In this document: piece after piece, positions 1 through 64,000 of the stretch
Layout of the letters: each line of letters opens with the position of its first letter
How positions within the stretch are numbered: position 1 is the first letter of the stretch
Assembly (NCBI RefSeq): GCF_000013025.1
Contig: NC_008358.1
Location: forward strand, 1,302,001 to 1,366,000
Length of the DNA stretch: 64,000 nucleotides
Direction of reading: 5' to 3'
Origin: Hyphomonas neptunium ATCC 15444
GTDB lineage: Bacteria; Pseudomonadota; Alphaproteobacteria; Caulobacterales; Hyphomonadaceae
Notes under the pieces: model-generated
Databases searched by the model: none
Told to the model about the DNA's origin: nothing
The model's input: the letters and a program-made list of their open reading frames with translations, nothing else
Position numbers and translations under genes: made by a program

Positions 1-749
1 TGGTGTCCATGAAGCTGCGCGCTGACAAGAAGGGCGACCACTATGTGCTCAACGGCACCAAGATGTGGATCACCAATGCGCCGGATGCGGACACTCTGGT
101 GGTCTATGCCAAGACCGACCCGAATGGCGGCTCTAAGGGCATCACGGCCTTCCTGATCGAGCGGGGCTTCAAGGGATTTTCGGTGGCGCAGAAGCTCGAC
201 AAGCTGGGCATGCGCGGATCGGAAACCGGCGAGCTGGTGTTTGAAGATTGCGAAGTGCCTGAAGAGAATGTGATGGGACCGGTGGGCGCCGGGGCGCGCA
301 TTCTGATGAGCGGGCTCGACTATGAGCGCGCGGTCCTCTCGGCCGGGCCGACGGGCATCATGCAGGCATGCCTGGATGTGGTGATCCCCTACATTCATGA
401 CCGCAAACAGTTTGGCCAGTCCATCGGCGAGTTCCAGCTGGTGCAGGGCAAGCTGGCGGACATGTATGTGCAGATGAATGCGGCGAAGGCCTATGTCTAT
501 GCGGTCGCCAAGGCGTGCGATCGGGGCGAGACGGCCCGCAAGGATGCGGCCGGCGCTATTCTGTATGCGGCAGAAACGGCGACGAAGCTGGCGCTGGACG
601 CGATCCAGCTGCTCGGTGGCAACGGGTATATCAATGAATACCCTACAGGCCGCCTGCTGCGCGACGCCAAGCTCTATGAGATTGGCGCGGGCACGAGCGA
701 GATCCGCCGCTGGCTGATCGGGCGGGAGCTGTTTTCGGAGACGGCTTGA
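1..749 (+). CDS. ivd: Isovaleryl-CoA dehydrogenase (acyl-CoA dehydrogenase family), 5'-truncated by the window edge
   Basis: This is the C-terminal 249 or so residues of a flavin-dependent acyl-CoA dehydrogenase. The middle beta domain is recognisable ([15 protein letters not shown]), followed by the C-terminal helical domain with [10 protein letters not shown] and [20 protein letters not shown], and the ending [19 protein letters not shown]. The motif [19 protein letters not shown] carries a Glu at the position where isovaleryl-CoA dehydrogenases place their catalytic base in helix G, which is family knowledge. With mccB, a methylglutaconyl-CoA hydratase and mccA downstream, the likely reaction is isovaleryl-CoA to 3-methylcrotonyl-CoA in leucine breakdown. 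The reading frame is open to the left edge, so the true start lies outside the window. The specific substrate is inferred from context. Confidence 0.9.
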
Positions 750-1375
750 AAATTCAATTATTCACTTTTCTGGCAGTCGTATCAGTCTCTTGCGCAGCGA
801 GCCCGCAAACGACAACCTCCATATTGGCTGAAGATGATGGTTCTTGCGGCAGTGATCGTGCCGCGTTGATGTCAATGGACTATTGGGAATTCGATCAGTC
901 ACCGAATGGTATTCAATCGGTTCTGCGTAAGCCGGGATGTCGGACTGAAGGCGCAGACCTGATACGGGATTATCACGCGGCACTTCGAGAGGCAGGGCGC
1001 CCTGTTACGCATGATTTTCCGGAGAGCAAAATTACGTTCAGCGATGATGGCGAAGTTCCGCTCCTCTACTGGCACGAAGGGCAAGTCAGGGCGATGGAAG
1101 GCGATACTCCGACAGCGGTTGAACTCTTTCGCCTCTCACTGAAGCCACCAGAGGAAAACAACGCCGGCTGGAACGAGTATGTTCGCGCAAACATTGCTTT
1201 TCTGGAAGGTGATTTTGAACGGTTGCTGAATGAACGCGAAGCGCTGTCGGCAATGGCGAGGCCTGGTTATGGCGACATCAACTTGGGGGTCGTTAACGGA
1301 CTGATTGCCTGTTTCGGGCGCACCTATCTGGACGCTTATACTACGGCTGAATGTGATCGGCGCCCAATGCAATAA
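746..1375 (+). CDS. Putative exported/lipoprotein of unknown function, lower-GC gene
   Basis: A 209-residue protein that I do not recognise. It starts with TTG overlapping the stop of the preceding dehydrogenase. The N-terminus is a short hydrophobic signal ([16 protein letters not shown]) with Cys16 as a possible lipidation site, although the residue at -3 is Ser rather than the usual Leu. The mature part contains a stretch ([19 protein letters not shown]) resembling a degenerate TPR-like helix pair, and several Cys residues. Base use is visibly more A/T-rich than in neighbouring genes, with many AAT, GAT and TTT codons, which suggests recent acquisition or weak codon selection. The start is uncertain because no strong ribosome site is visible. 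Confidence 0.6.
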
Positions 1376-1378
1376 AAG

Positions 1379-1867
1379 CTACCTGAACCGCTCCGGTTCG
1401 GCCGCGATCAGGGCTTCGAGTTTCGGCATGCCTTCTTTCAGGCCCTTGGTGAGCTGGCCGGTGACGACGCCGCCGAGGAACAAGGGCGCGCTGGCCTTGC
1501 CGGACCAGTGCATTTCGCAGCCGCCTTCGACGGGCACGACCCGGTAATCTTCAACCGCCGCCGAGACCGGCAGGCTGGAGCGCTCAAAACGGAAAGCCAT
1601 GCGGGCGCCCTCTTCCCAGGCGAAGAAGGTTTCCTCGATCTGCTGATCGCCGACTTCAACCGTGCGGGTGGTGCCGGGGCCGAAGGGTTTCGGGCTGGTC
1701 CAGGTGACTTTGGTGATCGGCAGCCACTGGGTCCACGCTTCAGCATCAAGCAGAGCGTTCCAGACCATTTCAGGCGGGAAGGGAAAGCGGTGAACGACGG
1801 TCGATTGCTTGGCGGTGGCGAGGTATTCTTCAGCGACGGGTTTGTGAGCTTTCAGCGCCTTGGCCAT
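1379..1867 (-). CDS. SRPBCC/AHSA1-like (START-domain) protein
   Basis: A 162-residue protein of the SRPBCC ligand-binding fold, seen from FPFPPEMVWNALLDAEAWTQW, the typical first helix of polyketide-cyclase/AHSA1-like proteins, and alternating beta strands afterwards (TRTVEVGDQQIEETFFAWEE). Such proteins bind hydrophobic ligands; the ligand here cannot be read. The start at 1867 is preferred over a longer frame reaching 1951 because a GGAG ribosome site lies about 8 bases upstream. It is convergent with the upstream lipoprotein gene, with only three bases between their ends. Confidence 0.75.
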   Translation of the reverse strand: MAKALKAHKPVAEEYLATAKQSTVVHRFPFPPEMVWNALLDAEAWTQWLPITKVTWTSPKPFGPGTTRTVEVGDQQIEETFFAWEEGARMAFRFERSSLPVSAAVEDYRVVPVEGGCEMHWSGKASAPLFLGGVVTGQLTKGLKEGMPKLEALIAAEPERFR

Positions 1868-1991
1868 GACAATTCTCCGGGTGGTGGCCCGCTTCACGAT
1901 GCGGCGGGCAATCACTGTCCAGCGCGCAGTATAGGCGGCATTTGCAAGCACCGTCTACGGAACGCCGCGACGGAGACAGGGTCACCTCGCG

Positions 1992-3959
1992 TCAGCCCGC
2001 CGCGAGCAAGGCTTCTGTTTCCTCAGCGGGGACACTCAAGACCTGGCTGATGACGGTGATCATCGTGCGCTCGTCAATCGGCTTGGAGACATAGCCGTCA
2101 AAACCCTTACCGAGGAATTTCTCGCGGTCCCCGTGCATGGAGTCGGCTGTCAGGGCGATTACCGGAACCAGGCGGTTGAGACTGCCCGACGTGCGCAGGC
2201 GCTTGAAGGCTTCTTCGCCGTCGAGGCCGGGCATGTGGATGTCCATCAGCACGAAATCGAAGGTTTCCTTCGCCATGATTTCGAGCGCTTCATTGCCGTC
2301 GCAGGCTTCGCGGATGATGATGCCGTAGTATTCGAGGAAAGAGCGGGCGACGCGGCGGTTGATGCCATTGTCGTCGACCACAAGCGCGCGGCAACCGGTG
2401 AGGCCGGTGCGCGCCGTGCGGACCGGCATGTGGATCATGTTCTTGGTGTCGCCGGCCCCTGCGGCCGAGGAATGGGCGATGAATTTCAGTGTAAAGATCG
2501 ATCCCTTGCCAACCTGGCTGACAGCAGTAACGTCGCCGCCCATCATCCGGGCGAGGCGGCGCGTGATCGATAGACCCAGCCCAGTGCCACCGAACTTGCG
2601 GGTGGTGGAGCCATCTTCCTGCGCAAAGCTTTCGAAGATGCGGTCGACTTTGTCTGCGGCGATGCCGACGCCGGTGTCGGACACGTGCATGATGACGCGG
2701 TGGGCGCCGCTCTGAACCGGCTCGGAGGTGACCACGAGCATCACTTCACCCTGGCTGGTGAACTTGATGGCGTTGGAGAGGAGGTTGCTGACGCACTGGC
2801 GCACGCGAACAGGATCAAACAGCAGGCGCGATGGCACGCTGGGGTCCACAAAAAGGCGGATGCCGATGCCCTTCTCGTTGGCGGCGGCCTCGTGCAGCTT
2901 GAACAGGCCGCTGAGCTTGTGGCGCAGGTCGCCTGGCACAGGCGAGAGGTCCATACGGCCGGCTTCGATCTTGGAAAGGTCGAGAATATCGTTGAGCAGG
3001 ACCATGAGCGTGTTGCCCGAATCGAGGATCACGCCGACCTGTTCGGCCTGGGCTTCTGTCAATTTTCCATGGGCAAGTACCTGCGCCATGCCGAGCACGC
3101 CGTTGAGGGGTGTGCGGATCTCATGGCTCATATTGGCGAGAAATTCCGATTTCAGGCGCGTGGCCTGCTCGGCGCGGTTGAGCGCGTCGCGGAGTTCATG
3201 CGCCTTGCGGCGTTCCTCGCGCACATCGCGGATGTAGGTGATGAACACCATATCGTCGTCCTCGCCCCAATGGGTGCTTGAGGTGGACGCCTGGACGCGG
3301 ATTTTGACGCCGTCGCGGGTGTAGGCTTCCGCGTCGGAGATGTGGCGGATGAGCTTGCCGCTTTCAATCTCGGAGACGACCTGGTTGCCAAGCGCCTTCT
3401 GGGGCTGGAAAGCCTTGACGCCAAACAGGATGCCGACATCCTTGCCGAGCAGCTCTTCCTCGGAATATCCGATCAGTTCACAGATGGCATGATTGACATA
3501 ATGTATCCGGCTTTCGCGGTCGGTGACGACAATGCCGTGGATGGCGTGGTCGCAGGCGGCGCGGGCAAGCTGGAAGCGTTTGAGGGCGGCGTCGCGCTCC
3601 TCGGCCAGTTCGGTGACCTCATGCGAGCAGGCCAGCGCGCCAAATTCTGTGGGCGTGATGACGGTTTTCATCACCTTCCCCAGCATCTTCGCGGCGCGGC
3701 CGAGGCCGGTGATGTAGGTGATCGGCTCTCCGGTCTCGATGACCTGGATGACGTTCTTTGTCATCTCGGAGTCGCGATAGGCGGGGTCAAACTCGAAAAC
3801 CCGCATGCCGACGATACTGCCGCCATTCGGCAGGATCGATTCGTTCATCAGGCGGTTTGCATCAATCCATTCCAGGTCAATGATCGTGCCGTCAGGCGCG
3901 CGCACCGGCGCAATTTCGCATACGACGACAGGCAGCAGGTCAAAGAGACGTGCATCCAT
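1992..3959 (-). CDS. Hybrid sensor histidine kinase (PAS - HisKA - HATPase - receiver)
   Basis: A 655-residue soluble hybrid kinase with no obvious membrane segment. It has an N-terminal PAS-like region (residues about 1-110), a second PAS/PAC domain (about 130-250, with VTDRESRIHYVNHAICELIG), a HisKA domain with phospho-acceptor His279 in FLANMSHEIRTPLNGVLG, an HATPase_c domain with DTGVGIA and GGTGLGLSIT boxes, and a C-terminal receiver domain with Asp573 in VLMDIHMPG. The start at 3959 has AAGGAAT about 8 bases upstream; an extension to 4013 lacks this. No Hpt protein or cognate regulator is adjacent, so it probably passes phosphate to a distant partner. The sensed signal is unknown. Confidence 0.9.
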   Translation of the reverse strand: MDARLFDLLPVVVCEIAPVRAPDGTIIDLEWIDANRLMNESILPNGGSIVGMRVFEFDPAYRDSEMTKNVIQVIETGEPITYITGLGRAAKMLGKVMKTVITPTEFGALACSHEVTELAEERDAALKRFQLARAACDHAIHGIVVTDRESRIHYVNHAICELIGYSEEELLGKDVGILFGVKAFQPQKALGNQVVSEIESGKLIRHISDAEAYTRDGVKIRVQASTSSTHWGEDDDMVFITYIRDVREERRKAHELRDALNRAEQATRLKSEFLANMSHEIRTPLNGVLGMAQVLAHGKLTEAQAEQVGVILDSGNTLMVLLNDILDLSKIEAGRMDLSPVPGDLRHKLSGLFKLHEAAANEKGIGIRLFVDPSVPSRLLFDPVRVRQCVSNLLSNAIKFTSQGEVMLVVTSEPVQSGAHRVIMHVSDTGVGIAADKVDRIFESFAQEDGSTTRKFGGTGLGLSITRRLARMMGGDVTAVSQVGKGSIFTLKFIAHSSAAGAGDTKNMIHMPVRTARTGLTGCRALVVDDNGINRRVARSFLEYYGIIIREACDGNEALEIMAKETFDFVLMDIHMPGLDGEEAFKRLRTSGSLNRLVPVIALTADSMHGDREKFLGKGFDGYVSKPIDERTMITVISQVLSVPAEETEALLAAG

Positions 3960-4061
3960 TGAGTGATTCCTTGAAAGCCATCTAGTTTCTTTGCCGGAAT
4001 CTTCAGCGAACATACTTAATGTAGTGTTGATAATACAAGGTTCGGGACTTCCGGCGGGCCG

Positions 4062-5840
4062 TCAGGCCGGGCAGCAGAGGTCCCGGATTTCGTGATCCTT
4101 CAGGGCTTCCATGGCGGCCGTGTAGCCAGCTTCCACGGACACGTCATACGCTTTCCAGTCGCGCAATTCGATGCTGGGCAGCTCGGGCAGGATCAGGATG
4201 TCGGCCATGTCGCGCGGGGTGAGGCGGTCGTCGCGGATGGTGGCGGCGCGCATCAGCAGGCCGGCGATGGGCGGGGGTGAGGAAAAGCCGTGCGTGAGCA
4301 CCCATTTCCAGAAGCTCATGGGCTTGGCAAATTCTTCCCGGTTGAGGCCATCGGGGAGGGCAGAGACGTCTGAGCCGATCACGACGCCCTGATGCAGGGC
4401 GCGCATCGGCTCTACGGGGAAGTTATCCAGCACGGCGCCATCAACGAGGATGTCGTCGCCGTCCACGAAAGGCGGCAGAATACCGGGCAGGGAGATGGTG
4501 GCGCGCAGGGCGTCGCGCAGGCTGCCGGAACGGTGCAGCTTTGCCTGGCCGCTGGTGAGGTTGGTCGATAGGGCGAAGAAGGGGATTTGCAGGTCGCCGA
4601 TGTCGACGTCGCCGAAATGCTCCTGCAGGCGCTGGTTGACGCGCTTGCCTTTGACCATGCCGACGACGGGAATGTTGTAATCGCCCAGCGGATTGGACTC
4701 CACGAACGCCTTGCGGATGCGCCAGTCGATCTCGTTATCGTCCCAGCCGATGGCGGCGCAGGCGGCGACGACTGCGCCCATTGAGGCGCCGCCGGCAAAG
4801 TCGATCGGGATGCCAAGATCGCGGATGGCGCGGATGGCGCCGATATGGCTGTAGGCGCGGGCGCCGCCGCCCGAGAGGACGAGGCCCACCGAGCGGCCGG
4901 TCATCACGCGGGCCAGACGCATCGCGTCTTCGCCATTGTCGCCCTGCCAGTGAAAGAGGCGCCGGGCGCCGGCCGCCTGCGTCCACTCCTGCGGCCGTGA
5001 GGCGCGCCGTTCGGCGCCGGGATGGATCAGGATCACATCGATCAGCTTCAGGCGCTGGGCCGGCGAGGTTTCTTCCGGCATCAGCGGCGTAGACGGGCGC
5101 GCATCGGACCGGGCGAGCACCCAGATCCGGTCCGCCTGGCGCGTGGCGAGGCGGAACCAGGGCGTCGCGCCGATGGGCGCGGTCAGGATGACGACATCAT
5201 TATCTGTTTCCAGCGCGTCGAAGAAGGCAGCGGGTTTGTCGTCGCCCTCCAGATCGCTGACGATGACGGCGCGCTTGCCGAAGCGGGCGAGGGCGGACTT
5301 CAGCGCGCGGGCGCGCAGGGTCAGGTCGATGGTCGGAGAGGTGGAGACGAGGGTGTAGACCTTGGGCGGGGCCTCGGCATTGCGCTGGTCGCCCCGGCCG
5401 AGGCGGCGAAGGATGATGCGGATCATCCCTTCCAGCAGTTCGGGCTCGGACTTCACCAGCAGCTTCCAGCCGGCGCGGGAGAGGGCGATGACTTCGGAAT
5501 CGCGCAGCGCGTAAACGGAGCCGGAATGAGGCGCATCTTCGGCGGCGCCGTCGCCATTGGTGTCTTTTCCGCCCAGGAAAAGCGCCATCTCGCCAACCGG
5601 TTCGCCAGGGCGGATGTTGCCGACGAATTCACCCTTGGCGCCGAATGCGCCGAGGGCGCCGGAGAGGACGAAATAGATGCAATCGGCAGGCTCGCCCGCA
5701 AGGAACAGCGGCTGGCCGGCGGGCAGCGCAAACCAGCGCGCCTCCTTGCCGGCAGAGCGCATAGCCCGCTGGGACACGTCCTTCAGGAGAGGGATCGTCT
5801 TCAGATCGGGCGTGAAATTATTACGCAGCAGGCCAAACAT
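4062..5840 (-). CDS. Cyclic-nucleotide-binding patatin-like phospholipase (NTE family)
   Basis: A 592-residue protein. Residues about 20-140 form a cyclic-nucleotide-binding domain (PAGQPLFLAGEPADCIYFVL, GEPVGEMALFLGG). A linker follows with a Rossmann-like segment (KRAVIVSDLEGDD). The patatin domain begins near residue 318 with the oxyanion glycine loop (SGGGARAYSHIGAI), nucleophile elbow GASMG (Ser353) and the dyad Asp467 in VDGAVLDNFPV. The architecture matches bacterial neuropathy-target-esterase-like lysophospholipases, so membrane lipid hydrolysis gated by cNMP is the likely role. Odd: an Asp/Asn/Gly-rich insertion (KDTNGDGAAEDAP) interrupts the cNMP domain next to its phosphate cassette. 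Confidence 0.9.
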   Translation of the reverse strand: MFGLLRNNFTPDLKTIPLLKDVSQRAMRSAGKEARWFALPAGQPLFLAGEPADCIYFVLSGALGAFGAKGEFVGNIRPGEPVGEMALFLGGKDTNGDGAAEDAPHSGSVYALRDSEVIALSRAGWKLLVKSEPELLEGMIRIILRRLGRGDQRNAEAPPKVYTLVSTSPTIDLTLRARALKSALARFGKRAVIVSDLEGDDKPAAFFDALETDNDVVILTAPIGATPWFRLATRQADRIWVLARSDARPSTPLMPEETSPAQRLKLIDVILIHPGAERRASRPQEWTQAAGARRLFHWQGDNGEDAMRLARVMTGRSVGLVLSGGGARAYSHIGAIRAIRDLGIPIDFAGGASMGAVVAACAAIGWDDNEIDWRIRKAFVESNPLGDYNIPVVGMVKGKRVNQRLQEHFGDVDIGDLQIPFFALSTNLTSGQAKLHRSGSLRDALRATISLPGILPPFVDGDDILVDGAVLDNFPVEPMRALHQGVVIGSDVSALPDGLNREEFAKPMSFWKWVLTHGFSSPPPIAGLLMRAATIRDDRLTPRDMADILILPELPSIELRDWKAYDVSVEAGYTAAMEALKDHEIRDLCCPA

Positions 5841-5965
5841 GTTGCGCGTTACCTGAATCCTGAAAGGGGCAGCTTCAAGACCTGTAACACAAAAGAGTTT
5901 ACCAACGGGTGACAGCGCAGCGGCAGACCGTTAATCCTGCCGCAACGAAAAGTAAGGGAGGGCCC

Positions 5966-7571
<1,606 letters not shown>

Positions 7572-7573
<2 letters not shown>

Positions 7574-7607
7574 AAAAAGCCCCTCACCGTGATAAGACGG
7601 GAGGGGC
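7572..7607 (-). terminator. Rho-independent terminator for the minus-strand PNPOx-like gene
   Basis: An inverted repeat with arms GCCCCTC (7579-7585) and GAGGGGC (7601-7607) and further inner pairing is followed, on the minus strand, by a run of seven U (A7572-7578). It lies between the convergent mccB and PNPOx-like genes and overlaps the mccB stop codon. Confidence 0.8.
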
Positions 7608-7631
7608 CAGAGTTTCTGACGATCTGCGGCG

Positions 7632-8126
7632 TCAGAGCTGGACCTGCTTGGATTTTCCAAGGTCAGGCTGTTCGTCTTTCATGTTGGCTTTTGCCACTTC
7701 AAACAGTACACTGATGGTGGATTTGTCCGATGCCCAGACGGCGGCGTCCTGTGGCACGAATTTCAGCATCAGCATTTTCGGGTCGGTTTTGCCGCCGGGA
7801 TACCAGGCATCGACCATCGGGCTCCAGAATTTGTCGATGGTGGATTTGTCATGGTGCGGATGAAGCTGCCCGCTGACACAGGCCTGATAATCCTTGTCGA
7901 TATGACACATGTGGACCTTGCCAGGCGATTTCAGGACAGCCTTGCCCAGTTCGCTGGTATTGTCCGAGTAGAAATAGATGATGCCGGTCTCGTCATCGAC
8001 CTGCGGCGCCATCGGCTGCATGTGATGATCGTGAACGGGCGAGCCGAGCATCACGCAATGCGTGCTCTTGATTTCTTCCAGCAGCTGGCGCTGGGGATTC
8101 TCTTCAAACTTTTTCAGATTGGCCAT
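7632..8126 (-). CDS. Pyridoxamine 5'-phosphate oxidase-like (general stress protein 26-type) protein
   Basis: A 164-residue flavin-binding split-barrel protein, recognised from the order of segments: CVMLGSPVHDHHMQPM, then GIIYFYSDNTSELGKAVLKS, then HMCHIDKDYQACVSGQ, as in the PNPOx-like general stress family. These proteins bind FMN or related cofactors and their substrates are mostly unknown. The start at 8126 has AAGGAG about 8 bases upstream; a longer frame to 8264 is rejected. It is transcribed alone, with its own terminator. Confidence 0.82.
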   Translation of the reverse strand: MANLKKFEENPQRQLLEEIKSTHCVMLGSPVHDHHMQPMAPQVDDETGIIYFYSDNTSELGKAVLKSPGKVHMCHIDKDYQACVSGQLHPHHDKSTIDKFWSPMVDAWYPGGKTDPKMLMLKFVPQDAAVWASDKSTISVLFEVAKANMKDEQPDLGKSKQVQL

Positions 8127-8324
8127 GTGGGGACTCCTTCTTCTTGGGGAGTCCAACGCATTGGCAGGGGCAGATGTTCCGCAGGTCTCTGAGATCGGCG
8201 TTAACGCTGCCACATTTTGGCCCCCAGCCTGACGCAACTTTAACGGATCGAATGGGCGTCTCACGCGTCCCTTTCACAAGGCGCCGGTCATGTTCCGGCG
8301 TCATGTGTCAAAGGAGTGAAACAC

Positions 8325-8624
8325 ATGATCCGCGTTACCCTGATTTCCGCTGCTGCGCTTGTTGGTGCCATGGGCGCCCAGGCCGGTGAAAAAGTCACCT
8401 TCGCTGAGGTCGACACCAATGCTGACGGTTTCATCAGCGCCACAGAGTTCATCGCTCACAAGACGGCTGATGGCAAAGTGACCGAGGAAAAAGCCTCTGC
8501 GAAATTTGAGTCGATCGCCGGTATGGACGGCCAGATCAGCGAAGAAGACTGGGATGCCGCCATGGAAGAATATGGCGACAAGAAAGAAGACAAGACTGAC
8601 GCTACCGGCGAGACCACCTGGTAA
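8325..8624 (+). CDS. Small exported EF-hand protein
   Basis: A 99-residue protein with a signal peptide (MIRVTLISAAALVGAMGAQA) and one clear EF-hand loop, DTNADGFISATEF. A second degenerate loop follows (IAGMDGQISEEDW) with fewer acidic ligands. The tail is acidic/lysine-rich. A periplasmic calcium-binding role is likely. The ATG at 8325 is preferred because AAGGAG at 8311-8316 sits eight bases before it; a GTG at 8316 would overlap that site. Confidence 0.8.
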   Translation: MIRVTLISAAALVGAMGAQAGEKVTFAEVDTNADGFISATEFIAHKTADGKVTEEKASAKFESIAGMDGQISEEDWDAAMEEYGDKKEDKTDATGETTW

Positions 8625-8630
8625 CGAAAT

Positions 8631-8671
8631 TCTGACCGGCCGGTGAGCCCCCGTCTCACCGTTCGGTCAGA
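8631..8671. repeat. Long perfect-arm hairpin downstream of the EF-hand gene
   Basis: Arms TCTGACCG and CGGTGAG pair with CTCACCG and CGGTCAGA across a 2x2 internal bulge and a seven-base loop. There is no following T-run, so it may stabilise mRNA 3' ends rather than terminate by itself. Confidence 0.6.
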
Positions 8672-8694
8672 CATGACGCCCCCCTCACGTCATG

Positions 8695-8729
8695 AAGAGG
8701 CCCGCTTCCTTCCGGAAGTGGGTCTTTGA
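8695..8729 (+). terminator. Probable terminator after the EF-hand gene
   Basis: A hairpin of GCCCGCTTCC and GGAAGTGGGT around TTCC is followed by TCTTT. The stem is good but the T-run is short. It would end the transcript of the EF-hand gene before the acyltransferase. Confidence 0.5.
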
Positions 8730-8799
8730 CGTCTGAAGCGCGTAATTTCCGCAGGCTCTGGCAGCGGCAAGGCTGGACATTTGCGACGGTCTGCCTTGG

Positions 8800-9858
8800 A
8801 TGGCCCCGCAAGATGTTCAGAGTTTCAAGATGATGCCGCCATTGGCGAACCGGTTTGATTTCATTCGCCTGATGCTGGCCGCTGGCGTGTTCGTCTATCA
8901 TGGCGTGGCAATCGGGACGGCTGTGCCTTTCGGCGGGGCAGAGCTGGCCTTGGCGCAGCTGGCTGACATTTCCATTCAGGGCTTCTTTATCGTGTCGGGC
9001 GTGCTGGTCGCCGGATCGCTGGACCGCGCCTCTGGCCTGGATGATTATGCGGGCAAGCGCATCCGCCGGCTTTACCCGGCCTATGCCGCCGTGATCCTCG
9101 TGCCCGCACTGATCAGCCTTCTGCTGACCTGGGACATTGGCGGCGTTGCCAGCTATCTGGGGGCAAACCTTGTCTTCCTGAACTTCCTGTCGCCGTCATT
9201 GCCCGGCCTGTTCGAGGATAATCGCTTCACGGCCGTCAATGGCGCGCTGTGGACCCTGAAGATCGAGGTGCTGTTCTATCTTGTCCTGCCGCTGATCCTC
9301 TTTGTGCTGAACAGGATGAAGGCGCTGTGGTGGGTGGGGATCATCGCGCTCTATCTGGGCGGCGAGCTTTGGGCGCATTTTGTGCCGCAACTCGGCCCGG
9401 AGCTGTATGGCGCCGAGCTTGGCCGCCAGCTGCCGGGCCAGATGGCATTCTTCGCGATGGGGATCGCGCTGTGGAAAGCCTCGCCCGGCATTCAGAGCCG
9501 CTGGAGGGCAATGGCGCTCTGCGGCACAGCGCTGCTGGGGGCAACGTTCCTGCATCCGGCGCTGGAGCCGCTGCGCGCCTTTGCGCTGGCCGGCGTGATC
9601 GGCGCGGTGGCCTGGGCACCGGGGCCAAAGCTGAATGTGGCCCGGTTCGGCGATGTCAGCTACGGGCTCTATATTACCCATTTCCCGATCCTTCAGGCGC
9701 TGGCGGCGGCGGGCCTGGCGACCAGCCTCGGCCTCGCCGGGTTCTTCGCCCTTGCGACAGCGCTGACCCTCGCGGCCAGCCTTGCGCTGTGGCACCTTGT
9801 GGAGAAGCCCGCCTTGCGCCCATCGAGCCACTATCGCAGGGTGGCGGCAGAGACTTGA
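8800..9858 (+). CDS. Acyltransferase family 3 (OafA/YrhL-like) membrane protein
   Basis: A 352-residue multi-pass membrane protein of the acyltransferase-3 superfamily. The N-terminus RFDFIRLMLAAGVFVYHG carries the family's Arg and His motif in the first membrane helix. Other family marks are GFFIVSGVLVAGSLDR, KRIRRLYPAYAAV, NGALWTLKIEVLFYLVLPL and the late YGLYITHFPILQ segment. These enzymes O-acylate surface sugars such as LPS, exopolysaccharide or periplasmic glucan; the acceptor cannot be read here. The start is uncertain: 8800 has no strong ribosome site, and 8830 is an alternative. Confidence 0.85.
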   Translation: MAPQDVQSFKMMPPLANRFDFIRLMLAAGVFVYHGVAIGTAVPFGGAELALAQLADISIQGFFIVSGVLVAGSLDRASGLDDYAGKRIRRLYPAYAAVILVPALISLLLTWDIGGVASYLGANLVFLNFLSPSLPGLFEDNRFTAVNGALWTLKIEVLFYLVLPLILFVLNRMKALWWVGIIALYLGGELWAHFVPQLGPELYGAELGRQLPGQMAFFAMGIALWKASPGIQSRWRAMALCGTALLGATFLHPALEPLRAFALAGVIGAVAWAPGPKLNVARFGDVSYGLYITHFPILQALAAAGLATSLGLAGFFALATALTLAASLALWHLVEKPALRPSSHYRRVAAET

Positions 9859-9873
9859 GAACAGGAAATTCCC

Positions 9874-10674
9874 ATGCGTGACGCGGTATATGATCTGATC
9901 CGGTTTGAAGCGACCGAAGAAGGGCTGGCGGTTGTGACGCTGCACCGGCCCGATGTGCACAACGCCTTCAATGCCGAGCTGATTGCCGAGCTGACAGACG
10001 TGTTCACGATGATTTCGGAACAGCCGAGCATCCGCATGATGATCCTGCGCGGGGAGGGAAAATCCTTCTCGGCGGGCGCCGATCTCAACTGGATGGAGCG
10101 CGCGTCGACCCATTCGCGCGAGGACAACGAGACCGACGCGATGCGCCTGGCCGATATGCTGCGCCGCCTTTACGAGATGCCGCAGATGACGCTGGCGCTG
10201 GTGCAGGGCGCGGCGATGGGCGGGGGCGCGGGGCTGGTGGCGGCGTGCGATGTGGCGATCGCCAAGGCAGGCACGCAGTTCCGCTTTTCAGAGGTTCGTC
10301 TGGGCCTCACCCCGGCAACGATCAGCCCGTTCGTGATCCAGGCCATTGGCCCGCGCTGGGCGAAGGCCCTGTTCGTGACCGCGGATGGCTTCGATGCGGC
10401 GTATGCGGAGAAAATCGGCCTGGTGCATTATGTGGCCGAGACCGATGAGCAGATGGGCGAGTTGCAGGAGCATATCGCGCGGCTGGTCTTTTCTGCGGCG
10501 CCCGGCGCGATTGCCGATGCCAAACAGCTGGTCGCCGATGTGACCGGGATGGAGATCGACAATTCCCTGATGCACACGACCGCCAAGCGCATCGCGGCGC
10601 GGCGTGTGTCCGATGAGGGCAAGGAGGGCATTGCCGCTTTCCTCGAAAAGCGCACGCCCTCCTGGAAGGCGTAG
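9874..10674 (+). CDS. liuC: Enoyl-CoA hydratase family, probable 3-methylglutaconyl-CoA hydratase
   Basis: A 266-residue crotonase-fold enzyme. The oxyanion-hole segment GKSFSAGADLNWMERAS and the second segment GAAMGGGAGLVAACDVAIA are those of the methylglutaconyl-CoA hydratase branch, where GADLxWM is typical. It would hydrate 3-methylglutaconyl-CoA to HMG-CoA, the step after MccAB. AGGAAATTCCC precedes the ATG. It lies between mccB and mccA in the scattered leucine-degradation set. Substrate assignment rests on motif and context. Confidence 0.87.
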   Translation: MRDAVYDLIRFEATEEGLAVVTLHRPDVHNAFNAELIAELTDVFTMISEQPSIRMMILRGEGKSFSAGADLNWMERASTHSREDNETDAMRLADMLRRLYEMPQMTLALVQGAAMGGGAGLVAACDVAIAKAGTQFRFSEVRLGLTPATISPFVIQAIGPRWAKALFVTADGFDAAYAEKIGLVHYVAETDEQMGELQEHIARLVFSAAPGAIADAKQLVADVTGMEIDNSLMHTTAKRIAARRVSDEGKEGIAAFLEKRTPSWKA

Positions 10675-10690
10675 AGCCGCGCAGGCCTCG

Positions 10691-11026
10691 TCAGTTTCTG
10701 GCGAGGTCTACGCTCATGCCATACTTGGCCAATGTGACTTCGAGCGCGGTGACGGGGTTTACCCCGGTCAATTGTTCTATCTGGCCTCGGAATATGTAGG
10801 CCAGAAGCGCAAACATGATGATGTAGATGATGAACTGCATGGCCGACTTAAGGATGAAAGCGCCTGCGCTGCCTGCTACCATGCCGATGGCGCCCATGAT
10901 CAGCGCGCCCTGAATGGGGGAGATGCCTTCCGTTACCAGGCCCTGATTGTAGCCGAGATAGGCGCCGATGCCGCCGCCGATGACGCCGGCAAGTCCGGCC
11001 AGTTGAACGCCTGAGTTATAGGCCAT
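10691..11026 (-). CDS. Small glycine-rich membrane protein, unknown function
   Basis: A 111-residue protein with a Gly/Ala-rich first hydrophobic segment (LAGLAGVIGGGIGAYLG), a second (IQGALIMGAIGMVAGSAGAFIL) and a third (FIIYIIMFALLAYIF), so about three membrane helices. I recognise no family. The start at 11026 is set by a purine-rich AGGGGGA site upstream; the frame extends to 11059. It is convergent with liuC. Confidence 0.6.
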   Translation of the reverse strand: MAYNSGVQLAGLAGVIGGGIGAYLGYNQGLVTEGISPIQGALIMGAIGMVAGSAGAFILKSAMQFIIYIIMFALLAYIFRGQIEQLTGVNPVTALEVTLAKYGMSVDLARN

Positions 11027-11157
11027 GGGGTCCCCCTTGGTTTCGCACGCGTTAAGCATTACGCGATTGCACCGGCCTCACAAAGCCTGAAATTTACCCG
11101 CCTCTGGCGCCGGATCTGCCACTGTGCCGCCTTGGTTGCAGCCGAAGGGATTATGCC

Positions 11158-12054
11158 ATGACCTCCGATGGAAACCCTTCAGCCGGCACCCGCTTTCGCG
11201 CCCGCCTGCATGCCGCCCGGGAGGGCTTGCGCGCCCGCTATGTGAAGGGGCCGGTCAGTCAGGGTTTGTTCGAGTTTGTCAGCTTTGGCATCAAGCAGGC
11301 CTGGGCGTGTCTCTTTGGCGGGGTGATGCTGGCGCTGCTGCTGTTGACGCACTTCTTCTATCCCGAGGGTGCGGGGCTCTCGCGCTATGATTTCCTCGTG
11401 ATTGCGGCGATTGCGCTGCAGGGCCTGTTGCTGCTCAGCGGGCTGGAAACATGGGAAGAGGCGCGGGTGATCTTCGTGTTCCATGTGGTCGGCACGGTTA
11501 TGGAGCTGTTCAAGACCAGCGCCGGCAGCTGGATCTATCCGGAAGAAAGTTTCCTGCGGATTGGCGCGGTGCCGCTGTTTTCCGGCTTCATGTATGCGGC
11601 GGTCGGCTCATACCTCGCCCGCGTCTGGCGCATTTTCGAGTTCCGCTTCACGCGCTTTCCCCCGCTCTGGCTGCAGGGGCTGCTGGCAGCGGCGATCTAT
11701 GTGAATTTCTTTGCCCATCACTGGACGGTGGACATCCGCTTTGGCCTCTTCGCCGCGACCGCGCTGATCTACCTGCGCACGACGGTCTGGTTCCGCCCGG
11801 ATGAAGCCCACCGCCCGATGCCGCTGCTGATCGGCTTTCTGCTGGTGGCAATCTTCATCTGGTTTGCGGAAAACCTTGGAACATTTGCACGGGCCTGGGC
11901 CTATCCGGGGCAAGAAAATGGCTGGGAAATGGTGTCTTTATCGAAGCTCGGATCATGGTATCTGCTGATGATCATCAGTTTCGTCCTGGTTGCCAGCGTG
12001 CACCGGGGCCGGGGAGGCAAGACCAGTGACCATCACCAAGCTGCTCGTCGCTAA
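11158..12054 (+). CDS. DUF817 family integral membrane protein
   Basis: A 298-residue protein with about eight hydrophobic helices. FEFVSFGIKQAWACLFGG near the N-terminus and the central FHVVGTVMELFKTSAGSW match what I know of DUF817 proteins, whose function is unknown. Its 3' end overlaps the 5' end of mccA by 29 bases, so the two are probably co-transcribed. Confidence 0.8.
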   Translation: MTSDGNPSAGTRFRARLHAAREGLRARYVKGPVSQGLFEFVSFGIKQAWACLFGGVMLALLLLTHFFYPEGAGLSRYDFLVIAAIALQGLLLLSGLETWEEARVIFVFHVVGTVMELFKTSAGSWIYPEESFLRIGAVPLFSGFMYAAVGSYLARVWRIFEFRFTRFPPLWLQGLLAAAIYVNFFAHHWTVDIRFGLFAATALIYLRTTVWFRPDEAHRPMPLLIGFLLVAIFIWFAENLGTFARAWAYPGQENGWEMVSLSKLGSWYLLMIISFVLVASVHRGRGGKTSDHHQAARR

Positions 12055-13927
12055 CCGGGGCGAGATCGCCGCCCGCATTTTCCGCACCTGCCGCGAACTG
12101 GGCATCGAGACCGTCGCGGTCTTCTCCGAAGCCGACCGCGCCGCCAAACATGTGCGCGAAGCCGACGAAGCCGTCTGCATCGGCCCGGCGCCCGCCCCTG
12201 AAAGCTATCTGCGCGTTGAGGCGATCCTTGCCGCCGCGAAGGAGACGGGCGCTGACGCCATCCATCCGGGCTATGGTTTCCTCTCCGAGAACGCCGCCTT
12301 TGCCGAAGCCGTCGTTGCCGCCGGCCTCATCTGGGTTGGCCCGCCGCCGTCTGCCATCCGCTCCATGGGGCCGAAGGATGAGGCCAAGCGCATTGCAGAG
12401 GACGCCGGCGTGCCCGTGCTGCCCGGCTATCGCGGCGAGGCGCAGGATATCGAGACACTGAAGAAGGCGGCCAAGAAGGTCGGCTATCCGCTGCTCATCA
12501 AAGCGGTCGCCGGGGGCGGCGGCCGCGGCATCCGGCAGGTCTCGAAAGAGGCGGAACTGGAAGCTGAACTCATCAGCGCCGTGCGCGAAGCCGAGAGCGC
12601 CTTTGGCGATGGCCGCGTGATGCTGGAGAAGCTGGTTCTCCAGCCGCGCCATATCGAGGTGCAGGTGTTTGGCGACGCCCATGGCAACGTCGTTCACCTG
12701 TTTGAACGCGATTGCTCGCTGCAACGCCGCCGCCAGAAAGTGCTCGAAGAAGCGCCTGCGCCCGGTATGCCGGAAGACGTGCGCGCCGCGATGACGGACG
12801 CGGCCGTAAAGCTCGCCAAGGCGGTTGGCTATCAGGGCGCGGGCACAGTGGAATTCATCGTGGACGGATCAAGGCCGCTGGCGGCCGATACGTTCTGGTT
12901 CCTCGAAATGAATACGCGGCTTCAGGTCGAACATCCGGTCACCGAAATGGTCACCGGGCAGGATCTGGTCGAGTGGCAACTCATCGTCGCGTCGGGCGGC
13001 ACGCTGCCGCTGGCGCAGGACGAGATTGAACTCAATGGCCACGCCATCGAGGCGCGCATCTGCGCCGAAGACCCGGCCGAAGGTTTCCGCCCCGGCGCGG
13101 GCGTGATCCTGGAGTTTGGCCTGCTGGAAGAGGCCGATGGCGAGATCATCCGCTGGGATACCGGCTTTGAAACCGGCGACCGCGTGCCCTCCAACTACGA
13201 CTCCATGATCGCTAAGCTGATCGTTTATGGCGACCATCGCGACGAGGCGCTCGAACGGCTCACCGATACGCTGGCGCATACCCAGCTGGCGGGCGTGCCC
13301 TCCAATGCGGGCTTCCTGCGCCGGTGCGCTCTGTCGGAAGAGTTTCAGACGGGCACGCATCATGTGAACTGGATCGGCGAGAATGTGGACGCTCTGGCCG
13401 CCGTGCCGGAGGAACACCGCGACGCCTCCCTGAACGCCGTGGCGAGCCTGCTGCTGGAAGATCAGGGCGACCCCTCGCCGTGGGCGATCCGCGACGGGTT
13501 CCGCATGAATGCCGCCCCCCGCCGCACGGTTGTGCTGGCGGCGGATGGAGACGCGGAGATGGTCGAGGCCGGCATCCCGATGGCCGAGGATGTGCCATTC
13601 CCTCTGGTGACGGACATTTCTCCACGCCGCTTTGCTGTGACCTGCGGGGGCGATACGTTCCTCGTCACCGTGCCCGAATACAGCGCCGACGCCGAAGCCG
13701 CCCTTGGCGGCGATGCCGTGAAAGCGCCGATGCCCGGCAAAGTGCTGACGATCACGGCAAAGGCGGGCGACACGGTCACGCGCGGTGACACGCTGGCTGT
13801 GCTCGAAGCGATGAAGATGGAACACGCCCTGGCCGCGCCGCGCGACGGCGTGGTGGAGGCCATCCATTCCAGCGCCGGCCAGCAGGTTGCCGAGGGCGAC
13901 CTGCTGGTCTCGCTGGTGGAAGAGTAA
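12026..13927 (+). CDS. mccA: Methylcrotonoyl-CoA carboxylase alpha subunit (biotin carboxylase plus BCCP)
   Basis: A 633-residue biotin-dependent carboxylase subunit. The N-terminal biotin carboxylase domain starts ITKLLVANRGEIAARIFRTC, with the ATP-grasp glycine loop KAVAGGGGRGIRQV and EMNTRLQVEHPVTEMVTGQD. The C-terminal BCCP domain has the biotinylation motif EAMKMEH with Lys597. It carboxylates biotin with ATP and bicarbonate and pairs with MccB. The GTG start at 12026 is preferred because GGGGAGG lies about 9 bases upstream, inside the end of the DUF817 gene; an ATG at 11990 would give a non-homologous extension. Confidence 0.92.
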   Translation: MTITKLLVANRGEIAARIFRTCRELGIETVAVFSEADRAAKHVREADEAVCIGPAPAPESYLRVEAILAAAKETGADAIHPGYGFLSENAAFAEAVVAAGLIWVGPPPSAIRSMGPKDEAKRIAEDAGVPVLPGYRGEAQDIETLKKAAKKVGYPLLIKAVAGGGGRGIRQVSKEAELEAELISAVREAESAFGDGRVMLEKLVLQPRHIEVQVFGDAHGNVVHLFERDCSLQRRRQKVLEEAPAPGMPEDVRAAMTDAAVKLAKAVGYQGAGTVEFIVDGSRPLAADTFWFLEMNTRLQVEHPVTEMVTGQDLVEWQLIVASGGTLPLAQDEIELNGHAIEARICAEDPAEGFRPGAGVILEFGLLEEADGEIIRWDTGFETGDRVPSNYDSMIAKLIVYGDHRDEALERLTDTLAHTQLAGVPSNAGFLRRCALSEEFQTGTHHVNWIGENVDALAAVPEEHRDASLNAVASLLLEDQGDPSPWAIRDGFRMNAAPRRTVVLAADGDAEMVEAGIPMAEDVPFPLVTDISPRRFAVTCGGDTFLVTVPEYSADAEAALGGDAVKAPMPGKVLTITAKAGDTVTRGDTLAVLEAMKMEHALAAPRDGVVEAIHSSAGQQVAEGDLLVSLVEE

Positions 13928-13930
13928 AGC

Positions 13931-15730
13931 CTAGCTCAGTTCCAGCCCGTTCAGCTCGCCGCTTTCGCGCCAGGCTTTCAGGATGCGGAAATAGGCATTG
14001 GGGCCTTCGCCATAGGAGTTGTTCTGCGCGGCCCGGTCGCTCGGCTTGCCTTCATTGTTGTAATAGCCCGGCGTGCATTCCTCGAGGAATTCCTGGCGCA
14101 TCATGGCCTTCTCGATGACCTTCTGAACCCAGGCGGCTTCGCCTTCCGGGCTTGCCTCAAACGTGCTGGCCTGACGGGCGGAGACTTCCGAGAGGATGTA
14201 GGCGATCTGCTCGGCCTGCTCGTCCAGAAGGTGGGGATAGTTGGCGGTGAAGCCTGCCTGTCCCGGCCCCATCAGGAACATGTTGGGGAAGTTATTGACC
14301 GCAAGGCCATGCAGGCTGCGCATACCGTCCGCCCAATGATCTTTCATGGTCACGCCGTCTTTGCCGACAGGATCGTATCCGGCGCGGCGGGTGTAATCGG
14401 TGCCCACTTCAAAGCCGGTGGCATAGACGAGGCAATCGATCTTGTATTCGACGCCATCGGCGATAATCGAATCTTCCGTGATCCGCTCAACGCCCTGGCC
14501 GCCGGTATCCACCAGCGTCACGGTCGGGCGGTTGAAGGAGTTCAGGTAAGCGTCATGGAAACAGGGCCGTTTGCAGAACTGGCGATACCAGGGCTTCAGC
14601 TTGGCGGCGGTGTCGGGGTCTTTGACCACCTCATCGACGCGTCCGCGCACCTGTTCCATCTTCTTGTAATCGGCCAGTTCGGCGAGCTCTGCCAGCCGAT
14701 CGGGTGTCAGGCCCTGCGTGTCGCCGGAACTGGCGAGGAAGAGGATGTTGCGGATAATGTCCGTCCACCCGTCCTGCACCAGATCTTCCGGCTCATAGCC
14801 GCCGGAAACCAGCGTGTTGAAATTCTCCATGCGGCGGCGCTGCCAGCCGGGCTCCAGGCTTTTCGCCCAGTCCGGATCGGTCGGCTTGTCATTGCGCACA
14901 TCGATGGAAGAAGGCGTGCGCTGGAAGACGTAGAGTTGCTTTGCGCCTGCAGCCAGATGGGGCACGCACTGCACAGCGGTGGCGCCGGTGCCGATGATGC
15001 CGACCACCTTATCTTTCAGCTTGGTGAGGCCGCCTGTGCTGTCCCCGCCGGTATAGGCATAATCCCAGCGGCTGGTGTGGAAGCTGTGACCCTTGAAGCT
15101 TTCAACGCCGGGAATGCCAGGCAGTTTCGGCCGGTTCAGCGGGCCGTTGGACATGATGACGAACTGCGCCGTGAAGCGATCATTCCGGTCCGTCTCGATG
15201 ATCCAGACCTTGCGGGCCTCGTCCCATTTCATACCCGTCACGCCGGTGCCGAGGAGGGCGTTTTCATAGAGGCCGAAATGCTTGGCAATCCGTGAGGAGT
15301 GTTCGAGGATCTCGGGCGCCTTGGTGTATTTCTCTTTGGGAATGTAGCCGGTCTCTTCCAGCAGCGGCAGGTAGATATAGCTCTCGATATCGCAGGCCGC
15401 GCCGGGATAGCGGTTCCAGTACCAGGTGCCGCCGAAGTCGCCGCCGGTCTCGATCATGCGGATGTCTTTGAAGCCCGCCTTGCGCAGGCGCGCCGCCGAG
15501 AGCAGCCCGCCAAAGCCGCCGCCGATGACCGCAACTTCGACATGATCGGTCACCGGCGCGCGCTCAATCCGCTCCGAGTAGGGATCTTCCAGATAGTGCG
15601 CGAACTGTCCGGCGACGTTCACATACTGCTCGTTCCCGTCCTTGCGCACGCGCTTGTCGCGCTCGGCGCGGTAGCGGTCGCGCAGCTCATTGGGGTCAAA
15701 ATCCAGATCAAGGGCCGCATTGTCAGCCAT
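13931..15730 (-). CDS. Baeyer-Villiger monooxygenase (class B flavoprotein)
   Basis: A 599-residue FAD/NADPH enzyme. The Baeyer-Villiger fingerprint FxGxxxHxxxW is complete in FKGHSFHTSRW. It is flanked by two Rossmann motifs, GGGFGGLLSAARL for FAD and GIIGTGATAVQCVP for NADPH. The long C-terminal half (DCLVYATGFEVGTDYTRRAG, NFPNMFLMGPGQ) matches cyclohexanone/phenylacetone-type enzymes. It inserts oxygen next to a ketone carbonyl; the physiological ketone is unknown. The start at 15730 has GAGGAGG upstream. It is convergent with mccA, four bases apart, and stands alone with no lactone hydrolase beside it. Confidence 0.92.
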   Translation of the reverse strand: MADNAALDLDFDPNELRDRYRAERDKRVRKDGNEQYVNVAGQFAHYLEDPYSERIERAPVTDHVEVAVIGGGFGGLLSAARLRKAGFKDIRMIETGGDFGGTWYWNRYPGAACDIESYIYLPLLEETGYIPKEKYTKAPEILEHSSRIAKHFGLYENALLGTGVTGMKWDEARKVWIIETDRNDRFTAQFVIMSNGPLNRPKLPGIPGVESFKGHSFHTSRWDYAYTGGDSTGGLTKLKDKVVGIIGTGATAVQCVPHLAAGAKQLYVFQRTPSSIDVRNDKPTDPDWAKSLEPGWQRRRMENFNTLVSGGYEPEDLVQDGWTDIIRNILFLASSGDTQGLTPDRLAELAELADYKKMEQVRGRVDEVVKDPDTAAKLKPWYRQFCKRPCFHDAYLNSFNRPTVTLVDTGGQGVERITEDSIIADGVEYKIDCLVYATGFEVGTDYTRRAGYDPVGKDGVTMKDHWADGMRSLHGLAVNNFPNMFLMGPGQAGFTANYPHLLDEQAEQIAYILSEVSARQASTFEASPEGEAAWVQKVIEKAMMRQEFLEECTPGYYNNEGKPSDRAAQNNSYGEGPNAYFRILKAWRESGELNGLELS

Positions 15731-15845
15731 ATTTGCATTCCTCCTCGGTGCGGCGCGCGGGATCTTTGCCCGTCGCATCTCGTCCATTCGAGAAGGAATC
15801 TAACCGTGATTGACGGCGCCTAACAGCCGTCACCCTGCGTCAGGG

Positions 15846-17120
15846 TTATCTTGCAGCGTCGCCGAGGAGGTGGGCGGGGCTTTCGGGGGAAGAGATGTCG
15901 ATTGCGGGGTCTGCAAAGGGCCGGGAGTTCAGGTCTTCTGCGGCAACGCGGTCATAGAGATCGTCCCAGAGCGGGCTCTGGCTGGAGGCGGAGAACATCT
16001 GTTCGGCCGTGAGGCGGGCGTTGCGGCGCATGCGGTGGATGGTTTCCGGCTGGCCGACCAGCTCTGCCAGCTTGGCGACGAGCTGCTGGGCGACGTCTTC
16101 GGTCGCGTCGCGGTACTGGGTGGCATAGGCTTCGGTGCCGCGCGCTTCATAGCCGAGCGAGTTCCAGTCTCCGCGCGGGGTCTTGTCGAGATTGAGCAGG
16201 CAGCCATTGAAGCCGTCCATCACCACTTCGGGCACTGCGCAGATGTTCGTGGCGATGACGGGCGTATGCTCGGCCATCGACTCGATCATGGAGTAGCCGA
16301 ATGTGTCGCCCAGCGTTGGCAGCAGGGTGAAATGGGAGGCGCGCATGAGGACGCGGACGCTGTCATTTCCGAGGCTGTTGATGTGGTTGACATTGGGCAG
16401 GTCGAGCAGGCGGAAATATGGGTCGAAAAATCCGGGTACGGTCGTATCGAACCAGACGCTTTCCCCCGCAACCAGCGAAGAAACAATGTTGAACCGGATC
16501 GGCAGGCCGCGCTCCAGCGCCAGCTCAGCGGCGCGCACGCAGGCGGCGCCGCCCTTGCGGCCGAAATGTGAGCCGACGAACGTGACCGTCAGGGTCTTGC
16601 AATCGTCATCGGCCAGCGCGTCGGGCTTGTCGCTCAGGAACACGTTGGGGTGGCGCACCATGAGTTTGGATTTCAGCTCCGGGAAGCTCTCGCGGTGCTG
16701 GTGTTTGAACTCGAACTTGCGGCGGGCATAATGCGACATCGCAACCAGGCGCCGGCAGTGTTTGCTCTCGATGGCGCCCTGCATGACCTTCAGCAGGAGG
16801 CTCGACTTGGGAAAGCCATAGCCGCGCGGCAGGGAGCTTTCAAAGGAGCAGATGAAGCGGCGGGCGCCAAAGGGAATGCGGTTCCAGGCATGAACGAGAT
16901 CATTCTCCTGGAAGGGCGGAGTGACCGTGAACCCGTCCCAGTTGGAGTGGAGTTTGTTGAAGGGAATGAACCGCGTGCGAACCATCTCGTGACGCGAAAT
17001 TCTCGGCGTCATGAACGCCGTTGGATAGCGATCACGATACACCATGACTTTCAGGCACCGCGCCTCTTCCGGGGCGGCGGAGTCCTTGATGCTTGAACTG
17101 TTCTGTGCCTGGTCGTGCAT
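15846..17120 (-). CDS. Glycosyltransferase family 4 (GT-B) protein
   Basis: A 424-residue retaining glycosyltransferase. The C-terminal nucleotide-sugar domain is clear: TVTFVGSHFGRKGGAACVRA, then LLPTLGDTFGYSMIESMAEH with Glu spacing as in GT4 enzymes, then VPEVVMDGFNG. The N-terminal acceptor half is less conserved. The likely site is cytoplasmic assembly of surface polysaccharide or glycolipid; sugar and acceptor cannot be read. The start at 17120 is supported by GGAGG eight bases upstream. Confidence 0.85.
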   Translation of the reverse strand: MHDQAQNSSSIKDSAAPEEARCLKVMVYRDRYPTAFMTPRISRHEMVRTRFIPFNKLHSNWDGFTVTPPFQENDLVHAWNRIPFGARRFICSFESSLPRGYGFPKSSLLLKVMQGAIESKHCRRLVAMSHYARRKFEFKHQHRESFPELKSKLMVRHPNVFLSDKPDALADDDCKTLTVTFVGSHFGRKGGAACVRAAELALERGLPIRFNIVSSLVAGESVWFDTTVPGFFDPYFRLLDLPNVNHINSLGNDSVRVLMRASHFTLLPTLGDTFGYSMIESMAEHTPVIATNICAVPEVVMDGFNGCLLNLDKTPRGDWNSLGYEARGTEAYATQYRDATEDVAQQLVAKLAELVGQPETIHRMRRNARLTAEQMFSASSQSPLWDDLYDRVAAEDLNSRPFADPAIDISSPESPAHLLGDAAR

Positions 17121-17381
17121 ACTGCTGACCTCCAAAAACTGTTAAGACGCTCCAATCACAGCAAATTTTGCGCCAGCAGGCACTCCAGAAGCTCGCGGCC
17201 TGGGAATTCTTTCCTTTTGTGCACTGAGTTTTCGATCTTTAGGCGGAAATTACGCCGGTATTTGACGAAATGCCCAGCGAGCGGCGTGTAACATTTCTGT
17301 AAAAGTTAACGGCTGCTGCCATCTGTCTGTTACAAAACCACCGTATGCCGCACTTTCATGCATAAAAGGAGGCGTTTGGCC
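17121..17381. other. Divergent intergenic region between glycosyltransferase and PhoX-like genes
   Basis: This stretch holds the promoters of two divergent genes. It is more A/T-rich than its surroundings. I see no clear paired -35/-10 boxes or Pho-box-like direct repeats that I would defend. Confidence 0.4.
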
Positions 17382-19316
17382 ATGGCGACGATGGACGACA
17401 GCGAGAATTTTCCGGTTAATCCCCGAATTGCGGCCGGGGCTGCAACGATGGGTGACATGATCAGCCAGCGGCTTTCGCGCAGAGGTTTTCTCGGCGGATT
17501 GGGCGCGGTTTCCGGATTGGCGCTGGTGGGCTGTGCCACAGGGCGGGAAGTACCTGTGCCAACGGGGGATTTGCAGGCGCAGCCGGTCTTTCGCTTTGAC
17601 GAGATCGCGCGCGGTATGGATGAAACCCATCATGTGGCCGCCGGATATGACGCCGATGTGCTGATCCGCTGGGGCGATCCGCTGTTTTCCGACAGCCCGG
17701 CTTTCGACCCGCTGAACCAGACGGCGGCGGCGCAGCGGCGCCAGTTTGGCTATAACAACGATTTCATCGGCTATGTGCCGCTTAAGGCCGATGACGCGGG
17801 CCGGGAGCGGGCGATCCTGTGCATCAATCACGAATATACGAGCACCAACATCATGCTGCCGGGCGTTGTGGCGGGGTATCCCGCCTCGATGACGCGGGCG
17901 CTTTGTGAGGTGGAGATGGCCGCCCATGGCGGAACGATCCTGGAAATCCGCAAGGAGAATGGCGCGTGGAAGCCGGTGGTCGGCTCGCCCTATAACCGGC
18001 GGATTACGGCGGATACGACGCCGATGCAGCTGACCGGCCCGGCGGCGGGCAGCGCGCGCCTTCAGACGGCGGAAGACCCCACCGGCACGATGGTATCCGG
18101 TACCATGAACAATTGCGCCGGCGGTATTACGCCCTGGGGCACTTATCTGATGGCGGAGGAAAACTTCAACGGCAACTTCATGGGCGAGCTGCCTGAAGGC
18201 CACCGCGAGGCGGAGAACCATAAGCGCTATGGCGTGCCGTCTGGCTGGTATCAGTGGGGGCGGTTCTTTGACCGGTATGATGTGAGCAAGGAGCCCAACG
18301 AACCCAACCGGTTTGGCTGGATCGTTGAGGTGGACCCGATGGACCCGAACTCCGTGCCGAAGAAACGCACGGCGCTGGGCCGGGTGAAGCATGAGGGCGC
18401 CGAAAGCGTGGTGGCGCCCGATGGCCGGGTGGTGGTGTATACCGGCGACGATCAGCGGTTTGATTACGTCTACAAGTTTGTGACCAAAGGGAAATTCGTG
18501 GCCGGCAACAAGGCAGCGAACGCCGACCTTCTGGATGAGGGCACGCTGTATGTGGCGCGTTTCGATGCTGATGGCACGCTGGCCTGGTTGCCGCTGGTGT
18601 ATGGCACTGGTCCGCTGACGGAGGAAAACGGTTTTGCCTCGCAGGCTGATGTGCTGATCGGGACACGCCGGGCGGGCGACCTGCTGGGCGCAACGCCGAT
18701 GGACCGGCCGGAAGATGTTGAACCCAACGCAAAGACCGGGCGCGTGTATGTGATGCTGACGAATAATGACCGGCGCACGGAAGATCAGGTCGACGCGGCC
18801 AATCCGCGGGCGTCCAACCGGTTTGGTCACATCATCGAGATCATTGAACCTGAAGGAGATTTTACCTCGGAAACCTCGCGCTGGGAAATCCTGGTGAAGT
18901 GCGGGGACCCGTCAATTGCGCAGGTTGGGGCAACGTGGAATCCTCTGACCACGGAGAATGGCTGGCTGGCGAGCCCGGACAATTGCGCGATTGACCCGCA
19001 GGGGCGCCTCTGGATTTCGACCGATGGCAATGATGACACCGGCGCCGCCGATGGCCTGTGGGCGCTGGAGACCGATGGCGACCGGCGCGGAACCGGGCAG
19101 CATTTCTTCCGCTGTCCCGTTGGCGCGGAAATGTGCGGGCCGCGTTTCAACGAGAGCGGCGACGCGCTGTTCCTGGCGGTTCAGCACCCCGGCGATACGG
19201 ACGGGGCGAGCTTTGAAGCGCCCAGCACCCGCTGGCCGGACTTTGCCGAGGCCATGCCGCCACGCCCGAGCGTGATGGTAGTGACCAGGCAGGGCGGCGG
19301 CCCCATCGGGGGATAG
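17382..19316 (+). CDS. PhoX/DUF839 family protein (Tat-exported alkaline phosphatase-like)
   Basis: A 644-residue protein with a twin-arginine signal (SRRGFLGGLG at residues 32-41), then a possible lipobox-like GLALVGC. The body matches the PhoX/DUF839 beta-propeller family, with NHEYTSTNIMLPG, NNCAGGITPWGTYLMAEENF, GRVKHEGAESVVAPDGRVVV and TDGNDDTGAADGLWALE. PhoX enzymes use iron and calcium to cleave phosphate monoesters in the periplasm. AAAGGAGG at 17365-17372 sets the ATG at 17382. Whether it is a true phosphatase or a PhoX-like relative of unknown activity is open. Confidence 0.88.
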   Translation: MATMDDSENFPVNPRIAAGAATMGDMISQRLSRRGFLGGLGAVSGLALVGCATGREVPVPTGDLQAQPVFRFDEIARGMDETHHVAAGYDADVLIRWGDPLFSDSPAFDPLNQTAAAQRRQFGYNNDFIGYVPLKADDAGRERAILCINHEYTSTNIMLPGVVAGYPASMTRALCEVEMAAHGGTILEIRKENGAWKPVVGSPYNRRITADTTPMQLTGPAAGSARLQTAEDPTGTMVSGTMNNCAGGITPWGTYLMAEENFNGNFMGELPEGHREAENHKRYGVPSGWYQWGRFFDRYDVSKEPNEPNRFGWIVEVDPMDPNSVPKKRTALGRVKHEGAESVVAPDGRVVVYTGDDQRFDYVYKFVTKGKFVAGNKAANADLLDEGTLYVARFDADGTLAWLPLVYGTGPLTEENGFASQADVLIGTRRAGDLLGATPMDRPEDVEPNAKTGRVYVMLTNNDRRTEDQVDAANPRASNRFGHIIEIIEPEGDFTSETSRWEILVKCGDPSIAQVGATWNPLTTENGWLASPDNCAIDPQGRLWISTDGNDDTGAADGLWALETDGDRRGTGQHFFRCPVGAEMCGPRFNESGDALFLAVQHPGDTDGASFEAPSTRWPDFAEAMPPRPSVMVVTRQGGGPIGG

Positions 19317-19337
19317 GGCCGCGCTTATCCCCGCTTT

Positions 19338-20858
19338 TCAGCGGCGCAGCAGAATGCGGTGGCCGCCCTCGCGCGTGAGTTCGAGGGCGCCATCGGCTGT
19401 GATGCGCCAGGCCATTTCGCCTTGCAGGGCGGTGGTGAACTTCGATTCCTGATTGTTGAGCGCGGGCGCGACGCAGGCGCGGCGCGTCATCATCAGGGGG
19501 GAGAAGGTGAGCGTGGTGCCCGTTGACGTGTAGGTGCCCGAGAGGCTGTTGCAGCCGGTGGAGCCGGAGACCTTGCCATCTTCGGTGAAGGTCAGGGTAA
19601 GGACGGTGTTATCAATGATGCCGGCGCGGTTGAGGTCTTCGACCTGCCAGGCGCCGCCGCCAAGGACGGCGGGATCGCCTTCCGTCGCTTCGCCCTCAGC
19701 GGGCAGCGGGCGGGCGGTGAAGGAGATGCCGTCTTCGCCGCGAATGACGAGATTGCCGAGGCTGTCAATCTTCGCCTGAGTGTTGCCCGAGAGGATCGCG
19801 CCGAAGGCGGTTTCCTGCTCCATCACGCCGTCTGACATGCAGGCCATCTTGGTCATGCCGACGCCGGTGAAGGCGATCGCGGCGCCGTTCTGGGCGTAGC
19901 CGCCAAAGAACTGGTTGCAGCCGGTGGTGCCGTTGATCTTGCCATCGGCGTCGAAATTGATCTGCGGTTCGCTGCCCGCCACAATGGCGGTGCCGCCCAT
20001 GGTTTCGACCAGCCAGCTGGTGCCGGCCAGCGGCTTCAGCGCGGTGGAGACCAGTTCGATCTTCGTGTCATTTTCGCCGGTGAGGATGACCTTGCCATCG
20101 GCGCCGGGGGCGACGGTGACGGTGCCGCGCAGGGTTTCGTAGAGGGCGCTTTCCTGGGCGCCGGCGGGCACATCAAGGCAGGCCATCATGGTGGAAATCA
20201 GATCGCCGAAGGTGAGCTTGCCGTTGGATTCCTTGAAGCTGCCGCCGAAGCTGTTGCAGCCGCCAAAGCCGTTGACGCGGCCATCTTCCATGAAATTGAT
20301 CGTGACGGGGCGTGAGCCGGTGACGGCATCGCCGCCAATGGCGGAGACGCGATATTCATTGCCGGTCACTTCAGGGGTTTCCGGTTCTGGCTCCGGTTCT
20401 GGCGCAGGCTGAACCATGACCATGACAAGTTCGCCCGCTTCGAGGTCGCCCGTAACGGCCATCAGCTGGTGGACTGTATCGGTGGTCCAGAGGAGGTCGC
20501 CGTCGGGCCCGGTGATGGTGGCGCGCAGGGTGTAGGTGAAGCGCGGATCGAGGGGTTCATTGACTTCCAGCGTGAAATTTTTCGGGACGCCGCCCTGATC
20601 GAGGCTGGCCGACCAGTCCGCGACCGGGATGGCGGGGGCGTCGGCGCGGGAGGTGTCGCTGAGTTCCACGGTGAGGGTGGCGCCTTGCGGGGCGGCGATG
20701 CGCTCGCGGTAGGTGGCAGAGCCGGAGATGGTGAGCAGGGCTGCTTCCTCCGTGGGCGACAGGGTGGACGGGGGCGTCTGGCAGGCGCTGAGAATTGGCA
20801 CTGCGCCCATCAGAAAGAGGGGGACAAGCAGGCCCTTGTGAAACTTGATATTCGCCAT
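19338..20858 (-). CDS. YbaY plus triple META-domain lipoprotein
   Basis: A 506-residue lipoprotein with a signal ending in the lipobox ILSAC (Cys26). Residues about 35-150 resemble the YbaY lipoprotein domain (ISGSATYRERIAAPQGATL). A Pro/Glu hinge (PAPEPEPEPETPE) leads to three META/HslJ domains, each with a GCNxF/GCNSL signature (NGFGGCNSFGGSF, NGTTGCNQFFGGY, SGSTGCNSLSGTY) and a later paired Cys (MACL, MACM, RACV). META domains are linked to stress and antibiotic tolerance, with no known catalysis. The start at 20858 has AAGGGAG upstream. The gene is divergent from a Crp/Fnr regulator. Confidence 0.85.
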   Translation of the reverse strand: MANIKFHKGLLVPLFLMGAVPILSACQTPPSTLSPTEEAALLTISGSATYRERIAAPQGATLTVELSDTSRADAPAIPVADWSASLDQGGVPKNFTLEVNEPLDPRFTYTLRATITGPDGDLLWTTDTVHQLMAVTGDLEAGELVMVMVQPAPEPEPEPETPEVTGNEYRVSAIGGDAVTGSRPVTINFMEDGRVNGFGGCNSFGGSFKESNGKLTFGDLISTMMACLDVPAGAQESALYETLRGTVTVAPGADGKVILTGENDTKIELVSTALKPLAGTSWLVETMGGTAIVAGSEPQINFDADGKINGTTGCNQFFGGYAQNGAAIAFTGVGMTKMACMSDGVMEQETAFGAILSGNTQAKIDSLGNLVIRGEDGISFTARPLPAEGEATEGDPAVLGGGAWQVEDLNRAGIIDNTVLTLTFTEDGKVSGSTGCNSLSGTYTSTGTTLTFSPLMMTRRACVAPALNNQESKFTTALQGEMAWRITADGALELTREGGHRILLRR

Positions 20859-21098
20859 TGTAGTCTCCCTTTGAATGTCTGGCCCGGTCGCCCGGTTTTT
20901 TGCCTGGTGCCTGTTTCGGCCTGCGGCCGGCGTAGATTCCCTCAAGGAAAGGCACCAGCAAGGCGGGAATGTGGCGGGCATTCTACGAGTTTACCCTGAG
21001 TACTCCCCTGCAGGATTGCCGATTGTCGTTCCCTTGACAGAAGAAGCTGCTAATCTGGGTGGCAGACGGGGACGGCGGATACTGGGGAGGTATCGCCA

Positions 21099-21839
21099 AT
21101 GAACACACAGGATTCGATCGATCTGCAGCGGGGGCGGTGGTTTCCGGCATTGCCGGAGGCGTTGCAGGACGAGGTGATGCGCAGCGCGACGCGGCACAGG
21201 ATGCGGCGGGGCCGGCACATATTCCGGCAGGGCGACCCGGCCAACGGCATCTTCGGGATTACCAGCGGAGAGGCCCATATCATCGGGACGACCCTGGCGG
21301 GGCTCGACATTCTGGTGGCGGTTTTCCGGCCGGGAGACTGGACGGGGTTTCTCTCCAGCGTTGATGAGGGGCCTTACACTTTTTCCGTGGTGGCCAGCCA
21401 ATCCTGCGAGATTGTGCACCTGCCTTTGCCGGCGGTGAAGCGGATTTTCATGTCCGATGTGGAGGGATTCCGCCGGTTCATTCTGCCCGAGCTGGCCTCG
21501 ACCCGCGCGATCTATTCGCGGGTGGTGGAGAGCCTGGCCTTTACGCCGTTGCAGCGCCTGGCCCAGCGGCTGGTGGACCTGACGAGTGAGCCGCATGGCG
21601 ACCTGGTGACCTCCTCCTTCATCAGCCCGGTGACGCAGGACCAGATTGCCCTGTCGATCATGGCATCGCGCCAGTGGACCAACCGCCTGTTGCAGCATCT
21701 GGAACAGGCCGATGTGATCCGCATTTCGCGCGGGCGGATCGACATTCGCGACCGCGCGCGGCTGACCCAGCTGGCGGTACATGGTGAGAGCGGCTTTACG
21801 CTGGCCGAGACGGCCCCGGCGCGCGCGGCGGCAGGCTGA
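21099..21839 (+). CDS. Crp/Fnr family transcriptional regulator
   Basis: A 246-residue regulator with an N-terminal cNMP-type sensor domain (GRHIFRQGDPANGIFGITSG, PGDWTGFLS) and a C-terminal winged helix-turn-helix (TQDQIALSIMASRQWTNRLL). It lacks the N-terminal cysteine cluster of Fnr and does not show the full Crp cAMP-binding set, so the signal is unknown. GGGGAGG lies about ten bases before the ATG. It shares a 240-base divergent region with the META lipoprotein gene, a plausible target. Nothing in the intergenic DNA is a textbook TGTGA-N6-TCACA site. Confidence 0.87.
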   Translation: MNTQDSIDLQRGRWFPALPEALQDEVMRSATRHRMRRGRHIFRQGDPANGIFGITSGEAHIIGTTLAGLDILVAVFRPGDWTGFLSSVDEGPYTFSVVASQSCEIVHLPLPAVKRIFMSDVEGFRRFILPELASTRAIYSRVVESLAFTPLQRLAQRLVDLTSEPHGDLVTSSFISPVTQDQIALSIMASRQWTNRLLQHLEQADVIRISRGRIDIRDRARLTQLAVHGESGFTLAETAPARAAAG

Positions 21840-21866
21840 CCCCGCCGCGCGGCCCGGCCGAAAAAC

Positions 21867-22346
21867 CTAGACGGCGTCGGGGATGTCGGTGATTTCCACG
21901 AGGGTTTCGCCACCGCAGGTGATGGTGATGCTGCGATAGGCAGAGCCGGCGACGGGCCCCATGTAGTGCACGTCCTCGGTGGTGATCGCCATGGTGGCCA
22001 TGCCATCGGGTTTTACGGGGATAAGTTCGAGCTTGAGCGCGGGGGTCATCGAGCGATCCATCGGGCCGACTTCCCATTCGAAGGTGTAACCGCCGGTTGG
22101 GACGTCGACCTTGCCGGTGACGTGGACCGAGGGGGTGGCGTCGGGGCCGGGCATGCGGTTGACCCAGGCTTCCCAATCGCGCGAGTCGCGCACGGCGCAG
22201 GCATCGGCCACGGGTGTTTCTCCAACAACTACAGGGACTTCGGAGGCCGGCGGGGCGAGCGCAGGCGTTTCGGCCGCCGGGGTCTGGCAGGCGGCGAGGG
22301 CGGCGCAGGCGGCCGCAGCGAGGGCGAGGATGCGGAGGCTGGTCAT
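21867..22346 (-). CDS. Small lipoprotein of unknown function
   Basis: A 159-residue protein with a lipoprotein signal ending LAAC (Cys20), then a Pro/Ala/Glu linker and a compact domain with ACAVRDSRDWEAWVNRMPG and FEWEVGPMDRSM. I do not recognise the family. The start at 22346 has AAAGGGA upstream. Upstream lie a good TTGACA (-35) and an array of 10-bp repeats described separately, so it may be specifically regulated. Confidence 0.72.
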   Translation of the reverse strand: MTSLRILALAAAACAALAACQTPAAETPALAPPASEVPVVVGETPVADACAVRDSRDWEAWVNRMPGPDATPSVHVTGKVDVPTGGYTFEWEVGPMDRSMTPALKLELIPVKPDGMATMAITTEDVHYMGPVAGSAYRSITITCGGETLVEITDIPDAV

Positions 22347-22394
22347 GATGTTTTCCCTTTGACACATGTCTGCATGATCCTGCCTCTATCTCAC

Positions 22395-22400
22395 ACATTC
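22395..22400 (-). promoter_or_regulatory. Candidate -35 box (TTGACA) for the small lipoprotein gene
   Basis: On the minus strand a perfect TTGACA lies about 50 bases before the lipoprotein start; the -10 is weak, which suits an activator-dependent promoter. The GGACA repeat array begins just upstream. Confidence 0.4.
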
Positions 22401-22410
22401 CGTGTCAATT

Positions 22411-22450
22411 TGAGGACAGTTCGGGACAAATCCGGACAAAACCGGACACG
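22411..22450. repeat. Array of four 10-bp-phased GGACA repeats
   Basis: Hexamers AGGACA, GGGACA, CGGACA and CGGACA start at 22413, 22423, 22433 and 22443, exactly 10 bp apart, so all face the same side of the helix. The last third of each unit is mostly A/T. The array sits just upstream of the lipoprotein -35 box. A larger array of the same motif with the same period lies at 62058-62124. Confidence 0.75.
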
Positions 22451-22474
22451 CGCGGGCCGCTTATCCTGCGGGGG

Positions 22475-23563
22475 TCAGTTGAGGGCATTCTTCGGCTTTG
22501 GCGCGCCGCCGCTGACCGGGAGGGAATAGAGCTGGCCATCTTCGGCAATATCGACCGGCCCGGAAAACGCCTCGCCGGTGCCGTCCAGGAAATAGGGGTA
22601 GAGGAGTTTCGACGGCAGCGGGGGGACCGTGTGGTAGAGTACCAGACGCCCGGCCCCGGCGGATTGGGCGGCGCGGGCGGCCTCTACCGGGGAGGCGTGG
22701 TAGTTCAGAATGTCGGAGAAGACCTTCGAGAGCGGCGCGGCGCCTGCCTCTGCGGCGGCGGACGACATGGCGGCGACCATTTCGGGGTGGAGCGCCTCGT
22801 GGAAGAGGATGTCGGCGCCCTCGGACACAGCGACGAGGTTTTCCGAATAGACGGTGTCGCCGCTGATGACGGCGGAGCGGCCTTTATAGTCGATGCGGAA
22901 GCCGTAGGCAGGCTCGATGGGGGAGTGGTTGACCAGGAAGGCGGTGATGAGGAGATCGCCCTCGTCCAGCAGCACGGCGCGGCTGCCGGGGCCGGCGGGC
23001 AGATCGATCACCTCGGGCGCAAGGCCATAGCCGTCGGGATTGGCCACGCCGGGGCCGTGATGGGCCATGCGGTAGGTGGAGTCGATGCGATAGGCGGCGT
23101 TGAAACCGTTCATGACTTCGGCGACGCCTTCAGGCCCGGCGACGGGCAGGGGCGCAGACCGGCTGCCGCCGACCCAGGCGCCGATCATCAGCTCACCGAT
23201 GCCGTCAAAATGGTCCGAGTGCAGATGGCTGAGATAGAGCTTTTCAGTGCGCCCTGTGGGGAAGCCCATGCGCGTGAGGCGGCGGATGGAGCCCGCGCCG
23301 ACATCAAAGATGAAGGCGCGATCCCCGGCGAGCACGCCGATGCAGGGGCCCGCGCGGGCAGCGTCCGGCAGGGGCGAGCCGCTGCCGCAGACATAGAGGT
23401 GGAGCCCGTCGGGCAGGTCGGCGGAGGGGTCGCGCCCGACATTTTCGGCAACGGCGCGCTTGAAGGCGGCCTCACCGATCTGGACGGCGAAGACCTGGCG
23501 CGCGGCGACGAGCGCCAGCGCGATGAGTGCGAGCGCAATCAGCCCCCAATGCCACAGTTTCAT
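22475..23563 (-). CDS. MBL-fold metal-dependent hydrolase, membrane-anchored
   Basis: A 362-residue protein with one N-terminal membrane anchor (LIALALIALALVAARQVFAV), then a metallo-beta-lactamase fold with the zinc motif HLHSDHFDG. Later parts (FRIDYKGRSAVISGDTVYSE, DILFHEALHPEM) resemble RNase Z/arylsulfatase-like members. The nearest class is periplasmic RNase-Z-like MBL hydrolases, substrate unknown. GGGAGG precedes the ATG, and a TTGACA at 23618-23623 (minus strand) is a possible -35. Confidence 0.82.
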   Translation of the reverse strand: MKLWHWGLIALALIALALVAARQVFAVQIGEAAFKRAVAENVGRDPSADLPDGLHLYVCGSGSPLPDAARAGPCIGVLAGDRAFIFDVGAGSIRRLTRMGFPTGRTEKLYLSHLHSDHFDGIGELMIGAWVGGSRSAPLPVAGPEGVAEVMNGFNAAYRIDSTYRMAHHGPGVANPDGYGLAPEVIDLPAGPGSRAVLLDEGDLLITAFLVNHSPIEPAYGFRIDYKGRSAVISGDTVYSENLVAVSEGADILFHEALHPEMVAAMSSAAAEAGAAPLSKVFSDILNYHASPVEAARAAQSAGAGRLVLYHTVPPLPSKLLYPYFLDGTGEAFSGPVDIAEDGQLYSLPVSGGAPKPKNALN

Positions 23564-23750
23564 GCGTGCCTCCCCAGCCTGTTTGTTGGGGGGAGTGGAT
23601 CATTTGGCGTGGGTCGTGTCAATTGTTTTTGCGGGGTGGGCTTGCCGGAGGTGTTCGTCTGGCCGCGCTTTGTGGAATTTATTTACAGGCCTGCCAAACG
23701 ATGTTTAGTCCACGGATCGAATTCTGATTGAACAAAGGACCTAAGCCTCA

Positions 23751-24278
23751 GTGAAGAAACTCTTTTTTGGCATTGTCATCCTGGGTGCAGCGGCCGCTGC
23801 GGGCTATTGGTTCTACATAAACATGCCGGGTGGCCAACTTGATCAGGCGCGGGAAAGACGAACGGTCATAGACCTTCAGACAGCCAGCAATGTGGTATTG
23901 AGTTGGATGAGCGTGAGTTTGGATGAAGGTGTTACCGGTATCTCGAGCGATCAGCCGCCAACGGTTTTTACCCTGCCCGCTATCACCAATTCAACGCAGC
24001 AAGTACCGCTCAGAAAATTATCGTATGAAGACTTGATGCTTAAGGTGGAACCCAAATTTGGGCGTCAGTTTTCGAAAACCGATGGCTGGGGGCGTGACTT
24101 CGAATTCTATCTGGCTGACGAATTTTCTGGCAACACAGTTTTCCTGATACGAAGCGCAGGGCGCGACAAAGTTTTTTCAGGCGAGTCTTATACCAAGGGC
24201 ACGGTCGAGACCGGGACGCCCAATGATGACCTGGTAATTCTGGATGGGTCCTTCCTGCGCGGGCCCACACCGAAATAA
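23751..24278 (+). CDS. Membrane-anchored protein with pseudopilin-like C-terminus, lower-GC
   Basis: A 175-residue protein with one N-terminal hydrophobic helix (LFFGIVILGAAAAAGYWFYI) and a periplasmic remainder. The segment TDGWGRDFEFYLADE followed by IRSAGRDKVF resembles the C-terminal DxWGxxxxY and GxDG-like segments of GspG-type pseudopilins, but there is no prepilin GFxxxE site and no secretion genes nearby. The start is GTG at 23751 with AAAGGAC upstream. Codon use is noticeably more A/T-rich than in the flanking genes. Confidence 0.6.
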   Translation: MKKLFFGIVILGAAAAAGYWFYINMPGGQLDQARERRTVIDLQTASNVVLSWMSVSLDEGVTGISSDQPPTVFTLPAITNSTQQVPLRKLSYEDLMLKVEPKFGRQFSKTDGWGRDFEFYLADEFSGNTVFLIRSAGRDKVFSGESYTKGTVETGTPNDDLVILDGSFLRGPTPK

Positions 24279-24468
24279 TTCGCTGGCAGTTACCGCAGAG
24301 AATGCGGCCAGCTAAATGCCAACGCGTTTTCGCTCGCGAGCGCAGTTGGGTCCGAAGCGACCATCATATGACGTCGTTATGGTGGCGAAGCTGATGGGAG
24401 AGGGGCAGGGGCCGCGGGTTCGGGGGCTCTGAGGGTGTGTGTGTTGACTTTCCGGGCAGCGCAAGCCA

Positions 24469-25929
24469 ATGGGTGCCATGTCGAAACACACGAAACCTGA
24501 AACCGTTATCGAAGCGCTTGAGGCGCTGTATAACGAGGCCGTTGAGGCCCTTTCCAACTCGCTGAACAGCTTCCTGCATGACGGCACGCCGCCAGACCCG
24601 CGCCTGCGGGACGAGGGGGCGTTCTGCTATCCGCAGCTGCGGATCGTTTATGACCCAGAGGGGCCGCCGCCGCCGATTTCGCGCGCGTTCGGGAAATTCT
24701 CCGAGGCGGGCATCTATATCACCACCATCACGCGGCCCGAATTTTTCCGGGCGTATCTGATGGAAGTGCTCACCCCGCTGATGCGCGATTATGATGTGGA
24801 TGTGCATGTCGAGCGCTCGTCGTCTGAAATTCCGTATGCGTATGTGTGGGACCCCTCGCAGGCCGCCGGCCTGGAAGAGATTGCGCCGGCAGAACTGGTG
24901 CGCTGGTTCCCCTCGCCGAAGCTGACGCTGATTGGCGATGAGGTGGCCGACGGGGAGCCGTTTGATGAGGGTGAGGAGCGCCCGCTGGCCCTCTTTGATG
25001 CGCAGCGGGTGGATTTCTCGCTGAAGCGTTTGCAGCATTATACCGGCACACCGGTGGAGCATTTCCAGAGCTATGTGCTGTTCACGAACTATCACCGCTA
25101 TGTGGACGCGTTCTGTGAATGGGCGCTGACGCAGCTGGACGGGAAGACGCGGTATACCTCTCTTTCCGTGCCGGGCGGGCTGGAGATCACGACGCCGGAT
25201 GATCTGAGCCGGGCCTCGATTGATGCCTCGCCCTGGCGGCGGTTTCAGATGCCGGCCTATCATTTGCGCGCGGCGAATGGCGCGGGCATCACGCTGGTGA
25301 ATATCGGCGTGGGGCCATCGAACGCCAAGACGATTACCGATCACCTGGCGGTGCTGCGCCCGCAGGTGTGGCTGATGGTGGGCCATTGCGGCGGCCTGCG
25401 GCATTCCCAGTCCATCGGGGATTATGTGCTGGCGCACGCCTATATGCGTGAGGATCACGTGCTGGACGCGGTGTTGCCGCCGGAGATTCCGGTTCCTCCG
25501 ATTGCGGAGGTTCAGGTGGCGCTGCAGCAGGCGGCGGCGAAGGTGACCGGGGAGAAGGGCGAGGCGCTGAAGAAACGTCTGCGCACAGGCACGGTGGTGA
25601 CCACGGATGATCGCAACTGGGAGCTGCGGTTTACCGCGTCGGCCCGCCGGTTCAACAAGAGCCGGGCTGTGGCGATCGACATGGAGAGCGCGACGATTGC
25701 GGCCAACGGCTTCCGCCTGCGTGTGCCTTACGGGACGCTGCTGTGCGTGTCTGACAAGCCGCTGCATGGCGAAATCAAGCTGCCGGGCGCGGCCAACCGG
25801 TTTTATGAGCGCGCGATTGGCGAGCATATCCGCATCGGGATCGAGACGCTGGAACGGCTGAGCGAAGATGGCGGGGCCGCGCTGCACAGCCGCAAGCTGC
25901 GCGCGTTTGATGAGCCGCCGTTTAGATGA
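24469..25929 (+). CDS. amn: AMP nucleosidase
   Basis: A 486-residue enzyme of the usual Amn length. It has an N-terminal AMP nucleosidase-specific domain (DEGAFCYPQLRIVYDP, RPEFFRAYL) and a C-terminal PNP/UDP-phosphorylase-type catalytic domain (NIGVGPSNAKTITDHLAVLR, VGHCGGLRHSQSIGDYVLAH, IDMESATIAANG). It hydrolyses AMP to adenine and ribose 5-phosphate in the cytoplasm. The ATG at 24469 or 24478 could start it. The next gene, cytidine deaminase, begins within its stop codon, suggesting a nucleotide salvage operon. Confidence 0.93.
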   Translation: MGAMSKHTKPETVIEALEALYNEAVEALSNSLNSFLHDGTPPDPRLRDEGAFCYPQLRIVYDPEGPPPPISRAFGKFSEAGIYITTITRPEFFRAYLMEVLTPLMRDYDVDVHVERSSSEIPYAYVWDPSQAAGLEEIAPAELVRWFPSPKLTLIGDEVADGEPFDEGEERPLALFDAQRVDFSLKRLQHYTGTPVEHFQSYVLFTNYHRYVDAFCEWALTQLDGKTRYTSLSVPGGLEITTPDDLSRASIDASPWRRFQMPAYHLRAANGAGITLVNIGVGPSNAKTITDHLAVLRPQVWLMVGHCGGLRHSQSIGDYVLAHAYMREDHVLDAVLPPEIPVPPIAEVQVALQQAAAKVTGEKGEALKKRLRTGTVVTTDDRNWELRFTASARRFNKSRAVAIDMESATIAANGFRLRVPYGTLLCVSDKPLHGEIKLPGAANRFYERAIGEHIRIGIETLERLSEDGGAALHSRKLRAFDEPPFR

Positions 25930-26333
25930 GCGGGCAGATGAGCATCGACTGGGACGCGCTGAAGGCTGCCGCGCGGGAGATGCAGGCGCGGGCGTATGTG
26001 CCGTATTCGGAGTATCGGGTCGGGGCGGCGCTGCTCACGGCCGATGGCACGGTGGTGACCGGGTGTAATGTCGAGAATGCGTCTTTCGGGGCGACGTGCT
26101 GCGCGGAGCGGACGGCGGTGTTTACGGCGGTGGCGGCAGGGCACCGGGACTTCCGGGCGATTGCGGTGGCCACAAACGGGGCGGACGCGGGCACGCCGTG
26201 CGGGATCTGCCGGCAGGTCCTGGCGGAGTTTTCCGCCGATGGCGCGCTGGAAGTGGTGTGCTTTACGCCGGAGGGGGCAGAGGCGCGCTACACGCTGGCG
26301 GAATTGCTGCCGCATGCGTTCAGGCTGGGCTAG
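25926..26333 (+). CDS. cdd: Cytidine deaminase
   Basis: A 135-residue homotetrameric-type cytidine deaminase. The active site is complete: Cys59-Ala-Glu61 in ATCCAERTAVF, and Cys92/Cys95 in TPCGICRQVLAEF, with substrate residues in GCNVENASFG. It converts cytidine or deoxycytidine to uridine forms. The start overlaps the amn stop (ATGA), so the two are translated together. Confidence 0.94.
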   Translation: MSGQMSIDWDALKAAAREMQARAYVPYSEYRVGAALLTADGTVVTGCNVENASFGATCCAERTAVFTAVAAGHRDFRAIAVATNGADAGTPCGICRQVLAEFSADGALEVVCFTPEGAEARYTLAELLPHAFRLG

Positions 26334-26411
26334 GCGCTTGCCCCGGCGTTAGCGGGGGGCGACACGGGATTGTCACTGGACGAGTGGGGAGGGGCGCGTT
26401 ACCTCCCTTGT

Positions 26412-27200
26412 ATGACGATGACACGACCGCGACTTCTGAACCTCGAAACTGTCCGTAACTTCCGCGATTTTGGCGGCTATGAGAGCCGCCATGGCGGGCG
26501 GGTGAAGATGGGGCGGCTCTACCGCTCCGGCCACCATGCCGAGGCCTCTGACGCCGAGCTTGAGAAGATCGCCTCGCTGGGCATTCATGTGCAGGCCGAT
26601 CTGCGCCGGCCCGATGAGCGCGAGAAGTTCAAGACGCGGTTTCAGGCGCCGGTGACGATCACCCATGATGGCGGGCGGGAAACCGATGCGCCGCACATCC
26701 GCTTTCTGACGCAGATGAGCGTGGACGCGGCGACGGCCGATCAGTGGATGGTGGAATATTACGAGGCGGCCCCGTTCAAGGCGCACCATACCGAGATGTT
26801 TACCGACTGGTTTGTGCATCTCGCCGCGCTGGACGGCGAGGCGGCGGGACTTGTGAACTGCGCGGCGGGCAAGGACCGCACGGGCATTCTCTGCGCGCTG
26901 ACGCATCATATTCTGGGCGTCGACGAAGCCGACATCCGCGCCGATTATGACCTGACCAATCAGGCGGTGGACGTGGCCTCGCGCCTGCCCGAGGCGGCGG
27001 CGTATTTCAACGATATGCTGGGTAAGGACTATCCGGCCGAAGTGTTCCGGCCGTTCATGGGGGTGCATCTGCGCTATCTGGAGCGGGCCTGGGACGCCAT
27101 CAACGAACGTGCGGGCTCTGTGGACGCCTATCTTGTCGACACGCTGAAGGTGGACGAGAAGATGCAGGCGGAGATCCGTGGGCGGTTGATTGAGGCTTAG
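26412..27200 (+). CDS. Tyrosine/serine protein phosphatase (DSP-like, CX5R)
   Basis: A 262-residue phosphatase of the bacterial protein tyrosine/serine type. The N-terminus NLETVRNFRDFGGYES is typical of this family, and the active-site loop is VNCAAGKDRTG with Cys150 and Arg156. The Lys after Gly (GKDRTG) is as in MptpB/lipid-phosphatase-like enzymes that also act on phosphoinositides, so the substrate is uncertain. The start at 26412 is preferred to a TTG at 26370; no strong ribosome site supports either. Confidence 0.85.
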   Translation: MTMTRPRLLNLETVRNFRDFGGYESRHGGRVKMGRLYRSGHHAEASDAELEKIASLGIHVQADLRRPDEREKFKTRFQAPVTITHDGGRETDAPHIRFLTQMSVDAATADQWMVEYYEAAPFKAHHTEMFTDWFVHLAALDGEAAGLVNCAAGKDRTGILCALTHHILGVDEADIRADYDLTNQAVDVASRLPEAAAYFNDMLGKDYPAEVFRPFMGVHLRYLERAWDAINERAGSVDAYLVDTLKVDEKMQAEIRGRLIEA

Positions 27201-27209
27201 GGGCAGGGA

Positions 27210-27240
27210 GGTGCATTGCGGCCTTTGGCCTTAATGCACC
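27210..27240. repeat. GGTGCATT/AATGCACC palindromic repeat, copy 1
   Basis: A 31-base hairpin with 8-bp perfect outer arms GGTGCATT (27210-27217) and AATGCACC (27233-27240), and inner arms GGCC/GGCC around TTT. It lies just after the phosphatase gene. A second copy with identical outer arms lies at 63148-63174. Confidence 0.75.
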
Positions 27241-27396
27241 CTATGGGTTTCGCATTCTTATGGGTCGCTTCGCTGAGAGTGCCCCCGTCCTGGCCTTCCC
27301 ATATCCGGAGGGTGGGAACTTTTCGGGTTGTGGGGGCGTTGGGGCTGGGCGATTATTGCGGTTCGCGGGGCGGGGGCGCTTTGTGAGGTCTTGTTG

Positions 27397-27753
27397 ATGC
27401 GCCTTTTGATTGCCGCGGCTCTGCTGAGCGTTGGATTTGCTAATTTGCCCGCGATGGCGGCGCCGCAGGAAAAGGTCCACGGCTGCACGTTCGATACCAT
27501 TTCGGAGGAAGACCGCTCGCGGTTTCAGTCCCGTTACAAGCGGCGCTTGCGCCTGCATGGGGCCGAGGTGGCCGATACCTGGCTTCATGAGCAGGCGTGC
27601 ATGACGGCGGAGGAACGCCGGGCGGCGCGGCCGGAAAAGCCAGTGCTGGATAAGGACGGTAATCCGTGCACGAAGACGCGGCTGGAGATGCGTGTGTCGC
27701 CGGGGTTTGATGGGGCGATGACGATGTCGCCTGTGCCGGTGTGTGACGACTAG
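27397..27753 (+). CDS. Small exported protein, unknown function
   Basis: A 118-residue protein with a signal peptide (MRLLIAAALLSVGFANLPAMA) and a mature part with four Cys residues (GCTF, EQACMT, NPCTKT, PVCDD), probably two disulfides. I do not recognise a family. The frame extends to 27328, but the signal peptide defines the ATG at 27397; the ribosome site is weak. Confidence 0.6.
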   Translation: MRLLIAAALLSVGFANLPAMAAPQEKVHGCTFDTISEEDRSRFQSRYKRRLRLHGAEVADTWLHEQACMTAEERRAARPEKPVLDKDGNPCTKTRLEMRVSPGFDGAMTMSPVPVCDD

Positions 27754-27824
27754 GGCGGGTGGTCCGGGGGCGGATTTTCTTCGAGCGTTGTGTTACGTGG
27801 AGGGGCGCCCCACCCGCTGTTCGG

Positions 27825-27843
27825 GCAATCGCAGTGCGATTGC
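27825..27843. repeat. GCAATCGCA palindrome, copy 1
   Basis: A 19-base perfect palindrome, GCAATCGCA and TGCGATTGC around one G. It sits in a gene-poor spacer with other short inverted repeats. The same palindrome, differing only at the central base, occurs at 29293-29311 on the other side of the Sel1-repeat gene. Confidence 0.7.
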
Positions 27844-27891
27844 TGGTCCTCACAGCCCCCATAGTCATGGGGAGGGGGGCGTATTGAGGGG

Positions 27892-29193
27892 TTATTGGCA
27901 GACCGCTGCGCTCTGGTTGCTGCCTTTCATGGTGCAGTGGGCCCAGCGATATTTCTCGCGGGTCTGGGCGGCGGCGTCCGAGGCGCTGAGGACGCTGGAT
28001 TGCGGGGCGCTGGGGGCGGAGCTGCTGGAGGAGTAGCGGGGGGCGGAGGATCCGTAGAGGTCTTTCCAGCGGGCGTCGGCCATGCCGGGTTCGTTGGTGC
28101 CGGTGCCGAACGTTCCTTCAAGACCTGTTCCGCGGGCGGACATTTCCGCGTCGGCCGCGGCGCGGACAGAGCCGGACGGGAACCAGAGGGCGAGGGCGTA
28201 GAGATCGGCAGTCTGGATCTGACCCATGGCGCCGGCGGAGCGGGCGGCGAGGGCGGCTTTCTGGGCGTGTTCCTTGGAGCCGAGCTGATGCAGGGCGGTG
28301 GCGACAGCGTCTCCGTAGCGGCCCGCAGAAACGAGATCATTGATGGCCTTGTCGCGCGCGGCGATGCGGGCGTCGCGCGCGGCGACTTCGGCCAGGTAGC
28401 GTTCCCAGTCGGCGGCGACTATGCAGGCTTCCTCATGGCCCATGCCGCAGGCCTTGCGCATGTATTCCGTACCCAGCTTTTCTTCGCCGATGTCTAAATA
28501 GACGCCGCCGACATTGCGGCAGCTGCCTTCATTGCCTTTGTCGTTGCAGTTGATGAGGGAGTATTTGAGGCCCTTGGCGGCGTCGAACGCGACCGATTCC
28601 GGGTTAGCGTAGGCCTGCTCGGCGATGTAGCAGCCCATGATGTCGCCCTTGGCGCAATCGCGCTCTGCAAACCAGCCCGCATCGATCATGTTGATCATAT
28701 CGGGGTATTTGCCCTTGCTGCCATCCCAGCTCCAGTTGCGGCCCCAGCTGCAGGCTTTCTCGACGCCCGCTTCGCAGCCCGCCCTGGCGGTGGCGATGGC
28801 TTTCTTGAGATCGTAGGCTTCGGAGGTGGCGCTGATGCGGTTGCCCAGCGCCCATTCGCAGCCATCGACATGGCCCATGGCGCAGGCGCGCTCCTGGTAT
28901 TCCACGCCCTTGATCACGTCTTTCTCGAGATTGCCTTCGCCCGCGCGGATCAGCACGCCGGAGGTGGAGCAGCCATCGGGGATGCCGCCATCGCAGGCCT
29001 TGAGGAAGTAGGTGACCGCTTTCTGCTTGTCTTCGAGAACGCCCATGCCCTGGGCGTATTCGGCGCCGGTGTAGAAGCAGGCTTCGGCGTCGCCGGCATT
29101 GCAGGCGGGCTCGGACTCGGTCTGCGCGCTGGCAGGAGCGGCGAGGAGGAAGAGGGCAGCGGCGGTTGCGGCGGCGAGGAGGGGTAGGCGCAT
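27892..29193 (-). CDS. Exported Sel1-like/Cys-rich TPR protein
   Basis: A 433-residue protein with a signal peptide (cleavage after about residue 23, ASA). The N-terminal two thirds is a chain of Sel1-like repeats carrying paired cysteines (GDAEACFYTGAEYAQGMG, GGIPDGCSTSGVL, MGHVDGCEWALGN, MGHEEACIVAADW), as in Helicobacter Hcp-type solenoids. A Ser/Ala-rich linker leads to a short C-terminal segment with two Cys. It is likely a periplasmic protein-binding scaffold; its partner is unknown. Confidence 0.8.
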   Translation of the reverse strand: MRLPLLAAATAAALFLLAAPASAQTESEPACNAGDAEACFYTGAEYAQGMGVLEDKQKAVTYFLKACDGGIPDGCSTSGVLIRAGEGNLEKDVIKGVEYQERACAMGHVDGCEWALGNRISATSEAYDLKKAIATARAGCEAGVEKACSWGRNWSWDGSKGKYPDMINMIDAGWFAERDCAKGDIMGCYIAEQAYANPESVAFDAAKGLKYSLINCNDKGNEGSCRNVGGVYLDIGEEKLGTEYMRKACGMGHEEACIVAADWERYLAEVAARDARIAARDKAINDLVSAGRYGDAVATALHQLGSKEHAQKAALAARSAGAMGQIQTADLYALALWFPSGSVRAAADAEMSARGTGLEGTFGTGTNEPGMADARWKDLYGSSAPRYSSSSSAPSAPQSSVLSASDAAAQTREKYRWAHCTMKGSNQSAAVCQ

Positions 29194-29292
29194 GGGGCAG
29201 GCTCCGGCGGGCGGTGGGAAGGGTGTCTGCCGGGAGTGTGGGGGAATTTTGAGGCGGTGGGGCTCCCCTGTTCAGGGGGGGCATGAGGATCA

Positions 29293-29311
29293 GCAATCGC
29301 ATTGCGATTGC
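29293..29311. repeat. GCAATCGCA palindrome, copy 2
   Basis: A perfect palindrome GCAATCGCA-T-TGCGATTGC. It is part of a 268-base spacer (29194-29461) that also holds CCATTGCTGCGCAATGG, CGTTTGCAGTGCAAACG and CTCTCCCAGAGGGAGAG, four separate inverted repeats in about 150 bases and no gene that I can support. Confidence 0.7.
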
Positions 29312-29461
29312 CCGAATGACGAAGGGGGATGTTTTACGCCCTGCGGGCGGCCCTCATCTCCCATTGCTGCGCAATGGCCTGCTCCGGGCGTTTGCAGTGC
29401 AAACGCGGATCCTCCGCAGCCTCTCCCAGAGGGAGAGGGATAAGGGGCGGTGTGGCGCTGA

Positions 29462-30094
29462 TCAGGTGCGGAAGGAGCGGCGGCCGAAATAGGAGCTGCC
29501 AGCGGGCGGTGGGGGCGGGCTGGAGTCGGTGTCGGTGGTTTCTTTTTCGGCTTCGGGGCCGTCGGAGAGGGAGACGGAGGGGCGGGCCCAGGGGTCTTTT
29601 TTCTCTTCTGTTGTTTCTTCGGTTGCGTCTGCTTCAGCCTCTTCAGGCGCGGCCTCATTTTCCGCTGGAGGCGGCGGAACGTCGTGGGAGACGGGATCTG
29701 GAAGCGGCGGCGGGGGCGGCTCGATTTCCTGGCGCGGCTCGGGCAGCGGCTCGGGCAGCGTTACGGCGGAGAGCAGCTTGCGGGCGTGGGCGACGGCGGC
29801 GCTGGCGGTGGAGACTTCAAAGTCCGGCACGCGCTTGTCGAGGCGGCGGGCGAGCTGGCGGGCCTGGTGGTGGGTAAGGGATTTGAGCTGGGCGATGAAG
29901 ATTTCTTCGCCGACGGCGGCCTTGATGATTGCGAGGCTGTCGGGTGTCTGGCCCGCGGAGAGGAGCAGTTTCTTGACGATCATGCCGGCGGCGGCGGACC
30001 ATTCCTTGTCGGTGACCGCGCCCTCAAGCTGGGTTTGCAGGCCGAGAAGGGCGCGCAGGGCATCTGCGCCGGGGACGCCGCCGTCGGCGATCAT
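29462..30094 (-). CDS. Partner protein of the ParA-like ATPase: helical head, acidic/Pro-rich tail
   Basis: A 210-residue protein that I do not recognise. Residues about 1-115 look helical (GLQTQLEGAVTDKEWSAAAG, LTHHQARQLARRL). Residues about 116-200 are low-complexity Pro/Glu/Ala/Thr, and it ends in SSYFGRRSFRT, a compact basic/aromatic peptide. It has no DNA-binding domain of a known ParB. Its ATG overlaps the parA-like stop (ATGA), so the two are co-translated and probably interact. The head-tail-peptide layout suggests an adaptor linking the ATPase to another partner; this is inference. Confidence 0.7.
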   Translation of the reverse strand: MIADGGVPGADALRALLGLQTQLEGAVTDKEWSAAAGMIVKKLLLSAGQTPDSLAIIKAAVGEEIFIAQLKSLTHHQARQLARRLDKRVPDFEVSTASAAVAHARKLLSAVTLPEPLPEPRQEIEPPPPPLPDPVSHDVPPPPAENEAAPEEAEADATEETTEEKKDPWARPSVSLSDGPEAEKETTDTDSSPPPPPAGSSYFGRRSFRT

Positions 30095-30975
30095 GCAACC
30101 TTCTCCCGGACTTCGGCGAGGAGCTGCTCGATGATCTGGAGCGCTTCGCCCGACCATTTGGCCTGGAGGGTGGGGTCTGGACCCAGCTCGATGGGGTTAC
30201 TGGCGAAGCCCGGTTTCATCGGGATGACGGTCTTGAACATCGCGAATTCGGTCTCCGCTGCGCTTGACGCGTCCCGCATCGCGCCGAGCACGACCTGCTG
30301 ATGGGAGGAGCCATCATAGCGGGTGGCCAGGACGCAGGGGAGCGTTTCGATGTCCCGGTCTCGCAGATTCTTCATGATGTCGCCAGTGAAGAGGTCGAGC
30401 CCCAGCGTGGACATGAAATCCGGGATCGTGGGCACGATGATCAGGTGGCTGGCGGCGAGGACGGATTCGGTCATCACCGAGATGCCGGGCGGGCAATCGA
30501 AGAGGATGACATCGTATTGCGCCTTGAGGAGGTTGAGATCATCGCGCAGGCGGCGGCCGACCTGATTTTGCAGCGCCTCCATGGCGTAGCCCTTGGCGGT
30601 GAGCTCGAAGATCAGCTCGCGCTCGGTCTTGCGCAGGCGCGGCGAGGAGGGGATGAGGTCCAGCGGCAGGGGCTTGCCCTTGAAGCTGACATCGCTCGCA
30701 TCGGTGGTGATGAATTCACCCAGACGGCGCTGTTCGTTGGCGAAGAAATTCTCCAGCAGCCAGTCTGAAATGGTCATGTAATCGTTGATGGCCTGGAACA
30801 GGTGTTCATCGCCATTGTTGCCGAAGATCAGCAGCGAGGCGTTGGCCTGGGTGTCGAGGTCAATCACCAGCGTGCGCATGCCCGAAGCCGCGAAGGCTTC
30901 TGCGAGGCTGACGCAGGTGGTTGTTTTGCCGACACCGCCTTTGGAATTGGCGATCGATATGACGCGGGCAGACAT
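30091..30975 (-). CDS. Orphan ParA-family ATPase
   Basis: A 294-residue ParA/Soj-type ATPase. The deviant Walker A motif is SKGGVGKTTTC (residues 11-21), followed by Walker A' LVIDLDTQANAS and Walker B VILFDCPPG. It lacks the N-terminal HTH of plasmid P1-type ParA. The downstream partner is not ParB, and there are no parS-like repeats nearby, so it is probably not the chromosome-partition ParA; positioning of another cargo is more likely. The start at 30975 gives MSARVISIANSK; AGGAA lies about 14 bases upstream. It sits directly beside the GTA remnant. Confidence 0.85.
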   Translation of the reverse strand: MSARVISIANSKGGVGKTTTCVSLAEAFAASGMRTLVIDLDTQANASLLIFGNNGDEHLFQAINDYMTISDWLLENFFANEQRRLGEFITTDASDVSFKGKPLPLDLIPSSPRLRKTERELIFELTAKGYAMEALQNQVGRRLRDDLNLLKAQYDVILFDCPPGISVMTESVLAASHLIIVPTIPDFMSTLGLDLFTGDIMKNLRDRDIETLPCVLATRYDGSSHQQVVLGAMRDASSAAETEFAMFKTVIPMKPGFASNPIELGPDPTLQAKWSGEALQIIEQLLAEVREKVA

Positions 30976-31209
30976 TTTGCGATTCTGTTCCTGTCTTGGG
31001 CGGAGGTCCGGCTCTTGCCAGATTTGGGGGGGTAAGGCCACCCGTTATCCCCGGTTTTGAGCCGCGGGGCCGCATAAAAAAACGTCAATGATTCAGCGCG
31101 GCGGCGCCGGGCGCGGGGAATGTTTGTGCCTGCCAATCCTGCGGGAGTTGGGGGAAGTCCAGAATGAGCACTGTCGGAACACGCCCGGCAGCGACCAGGG
31201 AGCTGGACA

Positions 31210-31579
31210 TTGAACTGGAATTGGCCATTCGCAAAATCAAGGCAGGAGCTGAAATCGGCGCCGGATATGGCGTGGCCGCTGGTGGCGCTGAGCGAGCCGC
31301 TCGCGGCCAGCTGCGGCAGCCGCGAGGCGGGCGCGCTGACGCGGGACGGATACCTGAAGAACGCCGTGACGTATCGCTGTGTGCGCCTGATGAGCCAGCC
31401 GATGCCCGAAGCGGAAGGCGGGGTTCCTCGAAGCAGTGTATACGGATCTTCTTTTGACGGGGAACGCATTTGTGGAGACTGCGCGCTCGGGCGAACGGGA
31501 GGCACCACGGGCGCGGATCGCAGTGGCGGGTTTTCAGAGCACGGAAGAGAAGCCTGCATTGGCGGGGGTGGCATCATGA
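31210..31579 (+). pseudogene. Remnant of an HK97-family/GTA portal protein gene (g3-like)
   Basis: The first frame, TTG at 31210 with AGGGAG upstream, reads NWNWPFAKSRQELKSAPD and then LTRDGYLKNAVTYRCVRLM, the normal N-terminus of GTA/HK97 portal proteins. The next portal block appears about 30 bases later in another frame (from about 31412: GFLEAVYTDLLLTGNAFVE), so the roughly 35 residues between them are deleted with a frame change. After TARSGERE the frame runs on to a short tail (GFQSTEEKPALAGVAS) and stops at 31577-31579, overlapping the next ATG as intact portal genes do. Intact portals have about 400 residues, so a second, larger deletion removed most of the body. Confidence 0.85.
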
Positions 31580-31833
31580 GGAGCCAAGGGAAGGTGCCGA
31601 TCGCGCTGGTGCTGGCCGTTCTGCTGCAGGCGGCGGGCGTGATGTTCTGGGTCGGAGCGGCGGCGGAGCGGATCTCGGCGCTGGAGGCGAGCGCGGCGAT
31701 GGCGCGGCCCGTGGCCGAACGGCTGGCGCGGCTGGAAGGGGAGATGGTCGCTGTGCGCGCGCAGCTGGACCGGATTGAAGGACGGATGGAGCGGCGGCTG
31801 GAGCCACGAATAGAAGATGGCGGTGCGCGTTAA
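31576..31833 (+). CDS. Small GTA-cluster membrane protein (g3.5-like), apparently intact
   Basis: An 85-residue ORF with one N-terminal membrane helix (IALVLAVLLQAAGVMFWVG) and a C-terminal amphipathic coiled coil (RLARLEGEMVAVRAQLDRIE). Position and shape match the short gene between portal and prohead protease in Rhodobacter-type GTA clusters. Its ATG overlaps the stop of the portal remnant. It is the only member of the cluster here without visible damage, though it probably has no role without the rest. Confidence 0.55.
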   Translation: MRSQGKVPIALVLAVLLQAAGVMFWVGAAAERISALEASAAMARPVAERLARLEGEMVAVRAQLDRIEGRMERRLEPRIEDGGAR

Positions 31834-31837
31834 GCCG

Positions 31838-32202
31838 ATGTGGATTTAGGAGTATGCGACCCTGTTCGGCGTGGCGAATACGGGCGGCGCCAGTGTGCGG
31901 GCCGGGGCGTCTGTGCGCAGCCAGCGCCGGGCGGACGCGGGGCGATGCTAATGTTGAACAGCGACGGGGCGCGCGCAGGGCAGTGGACGCGAATGATGGA
32001 AGACAGGCGGGAATTGTATGTGTCCGGACTGGTGGAGGCGCGGGTGAAGCGGGGGATGAGGGGGATCTCTATCGGGTTTCGCCCGTCGCTGTGGCGGACG
32101 CGCGTGAGCGGCAGGCGGGAGCTGATCGAGCTGGAGCTGCTGGAAGTATCCCTCGTACCGGCACCGATGCTGATGGGCGCAAGATTTTCAGTTCAGGGAT
32201 GA
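31838..32202 (+). pseudogene. Remnant of the GTA/HK97 prohead protease gene (g4-like)
   Basis: Frame one starts ATG at 31838, reads three codons, meets TAG at codon 4, then continues EYATLFGVANTGG, the typical protease N-terminus. It later runs into a stop. The rest is in another frame: MLMLNSDGARAGQWTRMMED, LYVSGLVEA, GISIGFRPS (catalytic Ser region) and IELELLEVSLVPAPML, ending at 32202. Family members read NHD where this reads NSD, so the catalytic His appears lost. A short deletion follows LVEAR. One nonsense codon, one frameshift and a lost His make activity very unlikely. Confidence 0.85.
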
Positions 32203-32335
32203 AGCCTGGTTCAGGCGGCGTGAAGTCAAGGGTCACCTTAAGGCGTCGACATGACCAGGGAAACCAGGATGGCAAAGGCTGACATCGGCGAGATGCTGGC
32301 GGGGGAAAGTAGCGCTGCTGAAGACTGCGGCGGGG

Positions 32336-32741
32336 TAGGAACTGGTGCAGTTCCGGGAAGCTGAGCGGGTGAGAGCGGAGCGGTGGCGCCTTTCGGGCGG
32401 GCAAGGCGGGCGGGCAGCGCGGCGGGTGCCGCTGGACGACGCGCTGGTCAAGCGAAGGTGTCGGGGATGGAGACGGGGCTGGCATGGCGGCCGGCGAGGC
32501 TGGATGCGCCGGAGGGCAGCGTGCACCGGGCCAGGCGGGGGCGCCGATGTGCCCGACCCTGTGCGCGGTAGGCTATGCCGTGGAGGCGGACTTCGGGGCG
32601 GGGTCTGGCGGGCGGGCGGTAACGGCGCCGGGCGAGGCAGCGTGGCCGGAGGGGGCGCTGGCTGTAAGAGTTGCCGAGATCGGGACAGACGGACGCATCG
32701 GGGAATGGCTTTCAATCCCGGCCGGTTCGCCTTACCTGTAA
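32336..32741 (+). pseudogene. C-terminal remnant of the large GTA tail/host-specificity protein gene (g15-like)
   Basis: Three fragments in three frames read in order like the end of the roughly 1300-residue GTA TIM-barrel/host-specificity protein. They are VQFREAERVRAERWRLSG (from 32345), GLAWRPARLDAPEGSVHRA (about 32475-32530), and AVGYAVEADFGAG through LAVRVAEIGTDGRIGEWLS, which ends at the TAA at 32741. The first block is the most diagnostic, since RWRLSGLLRGQ-type sequence is a hallmark near this protein's end. It directly follows the protease remnant, so the genes for capsid, tail tube, tape measure and the rest have been deleted. The middle block's assignment is less sure. Confidence 0.7.
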
Positions 32742-32779
32742 ATCCAACAGTTCTCGGCGATCCCGGAAGGAGCCCCAGC

Positions 32780-33637
32780 TTGGCGCTCGACCCCTATAAC
32801 GTCCTCGGCGTGCCCCGCACGGCCACCGAGGCGGAAATCAAGAAAGCCTACCGCGCCAAAGCCAAGGCGCTGCACCCTGACCTGCACCCGAATGACGAGA
32901 AGAAGTCTGACGAGTTCAAGCGGGTGTCGGCGGCGTTTGAAATCCTCGGTGACGCGGAGAAGAAGGCGAAGTTTGACCGGGGCGAAATCGACGGGGATGG
33001 CAATCCGCGCGGCTTTCCCGGTGGCGGAGGACCCGGCGATGGCTATCGCTGGGATACGCGCGGCGGCGGCGCGGCGCAGGGCGATCCGTTTGAGGATATT
33101 CTTTCCGGCATGTTTGGTGGCGGCGGGCGGCGGCGCAATCCCGGCCCGATGAAGGGGCGCGACGTGCGCTACCGCGTTGAGATCAGTTTCGAGGATGCCG
33201 TGACCGGCGCCCGGCGGCGGATGACGATGGCGGATGGCAGCGCGCTGGACGTGAACATTCCGGCGGGCATCACAAGCGGGCAAGTGCTGAGGCTGAAAAG
33301 CCAGGGGCAGCCTTCGCCGACCAGCGGCCCGCCGGGCGACGCGCTGCTGGAAGTGGAGGTGGCCGCCAGCCCGATCTGGACGCGTGAGGGCAATCATCTG
33401 CGCATGAGCGTGCCGATCGACCTGAAGAAGGCGGTGCTGGGCGGGAATGTGGATGTGAAGACGCCTTCGGGTACGGTGTCGCTGAAGGTGCCGCCGGGAT
33501 CGAATACGGGCGCGCAGCTGCGCCTGAAGGGCAAAGGCGTGCAGGCGAGCCCGCCGGGCGATCTTTATGTGCGCCTGGAGATCATGCTGGCCGACCCCAA
33601 GGATGAGGGGTTGCGGCGCTGGGCGGAAAAATCCTGA
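32780..33637 (+). CDS. DnaJ-family (CbpA-like) J-domain protein
   Basis: A 285-residue co-chaperone. The J domain at the N-terminus has LDPYNVLGVPRTATEAEIKK and the catalytic HPD (LHPDLHPND), then a Gly/Phe-rich linker (GFPGGGGPGDGY), then two beta-rich C-terminal substrate domains (ISFEDAVTGARRRMTM, VPPGSNTGAQLRLKGKGV). There is no zinc-finger domain, so it is CbpA-type, stimulating DnaK. The TTG at 32780 with GGAAGGAG about 9 bases upstream is the likely start; the frame runs far upstream only because the decayed GTA DNA is open there. Confidence 0.88.
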   Translation: MALDPYNVLGVPRTATEAEIKKAYRAKAKALHPDLHPNDEKKSDEFKRVSAAFEILGDAEKKAKFDRGEIDGDGNPRGFPGGGGPGDGYRWDTRGGGAAQGDPFEDILSGMFGGGGRRRNPGPMKGRDVRYRVEISFEDAVTGARRRMTMADGSALDVNIPAGITSGQVLRLKSQGQPSPTSGPPGDALLEVEVAASPIWTREGNHLRMSVPIDLKKAVLGGNVDVKTPSGTVSLKVPPGSNTGAQLRLKGKGVQASPPGDLYVRLEIMLADPKDEGLRRWAEKS

Positions 33638-33737
33638 CGGGTTTTCCCTAAACATCGGCGCTGTTCCGTGATAGGATCATAGACCTTCAGATAAGAGCCT
33701 ATCCCGCCTGAGGACGGCCCGGTGAAGGGGACACATT

Positions 33738-35462
33738 ATGAAAACGAGATACCTGCTCGCATCGGCCAGCGTGTTTGCGCTGGGCGGATGCCAGACGATT
33801 CATGACTGGTTCAATCCGAAAACGGAAGAGAGCGCGCTGGCCACGCCTGTGGAGGCGGAGGCGGAAGAGGTGGACCTTGCCACCCGCGCCGGAGCGCCGC
33901 TGTTTGACGGGATGGGCGACTTCCATCGCCCGATCACGACCGCCAGCCCGGATGCCCAGAAATACTTCGACCAGGGGATGGTCTTGTCCTTCGGGTTCAA
34001 CCATGCCGAAAGCATCCGCTCTTTCCGGGCGGCGCAGAAACTCGATCCTGACTGTGCCATGTGCTATTGGGGCGAGGCGCTGGCGACAGGCCCGAACATC
34101 AATGTGACCAGCAACGGCAAGGCCGTCATGTCGATGGCAGACCGTGAGGCCGCCTATACTGCCGTGCAGAAGGCGATGGCATTGCGGCACACGGCGAGCC
34201 CGGCTGAGCAGGCGCTGATCGAGGCGCTCGCGACCCGTTACAGCGCGGATTTCGAAGCAGACCGCGAACCCCAGGATATTGCCTGGGCGCAGGCGATGGC
34301 GGCGTATGTGGCAGCCCATCCGGAGGATGATGACGCCGCCGCGATCTATGCCGAGGCCTGGATGAACACCATGCCCTGGGACTACTGGTCTGCCGATGGC
34401 GCGCCCAAGCCCGATACGGTCAAGGTAATCGAGACGCTCGAGACAACGATTGCGCGCGCGCCGGATCATCCGCTGGCGTTGCATCTCTATATCCATGCCG
34501 TCGAGGCCTCGGATGATCCGGGCCGGGCGGAAGCGGCGGCTGACCGGCTGATCAAGCTGGTGCCGGGATCAGGCCATCTGGTGCATATGCCCGCGCATAT
34601 CTTCTGGCGCGTTGGCCGGTATGATGATGCGGCGGCGGCCAATATCCTGGCGGCGAAGGTGGACGAGGACTACATCGCCCAGTGCAATGCGCAGGGCTTC
34701 TATCCGGCGCTGTATTATCCGCACAATATTCACTTCCTGTGGGCGGCGGCGAGCATGTCCGGCCAGAGCGCCGTGGCGCTGGAAGCGGCGCAGAAGGTGG
34801 CGGACAATGTCCGTATGGAGCAGGTGGAGGCGTTTCCAACTGTCGAGTTCTTCAGAACCATTCCGTTGCTGGCCCATGTTCAGTTCGGCAAATGGGAGGA
34901 AATCCTGGCAATCGAGGCTCCGCCCACGGACCGGGATTATTCCAAAGGCATCTGGCATTATGCCCGCGGGGCAGCCCTGGCACGCACGGGCGAAGCCGAC
35001 GCCGCGAAGGCCGAGGAAGCTGCGTTGGCGAGCCTCAAGGACACGGTCCAGATACAGTTTCTTGTGACGAACGACTATCCGGCCAGCCTGCTGCTGAACA
35101 TTGCCGATGAATTGCTACTGGGAGAAATCGCACAGGCTGAAGGAAACTCGGCGGAAGCCGTGGCCAGGTTTGAGCAGGCCGTCGCCCTGCAGGACCAGCT
35201 GCCGTATACGGAGCCACCCTTTTGGTACTACCCGACGCGGCAGTCGCTCGGCGAAGCGCTGATCGACGCGGAGCGGTATGCCGAGGCCGAAGCGGTCTAC
35301 CGGCGCGACCTTGAGGACCATCCGCATAATGGCTGGTCGATGGCGGGCCTGATCGGCGCGCTGGAGGCGCAGGGAAAAACCGAGGAGGCCGGCCATCTCA
35401 GCCATCATTTCGAGAAGGCCTGGGCCAAAGCGGATGTGGAGCTGAGCGGGTCGCGGCTTTAA
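33738..35462 (+). CDS. TPR-repeat lipoprotein
   Basis: A 574-residue protein with a lipoprotein signal ending LGGC (Cys18). The body consists of helical TPR-like repeats, including SPDAQKYFDQGMVLSFGFNH, CAMCYWGEALATGPNIN, HLVHMPAHIFWRVGRYDDAA and late TPRs (ERYAEAEAVYRRDLEDHPHN). The HMPAHIFWRVGRY block recurs in a family of tetratricopeptide proteins of unknown function. It is probably anchored in the outer membrane facing the periplasm. GAAGGGG precedes the ATG. Confidence 0.82.
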   Translation: MKTRYLLASASVFALGGCQTIHDWFNPKTEESALATPVEAEAEEVDLATRAGAPLFDGMGDFHRPITTASPDAQKYFDQGMVLSFGFNHAESIRSFRAAQKLDPDCAMCYWGEALATGPNINVTSNGKAVMSMADREAAYTAVQKAMALRHTASPAEQALIEALATRYSADFEADREPQDIAWAQAMAAYVAAHPEDDDAAAIYAEAWMNTMPWDYWSADGAPKPDTVKVIETLETTIARAPDHPLALHLYIHAVEASDDPGRAEAAADRLIKLVPGSGHLVHMPAHIFWRVGRYDDAAAANILAAKVDEDYIAQCNAQGFYPALYYPHNIHFLWAAASMSGQSAVALEAAQKVADNVRMEQVEAFPTVEFFRTIPLLAHVQFGKWEEILAIEAPPTDRDYSKGIWHYARGAALARTGEADAAKAEEAALASLKDTVQIQFLVTNDYPASLLLNIADELLLGEIAQAEGNSAEAVARFEQAVALQDQLPYTEPPFWYYPTRQSLGEALIDAERYAEAEAVYRRDLEDHPHNGWSMAGLIGALEAQGKTEEAGHLSHHFEKAWAKADVELSGSRL

Positions 35463-35486
35463 GGGCCCTGTCCTGACTGTCCGGGC

Positions 35487-36191
35487 CTAGAATTCGATCG
35501 TGTTGGCCATCTGCGCTGCCTGCGCGCGGAGGGTGTCCATTCTTTCGGGCGCTTCGACGCCGAAGAAGGCTTCGCCGACGCGGTCGATGTGGGGCATCAG
35601 GTGGGCGCCGCCGGTTTCACCTTCCGGGATGGGCGCGTCACGGATGGCGATGTGCAGTTCGTTGGCCATGTGGAGCGGGATGAGCGCGGCCAGGAGGATC
35701 TGTTCGCGTTTTTGCGTCGTCCACTGATCTTTCAGGGCGATCAGCTCCTCGTCCCAGTAGCGGTCGTCTGGCACCGCCATCATCGGCTCGTAGACGGTGT
35801 CGAAGTAATATTCGCTGAGACCGGCGAGCTGGGGATCTGCGGGGCGGCCGGTGATGGCAGTGCAGATTTTCTCGAACGGATTGTCCTTCTGCGGGCCGAG
35901 ATTCCAGACGATATTGTAGGCGGTGATGAAGGCGGTGCGCCAGACATGCTCGTCTTCAAGCTGATCGGCGGTCATGTCGTCGATATACATGTCGCGGTCA
36001 AAATTCATCGCGCGGGCGGAGATGGCGGCCAGCGTGGCCGCCTGGACGGCGAGGGGATCACCCCGCCCTGATTCGGGGCGAGGGGCGGGTTTCGCGGTGT
36101 CCTTGTCGCCAAAAATAGCCCCGATGAGCCACAGAACAACCAATACGCCAACGGCGATCAGCGCCCAAGTCTGCCAGCTGGAAAAGTCCAT
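35487..36191 (-). CDS. Membrane-anchored protein of unknown function
   Basis: A 234-residue protein with one N-terminal membrane helix (TWALIAVGVLVVLWLIGAIFG), a charged linker, and an acidic cytoplasmic or periplasmic domain rich in Trp and Tyr (AFITAYNIVWNLG, YYFDTVYEPMMAVPDDRYW). I do not recognise a family. The start at 36191 has GAAAGGGGA upstream; the open frame extends to 36275. It is convergent with the TPR lipoprotein. Confidence 0.65.
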   Translation of the reverse strand: MDFSSWQTWALIAVGVLVVLWLIGAIFGDKDTAKPAPRPESGRGDPLAVQAATLAAISARAMNFDRDMYIDDMTADQLEDEHVWRTAFITAYNIVWNLGPQKDNPFEKICTAITGRPADPQLAGLSEYYFDTVYEPMMAVPDDRYWDEELIALKDQWTTQKREQILLAALIPLHMANELHIAIRDAPIPEGETGGAHLMPHIDRVGEAFFGVEAPERMDTLRAQAAQMANTIEF

Positions 36192-36425
36192 GCCCCGTGT
36201 TCCCCTTTCAAGCGTCTCCTGTTGAAACCCCTGGAAGAGTTGGCCAATAGGATTAACATATTCTTTTCCCAACAAGGCGTTAGGCGTTTTGTTGGGCGGG
36301 GTAAGCGGGCGGATTTTATGATGGTGTCGACCAATTCATGGGCGAAGGCGGCGATCTGCAACCTGAACAGGCTGGCGTTGCAGCGTTCACTTACTATTCA
36401 GCGCTCCAAACCTATACGGAGCACC

Positions 36426-36752
36426 ATGAAACGCATTCTGGTTCTTCTCGCCTTTACGGCCCTCACTTCCGCCCCCGCTGCGCTGGCGCAGCAGGGTGGC
36501 AATCCGTGGGCTAACCAGTTCTCGCCGGGCCAGGCCCGCGAGGCCGTGCGCGAGGGCAAGACTGTTCCGCTGAGCAAGGTGTTCAAACAGCTGGAGCGCG
36601 AATATGGCGGTTATCAGCTCGGCGCGGAACTATACTCCCGCGATGATGGTTCTACATTCTATGAAATCGACTGGATGACGGAAGACGGCCGCAAGGCCCA
36701 TTTCACCGTCGACGCGCAGAGCGGATCGGTGATGAACCGCCGCGGCGGTTAA
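36426..36752 (+). CDS. Exported PepSY-domain protein
   Basis: A 108-residue protein with a signal peptide (cleavage near ALAQ), a linker and one PepSY-like domain (LSKVFKQLEREYGGYQLGAE, FYEIDWMTEDGRKAHFTVDA, ending QSGSVMNRRGG). It lies 30 bases upstream of an OmpR-type regulator and a histidine kinase, an arrangement common in alphaproteobacteria where a PepSY protein accompanies a PhoPQ-like system. The signal it modulates is unknown. Confidence 0.8.
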   Translation: MKRILVLLAFTALTSAPAALAQQGGNPWANQFSPGQAREAVREGKTVPLSKVFKQLEREYGGYQLGAELYSRDDGSTFYEIDWMTEDGRKAHFTVDAQSGSVMNRRGG

Positions 36753-36782
36753 GTCGTCTGAAGCGTTTATTGGAGAAGAGAC

Positions 36783-37466
36783 ATGCGTATCCTGGTTGTT
36801 GAAGACGATGCAGACCTCCGCCGGCAGCTGGCCGATGTGCTGTCGCAGTCTGGCTACGCCGTAGACCTGGCCGCCGACGGCGAGGATGGGCAATTCCTCG
36901 GCGAGACCGAGCCTTATGACGCTGTTGTGCTGGACCTTGGCCTGCCCAAGATCGACGGGGTGAGCGTGCTGAAAAGCTGGCGCAAGGAGGGCAAGACCTT
37001 TCCGGTGCTGATCCTCACGGCCCGCGATCAGTGGAGCGAGAAGGTGTCGGGCTTCGATGCCGGGGCCGATGATTACCTCACGAAGCCTTTCATCACCGAA
37101 GAGCTGCTGGCGCGGTTGCGGGCGCTGCTGCGCCGGGCGGCGGGGCATTCGGCGGCGACGATCGAGTGCGGCAAGCTGATGGTGGATACCCGCGCGGCGC
37201 GCGCGACGGTGAATGGCGAACCGATCAAGCTGACGGCGCATGAATACCGTGTTCTTTCCTACCTGATGCATCATCAGGGCCGGGTGGTGCCGCGCACGGA
37301 GCTGGTCGAGCATATTTACGATCAGGATTTCGACCGCGATTCCAACACGATTGAGGTGTTCATCGGGCGCCTGCGGCGTAAGATCGGCCAGGACCGTATC
37401 CAGACCGAACGCGGCCTTGGCTATCGCCTGATCGTGCCAGAGGACGAAGCGCGCGTTGCGGGCTGA
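36783..37466 (+). CDS. OmpR/PhoP-family response regulator
   Basis: A 227-residue regulator. The receiver domain has acidic pocket EDD (residues 7-9), phospho-Asp51 in VVLDLGLPKIDG and Lys in YLTKPF. The C-terminal winged helix has LTAHEYRVLSYLMHHQGRVV and SNTIEVFIGRLRRKI. An AGAAGAGAC site precedes the ATG. It is in an operon with the PepSY gene before it and the histidine kinase after it. Confidence 0.92.
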   Translation: MRILVVEDDADLRRQLADVLSQSGYAVDLAADGEDGQFLGETEPYDAVVLDLGLPKIDGVSVLKSWRKEGKTFPVLILTARDQWSEKVSGFDAGADDYLTKPFITEELLARLRALLRRAAGHSAATIECGKLMVDTRAARATVNGEPIKLTAHEYRVLSYLMHHQGRVVPRTELVEHIYDQDFDRDSNTIEVFIGRLRRKIGQDRIQTERGLGYRLIVPEDEARVAG

Positions 37467-37491
37467 TACCGAACGCGGCTAGATCGCCTCC

Positions 37492-38919
37492 ATGAGTGAG
37501 GCCCCACACCCCAAACGTAGTTTGATTGACCGCTGGTCCAGCGTCTCGCTGGCCCGGCGTGTCATGATTGCGGCGGCGATCTGGGGCTTTGTGGTGTTGA
37601 TCGGGGGGGCGCTGGCGCTGTCGGCGCTTTACCGGGCGCAGACGCTGTCGCTGATTGAGGACGATCTGGGGCAGACGCTGGTGACGCTTTCCAGAGAGCT
37701 GACGCGGGAAGACGCCTTTCTGGCCGATGGGCGGGTGACCGATACCGACCGGAATTTCTTCTCCAATGATGCGCGCTTTCAGACGCAGTATTCCGGCCAT
37801 TACTGGGCGGTGGTGGGCCTGACGCCGGAGATGGAGGTTGCCGGGGATTTCCGCTCGCGCAGCCTTTGGGATGAAGCGGTGCCGGTGACGCCGGAGCTGA
37901 TCGAGCGGGCGGTGGTGTTGCCGGGCGTTACGCAGTACGCCAACTATCCGGGGCCGCTGGATCAGGTATCGCGCGTGGCGGCGATGGCGGTGATCGTCGA
38001 AAACCGGGATACGCCGCTGGTGCTGGTGGCGGCCGCCGACCGCACACCGAACGATGAGGCGGCGACAGGCTTTCGCAATATGCTTCTTGGCACCATGATT
38101 GCGCTGTTTGGCGGGGTGTTTGCGGCGATGATGATTGCTGTGCGCTACTCGCTGAACCCGCTGCACAAGCTGGAAGCCGATGTCGCGAAAGTGCGCGGGG
38201 GCGAGACGGTGAAGCTGGCGGGGGATTATCCGGCAGAGGTTCGTCCGCTGACGGAGGAGCTGAACAAGCTGATCGAGCACAACCGGGAAGTGGTGGAGCG
38301 GGCGCGCACACATGTGGGCAATCTGGCCCATGCGCTGAAGACGCCGCTGGCGGTGCTGCGCAATGAAGCCAAGGGCGGCTCCCAGCTGGATGATGTCGTG
38401 CGCCGGCAGGCCGAGGCGATGCAGACCAATGTGGAGCATTATCTGAAGCGGGCGCGGATGGCGGCGCGGGCCGAGGCGATTGGCGCGCGCACGGATGTGC
38501 GCCCCGTGCTCGACGGGCTGGCGCGGATGCTGAACCGGCTGTTTGATGCGCGCGGAATTGATGTGACGGTTGCCGGCGCGCAGAGCGCGGTTTTCCGCGG
38601 CGAGCAGCAGGACTTTGAGGAGATGGCGGGCAACCTGATGGAAAACGCCTGCAAATGGGCGGCCAGCGAGGTGCTGGTATCGGTGAGTGACAGTCCGCAG
38701 GAGCTGGTCATCACGGTGGAAGATGACGGGCCGGGCCTGACGCCGGAGCAGCGGGCGGGCGCGATGAAGCGCGGGGTGCGGCTAGATGAAACAACGCCGG
38801 GGACTGGGCTGGGGCTGTCGATTGTTACAGAACTGGCGGAGCTGCATAAGGGCAGCCTTGAACTCGGCGACGCTGCGCTTGGCGGCCTGAAGGCTACTTT
38901 GAGATTTCCCCGGCCATGA
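37492..38919 (+). CDS. Sensor histidine kinase (PhoQ-like arrangement)
   Basis: A 475-residue membrane kinase. Two membrane helices (about residues 24-46 and 197-217) bracket a periplasmic sensor of about 150 residues. A HAMP-like linker leads to the HisKA helix with His280 in HVGNLAHALKTPLAVL and an ATPase domain with ENACKWA, DDGPGL and GTGLGLSIV. The LAHALKTPL form of the His box is that of PhoQ-type kinases. The ligand is unknown. Its stop overlaps the start of the ccmI-like gene (ATGA), so the kinase and cytochrome c genes may share a transcript. Confidence 0.9.
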   Translation: MSEAPHPKRSLIDRWSSVSLARRVMIAAAIWGFVVLIGGALALSALYRAQTLSLIEDDLGQTLVTLSRELTREDAFLADGRVTDTDRNFFSNDARFQTQYSGHYWAVVGLTPEMEVAGDFRSRSLWDEAVPVTPELIERAVVLPGVTQYANYPGPLDQVSRVAAMAVIVENRDTPLVLVAAADRTPNDEAATGFRNMLLGTMIALFGGVFAAMMIAVRYSLNPLHKLEADVAKVRGGETVKLAGDYPAEVRPLTEELNKLIEHNREVVERARTHVGNLAHALKTPLAVLRNEAKGGSQLDDVVRRQAEAMQTNVEHYLKRARMAARAEAIGARTDVRPVLDGLARMLNRLFDARGIDVTVAGAQSAVFRGEQQDFEEMAGNLMENACKWAASEVLVSVSDSPQELVITVEDDGPGLTPEQRAGAMKRGVRLDETTPGTGLGLSIVTELAELHKGSLELGDAALGGLKATLRFPRP

Positions 38920-39509
38920 AACATCTGAACCTCATTATTCTTGGGCTTTGTCTTGTGCTTGGCGCGGGCGGGTATCTGTTGATCGGCAAGCCGGGCATGG
39001 CCGACCAGCCGATGGAGACGCGGCAGGCGGCGCTGGCGGAAAAGGTGCGGCTGGACCCGCAATCGCTGACCGAAGGCGAGATGCTGTCGCGCCTGGAGCA
39101 GGCGGTGATCGACAAGCCCGATGAGCCCCAGCCGCATTATTTCATCGGCGAGATGCTGCGCACGCAAGGGCGGGCGGAGGATGCTGTGCGGGCGTATCAG
39201 TCTGCGCTGCGGCGGGATCAGGATTTTGTGCCGGCACTGATCGGGCTGGCGGATGTGCTGACGCAGCTGGCGGACGGGATGATCGGGCCGGATGCGACGC
39301 GGCTCTATGCGCGGGCCTATCAGCTGGACGAGAGCCAGGTGAGCGCAGGGATGCGCGCGGCCATGGGCGCGGCGCAGGCAGGCGATCAGGAAAAGGCCGA
39401 GCAGGCGATGCGCTATATCTATGCGCGCCTGCCGGAGGATGATCCGCGCCGCGAACGGTTCCGGCCGATGATCGAGGCGATTGGGCAGGCGCCGGCTGAG
39501 CCGGAATAG
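38916..39509 (+). CDS. ccmI: CcmI/CycH-like cytochrome c biogenesis TPR protein
   Basis: A 197-residue protein with one N-terminal membrane helix (LNLIILGLCLVLGAGGYLLIG) and a periplasmic TPR region (DEPQPHYFIGEMLRTQGRAEDAV, VPALIGLADVLTQL). It is about half the length of full CcmI, with one anchor instead of two and only the C-terminal TPR part that holds apocytochrome c. Position directly before ccmE and ccmF supports the role. The symbol is by context. Confidence 0.75.
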   Translation: MKHLNLIILGLCLVLGAGGYLLIGKPGMADQPMETRQAALAEKVRLDPQSLTEGEMLSRLEQAVIDKPDEPQPHYFIGEMLRTQGRAEDAVRAYQSALRRDQDFVPALIGLADVLTQLADGMIGPDATRLYARAYQLDESQVSAGMRAAMGAAQAGDQEKAEQAMRYIYARLPEDDPRRERFRPMIEAIGQAPAEPE

Positions 39510-39562
39510 CGCTGTATCTGCCGCACTCCCCAAGGGGGGCGGGGCAGCTTATAACCTGACCC

Positions 39563-39988
39563 ATGCGCGCACGGACCCGACGGCTTTATACTTTTGGCAT
39601 TGCGGCCGCCCTGATTGTTGCGGCGGCGGCGCTGGCGTTCTTTGCGCTGCGCGAGAATGCCAATCTCTTCTACACGCCTGAAGTTCTTGCCGAAAAAGGC
39701 CTGCCTCGCGAGGGGCGGGAGGTGAAGGTGGGCGGCTGGGTGGAGCCCGGATCGCTGACCTATGCCGATGGCGGGGCGACGATGCGGTTTACCGTGATCG
39801 ACAACAGCCCGAGCACCATTACCGTGAGCTTCAATGGCGTGGCGCCCGACCTGTTCCGCGAGGGGCAGGGCGTTGTGGCGACCGGCACATTTACGCCGGA
39901 GGGCGAGTTCACTGCGCGCCAGCTGCTGGCCAAGCATGACGAGAATTACCAGCCGCGCGAGCTGAAGCCGCTCGAGGCGGGCGGATGA
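39563..39988 (+). CDS. ccmE: Cytochrome c maturation heme chaperone CcmE
   Basis: A 141-residue protein with a membrane anchor near the N-terminus and an OB-fold (LRENANLFYTPEVL, VGGWVEPGS). The heme-attachment motif is LLAKHDENY, with covalent heme His125 and Tyr129. It carries heme to CcmF in the periplasm. Its stop overlaps the ccmF start (ATGA). Confidence 0.95.
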   Translation: MRARTRRLYTFGIAAALIVAAAALAFFALRENANLFYTPEVLAEKGLPREGREVKVGGWVEPGSLTYADGGATMRFTVIDNSPSTITVSFNGVAPDLFREGQGVVATGTFTPEGEFTARQLLAKHDENYQPRELKPLEAGG

Positions 39989-41892
39989 TCGAACTCGGCC
40001 ATTTTGCCGCCTTCCTCGCACTGGGGCTGGCTTTGGCGCAGACGGTGCTGGGGCTGAAGGGCGAGCGGCGCCTGGCGGGGCTGGCGGCTGTGGCGGGCTT
40101 TGGCGTGATGGCGCTGGCGTTCCTCACCATCGTTTATGCCTTCATGCGCTCGGATTTCTCGGTCGCTCTGGTGGCCAACAACTCCCACACGCTCAAACCC
40201 ATGGTCTACAAGATCGCCGGGGCGTGGGGGAACCATGAAGGCTCAATGGCGCTCTGGTGTCTCGTGACGCTCGGCTTTGGCGCGATTGCGGCGGCGACGA
40301 TGCGGACCGGGCGCGAGACGTTTGAGGCGCGGGCGCTGGGCGTGCAGGGGATGCTGGCGGTGGGGTCGCTGGCTTACCTGTTGTTTGCGTCTTCGCCGTT
40401 CCTGCGGCTTGATCCGGCGCCGTTTCAGGGGGCGGGGCTGAACCCTCTGTTGCAGGACCCGGCGCTCGCGATCCATCCGCCGATGCTTTATCTTGGCTAT
40501 GTCGGATACTCCTTTGTCTTTGCGCTGGCGGCCGCTGGCCTGATGGAGGGGCGGATTGACCGGGTTTGGGCGAAGGAGGCGCGGATATGGTCTCTGGCGG
40601 CGTTTGCGCCGCTCACCCTTGGCATCGCGCTGGGCTCTTACTGGGCTTATTACGAGCTTGGCTGGGGCGGCTGGTGGTTCTGGGACCCGGTGGAGAATGC
40701 CTCGCTGATGCCGTGGCTGATCGGGGCGGCGCTGCTGCATTCGGTGATCGTCACGGAGAAGCGCGAGAGCTTTGCGGCCTGGACGGCACTGCTGGCGGTG
40801 CTCTCATTCCTGTTCTCGATATTGGGCGCGTTCCTTGTGCGCTCGGGCGTGCTGACGTCTGTGCATGCGTTTGCGGTGGACCCGGAGCGGGGGACGCTGC
40901 TGCTGCTGGGACTGCTGGGCTATGGCGGGTTTGCGCTGGGGCTGTTTGCGCTTCGGGCGCCGTCGCTGATGGGGGGCAAGCCCTGGACGCTGCTCAGCCG
41001 CGAAGGCGCGCTGATGGCGAATAATGTGGTGCTGATTGTTGCCACGCTGACGGTGTTGCTGGGCACGCTGTTTCCTTTGATTGCCGAGGCGTTCGGGCGG
41101 ACGATTTCTGTGGGCGAGCCCTATTTCAATCTGACCTTTGTGCCGATCCTGGTGCTGGCGCTGATCATTCTGCCGGTGGCGCAGGCCTGGGCGTGGGGCA
41201 AGGCGGACCTCAAATCCTGGCGGCGCTGGGCGATGGGCGGGGCGGCGTTGACGGCGGTGTTCATGCTGCTGGGCATCGGGCCGCTGGACATTCCGCTGGG
41301 CGCGGCGTTCGGGCTGGCGCTCGGTTTCTGGCTGGTGTTTGGCGCCGTCTGGGAGATGAAGCGGCGGGCGATCAATATCCGGCGCATCTTCAAGATGCCG
41401 GCGCGCGTGTGGGCGATGACGCTCGCGCATGCCGGGCTGGGGCTGTTCGTGATCGGCGCTGTGCTGGAGACGAGCGGGCGGTATGAGGCGACGCTGGCGC
41501 TGCCCGAGGGCGGCTCTGGCACCGTAGCGGGCTGGGCGATCACGCTGGACGAGGTGCGCGCGATCGAGGGGCCGAACTGGTATGCCGACAAGGCCGTGCT
41601 GACCGCGCGCAAGGGCAGCGCCAGCGCGGAACTTCTGCCGATGAAGCGCTTCTATCCGGCCGCGATGATGCCGACGACCGAGACAGCGATCCACAAGACC
41701 GGCGCGGGCGATCTCTATGTTGCCCTTGGCGAGCAGCGCGAGATTGACGGCGAGGCGCGCTGGGTGTTCCGCGTCTACTACAATCCGATGGTGGATGTGC
41801 TGTATCTGGGCGTCGTGCTGATCGGGCTTGGCGGGCTGATCGGGATGTGGCCGGCAGGGCGGCGGCTCAAGCCCGCGGCAGACGAAGCGTAG
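39985..41892 (+). CDS. ccmF: Cytochrome c heme lyase CcmF
   Basis: A 635-residue polytopic membrane protein, the normal length. The heme-handling WWD motif is present (GWGGWWFWDPVENASLMPW). Conserved loops KIAGAWGNHEGSMALW and IHPPMLYLGYVGYSFVFAL are also seen. It ligates heme from CcmE to apocytochrome c. Its last 26 bases overlap the 3' end of a convergent histidine kinase gene. The dsbE/ccmG and ccmH genes that normally follow are not in this direction. Confidence 0.95.
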   Translation: MIELGHFAAFLALGLALAQTVLGLKGERRLAGLAAVAGFGVMALAFLTIVYAFMRSDFSVALVANNSHTLKPMVYKIAGAWGNHEGSMALWCLVTLGFGAIAAATMRTGRETFEARALGVQGMLAVGSLAYLLFASSPFLRLDPAPFQGAGLNPLLQDPALAIHPPMLYLGYVGYSFVFALAAAGLMEGRIDRVWAKEARIWSLAAFAPLTLGIALGSYWAYYELGWGGWWFWDPVENASLMPWLIGAALLHSVIVTEKRESFAAWTALLAVLSFLFSILGAFLVRSGVLTSVHAFAVDPERGTLLLLGLLGYGGFALGLFALRAPSLMGGKPWTLLSREGALMANNVVLIVATLTVLLGTLFPLIAEAFGRTISVGEPYFNLTFVPILVLALIILPVAQAWAWGKADLKSWRRWAMGGAALTAVFMLLGIGPLDIPLGAAFGLALGFWLVFGAVWEMKRRAINIRRIFKMPARVWAMTLAHAGLGLFVIGAVLETSGRYEATLALPEGGSGTVAGWAITLDEVRAIEGPNWYADKAVLTARKGSASAELLPMKRFYPAAMMPTTETAIHKTGAGDLYVALGEQREIDGEARWVFRVYYNPMVDVLYLGVVLIGLGGLIGMWPAGRRLKPAADEA

Positions 41893-43420
41893 CCTTCAGG
41901 CCGGGCTGTTCGGTCGGGCCGTTGCCTGTGCCGAGGATCAGCTGGCCGCGATGCAACTCAGCGACAGATTCCACGAGGGCGAGGCCAAGGCCCGAGCCGG
42001 GCTGTGTGCGCGCAGAGTCGAGCCGGTGAAAACGTTCGATGACCTTGTCGCGCGCCTCTTCGGGAATGCCGGGGCCGGAATCGATGACCGTCAGGTCGAT
42101 CATACCTTCGGGCGTGCGGCTGGCGGTGAAGCTGATGGCGCCGCCTGCGGGGGTGTATTTCACGGCGTTGTCCAAGAGGTTTGCCAGCGCCTGGCCGATC
42201 AAATCCTTGTCGCCGAGGATGACCAGGTTGCGGGCGATCTGGCTTTTGAAGGTGAGGCTGGCTTCCTCGCAGGCCGGATCGAACAGCTCGGCGAGTTCTT
42301 CGGCCAGACCGCTCAGATCCATGCGGGCGAGCGTGCCTTCCGAGCCGGCGTCGAGGCGCGCGAGGCGGAGGATGGCGTTGAAGGTGTCCAGCACGCGGTC
42401 GACTTCCGAGAGCGTCGTGCCGAGGGTTTCGTTGGCGGCTTCTTCGGAGAGGGGCTTGCTGAGCGCAAGTTCCAGACGGTTGCGCAGGCGGGTGAGCGGT
42501 GAGCGCAGATCATGGGCGATGGCGTTGCCGGTATGGCGGGAGGATTCCACCAGCTTCTGGATCTGGTCGAGCATCGCATTGAGGCGTTGGGCGAGGCGGT
42601 CAAATTCGTCGCCTGTGCCGCGCACGGGCATGCGGCGGCCAAGTTCGCCGCCCATGACGGCTTCGGTGGTCTTGGCGAGTTCATCGGCGCGCTTGGCGGC
42701 GCCGCGTGAGATGACGAGGCCCCCGGCCAGCGAGAGGATGAGCGCGATGGGCATGGCAACGTAAACGGCGTTGCGGATACGCCCGACGATGACCGTCTGC
42801 TGGGCGGTGTCGAAGGCGACCATCAGCGCGCCGCCATTGTCGCGCAGGCGCACGATGCGGCCGGCCGCGGGGCGCAGCGTGTTGGTGCCGTCGGCCTGGG
42901 GCAGCTCGAAATCGAAATAGACGGTCTTCATGCCGGCGGCAGGGGGATCGGCCGGCAGGCGGGGGAAGTGGCCGGCGATCTTCCGGCCGGAGGAGTCTTC
43001 AAGATAGTAGAAGAATTGCGAGCCGGAGAGCGTCATCCGCTCGAAGACGGACTGGCTGAGGCGTTCCATGCCGCCGGTATAATAGGCGTTGGCGAGCTGT
43101 TCGAACTCCACCGTGATGCGGTTTTCGGACTCCGCGCGGATATAGTAAACTGTTGAATAATATAGATAAACGAGCAGTGCGCCGGAGAAGGCGCCAATCA
43201 TCGCGGAGTAGAGGATTGTCAGCTTGAAGGTGGTGGTGCGCGCGAACGCCGGCATCGCCTTCTTGATCTGCGCCATGAAGGGCAGGCTGGACCAGGCCTT
43301 GCCGAGACCGCGCCAGCCGGCGCCTATGCCCTTGCCCAGAATCCGCAATGGTTTCAGGAGCTGGGTCCTGTCAGGCACCCGAGGGGCCAGCCATGCGGGA
43401 AGTTGGAGCGGCGTTTTCAT
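41867..43420 (-). CDS. Sensor histidine kinase, second two-component system
   Basis: A 517-residue membrane kinase with helices near residues 67-90 and 218-240, a periplasmic domain between them, a HAMP region and HisKA with His303 in TGNAIAHDLRSPLTRL. The ATPase domain has NLLDNAVKYTPAGG, DSGPGI and GSGLGLALVES. The IAHDLRSPL form belongs to EnvZ/CpxA-like kinases. It is in an operon after the response regulator and degP, pointing to envelope stress. Unusual: its 3' end overlaps ccmF antisense. Confidence 0.9.
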   Translation of the reverse strand: MKTPLQLPAWLAPRVPDRTQLLKPLRILGKGIGAGWRGLGKAWSSLPFMAQIKKAMPAFARTTTFKLTILYSAMIGAFSGALLVYLYYSTVYYIRAESENRITVEFEQLANAYYTGGMERLSQSVFERMTLSGSQFFYYLEDSSGRKIAGHFPRLPADPPAAGMKTVYFDFELPQADGTNTLRPAAGRIVRLRDNGGALMVAFDTAQQTVIVGRIRNAVYVAMPIALILSLAGGLVISRGAAKRADELAKTTEAVMGGELGRRMPVRGTGDEFDRLAQRLNAMLDQIQKLVESSRHTGNAIAHDLRSPLTRLRNRLELALSKPLSEEAANETLGTTLSEVDRVLDTFNAILRLARLDAGSEGTLARMDLSGLAEELAELFDPACEEASLTFKSQIARNLVILGDKDLIGQALANLLDNAVKYTPAGGAISFTASRTPEGMIDLTVIDSGPGIPEEARDKVIERFHRLDSARTQPGSGLGLALVESVAELHRGQLILGTGNGPTEQPGLKATLRLPRA

Positions 43421-43453
43421 CTCGCGCTAGGTGCCAGCGCCGCTCCAAAAGGT

Positions 43454-44182
43454 CTAGCCCTGGCTCTGCAGGCGGTATCCGGCGCCGCGAACGGTCTGGA
43501 GCAGCGGTTCGGCGAACTCCTTGTCGATCTTTGCGCGCAGGCGGGAGATGTGAACGTCGATCACATTGGTCTGGGGATCGAAGTTATAGTCCCACACCTT
43601 TTCCAGCAGCATCGTGCGCGTCACGACCTGGCCGGCATGGCGCATCAGATATTCCAGCAGGCGGAACTCGCGGGGCTGAAGGTCGATCTTCTTGCCGGCG
43701 CGGGTGACCTTGCGGGTCAGGAGGTTCATTTCCAGGTCGCCTGCCTTGAGCACCGTGACCGGCGGCTCGGCATTCGTCTGGCGGCGGCCGAGGGCTTCGA
43801 CGCGGGCGGCGAGTTCTGCCGGGGCAAAGGGCTTGCCCAGATAGTCCTCAGCGCCGGCGCGAAGGCCCTGCACCTTGTTCTGAACGTCTCCGAGGGCGGA
43901 GAGGAAGAGGGCGGGCGTTGTGCCACCGGCTGCGCGGAATTCCTGCAACAGGGTGAGGCCGTCCTTTTCCGGAAGCATCCGGTCAACGATGAGGGCGTCA
44001 TATTCAGACGCCCGCGCCATTGCCAGACCGGAAGCGCCATCGCTGGCGCGCTCCACCTTGTGTCCAGCGTCAAGCAGCACCTTCTCGATGAAGCTTGCCA
44101 TTTCAGTGTCGTCCTCGATGACGAGGACTTTCAGCGATGTCGTGGATTCTGTTTCGACCATATCGGTCTCCATCAACGTCAT
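43454..44182 (-). CDS. OmpR-family response regulator, second two-component system
   Basis: A 242-residue regulator with a receiver domain (phospho-Asp67 in LIVDRMLPEKDG, Lys in YLGKPF) and a winged helix (LQPREFRLLEYLMRHAGQVV, TNVIDVHISRLRAKI). The ATG at 44182 has AAGGAG upstream; two further in-frame ATGs follow. It starts 11 bases after degP and is followed by its kinase. Confidence 0.92.
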   Translation of the reverse strand: MTLMETDMVETESTTSLKVLVIEDDTEMASFIEKVLLDAGHKVERASDGASGLAMARASEYDALIVDRMLPEKDGLTLLQEFRAAGGTTPALFLSALGDVQNKVQGLRAGAEDYLGKPFAPAELAARVEALGRRQTNAEPPVTVLKAGDLEMNLLTRKVTRAGKKIDLQPREFRLLEYLMRHAGQVVTRTMLLEKVWDYNFDPQTNVIDVHISRLRAKIDKEFAEPLLQTVRGAGYRLQSQG

Positions 44183-44193
44183 GGTTGGCTCCT

Positions 44194-45732
44194 TCAGCCT
44201 GCCGGCAAATCTACAGTGCGGTAAATGGTGGTCTGACCGACGCGGACGGCCAGAAGGATTTTCGACCGGTTGGCCGCGCGGGCTTCGCTCACCGTTTTCT
44301 CAAACGCCGCGACACTCGGGACGGGTTGACCGTTGGATTCCAGAATGACGAGGCCGCTTTCGAAGCCAGCTTTTGCGAACACGCTGTCGGGCGTCACTTC
44401 CGTGATGGCCAGGCCGGTATCACCGGGGCGCAGCGCGAGCCGTTCACGAATTTCTTCCGTCATCGGCACGAGGCGGACACCGAGATCGTCCAGCAGTGCG
44501 CCGGGGACACCGGAGGACTGGTCGCCGGGGCCAGCGTCAGGCGATCCCGGATTGCCTGGCGTTGCATACGGATCTTCGGGGCGTTCGCCGACGGTGACGT
44601 TGATGGTCTGGCGCTTGCCTTCGCGGATGATGTCGAACTTGTTTGCGGTGTTGGCGATGAGGCGGCCAACGATGCGGGTGGTGGAGGTTGCGTCGGTGAC
44701 CTTCTGGCCGTTGACCGAGAGGATGATGTCGTTGCGGCGCAGGCCGGCTTTCTCAGCCGGGCTGCCGACCGTTACGTCTGCGATCAGCGACCCCTTGGTG
44801 TCTGCGATGCCGAGGGCTTCGGCAAATTCAGGGGTGAGGTCTGCGATCTGCACGCCGAGCCAGCCGCGGGAGACGCGGCCGTCCTTGATCAGCGTATCGG
44901 TGACTTCCTTGGCCAGTTCCGAGGGAATGGCAAAGCCGATGCCGACCGAGCCGCCGGTGGGCGAGAGGATCTGCGAGTTTACGCCGATGACGTTGCCTCT
45001 GAGGTCAAAGGTCGGGCCGCCGGAGTTGCCGCGGTTAATCGGGGCGTCGATCTGGATAAAGTCCGTATACGGGCTTCCGGCGCCAAGCTCGCGGCCATTG
45101 GCCGAGAGGATGCCGGCCGTTGCCGTGCCGCCAAGGCCGAAGGGGTTGCCGAGCGCGACGACCCAGTCACCCTTGCGGACATTCTCCGACGAGCCGAATT
45201 CGACGTGGGGATATTTGCCCTTTTCCTTCACGCGAACGACAGCGAGGTCTGTCTGGCGGTCGGTGCCGACAAGCTCGGCCTCAAGTTCCTTGCCGTCGGA
45301 GGTGACGATCTGGATCTGAGTGGCGCGGTCGATGACGTGATGGTTGGTGACGACGAGGCCGTCTTCGGAGATGAAGAAGCCCGAGCCCAGTGAGCGCGAT
45401 TCGCGCTGGCGGGGTGTTTCCTGCGGGGCGGGGCGTTGCTGGAAGAATTCTTCCATGCCGGGGGCGCCCCGAAACTGTTCAAAGAATTCTTCAATACCCG
45501 GAACGCTGCCGACTTCCTGGGTGGCAATAACGTTGACGCTGACGACGGCTGGTTCGACCTTCTCGATGAGGTCTGCAAAGCTGAGGGGCGCGCCGGGGGG
45601 CGCCTGAATGGCAATGGGCTGAGCCCCTGCCTCGGGCGCGATAAGTTTCGGTACCGAGATCGCGCCTCCCATGATCACAGCTCCGAAGGCAGCAGCGACG
45701 AGTGCCTGAGCCGAAATCCCGATTTTGCGCAT
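44194..45732 (-). CDS. degP: DegP/HtrA-type periplasmic serine protease
   Basis: A 512-residue protease with an N-terminal signal anchor. The trypsin-like domain has His132 (VTNHHVID), Asp162 (RQTDLAVVRV) and Ser237 (NRGNSGGPTFDL). Two PDZ domains follow (from about 265, RGWLGVQIADLTPEFAEALG, and about 410 onward). Between them is a Pro/Gly-rich linker. It degrades or refolds damaged envelope proteins. A GGAG site precedes the ATG. It heads a cluster with a two-component system that may control it. Confidence 0.93.
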   Translation of the reverse strand: MRKIGISAQALVAAAFGAVIMGGAISVPKLIAPEAGAQPIAIQAPPGAPLSFADLIEKVEPAVVSVNVIATQEVGSVPGIEEFFEQFRGAPGMEEFFQQRPAPQETPRQRESRSLGSGFFISEDGLVVTNHHVIDRATQIQIVTSDGKELEAELVGTDRQTDLAVVRVKEKGKYPHVEFGSSENVRKGDWVVALGNPFGLGGTATAGILSANGRELGAGSPYTDFIQIDAPINRGNSGGPTFDLRGNVIGVNSQILSPTGGSVGIGFAIPSELAKEVTDTLIKDGRVSRGWLGVQIADLTPEFAEALGIADTKGSLIADVTVGSPAEKAGLRRNDIILSVNGQKVTDATSTTRIVGRLIANTANKFDIIREGKRQTINVTVGERPEDPYATPGNPGSPDAGPGDQSSGVPGALLDDLGVRLVPMTEEIRERLALRPGDTGLAITEVTPDSVFAKAGFESGLVILESNGQPVPSVAAFEKTVSEARAANRSKILLAVRVGQTTIYRTVDLPAG

Positions 45733-45885
45733 CTAATTCTCCAGATCGCTGATTTTACGCCAGTATGACGTTGAGCCAAAACATAAACATGCCACAGCCA
45801 GAGTGGGCATTAAAAGACAGTTAGGTGTAATCACGGCAGCTTGAAGGCCACCCTGGGCATAAATTGACCCGCCGTGACGCCCCGG

Positions 45886-46284
45886 TCAGGCGTCTTCAGC
45901 TTCAACTTCGCCGTTTTTGCGCTTCGCGTTTCTGGCGAGCACGATGCCTATGCCCGCGCCCGCGCCCAGCAGGATGAAGGGCAGCGTCCAGAGCAGCCAG
46001 CTGGCGGGGTCGCGCGCCGGGGGACGGAACAGCACGAATTCCCCATAGCGGCTGACGAACCAGTCCCGGATCTCGGTATCGGTGGCGCCCTCGGCCACCA
46101 TCTCGCGGATGCGGGTGCGCATATCTTCGGCAATCGGGGCGGACGATTGCGACACCGGCTCGTTCTCGCAGGCGACGCAGCGCACTTCCCGCATCAGAGC
46201 CTGGGCGCGCAGCTCTGCATCCGGATCGTCCAGAGGGGCGCCGGCGGCAAAGGCGATGAGGAGGGTGGCGAGAAGCGCTTTCAT
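45886..46284 (-). CDS. ccmH: Cytochrome c biogenesis thiol oxidoreductase CcmH/CycL
   Basis: A 132-residue protein with a signal peptide, the conserved CxxC in REVRCVACENEPVSQSSA (Cys36/Cys39), a DWFVSRYGEFVLFRPP block and a C-terminal membrane anchor (LPFILLGAGAGIGIVLA). It reduces apocytochrome c for heme ligation. It lies on the opposite strand to ccmI-E-F, about 4 kb away, beyond degP and a two-component system. Confidence 0.92.
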   Translation of the reverse strand: MKALLATLLIAFAAGAPLDDPDAELRAQALMREVRCVACENEPVSQSSAPIAEDMRTRIREMVAEGATDTEIRDWFVSRYGEFVLFRPPARDPASWLLWTLPFILLGAGAGIGIVLARNAKRKNGEVEAEDA

Positions 46285-46337
46285 AGTGCGGTGACCCTAG
46301 CAGAGCGGGACGCAGAGGGGAAAGGCGCTGCGATGTC

Positions 46338-46769
46338 TCAGATTACCCCGTCACGCCGCATGACGGCTTCTTCTGATTCGCGGGACATGTAGGCGAGGAT
46401 TTCGGGCTTGGGGGAGACCTTGACCACATAGGTGACCGGGAAGGCCGAGGTGACGGGGCCGGACTTGCCCCTGGCGAAGGCCATCTTCCGGTTGGCAGTC
46501 ACAAGATAATGAGACGGGGCAACCTCTTCGATGGACTGAAGCTCGATATCGAGCCCTTCGAGGCCGAGATCGCCGTGCATGACAGCATGACGCTCATCCA
46601 GCGCCTTGCGGTAGGCATCGTCCACCTTCCAGGCGGCGAAAGAGGTGGGCGAGGATTCAATATAGGTAGGAGCATAGGAGGCCGCGACGGTTGCCGTGTC
46701 CCCGTCAAGGGACGCTTTGGCATACTGCTGAAAGAAACGCCGCAGCGAACCTTCTCGCGTTTCGGGCAT
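46338..46769 (-). CDS. NTF2/SnoaL-like protein, unknown function
   Basis: A 143-residue protein with an NTF2-like pattern: an N-terminal helix (SLRRFFQQYAKASLDGDTAT), Y-A-P-T-Y segment and curved beta strands (HYLVTANRKMAFARG, FPVTYVVKVSPKPEIL). No catalytic residues can be assigned. The start at 46769 has GGAG upstream. It is divergent from glnE. Confidence 0.62.
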   Translation of the reverse strand: MPETREGSLRRFFQQYAKASLDGDTATVAASYAPTYIESSPTSFAAWKVDDAYRKALDERHAVMHGDLGLEGLDIELQSIEEVAPSHYLVTANRKMAFARGKSGPVTSAFPVTYVVKVSPKPEILAYMSRESEEAVMRRDGVI

Positions 46770-46927
46770 TGGAGCCGCTCCATTTTTCCAGTCTGATTTT
46801 CGGGGTAGCCTTAACAAGGCTTTGCTACGGCTTTGCGTCGGGCATGTGATACCTCCAAGACGCATGACCCGGCGAAAGGTTGCGAACAGATTTGTCGTCG
46901 CGCAGTGGCTCGGCTAAGCCTTTGGGT

Positions 46928-49639
46928 ATGCTCGATATACGCCCGATTGCCCCGACGCCCGAAGCGGCCCTTGCCGCCGCGATTGAACATGCGCCGTATC
47001 TGCGCCGGCTGGCGGATCGGGGCGCGGGGCTGGATTTTGACGCAGCGTTGAAGGCGGCCACGACCCTGCCGAGGGATATGCCGATTGATGAGGTGATGAT
47101 TGCGTTGCGCAAGGCCAAAGCGTCAGCGCACCTCTCGCTTGCGGCGGCGGACCTTTCCGGAACGATGGATGTGATGGAGGTGACCCGCCACCTGACGGAG
47201 TTTGCCGGGGGAAGTCTGGAGACGGCGCTTCAGGCAGCGCTGGCGGCGCGGGGCCTGAAGGCGGAGGGCATCTTCGTGGTCGCGCTGGGCAAGATGGGCG
47301 CGTTCGAGCTGAACTATTCCAGCGATATTGATGTGTGCGCCTTCTATGAGCGCAGCCGGTTTGATGGCGGGGAGCGCGATTCCGGCGACGCCGCCCAGCG
47401 GGTGATCCGCGAGATGGTGCGCATCATGGATGAGACGACGGCGCAGGGTTACGTTTTTCGCACGGACCTTCGCCTGCGGCCCGACCCCGGCTCAACGCCC
47501 GTCGCGGTCTCCACCGAGATGGCCGACCTCTATTATGAGAGCCAGGGGCAGAACTGGGAGCGGATGGTCTGGATCAAGGGCCGCCCGACTGCGGGTGACA
47601 TTCCGGCGGCGGAGCGTTTCCAGAAGCGGCTGGAACCGTATGTCTGGCGGCGTAACATGGACTATTGGGCCATCGGTGACATCCAGGCGATCAAGCGGAT
47701 GATCAACACCAAGGTGGGGGACGATGGGTTTGCGTCGGTCTCGCCGGATGTGAAGCTCTCGCCCGGCGGCATCCGCGAGATCGAGTTTTTCGTGCAGACC
47801 CAGCAGCTGATCCTGGGCGGGCGGGAGCCGGCGTTTCGGGACAATTCCACGCTGGGGGCGATGGAGGCGTTGCGGGCGGCGGGGATCGTATCCGACAAGA
47901 CGGCCGCCGACCTGACGACAGCTTATCGCGCGCTGCGCAATGTGGAGCATCGCGTCCAGATGCGTCAGGACGAGCAGACGCATACTGTGCCCGCCGATCC
48001 GGCAGAGCGGGAGGCGGTGGCCTGGCTGTGCGGCTATGGCAATCTGGGCGATTTTGACCGCGACCTGCTGGAAACGCGCCGGGTGGTTCAGGCCGCCTAT
48101 GACGCGTTGTTTGCGCAGGAAGATCGCGCGGCCGAACGCCATGATCTGGGCAACCTCGTTTTCACTGGCGTCGATGATGATCCGGGGACGGTAAAAACGC
48201 TGAGCGATCTGGGGTTCTCTGATCCATCCTCTGCGATTGATACGATCCGCAACTGGCACCGGGGCCGCGTAATGGCGACGCGGACACCCAGGGGACGCGA
48301 AATTCTCACCTCCATCCTGCCGGGCATCCTGAAAGCCATGGGCGCCACCGGCGAACCGGATGAGGCGTTCCGGTGGTTCTCGCGCTTCTTTGAAGGGCTG
48401 TCTTCCGGCGTGCAGACGCTGTCGATGCTGCTGGCGCGGCCTGATCTTCTGGACGATCTGGTCTCCACGCTGGCGCTGGCGCCGCGCCTGGCGCAGATCC
48501 TTGCGCGGCGGCCGGACCTGCTGGAGGCGCTTGTCTCGAACGCGATTCCGCGCGCGCCTGAGCTTACCGATAAGGTCAGCTTTGATGCGGCGATGGATGC
48601 CTGGCGGCGGTATCACCGCGAGCAGAGCTTTCTGATCGGGCACCGGCTGTTGCATGGCCTGCTGCCAACCGATCAGGCGGCCGAAGCCTGGACAAGCCTT
48701 GCCGACGAAACCATTCGCCAGATGGCGGGCGCGGCGCAAGCCGAGACGATGCGGCGCAATGGCGATGTGCCCGGCCGCTGGGCGGTGTTTGCGATGGGCA
48801 AGCTCGGCGGGGGCGAACTCACCGCAGGATCAGACCTCGACATAATCCTCATCTATGATTCGCAGGCGGATGATGCGCAGACCTGGTTCACACGGCTGAC
48901 GCAGCGGCTGATTACGGCGCTGACGGCCCCGACGGCAGAAGGCGCGCTGTATGAGGTGGATATGCGTCTGCGCCCTTCCGGGCGGGCGGGGCCGGTGGCG
49001 GTGAGCCTGTCAGCGTTCCGGCACTATCAGAATGAAGAGGCCTGGACCTGGGAGCATATGGCGCTGACCCGCATGCGGTTCGTGTGCGGAGATAACACGC
49101 TGGGCGAAGAAGTTCTGGCCATCGCTACTGATGCGATCAGCGCGCGTGCGCGCAGCGAACGGCGCAAAGCCATTCCGGGCGACGTATCCGACATGCGGGC
49201 CACGCTCTACCGCGAGAAGCCCGACAAGGGACTGTGGGACCTGAAGACCGCCGAAGGCGGACTGATCGACATAGAGTTCATGGCACAGAAGGAAATGCTG
49301 CTGCGGGGGCGCACAGACCTTATCCGCCCGGCGACGGCCCTTGCGCTGTCGGGGCTGGCGGAGGCGGATGAAAGCGAAGCGCCTGAAGATGCCGAGGACT
49401 GGTATTTCCTGCGCGCGGCGCTGCATCTCGTTTCTTCGTTGCAGCAGATACAGCGCCTCGCGCTGGGTGATACGGACGCGGAGGATGAAACGATCCCCGA
49501 AGGTCTGAAGAACCGTTTCTGCCGCGCTGCGGCGGAGGAAGATGGATTTGAGGTTCTGGAAAACCACCTGAGAGAGGTAAAAAAGCGCGTACATTCAATG
49601 GCCCGCGAAAAACTGCAGCTTAAATCGACGGAATCCTGA
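46928..49639 (+). CDS. glnE: Glutamine synthetase adenylyltransferase/adenylyl-removing enzyme
   Basis: A 903-residue bifunctional enzyme controlling glutamine synthetase. Both nucleotidyltransferase domains are visible: the N-terminal deadenylylation half with GAFELNYSSDIDVCAFYE, and the C-terminal adenylylation half with LGGGELTAGSDLDIILIYD. Linker signatures such as LRLRPDPGSTPVAV, GGIREIEFFVQTQQLILGG and DMRLRPSGRAGPVAV are present. Start: ATG at 46928 by homology, since no good ribosome site is seen; a TTG at 46880 is an alternative. It lies next to the degP/two-component/ccmH block. Confidence 0.93.
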   Translation: MLDIRPIAPTPEAALAAAIEHAPYLRRLADRGAGLDFDAALKAATTLPRDMPIDEVMIALRKAKASAHLSLAAADLSGTMDVMEVTRHLTEFAGGSLETALQAALAARGLKAEGIFVVALGKMGAFELNYSSDIDVCAFYERSRFDGGERDSGDAAQRVIREMVRIMDETTAQGYVFRTDLRLRPDPGSTPVAVSTEMADLYYESQGQNWERMVWIKGRPTAGDIPAAERFQKRLEPYVWRRNMDYWAIGDIQAIKRMINTKVGDDGFASVSPDVKLSPGGIREIEFFVQTQQLILGGREPAFRDNSTLGAMEALRAAGIVSDKTAADLTTAYRALRNVEHRVQMRQDEQTHTVPADPAEREAVAWLCGYGNLGDFDRDLLETRRVVQAAYDALFAQEDRAAERHDLGNLVFTGVDDDPGTVKTLSDLGFSDPSSAIDTIRNWHRGRVMATRTPRGREILTSILPGILKAMGATGEPDEAFRWFSRFFEGLSSGVQTLSMLLARPDLLDDLVSTLALAPRLAQILARRPDLLEALVSNAIPRAPELTDKVSFDAAMDAWRRYHREQSFLIGHRLLHGLLPTDQAAEAWTSLADETIRQMAGAAQAETMRRNGDVPGRWAVFAMGKLGGGELTAGSDLDIILIYDSQADDAQTWFTRLTQRLITALTAPTAEGALYEVDMRLRPSGRAGPVAVSLSAFRHYQNEEAWTWEHMALTRMRFVCGDNTLGEEVLAIATDAISARARSERRKAIPGDVSDMRATLYREKPDKGLWDLKTAEGGLIDIEFMAQKEMLLRGRTDLIRPATALALSGLAEADESEAPEDAEDWYFLRAALHLVSSLQQIQRLALGDTDAEDETIPEGLKNRFCRAAAEEDGFEVLENHLREVKKRVHSMAREKLQLKSTES

Positions 49640-49684
49640 AGGCCCCCCGTTTCATAAGCGCTGGGAGATAACAGGAGACCAGAG

Positions 49685-50284
49685 ATGAAACGTTCGACAC
49701 TCGCGTTTGCAAGCATGGCCGTGATTGCGCTCGCCATGCCGCTCGCCGCTCAGGCCGGCCCAGGCAAAGGACATCGCGGCCATGGCGCGCATCTGATGCA
49801 GATGGACGCCAATGCTGACGGCAATATCACCCGCGCGGAGGCAGAAGTCTCCCTCGCGACCCGCTTTGCAACGATTGACGCCAATTCCGATGGCTTCGTC
49901 ACTCAGGATGAGATGAAAGCTCATCATGAGGCCAAGCGCGCCGAGATGAAGGCGAAATGGGAAGCCAGGAAGGCAGAAGCTGAAGCCGCCGGCGAACCGG
50001 TGCGTGAAGGCAAGCCGAAGCGTGAGAAAGATCCCGCCAAAGCCGCCGAATGGAAAGCCAAGAAAGCTGAAAAAGCCGCTGAACACTGGGCCGAAATGGA
50101 CAGCGACAGCGATGGCCAGCTGAACACCGCCGAATTCACCGCCGCGCACATCACGTTCTTTGACAAGATGGACGCCGACAGTGATGGCACCATCACGAAA
50201 GCCGAGATGGACGCTGCCAAGGCCAAGAAGAAGGAGCGTCGCGGCGAATGGCGCGACAAGATGAAAGCCGAAGCTGGCGAATAA
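49685..50284 (+). CDS. Exported four-EF-hand protein
   Basis: A 199-residue protein with a signal peptide (cleavage at about AAQA) and four EF-hand loops: DANADGNITRAE, DANSDGFVTQDE, DSDSDGQLNTAE and DADSDGTITKAE. A Lys/Glu/Ala-rich helix separates the pairs. It is a periplasmic calcium-binding protein resembling calmodulin in layout. CAGGAGA precedes the ATG. It lies 100 bases upstream of an ECF sigma operon and may be part of its response. Confidence 0.87.
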   Translation: MKRSTLAFASMAVIALAMPLAAQAGPGKGHRGHGAHLMQMDANADGNITRAEAEVSLATRFATIDANSDGFVTQDEMKAHHEAKRAEMKAKWEARKAEAEAAGEPVREGKPKREKDPAKAAEWKAKKAEKAAEHWAEMDSDSDGQLNTAEFTAAHITFFDKMDADSDGTITKAEMDAAKAKKKERRGEWRDKMKAEAGE

Positions 50285-50384
50285 GGCCCGAATTGGGAAC
50301 GGGCCGGAACCATTTTGAGACGATTGATCCCCCCCTGCGATTGTCTCTCGGTATTCCGGCCCGGACTCAGCTAAACATCCCCTC

Positions 50385-50930
50385 GTGGCGTTTACATCGG
50401 ACCTTGACCAGATCACACGCGCCGCGGCGGGAGACGCCGCGGCCGTTCGGGCTATCGTCAACCGGTACAGCCCCGGCGTGCTTTCACTTGCAACGCGCAT
50501 GTTGGGCGACAGGGCAGAGGCAGAAGACGTGACCCAGGAAACATTCATCCGCGCCTGGAAGGCTCTGGCGACCTGGGAGCCGCGTGCGAAATTTTCCACA
50601 TGGCTGCACCGTGTGGCGCTGAACCTCTGCTACGACCGGCTGCGAAAGCGCCGCGAAGTGCTTTCAGATGAAATTCCCGAACGCGCCGATACGGCCCTCG
50701 GGCCGCAGGATGCGCTGGACCAGGCACAACGGGTGAACGCGGTGGAAGCCGCCATCAGCGCCCTGCCGGAACGCCAGTCTGCCGCCTTGACCTTGTGCGC
50801 CCTGCAGGGACACTCACAGACAGAAGCGGCGGAAATCATGGATGTCAGCGTTGAAGCCCTGGAAAGTCTGCTCGCCCGCGCGCGGCGCACATTGCGCGGA
50901 CAACTGCTCGATGGAAGGAATGCCTCATGA
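50385..50930 (+). CDS. ECF-family RNA polymerase sigma factor
   Basis: A 181-residue sigma-70 family ECF factor. Region 2 has LGDRAEAEDVTQETFIRAWK and FSTWLHRVALNLCYDRLRK; region 4 has LPERQSAALTLCALQGHSQTEA and SVEALESLLARARRTLR. The start is GTG at 50385. It is translationally coupled (ATGA) to a membrane protein that is probably its anti-sigma factor, which is coupled in turn to a heavy-metal-sensor-like protein. Confidence 0.92.
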   Translation: MAFTSDLDQITRAAAGDAAAVRAIVNRYSPGVLSLATRMLGDRAEAEDVTQETFIRAWKALATWEPRAKFSTWLHRVALNLCYDRLRKRREVLSDEIPERADTALGPQDALDQAQRVNAVEAAISALPERQSAALTLCALQGHSQTEAAEIMDVSVEALESLLARARRTLRGQLLDGRNAS

Positions 50931-51382
50931 CCTGTCCCATGACTGATGATCGCCTGATCGAGCTGATCGAGACCTGGGGCGCGGAAGCCGCCTGCTGGCC
51001 CGAAGCGGAGCGTGATGCGGGCAAGGCGCTGCTGCGCGCCCATCCCGAACGCTTTGCCGGCGCGCTGGCGCAGGCTCGCGAACTCGACCTGATGCTGGGC
51101 GCCTTGCCGGAGCCGGAGATGCCCCGCGCGCTGACGGAAGCCATCATAGCCGCCGCCCCCCGCCCGAAACGGGCCGGCAGCGGTTTGCCGGGCTGGTTTG
51201 GCCTCAAGACACCCTGGGCGCCGGCGAGTGGCTTTGCCGCTGCCGCGTTGGGCCTCTTCATGGGGCTGACGATGGCGCCGGTCGCCAGCGCAGAAGATGA
51301 GATGACAGCTGAAGTCGAGGAACTCGTCGTTTCGGCGCTGGGCTTTGATACGGCGACCTATGCCGTGGAGGAACTGGAATGA
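50927..51382 (+). CDS. Probable anti-sigma factor (membrane protein)
   Basis: A 151-residue protein with a cytoplasmic N-terminal helical region (DRLIELIETWGAEAACWPEA), one membrane helix (FAAAALGLFMGLTMAPVASA) and a short acidic periplasmic tail. It lacks the HxxxCxxC zinc motif of ZAS anti-sigma factors. The role is inferred from size, topology and ATGA coupling to the ECF sigma gene. Confidence 0.68.
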   Translation: MTCPMTDDRLIELIETWGAEAACWPEAERDAGKALLRAHPERFAGALAQARELDLMLGALPEPEMPRALTEAIIAAAPRPKRAGSGLPGWFGLKTPWAPASGFAAAALGLFMGLTMAPVASAEDEMTAEVEELVVSALGFDTATYAVEELE

Positions 51383-51900
51383 GCGGACTGCCCAACTGGC
51401 TGACACCCGCCGCGCTTGGCGTGTCGCTTCTGGTGAACCTCGGGCTTGGCGGCTATGTCGCCGGCCAGCATCTGCGTGCCGATCCACCCCGGCAGGAGCG
51501 CAGCCAGGAGCGGCCCCGTTTCGAGCGGCCCGAAGGCATGCCGGAAATCTCCCGCGAAGATCGCCGCGAAGTGCGTGGTCTGATGCGGCAGGGCTTTGAA
51601 TCGGCGCAGGCAGAACTGGCCGCCCGCCGGGAAGCCGAAGCGCGGTTTGCGCTGGTTCTGGCGGCGGAAAACTTTGATCGCGAGGCGGCGGAAGTAGCGC
51701 TGCGGGAACTGCGCGATGCGGACGTGATGCTCCGTGACCGGATCGGCCTGGAAGTCCTCAGCGGGATCAGCGAGCTGAGCCCGGATCAGCGGGCCTGGGT
51801 GGCGTGGATACTGTCCGGCCCCAAGGACAGCCATGGCAAGCACAGGAAAAAAGACAAAAAGCCACCCACACCGCCCGAAGGCGAACCGCCACCGCGCTAG
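51379..51900 (+). CDS. Periplasmic heavy-metal sensor/CnrX-Spy-like protein
   Basis: A 173-residue protein with one N-terminal membrane helix (AALGVSLLVNLGLGGYVAG) and a periplasmic helical hairpin with the pattern REDRREVRGLMRQGF and AARREAEARFALVLAAENFD, typical of the heavy-metal resistance/CnrX-like family. The tail is Lys/Pro-rich (KHRKKDKKPPTPPEGEPPPR). It probably senses envelope conditions for the sigma/anti-sigma pair. Its stop codon shares the CTAG palindrome with the stop of the convergent next gene. Confidence 0.77.
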   Translation: MSGLPNWLTPAALGVSLLVNLGLGGYVAGQHLRADPPRQERSQERPRFERPEGMPEISREDRREVRGLMRQGFESAQAELAARREAEARFALVLAAENFDREAAEVALRELRDADVMLRDRIGLEVLSGISELSPDQRAWVAWILSGPKDSHGKHRKKDKKPPTPPEGEPPPR

Positions 51901-52331
51901 TCTTTTGACTTGTGCGCCAGGCGCGCGGCGTTGGCTTCCCAATTCTGCCCATCGAACGGAACAACCGTTACTTTAAGGTCCATCCAGTCATCCAGCGCGC
52001 GCCAGGTGACGGCAACGCCGTCGGGGTTTGAGCGCGGGATGTAGAAGCTCTTGATCCCGCAGGTCTTGCAGAACAGATGCTTTGCGGCGCCGGTGTTGAA
52101 GGTGTACTGGCTGAGATTATCCTTACCCTGAAGAAGGCGGAACCGGCTGGCGGGCACGATGACATGGATGTTGCCGCTCATCGCACACATGGTGCAATTG
52201 CAGTCTTCCACCTCGAAAGCTTCGGGCAGTTGCACCTCAAAGCGCACAGCGCGGCAATGGCAGCCGCCACTATGCCAGCGCGGACTTTCTGCGTTCAGCC
52301 GGCCCAGACCGGCGGTTTCCTGTGTGCCCAT
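51897..52331 (-). CDS. GFA-family (glutathione-dependent formaldehyde-activating-like) zinc protein
   Basis: A 144-residue protein with the three GFA zinc motifs: GGCHC (Cys24/26), CNCTMC (Cys44/46/49) and FCKTC (Cys88/91). The rest (YTFNTGAAKHLFCKTCGIKS) matches the family. Some members bind glutathione, but few have a proven reaction. The start at 52331 lies inside the end of the amidase gene, 37 bases overlapping, with GGAG about 10 bases upstream, so translation is probably coupled. Confidence 0.84.
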   Translation of the reverse strand: MGTQETAGLGRLNAESPRWHSGGCHCRAVRFEVQLPEAFEVEDCNCTMCAMSGNIHVIVPASRFRLLQGKDNLSQYTFNTGAAKHLFCKTCGIKSFYIPRSNPDGVAVTWRALDDWMDLKVTVVPFDGQNWEANAARLAHKSKD

Positions 52332-53743
52332 GGCGCGGCGCGCTCCAACTGTCCTGCCAGCGACAGCAGCAGGTCTTCGCGGCCATAGCGCGCGCCGAAC
52401 ATCATGCCAATAGGCAGGCCCGCGGGCGCGGTGGGCGTGGGCTTCGTCCAGTGCAGCGGCACGGTCATGGCGGGGCAGCCGGTCTGGTTGAACAGCGCGC
52501 AATGGGGCGCAAAGCCTGCGACCGCCGCGCCCATGGCCGCAGGGTCTGCGGTAAGCGCCATGGTGCCGAGCGGGTCTGGCGCGCGGTGAAGCGTGGGCGA
52601 CAATGTGAGATCAAACTGCCCGGCATCCAGGAAGTGCTCATAGATGATCGCCGCCGTGATGAAGGCGTTGTTTGCCTTGGCCAGCTCCACCATCGGAACC
52701 GTCCGTCCAAGGCGCACCATGGAGGCGGTGATGGGTTCGAGTTCGTCATCCTCCACCGGGAGTCCGCGCGCGATGCCGCGCTCTTCTACCAGGGCGGCGA
52801 TGTTGGCGGAGATCGTGAACAAACCTGCCTTGGCCAGCGCTTCACCCTCAATCAATGGCGCAGCTTCCACGACTGTGTGGCCGAGGCTTTCGAGGAGTTT
52901 TGCCGTGTTTGCAATCCCCTCAGCCGCGTCGGCGTCCGGCTTTGTACCATTAGGCGCGACCGGCCAGAGCGCGATGCGCAGCGGGCGCGGGTCGCGGTCC
53001 AGCTCGGAGAGATAGGCGCGGGCCGGAGCAGGCGCGGCGTAGCGGCTGCCGGTTTCCGGGCCATGGGTCAGGTCCAGCATCGCGGCCGTGTCGCGCACCG
53101 TGCGGCTGACCACGCCGACCGTTGAGAGACCGTTCCAGCCTTCGGTTTTGGCCGGGCCCATGGGCATGCGCCCGCGCGATGCCTTGAGGCCAAACAGGCC
53201 GCAGCACGCCGCAGGAATGCGGATCGATCCACCGCCATCGCTGGCATGTGCCACTGGCAGAACGCCGGAGGCGACCGCCGCTGCGGCGCCGCCAGAGGAG
53301 CCGCCTGTGATGCGGGTGGTGTCCCAGGGGTTTCGGGATTGTCCGTAGAGGGTCGATTCTGTTGTCAGGGTGAGGCCGAATTCCGGCGAGGTGGTTGCGC
53401 CAAAGAAAACGAGGCCTGCCTTGCGGAACCGCTCCACCAGGGTGGAATCGCGGCTTGCCACATAGCCCTTGAAGGCGCGGCTGCCCGAAGTAACGGGCGC
53501 GCCTTTCACCTCAACGCCCAGATCCTTCACCACGAACGGCACCCCGGCATAGGGGCCGTCGATGCCGCCTGCTTTAAGCTGCTCGCGCGCAAGATCAGGA
53601 TAAAGCGCCGAGAAACAGTTGATCTGAGGCTGGACAGATTCGGCGCGGCTGACGGCGGCTTCGAGGAGTTCACCCGGCGATGCCTGCCGTGTGCGAACAA
53701 GCTCGGCAAGGCCCAGGCCGTCCAATTCTGAATCGCGCGCCAT
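52295..53743 (-). CDS. Amidase signature family hydrolase
   Basis: A 482-residue amidase. The Ser-cisSer-Lys triad is complete: Lys73 in PFVVKDLG, cis-Ser149 in [11 protein letters not shown] and nucleophile Ser173 in [14 protein letters not shown]. Specificity cannot be read; it is not in a GatCAB context, and its C-terminal half differs from GatA. AGGGAGAT precedes the ATG at 53743; the frame is open to 53965 but lacks support there. It is followed by the GFA protein gene in an overlapping pair. Confidence 0.9.
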
Positions 53744-53983
53744 GCTGTCTATCTCCCTGATTTCTTTATCATGATTTATATGCTTCCTCCTTTGTAAGGG
53801 ATTGTTTGAACGGCGCAAACGGGAGGGGGCTGGCAAGGCCGAAAAAAAGTGGTATTGCACTGCACCATCAGCCGAAGGGCGGCGCAGGCCGCAGCGGTGC
53901 TGAATAAGGAACGGACTGACTGATCTGGCGCCCGGCGCCGTAGTTTCCAAACCCACCCCTCTCAATCATTTGAAGGTTTCATC

Positions 53984-55357
53984 ATGCGCGCTCCGCGAAT
54001 GATCGGGGCCATCCGCAAGCCTCTTGCGGTTGCCTCCCTGTATGCTCATCGCCTGATGCGCCGGGTTCATCCGGCGAAGCTGATCTTTGCTGGCTATGCG
54101 TTTTACATGGCGCTCGGCTGCGCACTCCTCTGCCTGCCATTCTCTCAATCTGTCCCGGTGCATCTGCTGGACAATCTGTTCACGGCGGTGTCCGCCGTAT
54201 CGACAACCGGTCTTGTGACGGTTGATCCGGGAACTTCTTACACTTTCATGGGCGAGCTGGTGATCCTGCTGCTGATTCAGGCAGGCGGGATTGGCTATAT
54301 GACGGTCAGCTCGTTCGTGATGATGGCGACGGTTCAACATCTGTCGCCACTGCGGGAGCGTCTTGCGCGCGCCGCCTTCATCCTTCCGGAAGATGTCAGC
54401 ATCGGGATCTTTATCCGGACTGTGGTCATCTACACATTTTCCGTGGAGATAATGGGCGCAATTCTGCTGTTTATCCAGTTCTCAGCCAGCGGCGTGGACA
54501 ACGCCATCTGGAACGCGATTTTTCACTCCGTCTCGGCTTTCTGCACAGCGGGCTTCAGCCTTAACCCCAACAGCCTGGAAGACTTCCGCGGCGATGTCGG
54601 CGTCAATGCCACCATCTCGGCGCTGTCTATCCTCGGCGCGATGGGCTTTCTGATTGCCTGGGATGTCTGGCGTAGCCTGACGCGGCGCAGTTTCGTGCTG
54701 AGCTTTACCAGCAAGGTGATCCTTAAGCTCACGGGGGCGTTCCTGCTCGCGGGAACGGCGATTTTCTTTGTAGCAGATCCTGGAATTTCGGCGCTGCCAT
54801 CCGGGGAGCGCCTGATGGCGTCTTTCTTCCAGACGATGACGGCGACCACCACTGTGGGCTTCAACACCCATCCGATCAGCGCGCTGACGCCTGCCGTCAT
54901 TGTGCTGCTGTTCTTCCTGATGGCCATCGGCGCCTCGCCTTCGGGCACGGGCGGGGGGCTCAAGACGACGACCTTTGCCGCGATGATCGGCCTTGTGCGA
55001 TCCACAGTGCGCCGGCGGCCGGAGATCACATTCTTCAACCGCGTCATCGCGCCGGCACGGCTTCAGCTGGCCATGGCTTCTTCAGCTTACTTCGTGATGC
55101 TCATGACACCTGCGGTTTTCGTCCTGTGTCTGACGGAACCAGGCAAGGAATTTCAGATGCTCCTGTTCGAGGCAATCTCTGCAATCGGCACAGTGGGCCT
55201 TTCCATGGGCATCACGGGTTCACTGAGCGATATAGGCAAGCTCACCATCATCCTGCTGATGTTTGCAGGCCGGGTGGGCATCCTCACCTTCGGCATTGCG
55301 CTGGCCTCCAAGGATGAGGAAACCGAGGTGCGGCGGCAGGAAGATTTGTTGGTGTGA
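53984..55357 (+). CDS. TrkH/KtrB-type potassium (or sodium/potassium) transporter
   Basis: A 457-residue polytopic protein. Its four pore loops with selectivity-filter glycines are visible: VSTTGLVTVDPG, FCTAGFSLNP, TTTVGFNTHP and IGTVGLSMGI. The length and first loop resemble KtrB rather than the longer TrkH. No TrkA/KtrA regulator is adjacent. TGAAGGT lies about seven bases before the ATG. It imports K+ across the inner membrane. Confidence 0.9.
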   Translation: MRAPRMIGAIRKPLAVASLYAHRLMRRVHPAKLIFAGYAFYMALGCALLCLPFSQSVPVHLLDNLFTAVSAVSTTGLVTVDPGTSYTFMGELVILLLIQAGGIGYMTVSSFVMMATVQHLSPLRERLARAAFILPEDVSIGIFIRTVVIYTFSVEIMGAILLFIQFSASGVDNAIWNAIFHSVSAFCTAGFSLNPNSLEDFRGDVGVNATISALSILGAMGFLIAWDVWRSLTRRSFVLSFTSKVILKLTGAFLLAGTAIFFVADPGISALPSGERLMASFFQTMTATTTVGFNTHPISALTPAVIVLLFFLMAIGASPSGTGGGLKTTTFAAMIGLVRSTVRRRPEITFFNRVIAPARLQLAMASSAYFVMLMTPAVFVLCLTEPGKEFQMLLFEAISAIGTVGLSMGITGSLSDIGKLTIILLMFAGRVGILTFGIALASKDEETEVRRQEDLLV

Positions 55358-55366
55358 TGAGGACGG

Positions 55367-55386
55367 CGCCGGCCCGAAGGCCGGCG
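55367..55386. repeat. Perfect GC-rich hairpin between convergent genes
   Basis: An 8-bp stem CGCCGGCC/GGCCGGCG around a CGAA tetraloop, in the 29-base gap between the transporter and metalloprotease-like genes. It has no T-run, so it may act as a bidirectional barrier rather than a standard terminator. Confidence 0.55.
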
Positions 55387-55791
55387 TCAGTCATCTTCTT
55401 CCAGCTTGGCGTCCATTTCTTCGTCCGACCAGCCGAAATGGTGGCCGAGTTCGTGGATGAACACATGGGTCACCAGCTCTTCCACGGTCACATCGCCCCG
55501 CGCGGCCCATTCAAACAGGATGGGCAGGCGGTAGAGATAGACCAGTGGTCTGTATTCGGAGGGGTTGGTGACGCTTTCGAGGGTGAGGGGGATGCCCACA
55601 TAGAGTCCGGTCAGCTCCAGCGCGTCGTCGATCTGCATCTCGTCAAGGGTCTCGTCCTCGGCATAATCCATCACGAGGATGCGGACATCGCCGGCCGCCT
55701 TGCGCATGAACTCGGGCAGGTCAGCGAAACATTTCTCCGCCGTGAGATACATCTCGTCGACGCTGGGCGCGATGCTGGTCAGCGCGCTCAT
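55387..55791 (-). CDS. Zincin-like metallopeptidase (DUF1025 family)
   Basis: A 134-residue minimal metalloprotease-like protein. The zinc motif is [18 protein letters not shown], with the HExxH core replaced by HELGH. Neighbouring [11 protein letters not shown] fits the DUF1025 family, whose substrates are unknown. It overlaps the YbjQ-like gene before it (ATGA). Confidence 0.87.
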
Positions 55792-56108
55792 GCCAGTGTC
55801 ACGGCAGTGCCGGAAACGGCCACCATCATCATCGAGCCACCCTGGCCGATGACGCTGTAGTCGAATTTTACCCCGACAATGGCGTCGGCGCGCAGGCGCT
55901 GGGCTTCTTCGATCATCTCCGCAATCGCGCCGTCGCGCGTTTCGCGCAGGGTGCTCTCATAGGCGTTGGAGCGGCCGCCGACGAGGTTCGTAAAACTCGC
56001 CAGAATGTCCTTGCCGAGATGGGCGCCGATCACGACCTCGCCGCACACGATGCCTTTGTATTCCCGGATTTCCCGGCCTTGAACCGTGTGTGTGGTGGTG
56101 AGGATCAT
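55788..56108 (-). CDS. YbjQ/UPF0145 family protein
   Basis: A 106-residue protein of YbjQ length. Family marks are [39 protein letters not shown] and [17 protein letters not shown]. It forms pentamers in known structures, with no agreed function. The start at 56108 lies close after the methylmalonyl-CoA mutase large-subunit gene, so it may be at the tail of that operon. Confidence 0.85.
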
Positions 56109-56127
56109 GGGGCTCTCCGCTTGAAAC

Positions 56128-58290
56128 CTACTCCGCTGCTGTCCGCGCCGGATCATCCGTTCCCAGAAGCAGTTCCAGCATACGGATGGCGCTGTCGGCG
56201 ATCACTGTGCCCGGTGGGAAGATCGCGGCGGCGCCGGCTGTACGCAGGGCGTCGAAGTCCTGTGGCGGGATAACGCCGCCCACGATGATCCGGGCGTTGG
56301 CAGCGCCTTCGTTGCCGAGGGCGCGTTTGAGTTCAGGCACCAGCGTCAGGTGGCCAGCGGCGAGCGAGGAGGCGGCGACGATGTCGACCCCGGCTTCGCG
56401 GGCGTCGCGGGCTGCTTCTTCCGGGGTCTGGAAGAGGGGCCCGATCTCGACCTCCCAGCCAAGGTCCATCAGCGCGGAGGCGACGACCTTCTGTCCACGG
56501 TCATGTCCGTCCTGGCCCATCTTGGCGATGTAGATCTTCGGCCGGCGGCCGTTGGTCTTTTCAAAGTCCGAGGCGAGCGCCTGGGCGTGTTCAGCTTTTG
56601 CATTGCCTTTCACGCCGCCGCCATAGACGCCTTTGATGGAGCGGATGACGGCGCTGTGGCGGCCCTGGCTGCGCTCGACGGCTTCGGAAATTTCACCCAC
56701 GGTCGCCTTGGCGCGCGCCGCGTCCACGGCGAGGGCCAGAAGGTTGCCCTTGGTGCCTGCGGCAGCTTCGGCGATGGCGTCGAGTTTTGCAGTGACTTCG
56801 TCTTCGTTACGTTCCGATTTCAGGCGCGCGAGCTTTTCAAGCTGCATGCGGCGGACGGCAGCGTTGTCAACCTTCAACACAGGGACATCTTCGTCCTCGT
56901 CCAGCAGGAATTTGTTGACGCCCACAACGGTCTGCGTGCCGCTGTCGATGCGCGCCTGCGTATTGGCGGCGGCTTCCTCGATACGCAGCTTGGGCAGGCC
57001 TTCCTCGATGGCTTTGGCCATGCCGCCCATCGCTTCGACTTCCTCGATATGTTTCAGCGCCTTGGCGGCCAGGTCATGCGTCAGGCGTTCCACATAGTAG
57101 GCGCCGCCGAAGAGGTCGATCGACTGGCAGGCGCCCGCTTCCTGTTGCAGCAGGATCTGCGTGTTGCGCGCGATGCGGGCGGAGAAATCCGTCGGCAGGG
57201 CAAGAGCTTCGTCGAAACTGTTGGTGTGCAGGCTTTGCGTCTGGCCGCCCGAGGCTGCGATGGCCTCCAGGCAGGTACGGATAACGTTGTTGTAAACGTC
57301 CTGCGCGGTGAGACTCCAGCCGGAGGTCTGCGAGTGTGTCCGCAGGCTGAGGGATTTGTCAGACTTCGGATTGAACTTCTCTTTGACGAGCTTTGCCCAG
57401 ATGAGGCGCGCGGCACGCATCTTGGCGACTTCCATGAACGTGTTCATGCCGATCGCCCAGAAGAAGGAGAGACGCGGGGCAAACCTGTCGACATCCAGGC
57501 CGGCGGCAACACCGGCGCGGATATATTCGATGCCGTCGGCCAGCGTATAGGCAAGTTCCAGGTCTGCCGTCGCGCCCGCTTCCTGCATGTGATAGCCGGA
57601 GATCGAGATGGAGTTGTATTTCGGCATGTTTTCGGACGTGTAGGCGAAGATGTCCGAAATGATCCGCATCGAGGGCTTGGGCGGATAGATATAGGTGTTC
57701 CGCACCATGAACTCTTTCAGAATGTCATTCTGAATGGTGCCGGCCAGCTTGTCAGGCGTGACGCCCTGTTCTTCGGCGGCTGCAATGTAGAGCGCTAGGA
57801 TGGGCAGGACCGCGCCATTCATCGTCATCGAGACGGACATCTGATCCAGCGGAATGCCGGAGAACAGCGTGCGCATGTCGAGAATGGAGTCGATGGCGAC
57901 GCCCGCCATGCCGACATCGCCTGTCACGCGCGGGTGATCGGAATCATAGCCCCGGTGGGTGGCGAGATCGAATGCTACCGAGAGACCCTTTTGGCCGGCA
58001 GCCAGATTGCGCCGGTAGAAGGCGTTGGAGTCTTCAGCCGTTGAAAAGCCCGCATACTGACGGATTGTCCAGGGCTGGTTGGTATACATCGTAGGGTAGG
58101 GGCCGCGTCCGAAGGGCGTAAGGCCCGGATAGTCGTCGAGGAAATCCAGCCCCGCGCTGTCGGCGGCGGTGTAAGCGGATTTGACCGCGATGCCTTCGGG
58201 CGTGTCCCAGGCTTCGCCAAGTTTCGGCGTGCCGGATTTTGTGCTTGGCGTCGCCAGATCGAGTTTCGTGAAATCGGGGAACTTGGTCAT
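56128..58290 (-). CDS. mutB: Methylmalonyl-CoA mutase large (catalytic) subunit
   Basis: A 720-residue B12 enzyme. The TIM-barrel domain has [21 protein letters not shown] and [17 protein letters not shown]. The C-terminal cobalamin domain has the base-off motif [10 protein letters not shown] with His596 as the cobalt ligand and later [10 protein letters not shown]. It interconverts methylmalonyl-CoA and succinyl-CoA in propionate, valine and isoleucine breakdown. Its start overlaps the stop of the small subunit gene (ATGA). I see no cobalamin riboswitch upstream of the pair. Confidence 0.95.
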
Positions 58291-60206
58291 TTGGAAACTC
58301 CCAGCTCAGCATGGGCAAGTTGCAGGGCATGGATCACATCACAGCCTGCGAAGATGTTGAGATCAATGCCGGGGGCTTCTGATTTTCCGGCGAGCCAGAC
58401 GGCTTGTGCGCCAGCCTTCTTCAGGGCCTCAGCCGCCTCGGCGGCGCCTGCTTCGTAAGCCTTGTCCGTGCCGCAGATGACCGCGATCCGGCACCCCGAG
58501 GCCTTGAAGGCGGCAGCAAGCTCGGCCGCATCCCTGGGCGGAACAACGGCTTCCTTCGGCGCGACGCCGCCTGCGGCCAGCAGGTTGCGGGCAAAATCAG
58601 CGCGCGGCGTAAACTCGGCCAGCGCGCCCAACGTGGCGATGAAGGCGGCGGGCGGTTTGGGCGCGCGGGTGGCCGCGTCACGCAGGGCTTCAAACGGCGC
58701 GGCGAGCCGGGTGGGCGCCAGGGCCTCGGCGGTCACGTCCGTACCCGTTGCGAGGGGCGTGTTGATGTAGGATTTTAGTCCGGCATCGGAAATATCGGCG
58801 CGCGGACCTGGCGCGTCCACGTCTGCCACGGGCGCGCCGATTTCTTCCAGCAGCGGATATTCCGAAACGCCGGTCAGCGGGATCTTGCGGCGGGCAATGT
58901 CTTTCGTGCGCGCCTCGCGCACGGTTTTCACGCGCGCCTGGAATGCCCCGGAGAGCAGCGAGGCTGCATAGCCGCCTTCGCTCTCGATGGTCTGGAACTC
59001 GGCCCAGGCCGCCTTGGCGAGATCGTCCGCCAGCGTTTCTGTAAACCAGGCGCCGCCGGTAGGGTCTGCCACGCGGCCGAGCTGGCTTTCTTCCATGGCG
59101 ATGATCTGAGTGTTGCGCGCGATGCGGCGGCCGAGCCCCTCGGGACGGCCAAGCGCTTCGTTGAAGGCGCGTGAGGTGACGATGTCAGCGCCGCCGGCGG
59201 CGCCGGCGAAGGTTGCGCAGGTGACGCGGAGCATGTTGGTCCACGGATCATACTTGGTCAGCATGCGGGCCGAGGTGATGCCTTGCAGGCGCATGGGGGC
59301 GGCAGGCAGGCCCAGCGCCTCCAGGCAGCGCGCCCAGAGGCGGCGGGCGGCGCGCAGCTTGGCAATGCCGATGCCGTAGTTTGCGTCGAGCGCAACGGCG
59401 AAGCTGATCTTGCCGGTCAGCGCGGCGATGTCTGTCTTGCCGTCGAGGCGGCGCAGCGTGTCGATGGCCGAGGCGATCAGCGCGCCAAGTTCCTGCGCTT
59501 CAGAGGCGCCTGCTTCGTGCACACTGGCGGCGTCAATGCGGATGAGGCCGGCTTTGGGAAACTTCGCGCCCAGCGCAGAGCCAACGGCGGCAAGGCGTTC
59601 GAACGCGGCATCCAGCCCGCCTGCAAGTGTGCCGGAGCGAGCGAGGGCGCCCAGCGGGTCCATATTGAAATCAAGGGTCAGCTCGGCCGGATTTTCCTGT
59701 TTCTCTGCCCAGAGGCCAAGCAGGGCAGAGGCTGCCGCGCCGGAGGCATTCACATGGCTGAGGGCAACGCCGGCATAATCGGCGCGCACACCGGCAAGGG
59801 CCGTTTCAAAGGCTTCCACCGTGGTGATCTGCACGCCGTCCTTGCCGGACGCGTCGATCGCGATTTCGGCCGAGGAAACGCCGCGTTCAAGATCGCGCAG
59901 GATTTCGGCATTGGTTTCTTCTGCCGAGGGATGGGTAAAGAGCTGGCGGATGTCCCAGGGGCGCCATTTGTCCGGCGCTGCCGTCGCGCCGCGCAGATAG
60001 GGCGCTGCACCGGGCGCGCCGAGCGGGTCGGCAGCGGCGGCAAAGTCGCTCTCGCGGTAAAGCGCCTTGATGGCGATGCCGTCGGCGGTCTTGCGGGTGA
60101 GGGTATCGACGCCCTTCCCTTTGAGCGCCTTTTCAACGGCGGTCAGCCAATCGGCTTCGGTGGCTTCGGGAAATGCGGAACTGAAGGGGAGGATGTCATC
60201 GGCCAT
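58287..60206 (-). CDS. mutA: Methylmalonyl-CoA mutase small subunit
   Basis: A 639-residue mutase-fold protein that pairs with MutB. The TIM-barrel region is recognisable ([44 protein letters not shown]). The C-terminal B12-like domain lacks the DxHxxG motif, as expected for the non-catalytic subunit. It is the first gene of the pair. No meaB/argK chaperone gene is in the window. Confidence 0.93.
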
Positions 60207-60401
60207 GGTGGGGGTTTAGGGCAATCCGGGTGAGGTTGTGAACTACTTCCTTAGGGGTATGTGACGTTCATTCCTGCATGGGCCTTCTGCGTTGCAACAA
60301 GGCTCTGCCTGAATGACCGTTAAAGACGCGAATTCCACAGGGCGGGAGGGGATAGCGATCCCGATTGTAATGTTTGAGGGGTTGACCCTGCCATCGTCTG
60401 G

Positions 60402-60422
60402 TGCGAATGAGAATTAGTCGCA
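60402..60422. promoter_or_regulatory. Candidate Fur-type operator
   Basis: TGCGAATGAGAATTAGTCGC with a final A is a partial palindrome with perfect TGCGA/TCGCA ends and an AATGAGAATTA core, like many iron-box (Fur) sites. A TTGACC lies at 60382-60387, 17 bases upstream of GAATGA. It precedes a small ORF at 60440. Confidence 0.4.
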
Positions 60423-60439
60423 AGACGGAGACCGAGATC

Positions 60440-60661
60440 ATGTTCAAGGGCCTGCCAACCTACCGCTCCTCCAGCGTTTCCTCCCAACCCGAGGTGCCTT
60501 CGGCGCAGCTTTGCGGCCAACCCGCAAATGACCATGGTCCCGGTCTCTTTCTCGACCGCCTGATTGCCGATGGCGATCCGGGTGACCTGATTTCCCTCCT
60601 GCACCGGCAGGCGGCCTGGCGGGGCCTCCTGTCGCATGGCCACCCAACCTCTCACGGGTAG
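60440..60661 (+). CDS. Small hypothetical ORF downstream of a Fur-box-like site
   Basis: A 73-residue ORF starting MFKGLPTYRSSSVSS, with a C-terminal amphipathic segment (GLFLDRLIADGDPGDLISLL) and many His/Gly residues at the end. I recognise no family; in particular it lacks the HemP domain that often follows such operators. GACGGAGACCGAG precedes the ATG. It may be a real iron-responsive gene or a leader region. Confidence 0.4.
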   Translation: MFKGLPTYRSSSVSSQPEVPSAQLCGQPANDHGPGLFLDRLIADGDPGDLISLLHRQAAWRGLLSHGHPTSHG

Positions 60662-60967
60662 CCAGACTTTCGCGTAGTTCTGCCGGTGGGTGTCTGCTTT
60701 CGTCGCTGACAGCGCATCCACGACCTTCCGGTGCGTGGGAAGGGGCAGGCTCCGGTGCGGGACGGGAAACTTGGGTCCGTCTTTATCTGTATCTGTAGAG
60801 CTGCTGAGCTCCGCCTTGACCCGCGTCAGCCTCCAAAGGGCCTGGCGCGGGCTTTTTTGTCTGCCGGAGCGCCGCGGTGCAGGAATTGTCGCTGCGTAAG
60901 GCTTGCCCGGCGCTTCGCGGCGTTTAGGTTCATCTTCAGACCTTCCCCCCTTCGGAGATTCCTTCAC
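60662..60967. other. Gene-free stretch ending in a strong terminator
   Basis: About 300 bases between the small ORF and the nitronate monooxygenase-like gene. It holds several inverted repeats (GAGCT..AGCTC near 60797-60811) and the terminator at 60820-60861. I see no tRNA, no known riboswitch core and no supported ORF. A small RNA ending at that terminator is possible. Confidence 0.4.
60820..60861 (+). terminator. Rho-independent terminator
   Basis: Stem CCCGCGTCAG/CTGGCGCGGG (one G-U pair) with a loop around CCTCCAAAGGGC, then a run of T. It ends a transcript from the small-ORF region before the next gene. Confidence 0.75.
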
Positions 60968-61966
60968 ATGGCTGTGCCGCCCGTCCTGCAGAACCTGCGT
61001 ATTCCGGTGATCGCGTCACCGCTGTTCATCATCTCCAATCCCGAACTGGTGATCGCCCAGTGCAAGGCGGGCGTCGTGGGCAGCTTTCCGTCGCTGAACG
61101 CGCGGCCTGGCCCGCTGCTGCATGAGTGGCTGGACAAGATCACCAACGAACTGGGCGAATATAACGTCAAGAATCCGGACCGTCCGGCCGCGCCCTTTGC
61201 GGTCAACCAGATCGTCCACAAGACGAACAATCGCCTCGACCATGACATTGAAGCCTGCGTGAAGTTCAAGGTGCCGGTGATCATCACCTCGCTGGGCGCG
61301 CGCACGGATGTGAATGACGCCATCCATTCTTATGGCGGCGTCGTGATGCATGATGTGATCGACACCTGGTTTGCGAAGAAGGCGCTCGAGAAAGGCGCTG
61401 ACGGCCTGATCGCGGTGGCCGCTGGCGCGGGCGGACATGCTGGCAAGCTTTCGCCCTTCGCGCTGATCCAGGAGATCCGCGAGTTCTTTGATGGCCCGCT
61501 GGCGCTGTCGGGCTCCATCGCTACGGGCGGCGCAGTGGCCGCCTCGCTCGCGATGGGGGCGGACTTTGGCTATATCGGCTCGGCCTTCATTGCGTGCGAT
61601 GAAGCCAATGCGATGGAGGGCTACAAGGACGCCATCGTGAATTACGGCGCCGAGGATATTGTTTATTCTAATCTTTTCACCGGCGTTCATGGCAATTACC
61701 TGAAGCCCTCGATCATCGCGGCGGGGCTTGACCCCGATAACCTGCCCGAGAGCGACCCATCGAAGATGAACTTCGGATCGGGCGGCAACACGGATGCCAA
61801 GGCGTGGAAGGACATCTGGGGCTGCGGCCAGGGCATTGGCGCGGTGAAGAAACGGGGTCCGGTGAAGGACTTCGTGGACCAGCTTGCCCGCGAATATGAG
61901 GATGCGCGCGCGGCCCTCGCGAAGGGGCAGGCCTTCTCGCGCCCGGTTACCGTTCCGGCAGAATAA
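60968..61966 (+). CDS. Nitronate monooxygenase/2-nitropropane dioxygenase-like FMN protein
   Basis: A 332-residue TIM-barrel flavoprotein. Family features are NLRIPVIASPLFIISNPELV at the N-terminus, the HDVIDTWFAKKALEKGADGL segment, the FMN-binding AGGHAGKLSPFALIQEIREF and ALSGSIATGGAVAASLAMGAD. The class oxidises alkyl nitronates such as propionate 3-nitronate, but some members act as enoyl-ACP reductases (FabK), so the reaction is not certain. The ATG at 60968 has GGAG about 10 bases upstream. It ends in a strong terminator. Confidence 0.88.
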   Translation: MAVPPVLQNLRIPVIASPLFIISNPELVIAQCKAGVVGSFPSLNARPGPLLHEWLDKITNELGEYNVKNPDRPAAPFAVNQIVHKTNNRLDHDIEACVKFKVPVIITSLGARTDVNDAIHSYGGVVMHDVIDTWFAKKALEKGADGLIAVAAGAGGHAGKLSPFALIQEIREFFDGPLALSGSIATGGAVAASLAMGADFGYIGSAFIACDEANAMEGYKDAIVNYGAEDIVYSNLFTGVHGNYLKPSIIAAGLDPDNLPESDPSKMNFGSGGNTDAKAWKDIWGCGQGIGAVKKRGPVKDFVDQLAREYEDARAALAKGQAFSRPVTVPAE

Positions 61967-61992
61967 CGCGTCCCATTGGGCAAAAATCACGG

Positions 61993-62024
61993 CGCCCCGC
62001 CTCGTTGAGGCGGGGCGTTTTTTT
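61993..62024 (+). terminator. Strong rho-independent terminator after the nitronate monooxygenase-like gene
   Basis: An 11-bp perfect stem CGCCCCGCCTC/GAGGCGGGGCG around GTT, followed by seven T. Confidence 0.92.
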
Positions 62025-62035
62025 GCGTGCAAAGC

Positions 62036-62124
62036 GGGACAGGGGCGCGCCGGTTTCGGGACAGATCAGGACACTTCGGGACACTTCGGGACAAATCGGG
62101 ACAGTTTGGGACATTTCAGGACGG
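62036..62124. repeat. Array of seven 10-bp-phased GGGACA repeats (plus one outlier)
   Basis: Hexamers GGGACA or AGGACA start at 62058, 62068, 62078, 62088, 62098, 62108 and 62118 (the last imperfect), exactly 10 bp apart; another GGGACA lies at 62036. Spacer bases are mostly ATC or TTC. The same motif with the same period occurs at 22413-22448. It sits between a strong terminator and the endolysin/holin pair, so it may be a cooperative operator for them. Confidence 0.8.
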
Positions 62125-62259
62125 GTTTGGCGGGCGGGGTGGCCGGGCCGGGAGATGCGGGGATTGGCGGGGGCCTGTCCCCCACGCATCCTGCAGCGGC
62201 CAAAGGAATTACGTCCCTTCTTATCCACCGGGGTAGAGCGCCGGGGCAAACTTCGCCTC

Positions 62260-62667
62260 ATGCTTTACTCATCCCACAGACTTGTTTCGCGCGCCGGCTG
62301 GCGCTGGCCCCACTTCAGACCCGACGAGCTTGCCTGCCGATGTGGCGGGCGCGGCTGCCGGGGCGCTTACTGGCATGACGCGGAGTTCCTCGACGCGCTC
62401 GAAGCCCTGCGCAAGGAAATGGGCCGTCCCCTGAGGATCAATTCGGGCCATCGCTGCGCCATCTGGAACGTGGTGGTCGGCGGCGTGCCCAACTCTCAGC
62501 GCCGGCGCATCGCGGTGGACATTGCCTTTGGCAAGCATGACCGGCGCGCGATGGTGGCGGCGGCAGAGCGGCTCGGCTTTACCGGCATCGCCAAATCCTT
62601 CCTGCATCTGGACCGGCGGGAGACCCCGGCGCGCTGGACCTATCCGGGGGCGGAGGACCTGTCATGA
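62260..62667 (+). CDS. M15-family peptidase (phage/GTA-type endolysin) with altered zinc site
   Basis: A 135-residue peptidase_M15_3-type protein. Seen: WRWPHFRPDELACR at the N-terminus, INSGHRCAIWNVVVGG and the late zinc/substrate motif FLHLDRR. In the family a segment SxHxxGxAxD supplies the first zinc-ligand His; here it reads SQRRRIAVD, so the His is Arg and the Gly is missing. It may be inactive, or use another ligand. Such enzymes cut peptidoglycan peptides. It overlaps the holin gene by four bases. Confidence 0.75.
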   Translation: MLYSSHRLVSRAGWRWPHFRPDELACRCGGRGCRGAYWHDAEFLDALEALRKEMGRPLRINSGHRCAIWNVVVGGVPNSQRRRIAVDIAFGKHDRRAMVAAAERLGFTGIAKSFLHLDRRETPARWTYPGAEDLS

Positions 62668-63125
62668 GCGATATTATCGGACTGGCGGCCAGCGCCGCAG
62701 GAGGCGGCGTCTTTGGCCTCGTCGGCACGGTAATCGGCCGCGTGGCGGGGCTGATCGAGCGGCGGCAGGACAACACCCAGGAACGCGCCCGCTGGGCCCA
62801 TGACGCGGCCATGCAGCAGGCACGGATGCGCGAGATTACCGTGGCAACGGAGGCGCAGATCAAGCTCGCCGATGCGGCCGGTGCCTGGCGCGGGTCTGCC
62901 GCGTCGATGGAGGCGGAAGCCGCCATCGGGGAGAGCTATAAATGCGTCAACGCCGTGCGCGCGCTGACGCGGCCTTTGCTGACGTTGTTGCTCTGGGTGA
63001 TCACGGGGCTGGTCTATCTGGGCGCAAGCGCCGAAGCGCGCGTGGGGATTGTGGAAACGGCGACCTTTGCGGCGACGGCGGCAGCGCTGTGGTGGTTTGG
63101 GGATCGGGGGCAGAAGGCGCGGTGA
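62664..63125 (+). CDS. 3TM-type phage/GTA holin-like protein
   Basis: A 153-residue membrane protein with a Gly/Ala-rich N-terminal segment (IIGLAASAAGGGVFGLVG), a charged helix (RARWAHDAAMQQARMREITV) and two C-terminal helices (LLTLLLWVITGLVYLGA and a last one ending WWFGDRG). The order matches the 3TM holin family. It starts within the stop of the endolysin gene, forming a two-gene lysis cassette without other phage genes around. Confidence 0.78.
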   Translation: MSDIIGLAASAAGGGVFGLVGTVIGRVAGLIERRQDNTQERARWAHDAAMQQARMREITVATEAQIKLADAAGAWRGSAASMEAEAAIGESYKCVNAVRALTRPLLTLLLWVITGLVYLGASAEARVGIVETATFAATAAALWWFGDRGQKAR

Positions 63126-63147
63126 GGAGTTCCGGTAGTTCCCGAAG

Positions 63148-63174
63148 GGTGCATTAAGCGAAGCGCAATGCACC
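63148..63174. repeat. GGTGCATT/AATGCACC palindromic repeat, copy 2
   Basis: Outer arms GGTGCATT and AATGCACC identical to copy 1 at 27210-27240, inner arms GCG/CGC around AAG. It sits downstream of the holin gene, as copy 1 sits downstream of the phosphatase gene. Confidence 0.75.
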
Positions 63175-63196
63175 AAACAACGGGGATGGGACGGTG

Positions 63197-63224
63197 CTCT
63201 CAGACCGGCTGCGCCGGTCGAGAG
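63197..63224. repeat. Strong hairpin downstream of the holin gene
   Basis: CTCTC and GACCGGC pair with GCCGGTC and GAGAG around a TGC loop, 12 paired bases with one bulge. There is no T-run on either strand. Confidence 0.6.
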
Positions 63225-63250
63225 TGACGAGGGCGAATGTACGCCTTCGG

Positions 63251-64000
63251 CTAACCCGCCCTGCGGGTTGCTTCTTTTACCAGATGCGCTTCTTCCGGCC
63301 TTAGCGTCAGCACGTCCACGCCGCGCTCTGTCACGGCGATTGTATGCTCGAACTGGGCTGAGAGTTTTCCGTCTTCGGTGCGGACGGTCCAGTCGTCCTC
63401 TTCCGTGTACACGCCGCGGCGGCCTTCGTTAAGCATGGGCTCTATGGTGAAGGTCATGCCGGGGCGGAGGGGGAGGCCGGTGCCGCGGCGGCCGAAGTGG
63501 AGTACGGAGGGTTCTTCGTGCATTTCCCGGCCGATGCCGTGGCCGCAGAATTCGCGGACGATGGAATAGCCCGCTTGCTTGGCATGGCGCTCGATGGCGT
63601 GGCCGATGTCGCCCAGCGTGGCGCCGGGGCGGACGGCGCGGATGCCTTTCCACATGGCTTCATAGGTGGTGCGCACGAGGCGGCGGGCGGGCGTGGCGAC
63701 GTTGCCGAGCATGTACGTCTTGCTGGAATCGGCGATGTAGCCGTTCTTTTCCAACGTGATGTCGAAATTGACGATGTCGCCGTCTTTCAGGATTTCGCGG
63801 GCCGAGGGAATGGCGTGGCAAACCACATCGTTCACGGAGGAATTGAGAACGTACTCAAAGCCGTATTGCCCCTTGCTGGCGGGGCGGGATTTCAGCTCAT
63901 CGACGATGAAGCGCTCAACCCGGTCGTTCACTTCCAGCGTGCTCATGCCGATGAGCTGCATCTGGTCGATCAGCCCGAACACCGAAGCGAGCAGGCGACC
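63251..64000 (-). CDS. map: Methionine aminopeptidase type I, N-terminus beyond the window edge
   Basis: The last 250 or so residues of MetAP. Metal-binding and active-site segments are seen: SVNDVVCHAIPS, NFDITLEKNGYIADSSKTY (Asp ligand), FCGHGIGREMHEEP (His), FTIEPMLNEG (Glu) and FEHTIAVTE. It removes the initiator Met from new proteins. The frame is open to the right edge; a GTG at 63982 is internal, not the start. Confidence 0.92.
   Translation of the reverse strand, partial: GRLLASVFGLIDQMQLIGMSTLEVNDRVERFIVDELKSRPASKGQYGFEYVLNSSVNDVVCHAIPSAREILKDGDIVNFDITLEKNGYIADSSKTYMLGNVATPARRLVRTTYEAMWKGIRAVRPGATLGDIGHAIERHAKQAGYSIVREFCGHGIGREMHEEPSVLHFGRRGTGLPLRPGMTFTIEPMLNEGRRGVYTEEDDWTVRTEDGKLSAQFEHTIAVTERGVDVLTLRPEEAHLVKEATRRAG

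Follow-up and report, generated by a model that had tools for sequence, protein, structure and literature searches.

The stretch of DNA analysed here (the window; 64,000 nucleotides, G000:C1:1302001-1366000) belongs to the closed, single-contig, 100% complete genome of Hyphomonas neptunium ATCC 15444 (3,705,021 bp). A gap of about 1.7 kb separates a ParA-like from a DnaJ-like gene in it, and this gap contains, at 31102-32741 on the plus strand, fragments of the structural genes of an RcGTA-like gene transfer agent (GTA). The fragments were delineated mainly against G022, a close relative of the same genus whose ParA and DnaJ are 98% and 93% identical to those of the window.

24390-24432, plus strand: remnant of the large terminase gene (g2), its last ~43 nt, collinear with the terminase 3' ends of G061 and G022
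30091-31041, minus strand: ParA/MinD-like ATPase gene, upstream flank of the GTA site (Pfam AAA_31 and CbiA)
31102-31392, plus strand: portal (g3) remnant, N-terminal part with one internal stop, matching residues 3-117 of the G022 portal
31383-31392, plus strand: junction of a ~60-bp deletion within the portal gene (overlap of match ends against G022)
31418-31486, plus strand: frame-shifted portal remnant, G022 residues ~129 to 151 (match in frame 2)
31481-31486, plus strand: junction of a ~705-bp deletion within the portal gene (DNA comparison with G022)
31481-31579, plus strand: portal C-terminus and stop, G022 residues 385-416 (66% identity over 32 aa; end of the ORF)
31576-31833, plus strand: g3.5 small membrane protein, open frame (80% over 76 aa against G022)
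31783-32220, plus strand: frameshifted prohead protease (g4) remnant with two stops (53% against G022)
32242-32301, plus strand: first ~20 codons of the capsid gene (g5; 70% over 20 aa)
32294-32300, plus strand: junction of the main deletion, ~8464 bp, from the rest of g5 to most of g15
32303-32566, plus strand: remnant of g15 (megatron), G022 residues ~1023-1149, with internal gaps and one stop
32474-32483, plus strand: junction of a ~69-bp deletion within the g15 remnant (comparison with G022)
32484-32741, plus strand: ORF ending in the g15 (megatron) C-terminus, its last ~58 codons clearly homologous
32780-33637, plus strand: DnaJ-like gene, downstream flank of the GTA site (Pfam DnaJ and DnaJ_C)

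When the proteins of G022 were compared with positions 30001-34000 of the window, the N-terminal portal match (31102-31431) showed 68% identity, the portal pieces that follow it lay in a different frame and reached 31576, and the g3.5 match (31576-31803) was free of stops. The 5' part of the protease remnant matches G022 in a second frame, the DNA match at 31481-32300 extends into g5 of G022, and the g15 C-terminal match (32373-32738) has 47% identity over a gapped alignment, its last 58 residues being 84% identical to G008. Scaled to a database of 3.7 Mb, the E-values were 1e-44 and 9e-32 for the portal, 4e-36 for g3.5, 7e-38 for the protease and 2e-25 for g15, so the similarity of the fragments is not accidental; chance resemblance is ruled out by these values together with the synteny. 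The isolated fragments are too weak for Pfam alone (Peptidase_S78 at E = 5e-4 with 20.7 bits against a cut-off of 21, the portal at E = 0.13, and no relevant match for the g15 fragment), and their identity is settled by the same-site comparison with relatives. The initial annotation had recognised a portal, a small membrane protein, a protease and the C-terminus of g15 in GTA gene order, spread over several frames and with most genes between the protease and the tail protein missing. All four were recovered on the plus strand in the claimed order; the portal changes frame and carries a stop, the protease occupies two frames with two stops, and the ~8464-bp deletion relative to G022 removed most of the genes in between. 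The capsid codons, the additional g15 piece at 32303-32566 and the terminase remnant about 7 kb upstream had not been part of that description. The window holds collinear fragments at the orthologous site, as expected of a remnant (pseudogene), and lacks the complete structural genes and terminase expected of a functional element.

The intact counterpart is present in relatives. The interval between the same flanks in G022 measures 11,112 bp; 13 genes take it up and leave no unassigned stretch longer than ~380 bp. Its portal (PF04860, 251 bits) and HK97-type capsid (274 bits) are accompanied by a protease, a head-tail connector, a gp17-like tail completion protein, a tail tube, DUF2460, a baseplate hub, an NlpC peptidase and an Rcc01695-family distal tail protein, and its megatron of 1207 aa scores 1264 bits with NF048004 against an NCBI cut-off of 800, the model having been run in G022 only. 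The check proposed at the outset, to look between these two flanking genes for an intact cluster in relatives, was positive: 13 of 35 same-genus loci contain all 13 genes of G022 in the same order within 11.1-12.1 kb. The size of ~14 kb with ~15 proteins that the initial annotation had given for intact clusters needs correction for this genus: the ParA-DnaJ interval is shorter, 13 genes are recognised and the terminase lies outside it. The distances in the GTA-gene and flank trees of 16 genomes are strongly correlated (Mantel r=0.92; 0 of 2000 permutations as high), with disagreement on G002 and inside two smaller groups, and on these distances the cluster of the relatives has evidently been inherited, for the most part, together with its ParA/DnaJ flanks. 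The features that mark RcGTA-like elements (synteny, a megatron above the cut-off and inheritance with host genes) are thus found in the same-site clusters of the relatives. ParA matches occur in 41 of the 42 same-genus genomes at E<=1e-80 and DnaJ matches in all 42, the genome of the window being counted in both cases. Among 20 portal loci compared, a ParA match within 1.5 kb was found in five, all of this genus, and was absent in 15, of which 13 come from other families and two from this genus (L002 of G014 and L008 of G020); the placement of the GTA beside ParA hence seems to be particular to this genus.

In this genus the large terminase sits upstream of ParA, outside the ParA-DnaJ interval. 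In G061 (L079:4708-6132) and G022 (L080:4268-5695) it lies between host genes whose counterparts in the window stop at ~23.5-23.6 kb and start again at 24.39 kb. The terminase place of the relatives is taken in the window by a 175-aa ORF (23751-24278) that matches nothing in Pfam at E<=0.01. That the closed genome might contain a second, intact copy at another place was also considered and is ruled out, because neither the portal (PF04860), the terminase (PF03237) nor GTA_TIM (PF13547) gave a match at E<=0.001; these family searches missed the known remnants as well, so they exclude intact copies and not further fragments. In another genome with a collapsed locus, a stop interrupts a terminase match located ~21 kb upstream of ParA (G017:C25:101389-101787); the match is perhaps a terminase caught in decay.

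Relative to G022 the window lacks ~60, 705, 8464 and 69 bp, besides small indels. The proposed loss of the GTA by internal deletion is borne out in the form of one ~8.46-kb and three smaller deletions. The proposed continuing erosion is likewise borne out by the substitutions on the window branch, which are spread over codon positions 1/2/3 as 36/45/41 (~500 sites each; uniform, p = 0.61) when polarised with G008 and G061 together. Over the same sites the G022 branch has 11/5/19 (p = 0.015), a moderate third-position bias in 35 changes only, and ParA and DnaJ on the window branch have 5/4/26 (Fisher p = 3e-5 against the remnant). With a single outgroup the window-branch counts are 43/50/53 (G061) and a less flat 48/66/97 (G008). 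The even spread means that the remnant drifts much like non-coding DNA, and g3.5, with 2/5/6 at its few sites, is no exception. Judged by codon positions, the remaining ~1.7 kb evidently evolves without coding constraint. The initial annotation had called the locus a dated snapshot of domestication loss, which is too strong; what the comparison yields is a relative order and no date in years, with drift of the remnant since the split from G022, and the case is one loss among many.

Both flanks lie on one piece at 35 loci of the genus, of which 13 have the full-length interval (11.1-12.1 kb) and 22 a collapsed one (381-5825 bp). Recognisable GTA pieces persist in all the collapsed loci except those of G011 and G023, a portal piece in 16, a g15 piece in 17 and both in 13, and pieces of the genes from the capsid to g14 are retained in three (G003, G005 and G035), at a piece threshold that missed the 20 capsid codons of the window itself. 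At the far end of the series the flanks are separated by 381-390 bp (G065, G015 and G026b). The vacated site of L050 (G023) and L048 (G011) is occupied by ~2.5 kb of other DNA, in which transposase fragments and a ~400-aa ATPase-like ORF were recognised by eye, and an acetyltransferase-like ORF, also identified by eye, lies inside the collapsed site of L058 (G012; 572-1129). In L053 (G019; 161-1786) the deletion has left an open frame of 542 aa, in which the portal N-terminus runs without a frame change into roughly the C-terminal 480 aa of the megatron. The second locus designated G026b comes from the G026 bin (74% complete, 4% contamination), in which two ParA-DnaJ loci, L056 and L064, one full length and one collapsed, are perhaps derived from two species.

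In the freshest collapsed loci (G003, G013, G019, G034 and G035) the portal and neighbouring retained genes are still open, and the collapsed branch is still third-position-biased (38/18/148, 19/7/64, 37/22/83, 32/23/107 and 11/8/35, respectively). In G003 the retained 5' genes are open, but two frame changes occur in the g15 remnant. Five collapsed genomes (G003, G012, G013, G019 and G035) still have an open terminase frame near ParA, 465-483 aa long, which implies that the structural cluster went first there.

The number of losses was estimated on a locus tree of ParA and DnaJ with 43 rows, 18 intact and 23 collapsed, in which some branches are weakly supported. It includes eight contig-split genomes: G001, G002, G004, G009 and G010 were scored as intact as far as their contigs show (at contig gaps G001 is without g3.5, g4 and most of g5, and G004 without g13-g14), G031 was scored as collapsed, and G027 and G029 were left unscored. 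If loss is irreversible, the best tree requires 16 events, and the range over 1000 bootstrap trees is 14-19; unordered parsimony gives 13 changes for all scored rows. If the contig-split genomes are left out of the scoring, these counts fall to 10 losses and 9 changes, respectively. On the locus tree, then, the cluster has evidently been lost repeatedly at one fixed site, in about 16 separate losses. The closest contrasting pair is G064 (intact) and G035 (collapsed), whose identity over ~19.7 kb is 97.9% on one side of the site and 98.3% on the other.

We are all but certain that the locus in the window is an RcGTA-like head-tail cluster which deletions have collapsed and which is now dead. 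HK97-like phages have portal, protease and capsid genes of the same families, and G014, G017 and G020 have other portal genes off-site, on other contigs, so that an ordinary decayed prophage unrelated to GTA might come to mind. The G022 copy, however, has the GTA megatron model and an Rcc01695-family distal tail protein, its 13 genes occupy the interval so fully that an integrase would not fit (as judged from the space in G022 alone), and GTA genes and flanks diverge together, which makes such a prophage very improbable. An assembly or sequencing artefact is next to inconceivable: there is a single assembly of this genome, but it is a closed, complete contig, the remnant bears scattered substitutions and small indels, and 21 other loci are collapsed with differing retained pieces, among them those of isolates putatively assigned to H. 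polymorpha PS728 and H. chukchiensis BH-BN04-4. More deserving of attention is a new role for the remnant, either as leader or promoter DNA of DnaJ or ParA or through a small g3.5 protein. The open g3.5 frame of the window might reflect a residual role, which counts against a wholly dead locus, and the frequent survival of portal and g15 pieces in the collapsed loci points the same way. Nevertheless, codon positions have changed evenly, g3.5 included, and three loci have just 381-390 bp left between the flanks, so that we consider retention for a new role to have a slim chance at most.

The count of losses, as distinct from the death of the locus, faces an alternative that is unlikely but has to be taken more seriously, namely that collapsed or intact alleles were swapped between lineages by whole-locus recombination and that losses were fewer. 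G002, scored as intact, is placed among collapsed genomes on the flank tree and elsewhere on the GTA tree; the cluster may thus have been regained there, which would lower the count. The weak branches, and the lower number of losses obtained without the contig-split genomes, lean in the same direction. On the other hand, the retained pieces vary between collapsed loci, GTA and flank distances are correlated, and with all genomes scored the counts stay at 14-19 losses over the bootstrap trees and 13 unordered changes. Spread of deletion alleles through the GTA's own particles was dropped as a route, since cells with a defective allele make no particles, as stated in the accessible part of PMC6209664, and so cannot export such alleles in this way.

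The history of the dead, deletion-collapsed cluster is as follows. One deletion in the lineage of the window took most of the capsid gene through the megatron, three smaller ones and small indels cut the portal, the protease and the megatron tail, and the terminase gene was lost from its separate site. The deletions may have been illegitimate events that used short or no homology. At most of 13 junctions the aligned ends overlap by -5 to 10 bp; views of G003 and G035 (one each) gave imperfect overlaps of 23 and 35 bp, and the retained pieces of G006 are separated by ~218 bp that do not align. That both cluster ends survive in many collapsed loci is presumably due to their position next to ParA and DnaJ and the regions upstream of these genes. 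The loss may be driven by escape from the cost of lysis.

Small lesions in full-length clusters are rare. A check with the nearest queries covered 230 gene-by-cluster cells, taken from full-length and contig-split clusters, and reported seven; six of these are explained by contig ends (two), a longer g14 query from G022 (three) or a portal stop before the likely start (one). The seventh, in the megatron of G018 (L022), a single-contig genome with an otherwise full-length cluster, is a candidate frameshift at about aa 104-107; it may be a small lesion at an early stage or an error of sequencing, or reflect a start further downstream. In contrast, net loss is at least 5.3 kb in all 22 collapsed loci when compared with the shortest intact interval, the smallest (~5.3 kb) being that of G003, by a single ~5.6-kb deletion. 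Repair of lesions by GTA-transduced alleles has been proposed by Redfield and Soucy (PMC6209664, in its accessible part). To this we would add a size threshold and a genomic footprint: as long as particles are still produced in a population, transduced wild-type alleles might repair small lesions and be unable to repair deletions exceeding the packaged fragment, so that mostly large ones become fixed. Such a size ratchet fits both the single candidate among 230 cells and the large net loss in every collapsed locus, yet we hold it to be a long shot. The G018 frameshift and the megatron of G029, an unscored draft, which is split between two frames, speak against it, plain deletion bias with fast decay could yield the same picture, and the ~5.6-kb deletion found in G003 would fall below the threshold if the particles packed 8.3 kb, like those of Caulobacter.

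RcGTA-like elements are alphaproteobacterial type I GTAs, for which the formal family Rhodogtaviriformidae has so far been confined to Rhodobacterales, according to the accessible part of PMC9662315. The clusters of the relatives resemble them in head-tail gene content and order, in the megatron model and in divergence with host genes. The differences are that the terminase of this genus lies outside the ParA-DnaJ interval and that most genes are gone from the window, so that no particle is expected from it. DUF6456, which we take to be the domain of GafZ, was found in none of the 42 same-genus genomes, a Caulobacter vibrioides control being positive; since those with an intact cluster lack it as well, its absence is uninformative as to residual function in the window. 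CcGTA of Caulobacter crescentus, a related member of the order, shares the RcGTA-like head-tail cluster but is functional, packs ~8.3 kb and is driven by GafYZ (PMC9632790, accessible part). Recurrent pseudogenisation and loss of GTAs in several alphaproteobacterial lineages, explained by cheaters, are described in the accessible part of PMC10883770. The kind of event is thus known, and the addition made here is a site-resolved parallel series within one genus, in which sister genomes that have or lack the cluster are compared at one fixed site and the retained pieces are mapped per gene. No description of the Hyphomonas locus or of the graded series was found in the GTA literature on Hyphomonas/Hyphomonadaceae or on GTA loss, covered as passages of a few papers and otherwise mostly as titles and beginnings of abstracts.

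Why costly GTAs persist for very long and are nevertheless lost repeatedly is treated as an open question in the accessible parts of PMC10883770 and PMC6209664. With 23 of 41 scored loci lacking the cluster at one site, from fresh deletion to near erasure, and with sister pairs as close as G064 and G035 (flanks ~98% identical), loss becomes countable: the number of losses, the size of lesions, the order of decay and the traits that accompany loss. Absence is not confined to this genus. GTA_TIM (PF13547) occurs in 21 of its 42 genomes, split in two frames in G029 and as a 50-position fragment in G031, and in 54 of 91 genomes of the family at least 90% complete (18 of 38 in this genus, 36 of 53 in other genera). 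Four MAG records (L090, L093, L095 and L096) bear the titles Acidobacteria/Candidatus Sulfopaludibacter and contain a ParA 86-87% identical to that of the window; these titles look wrong.
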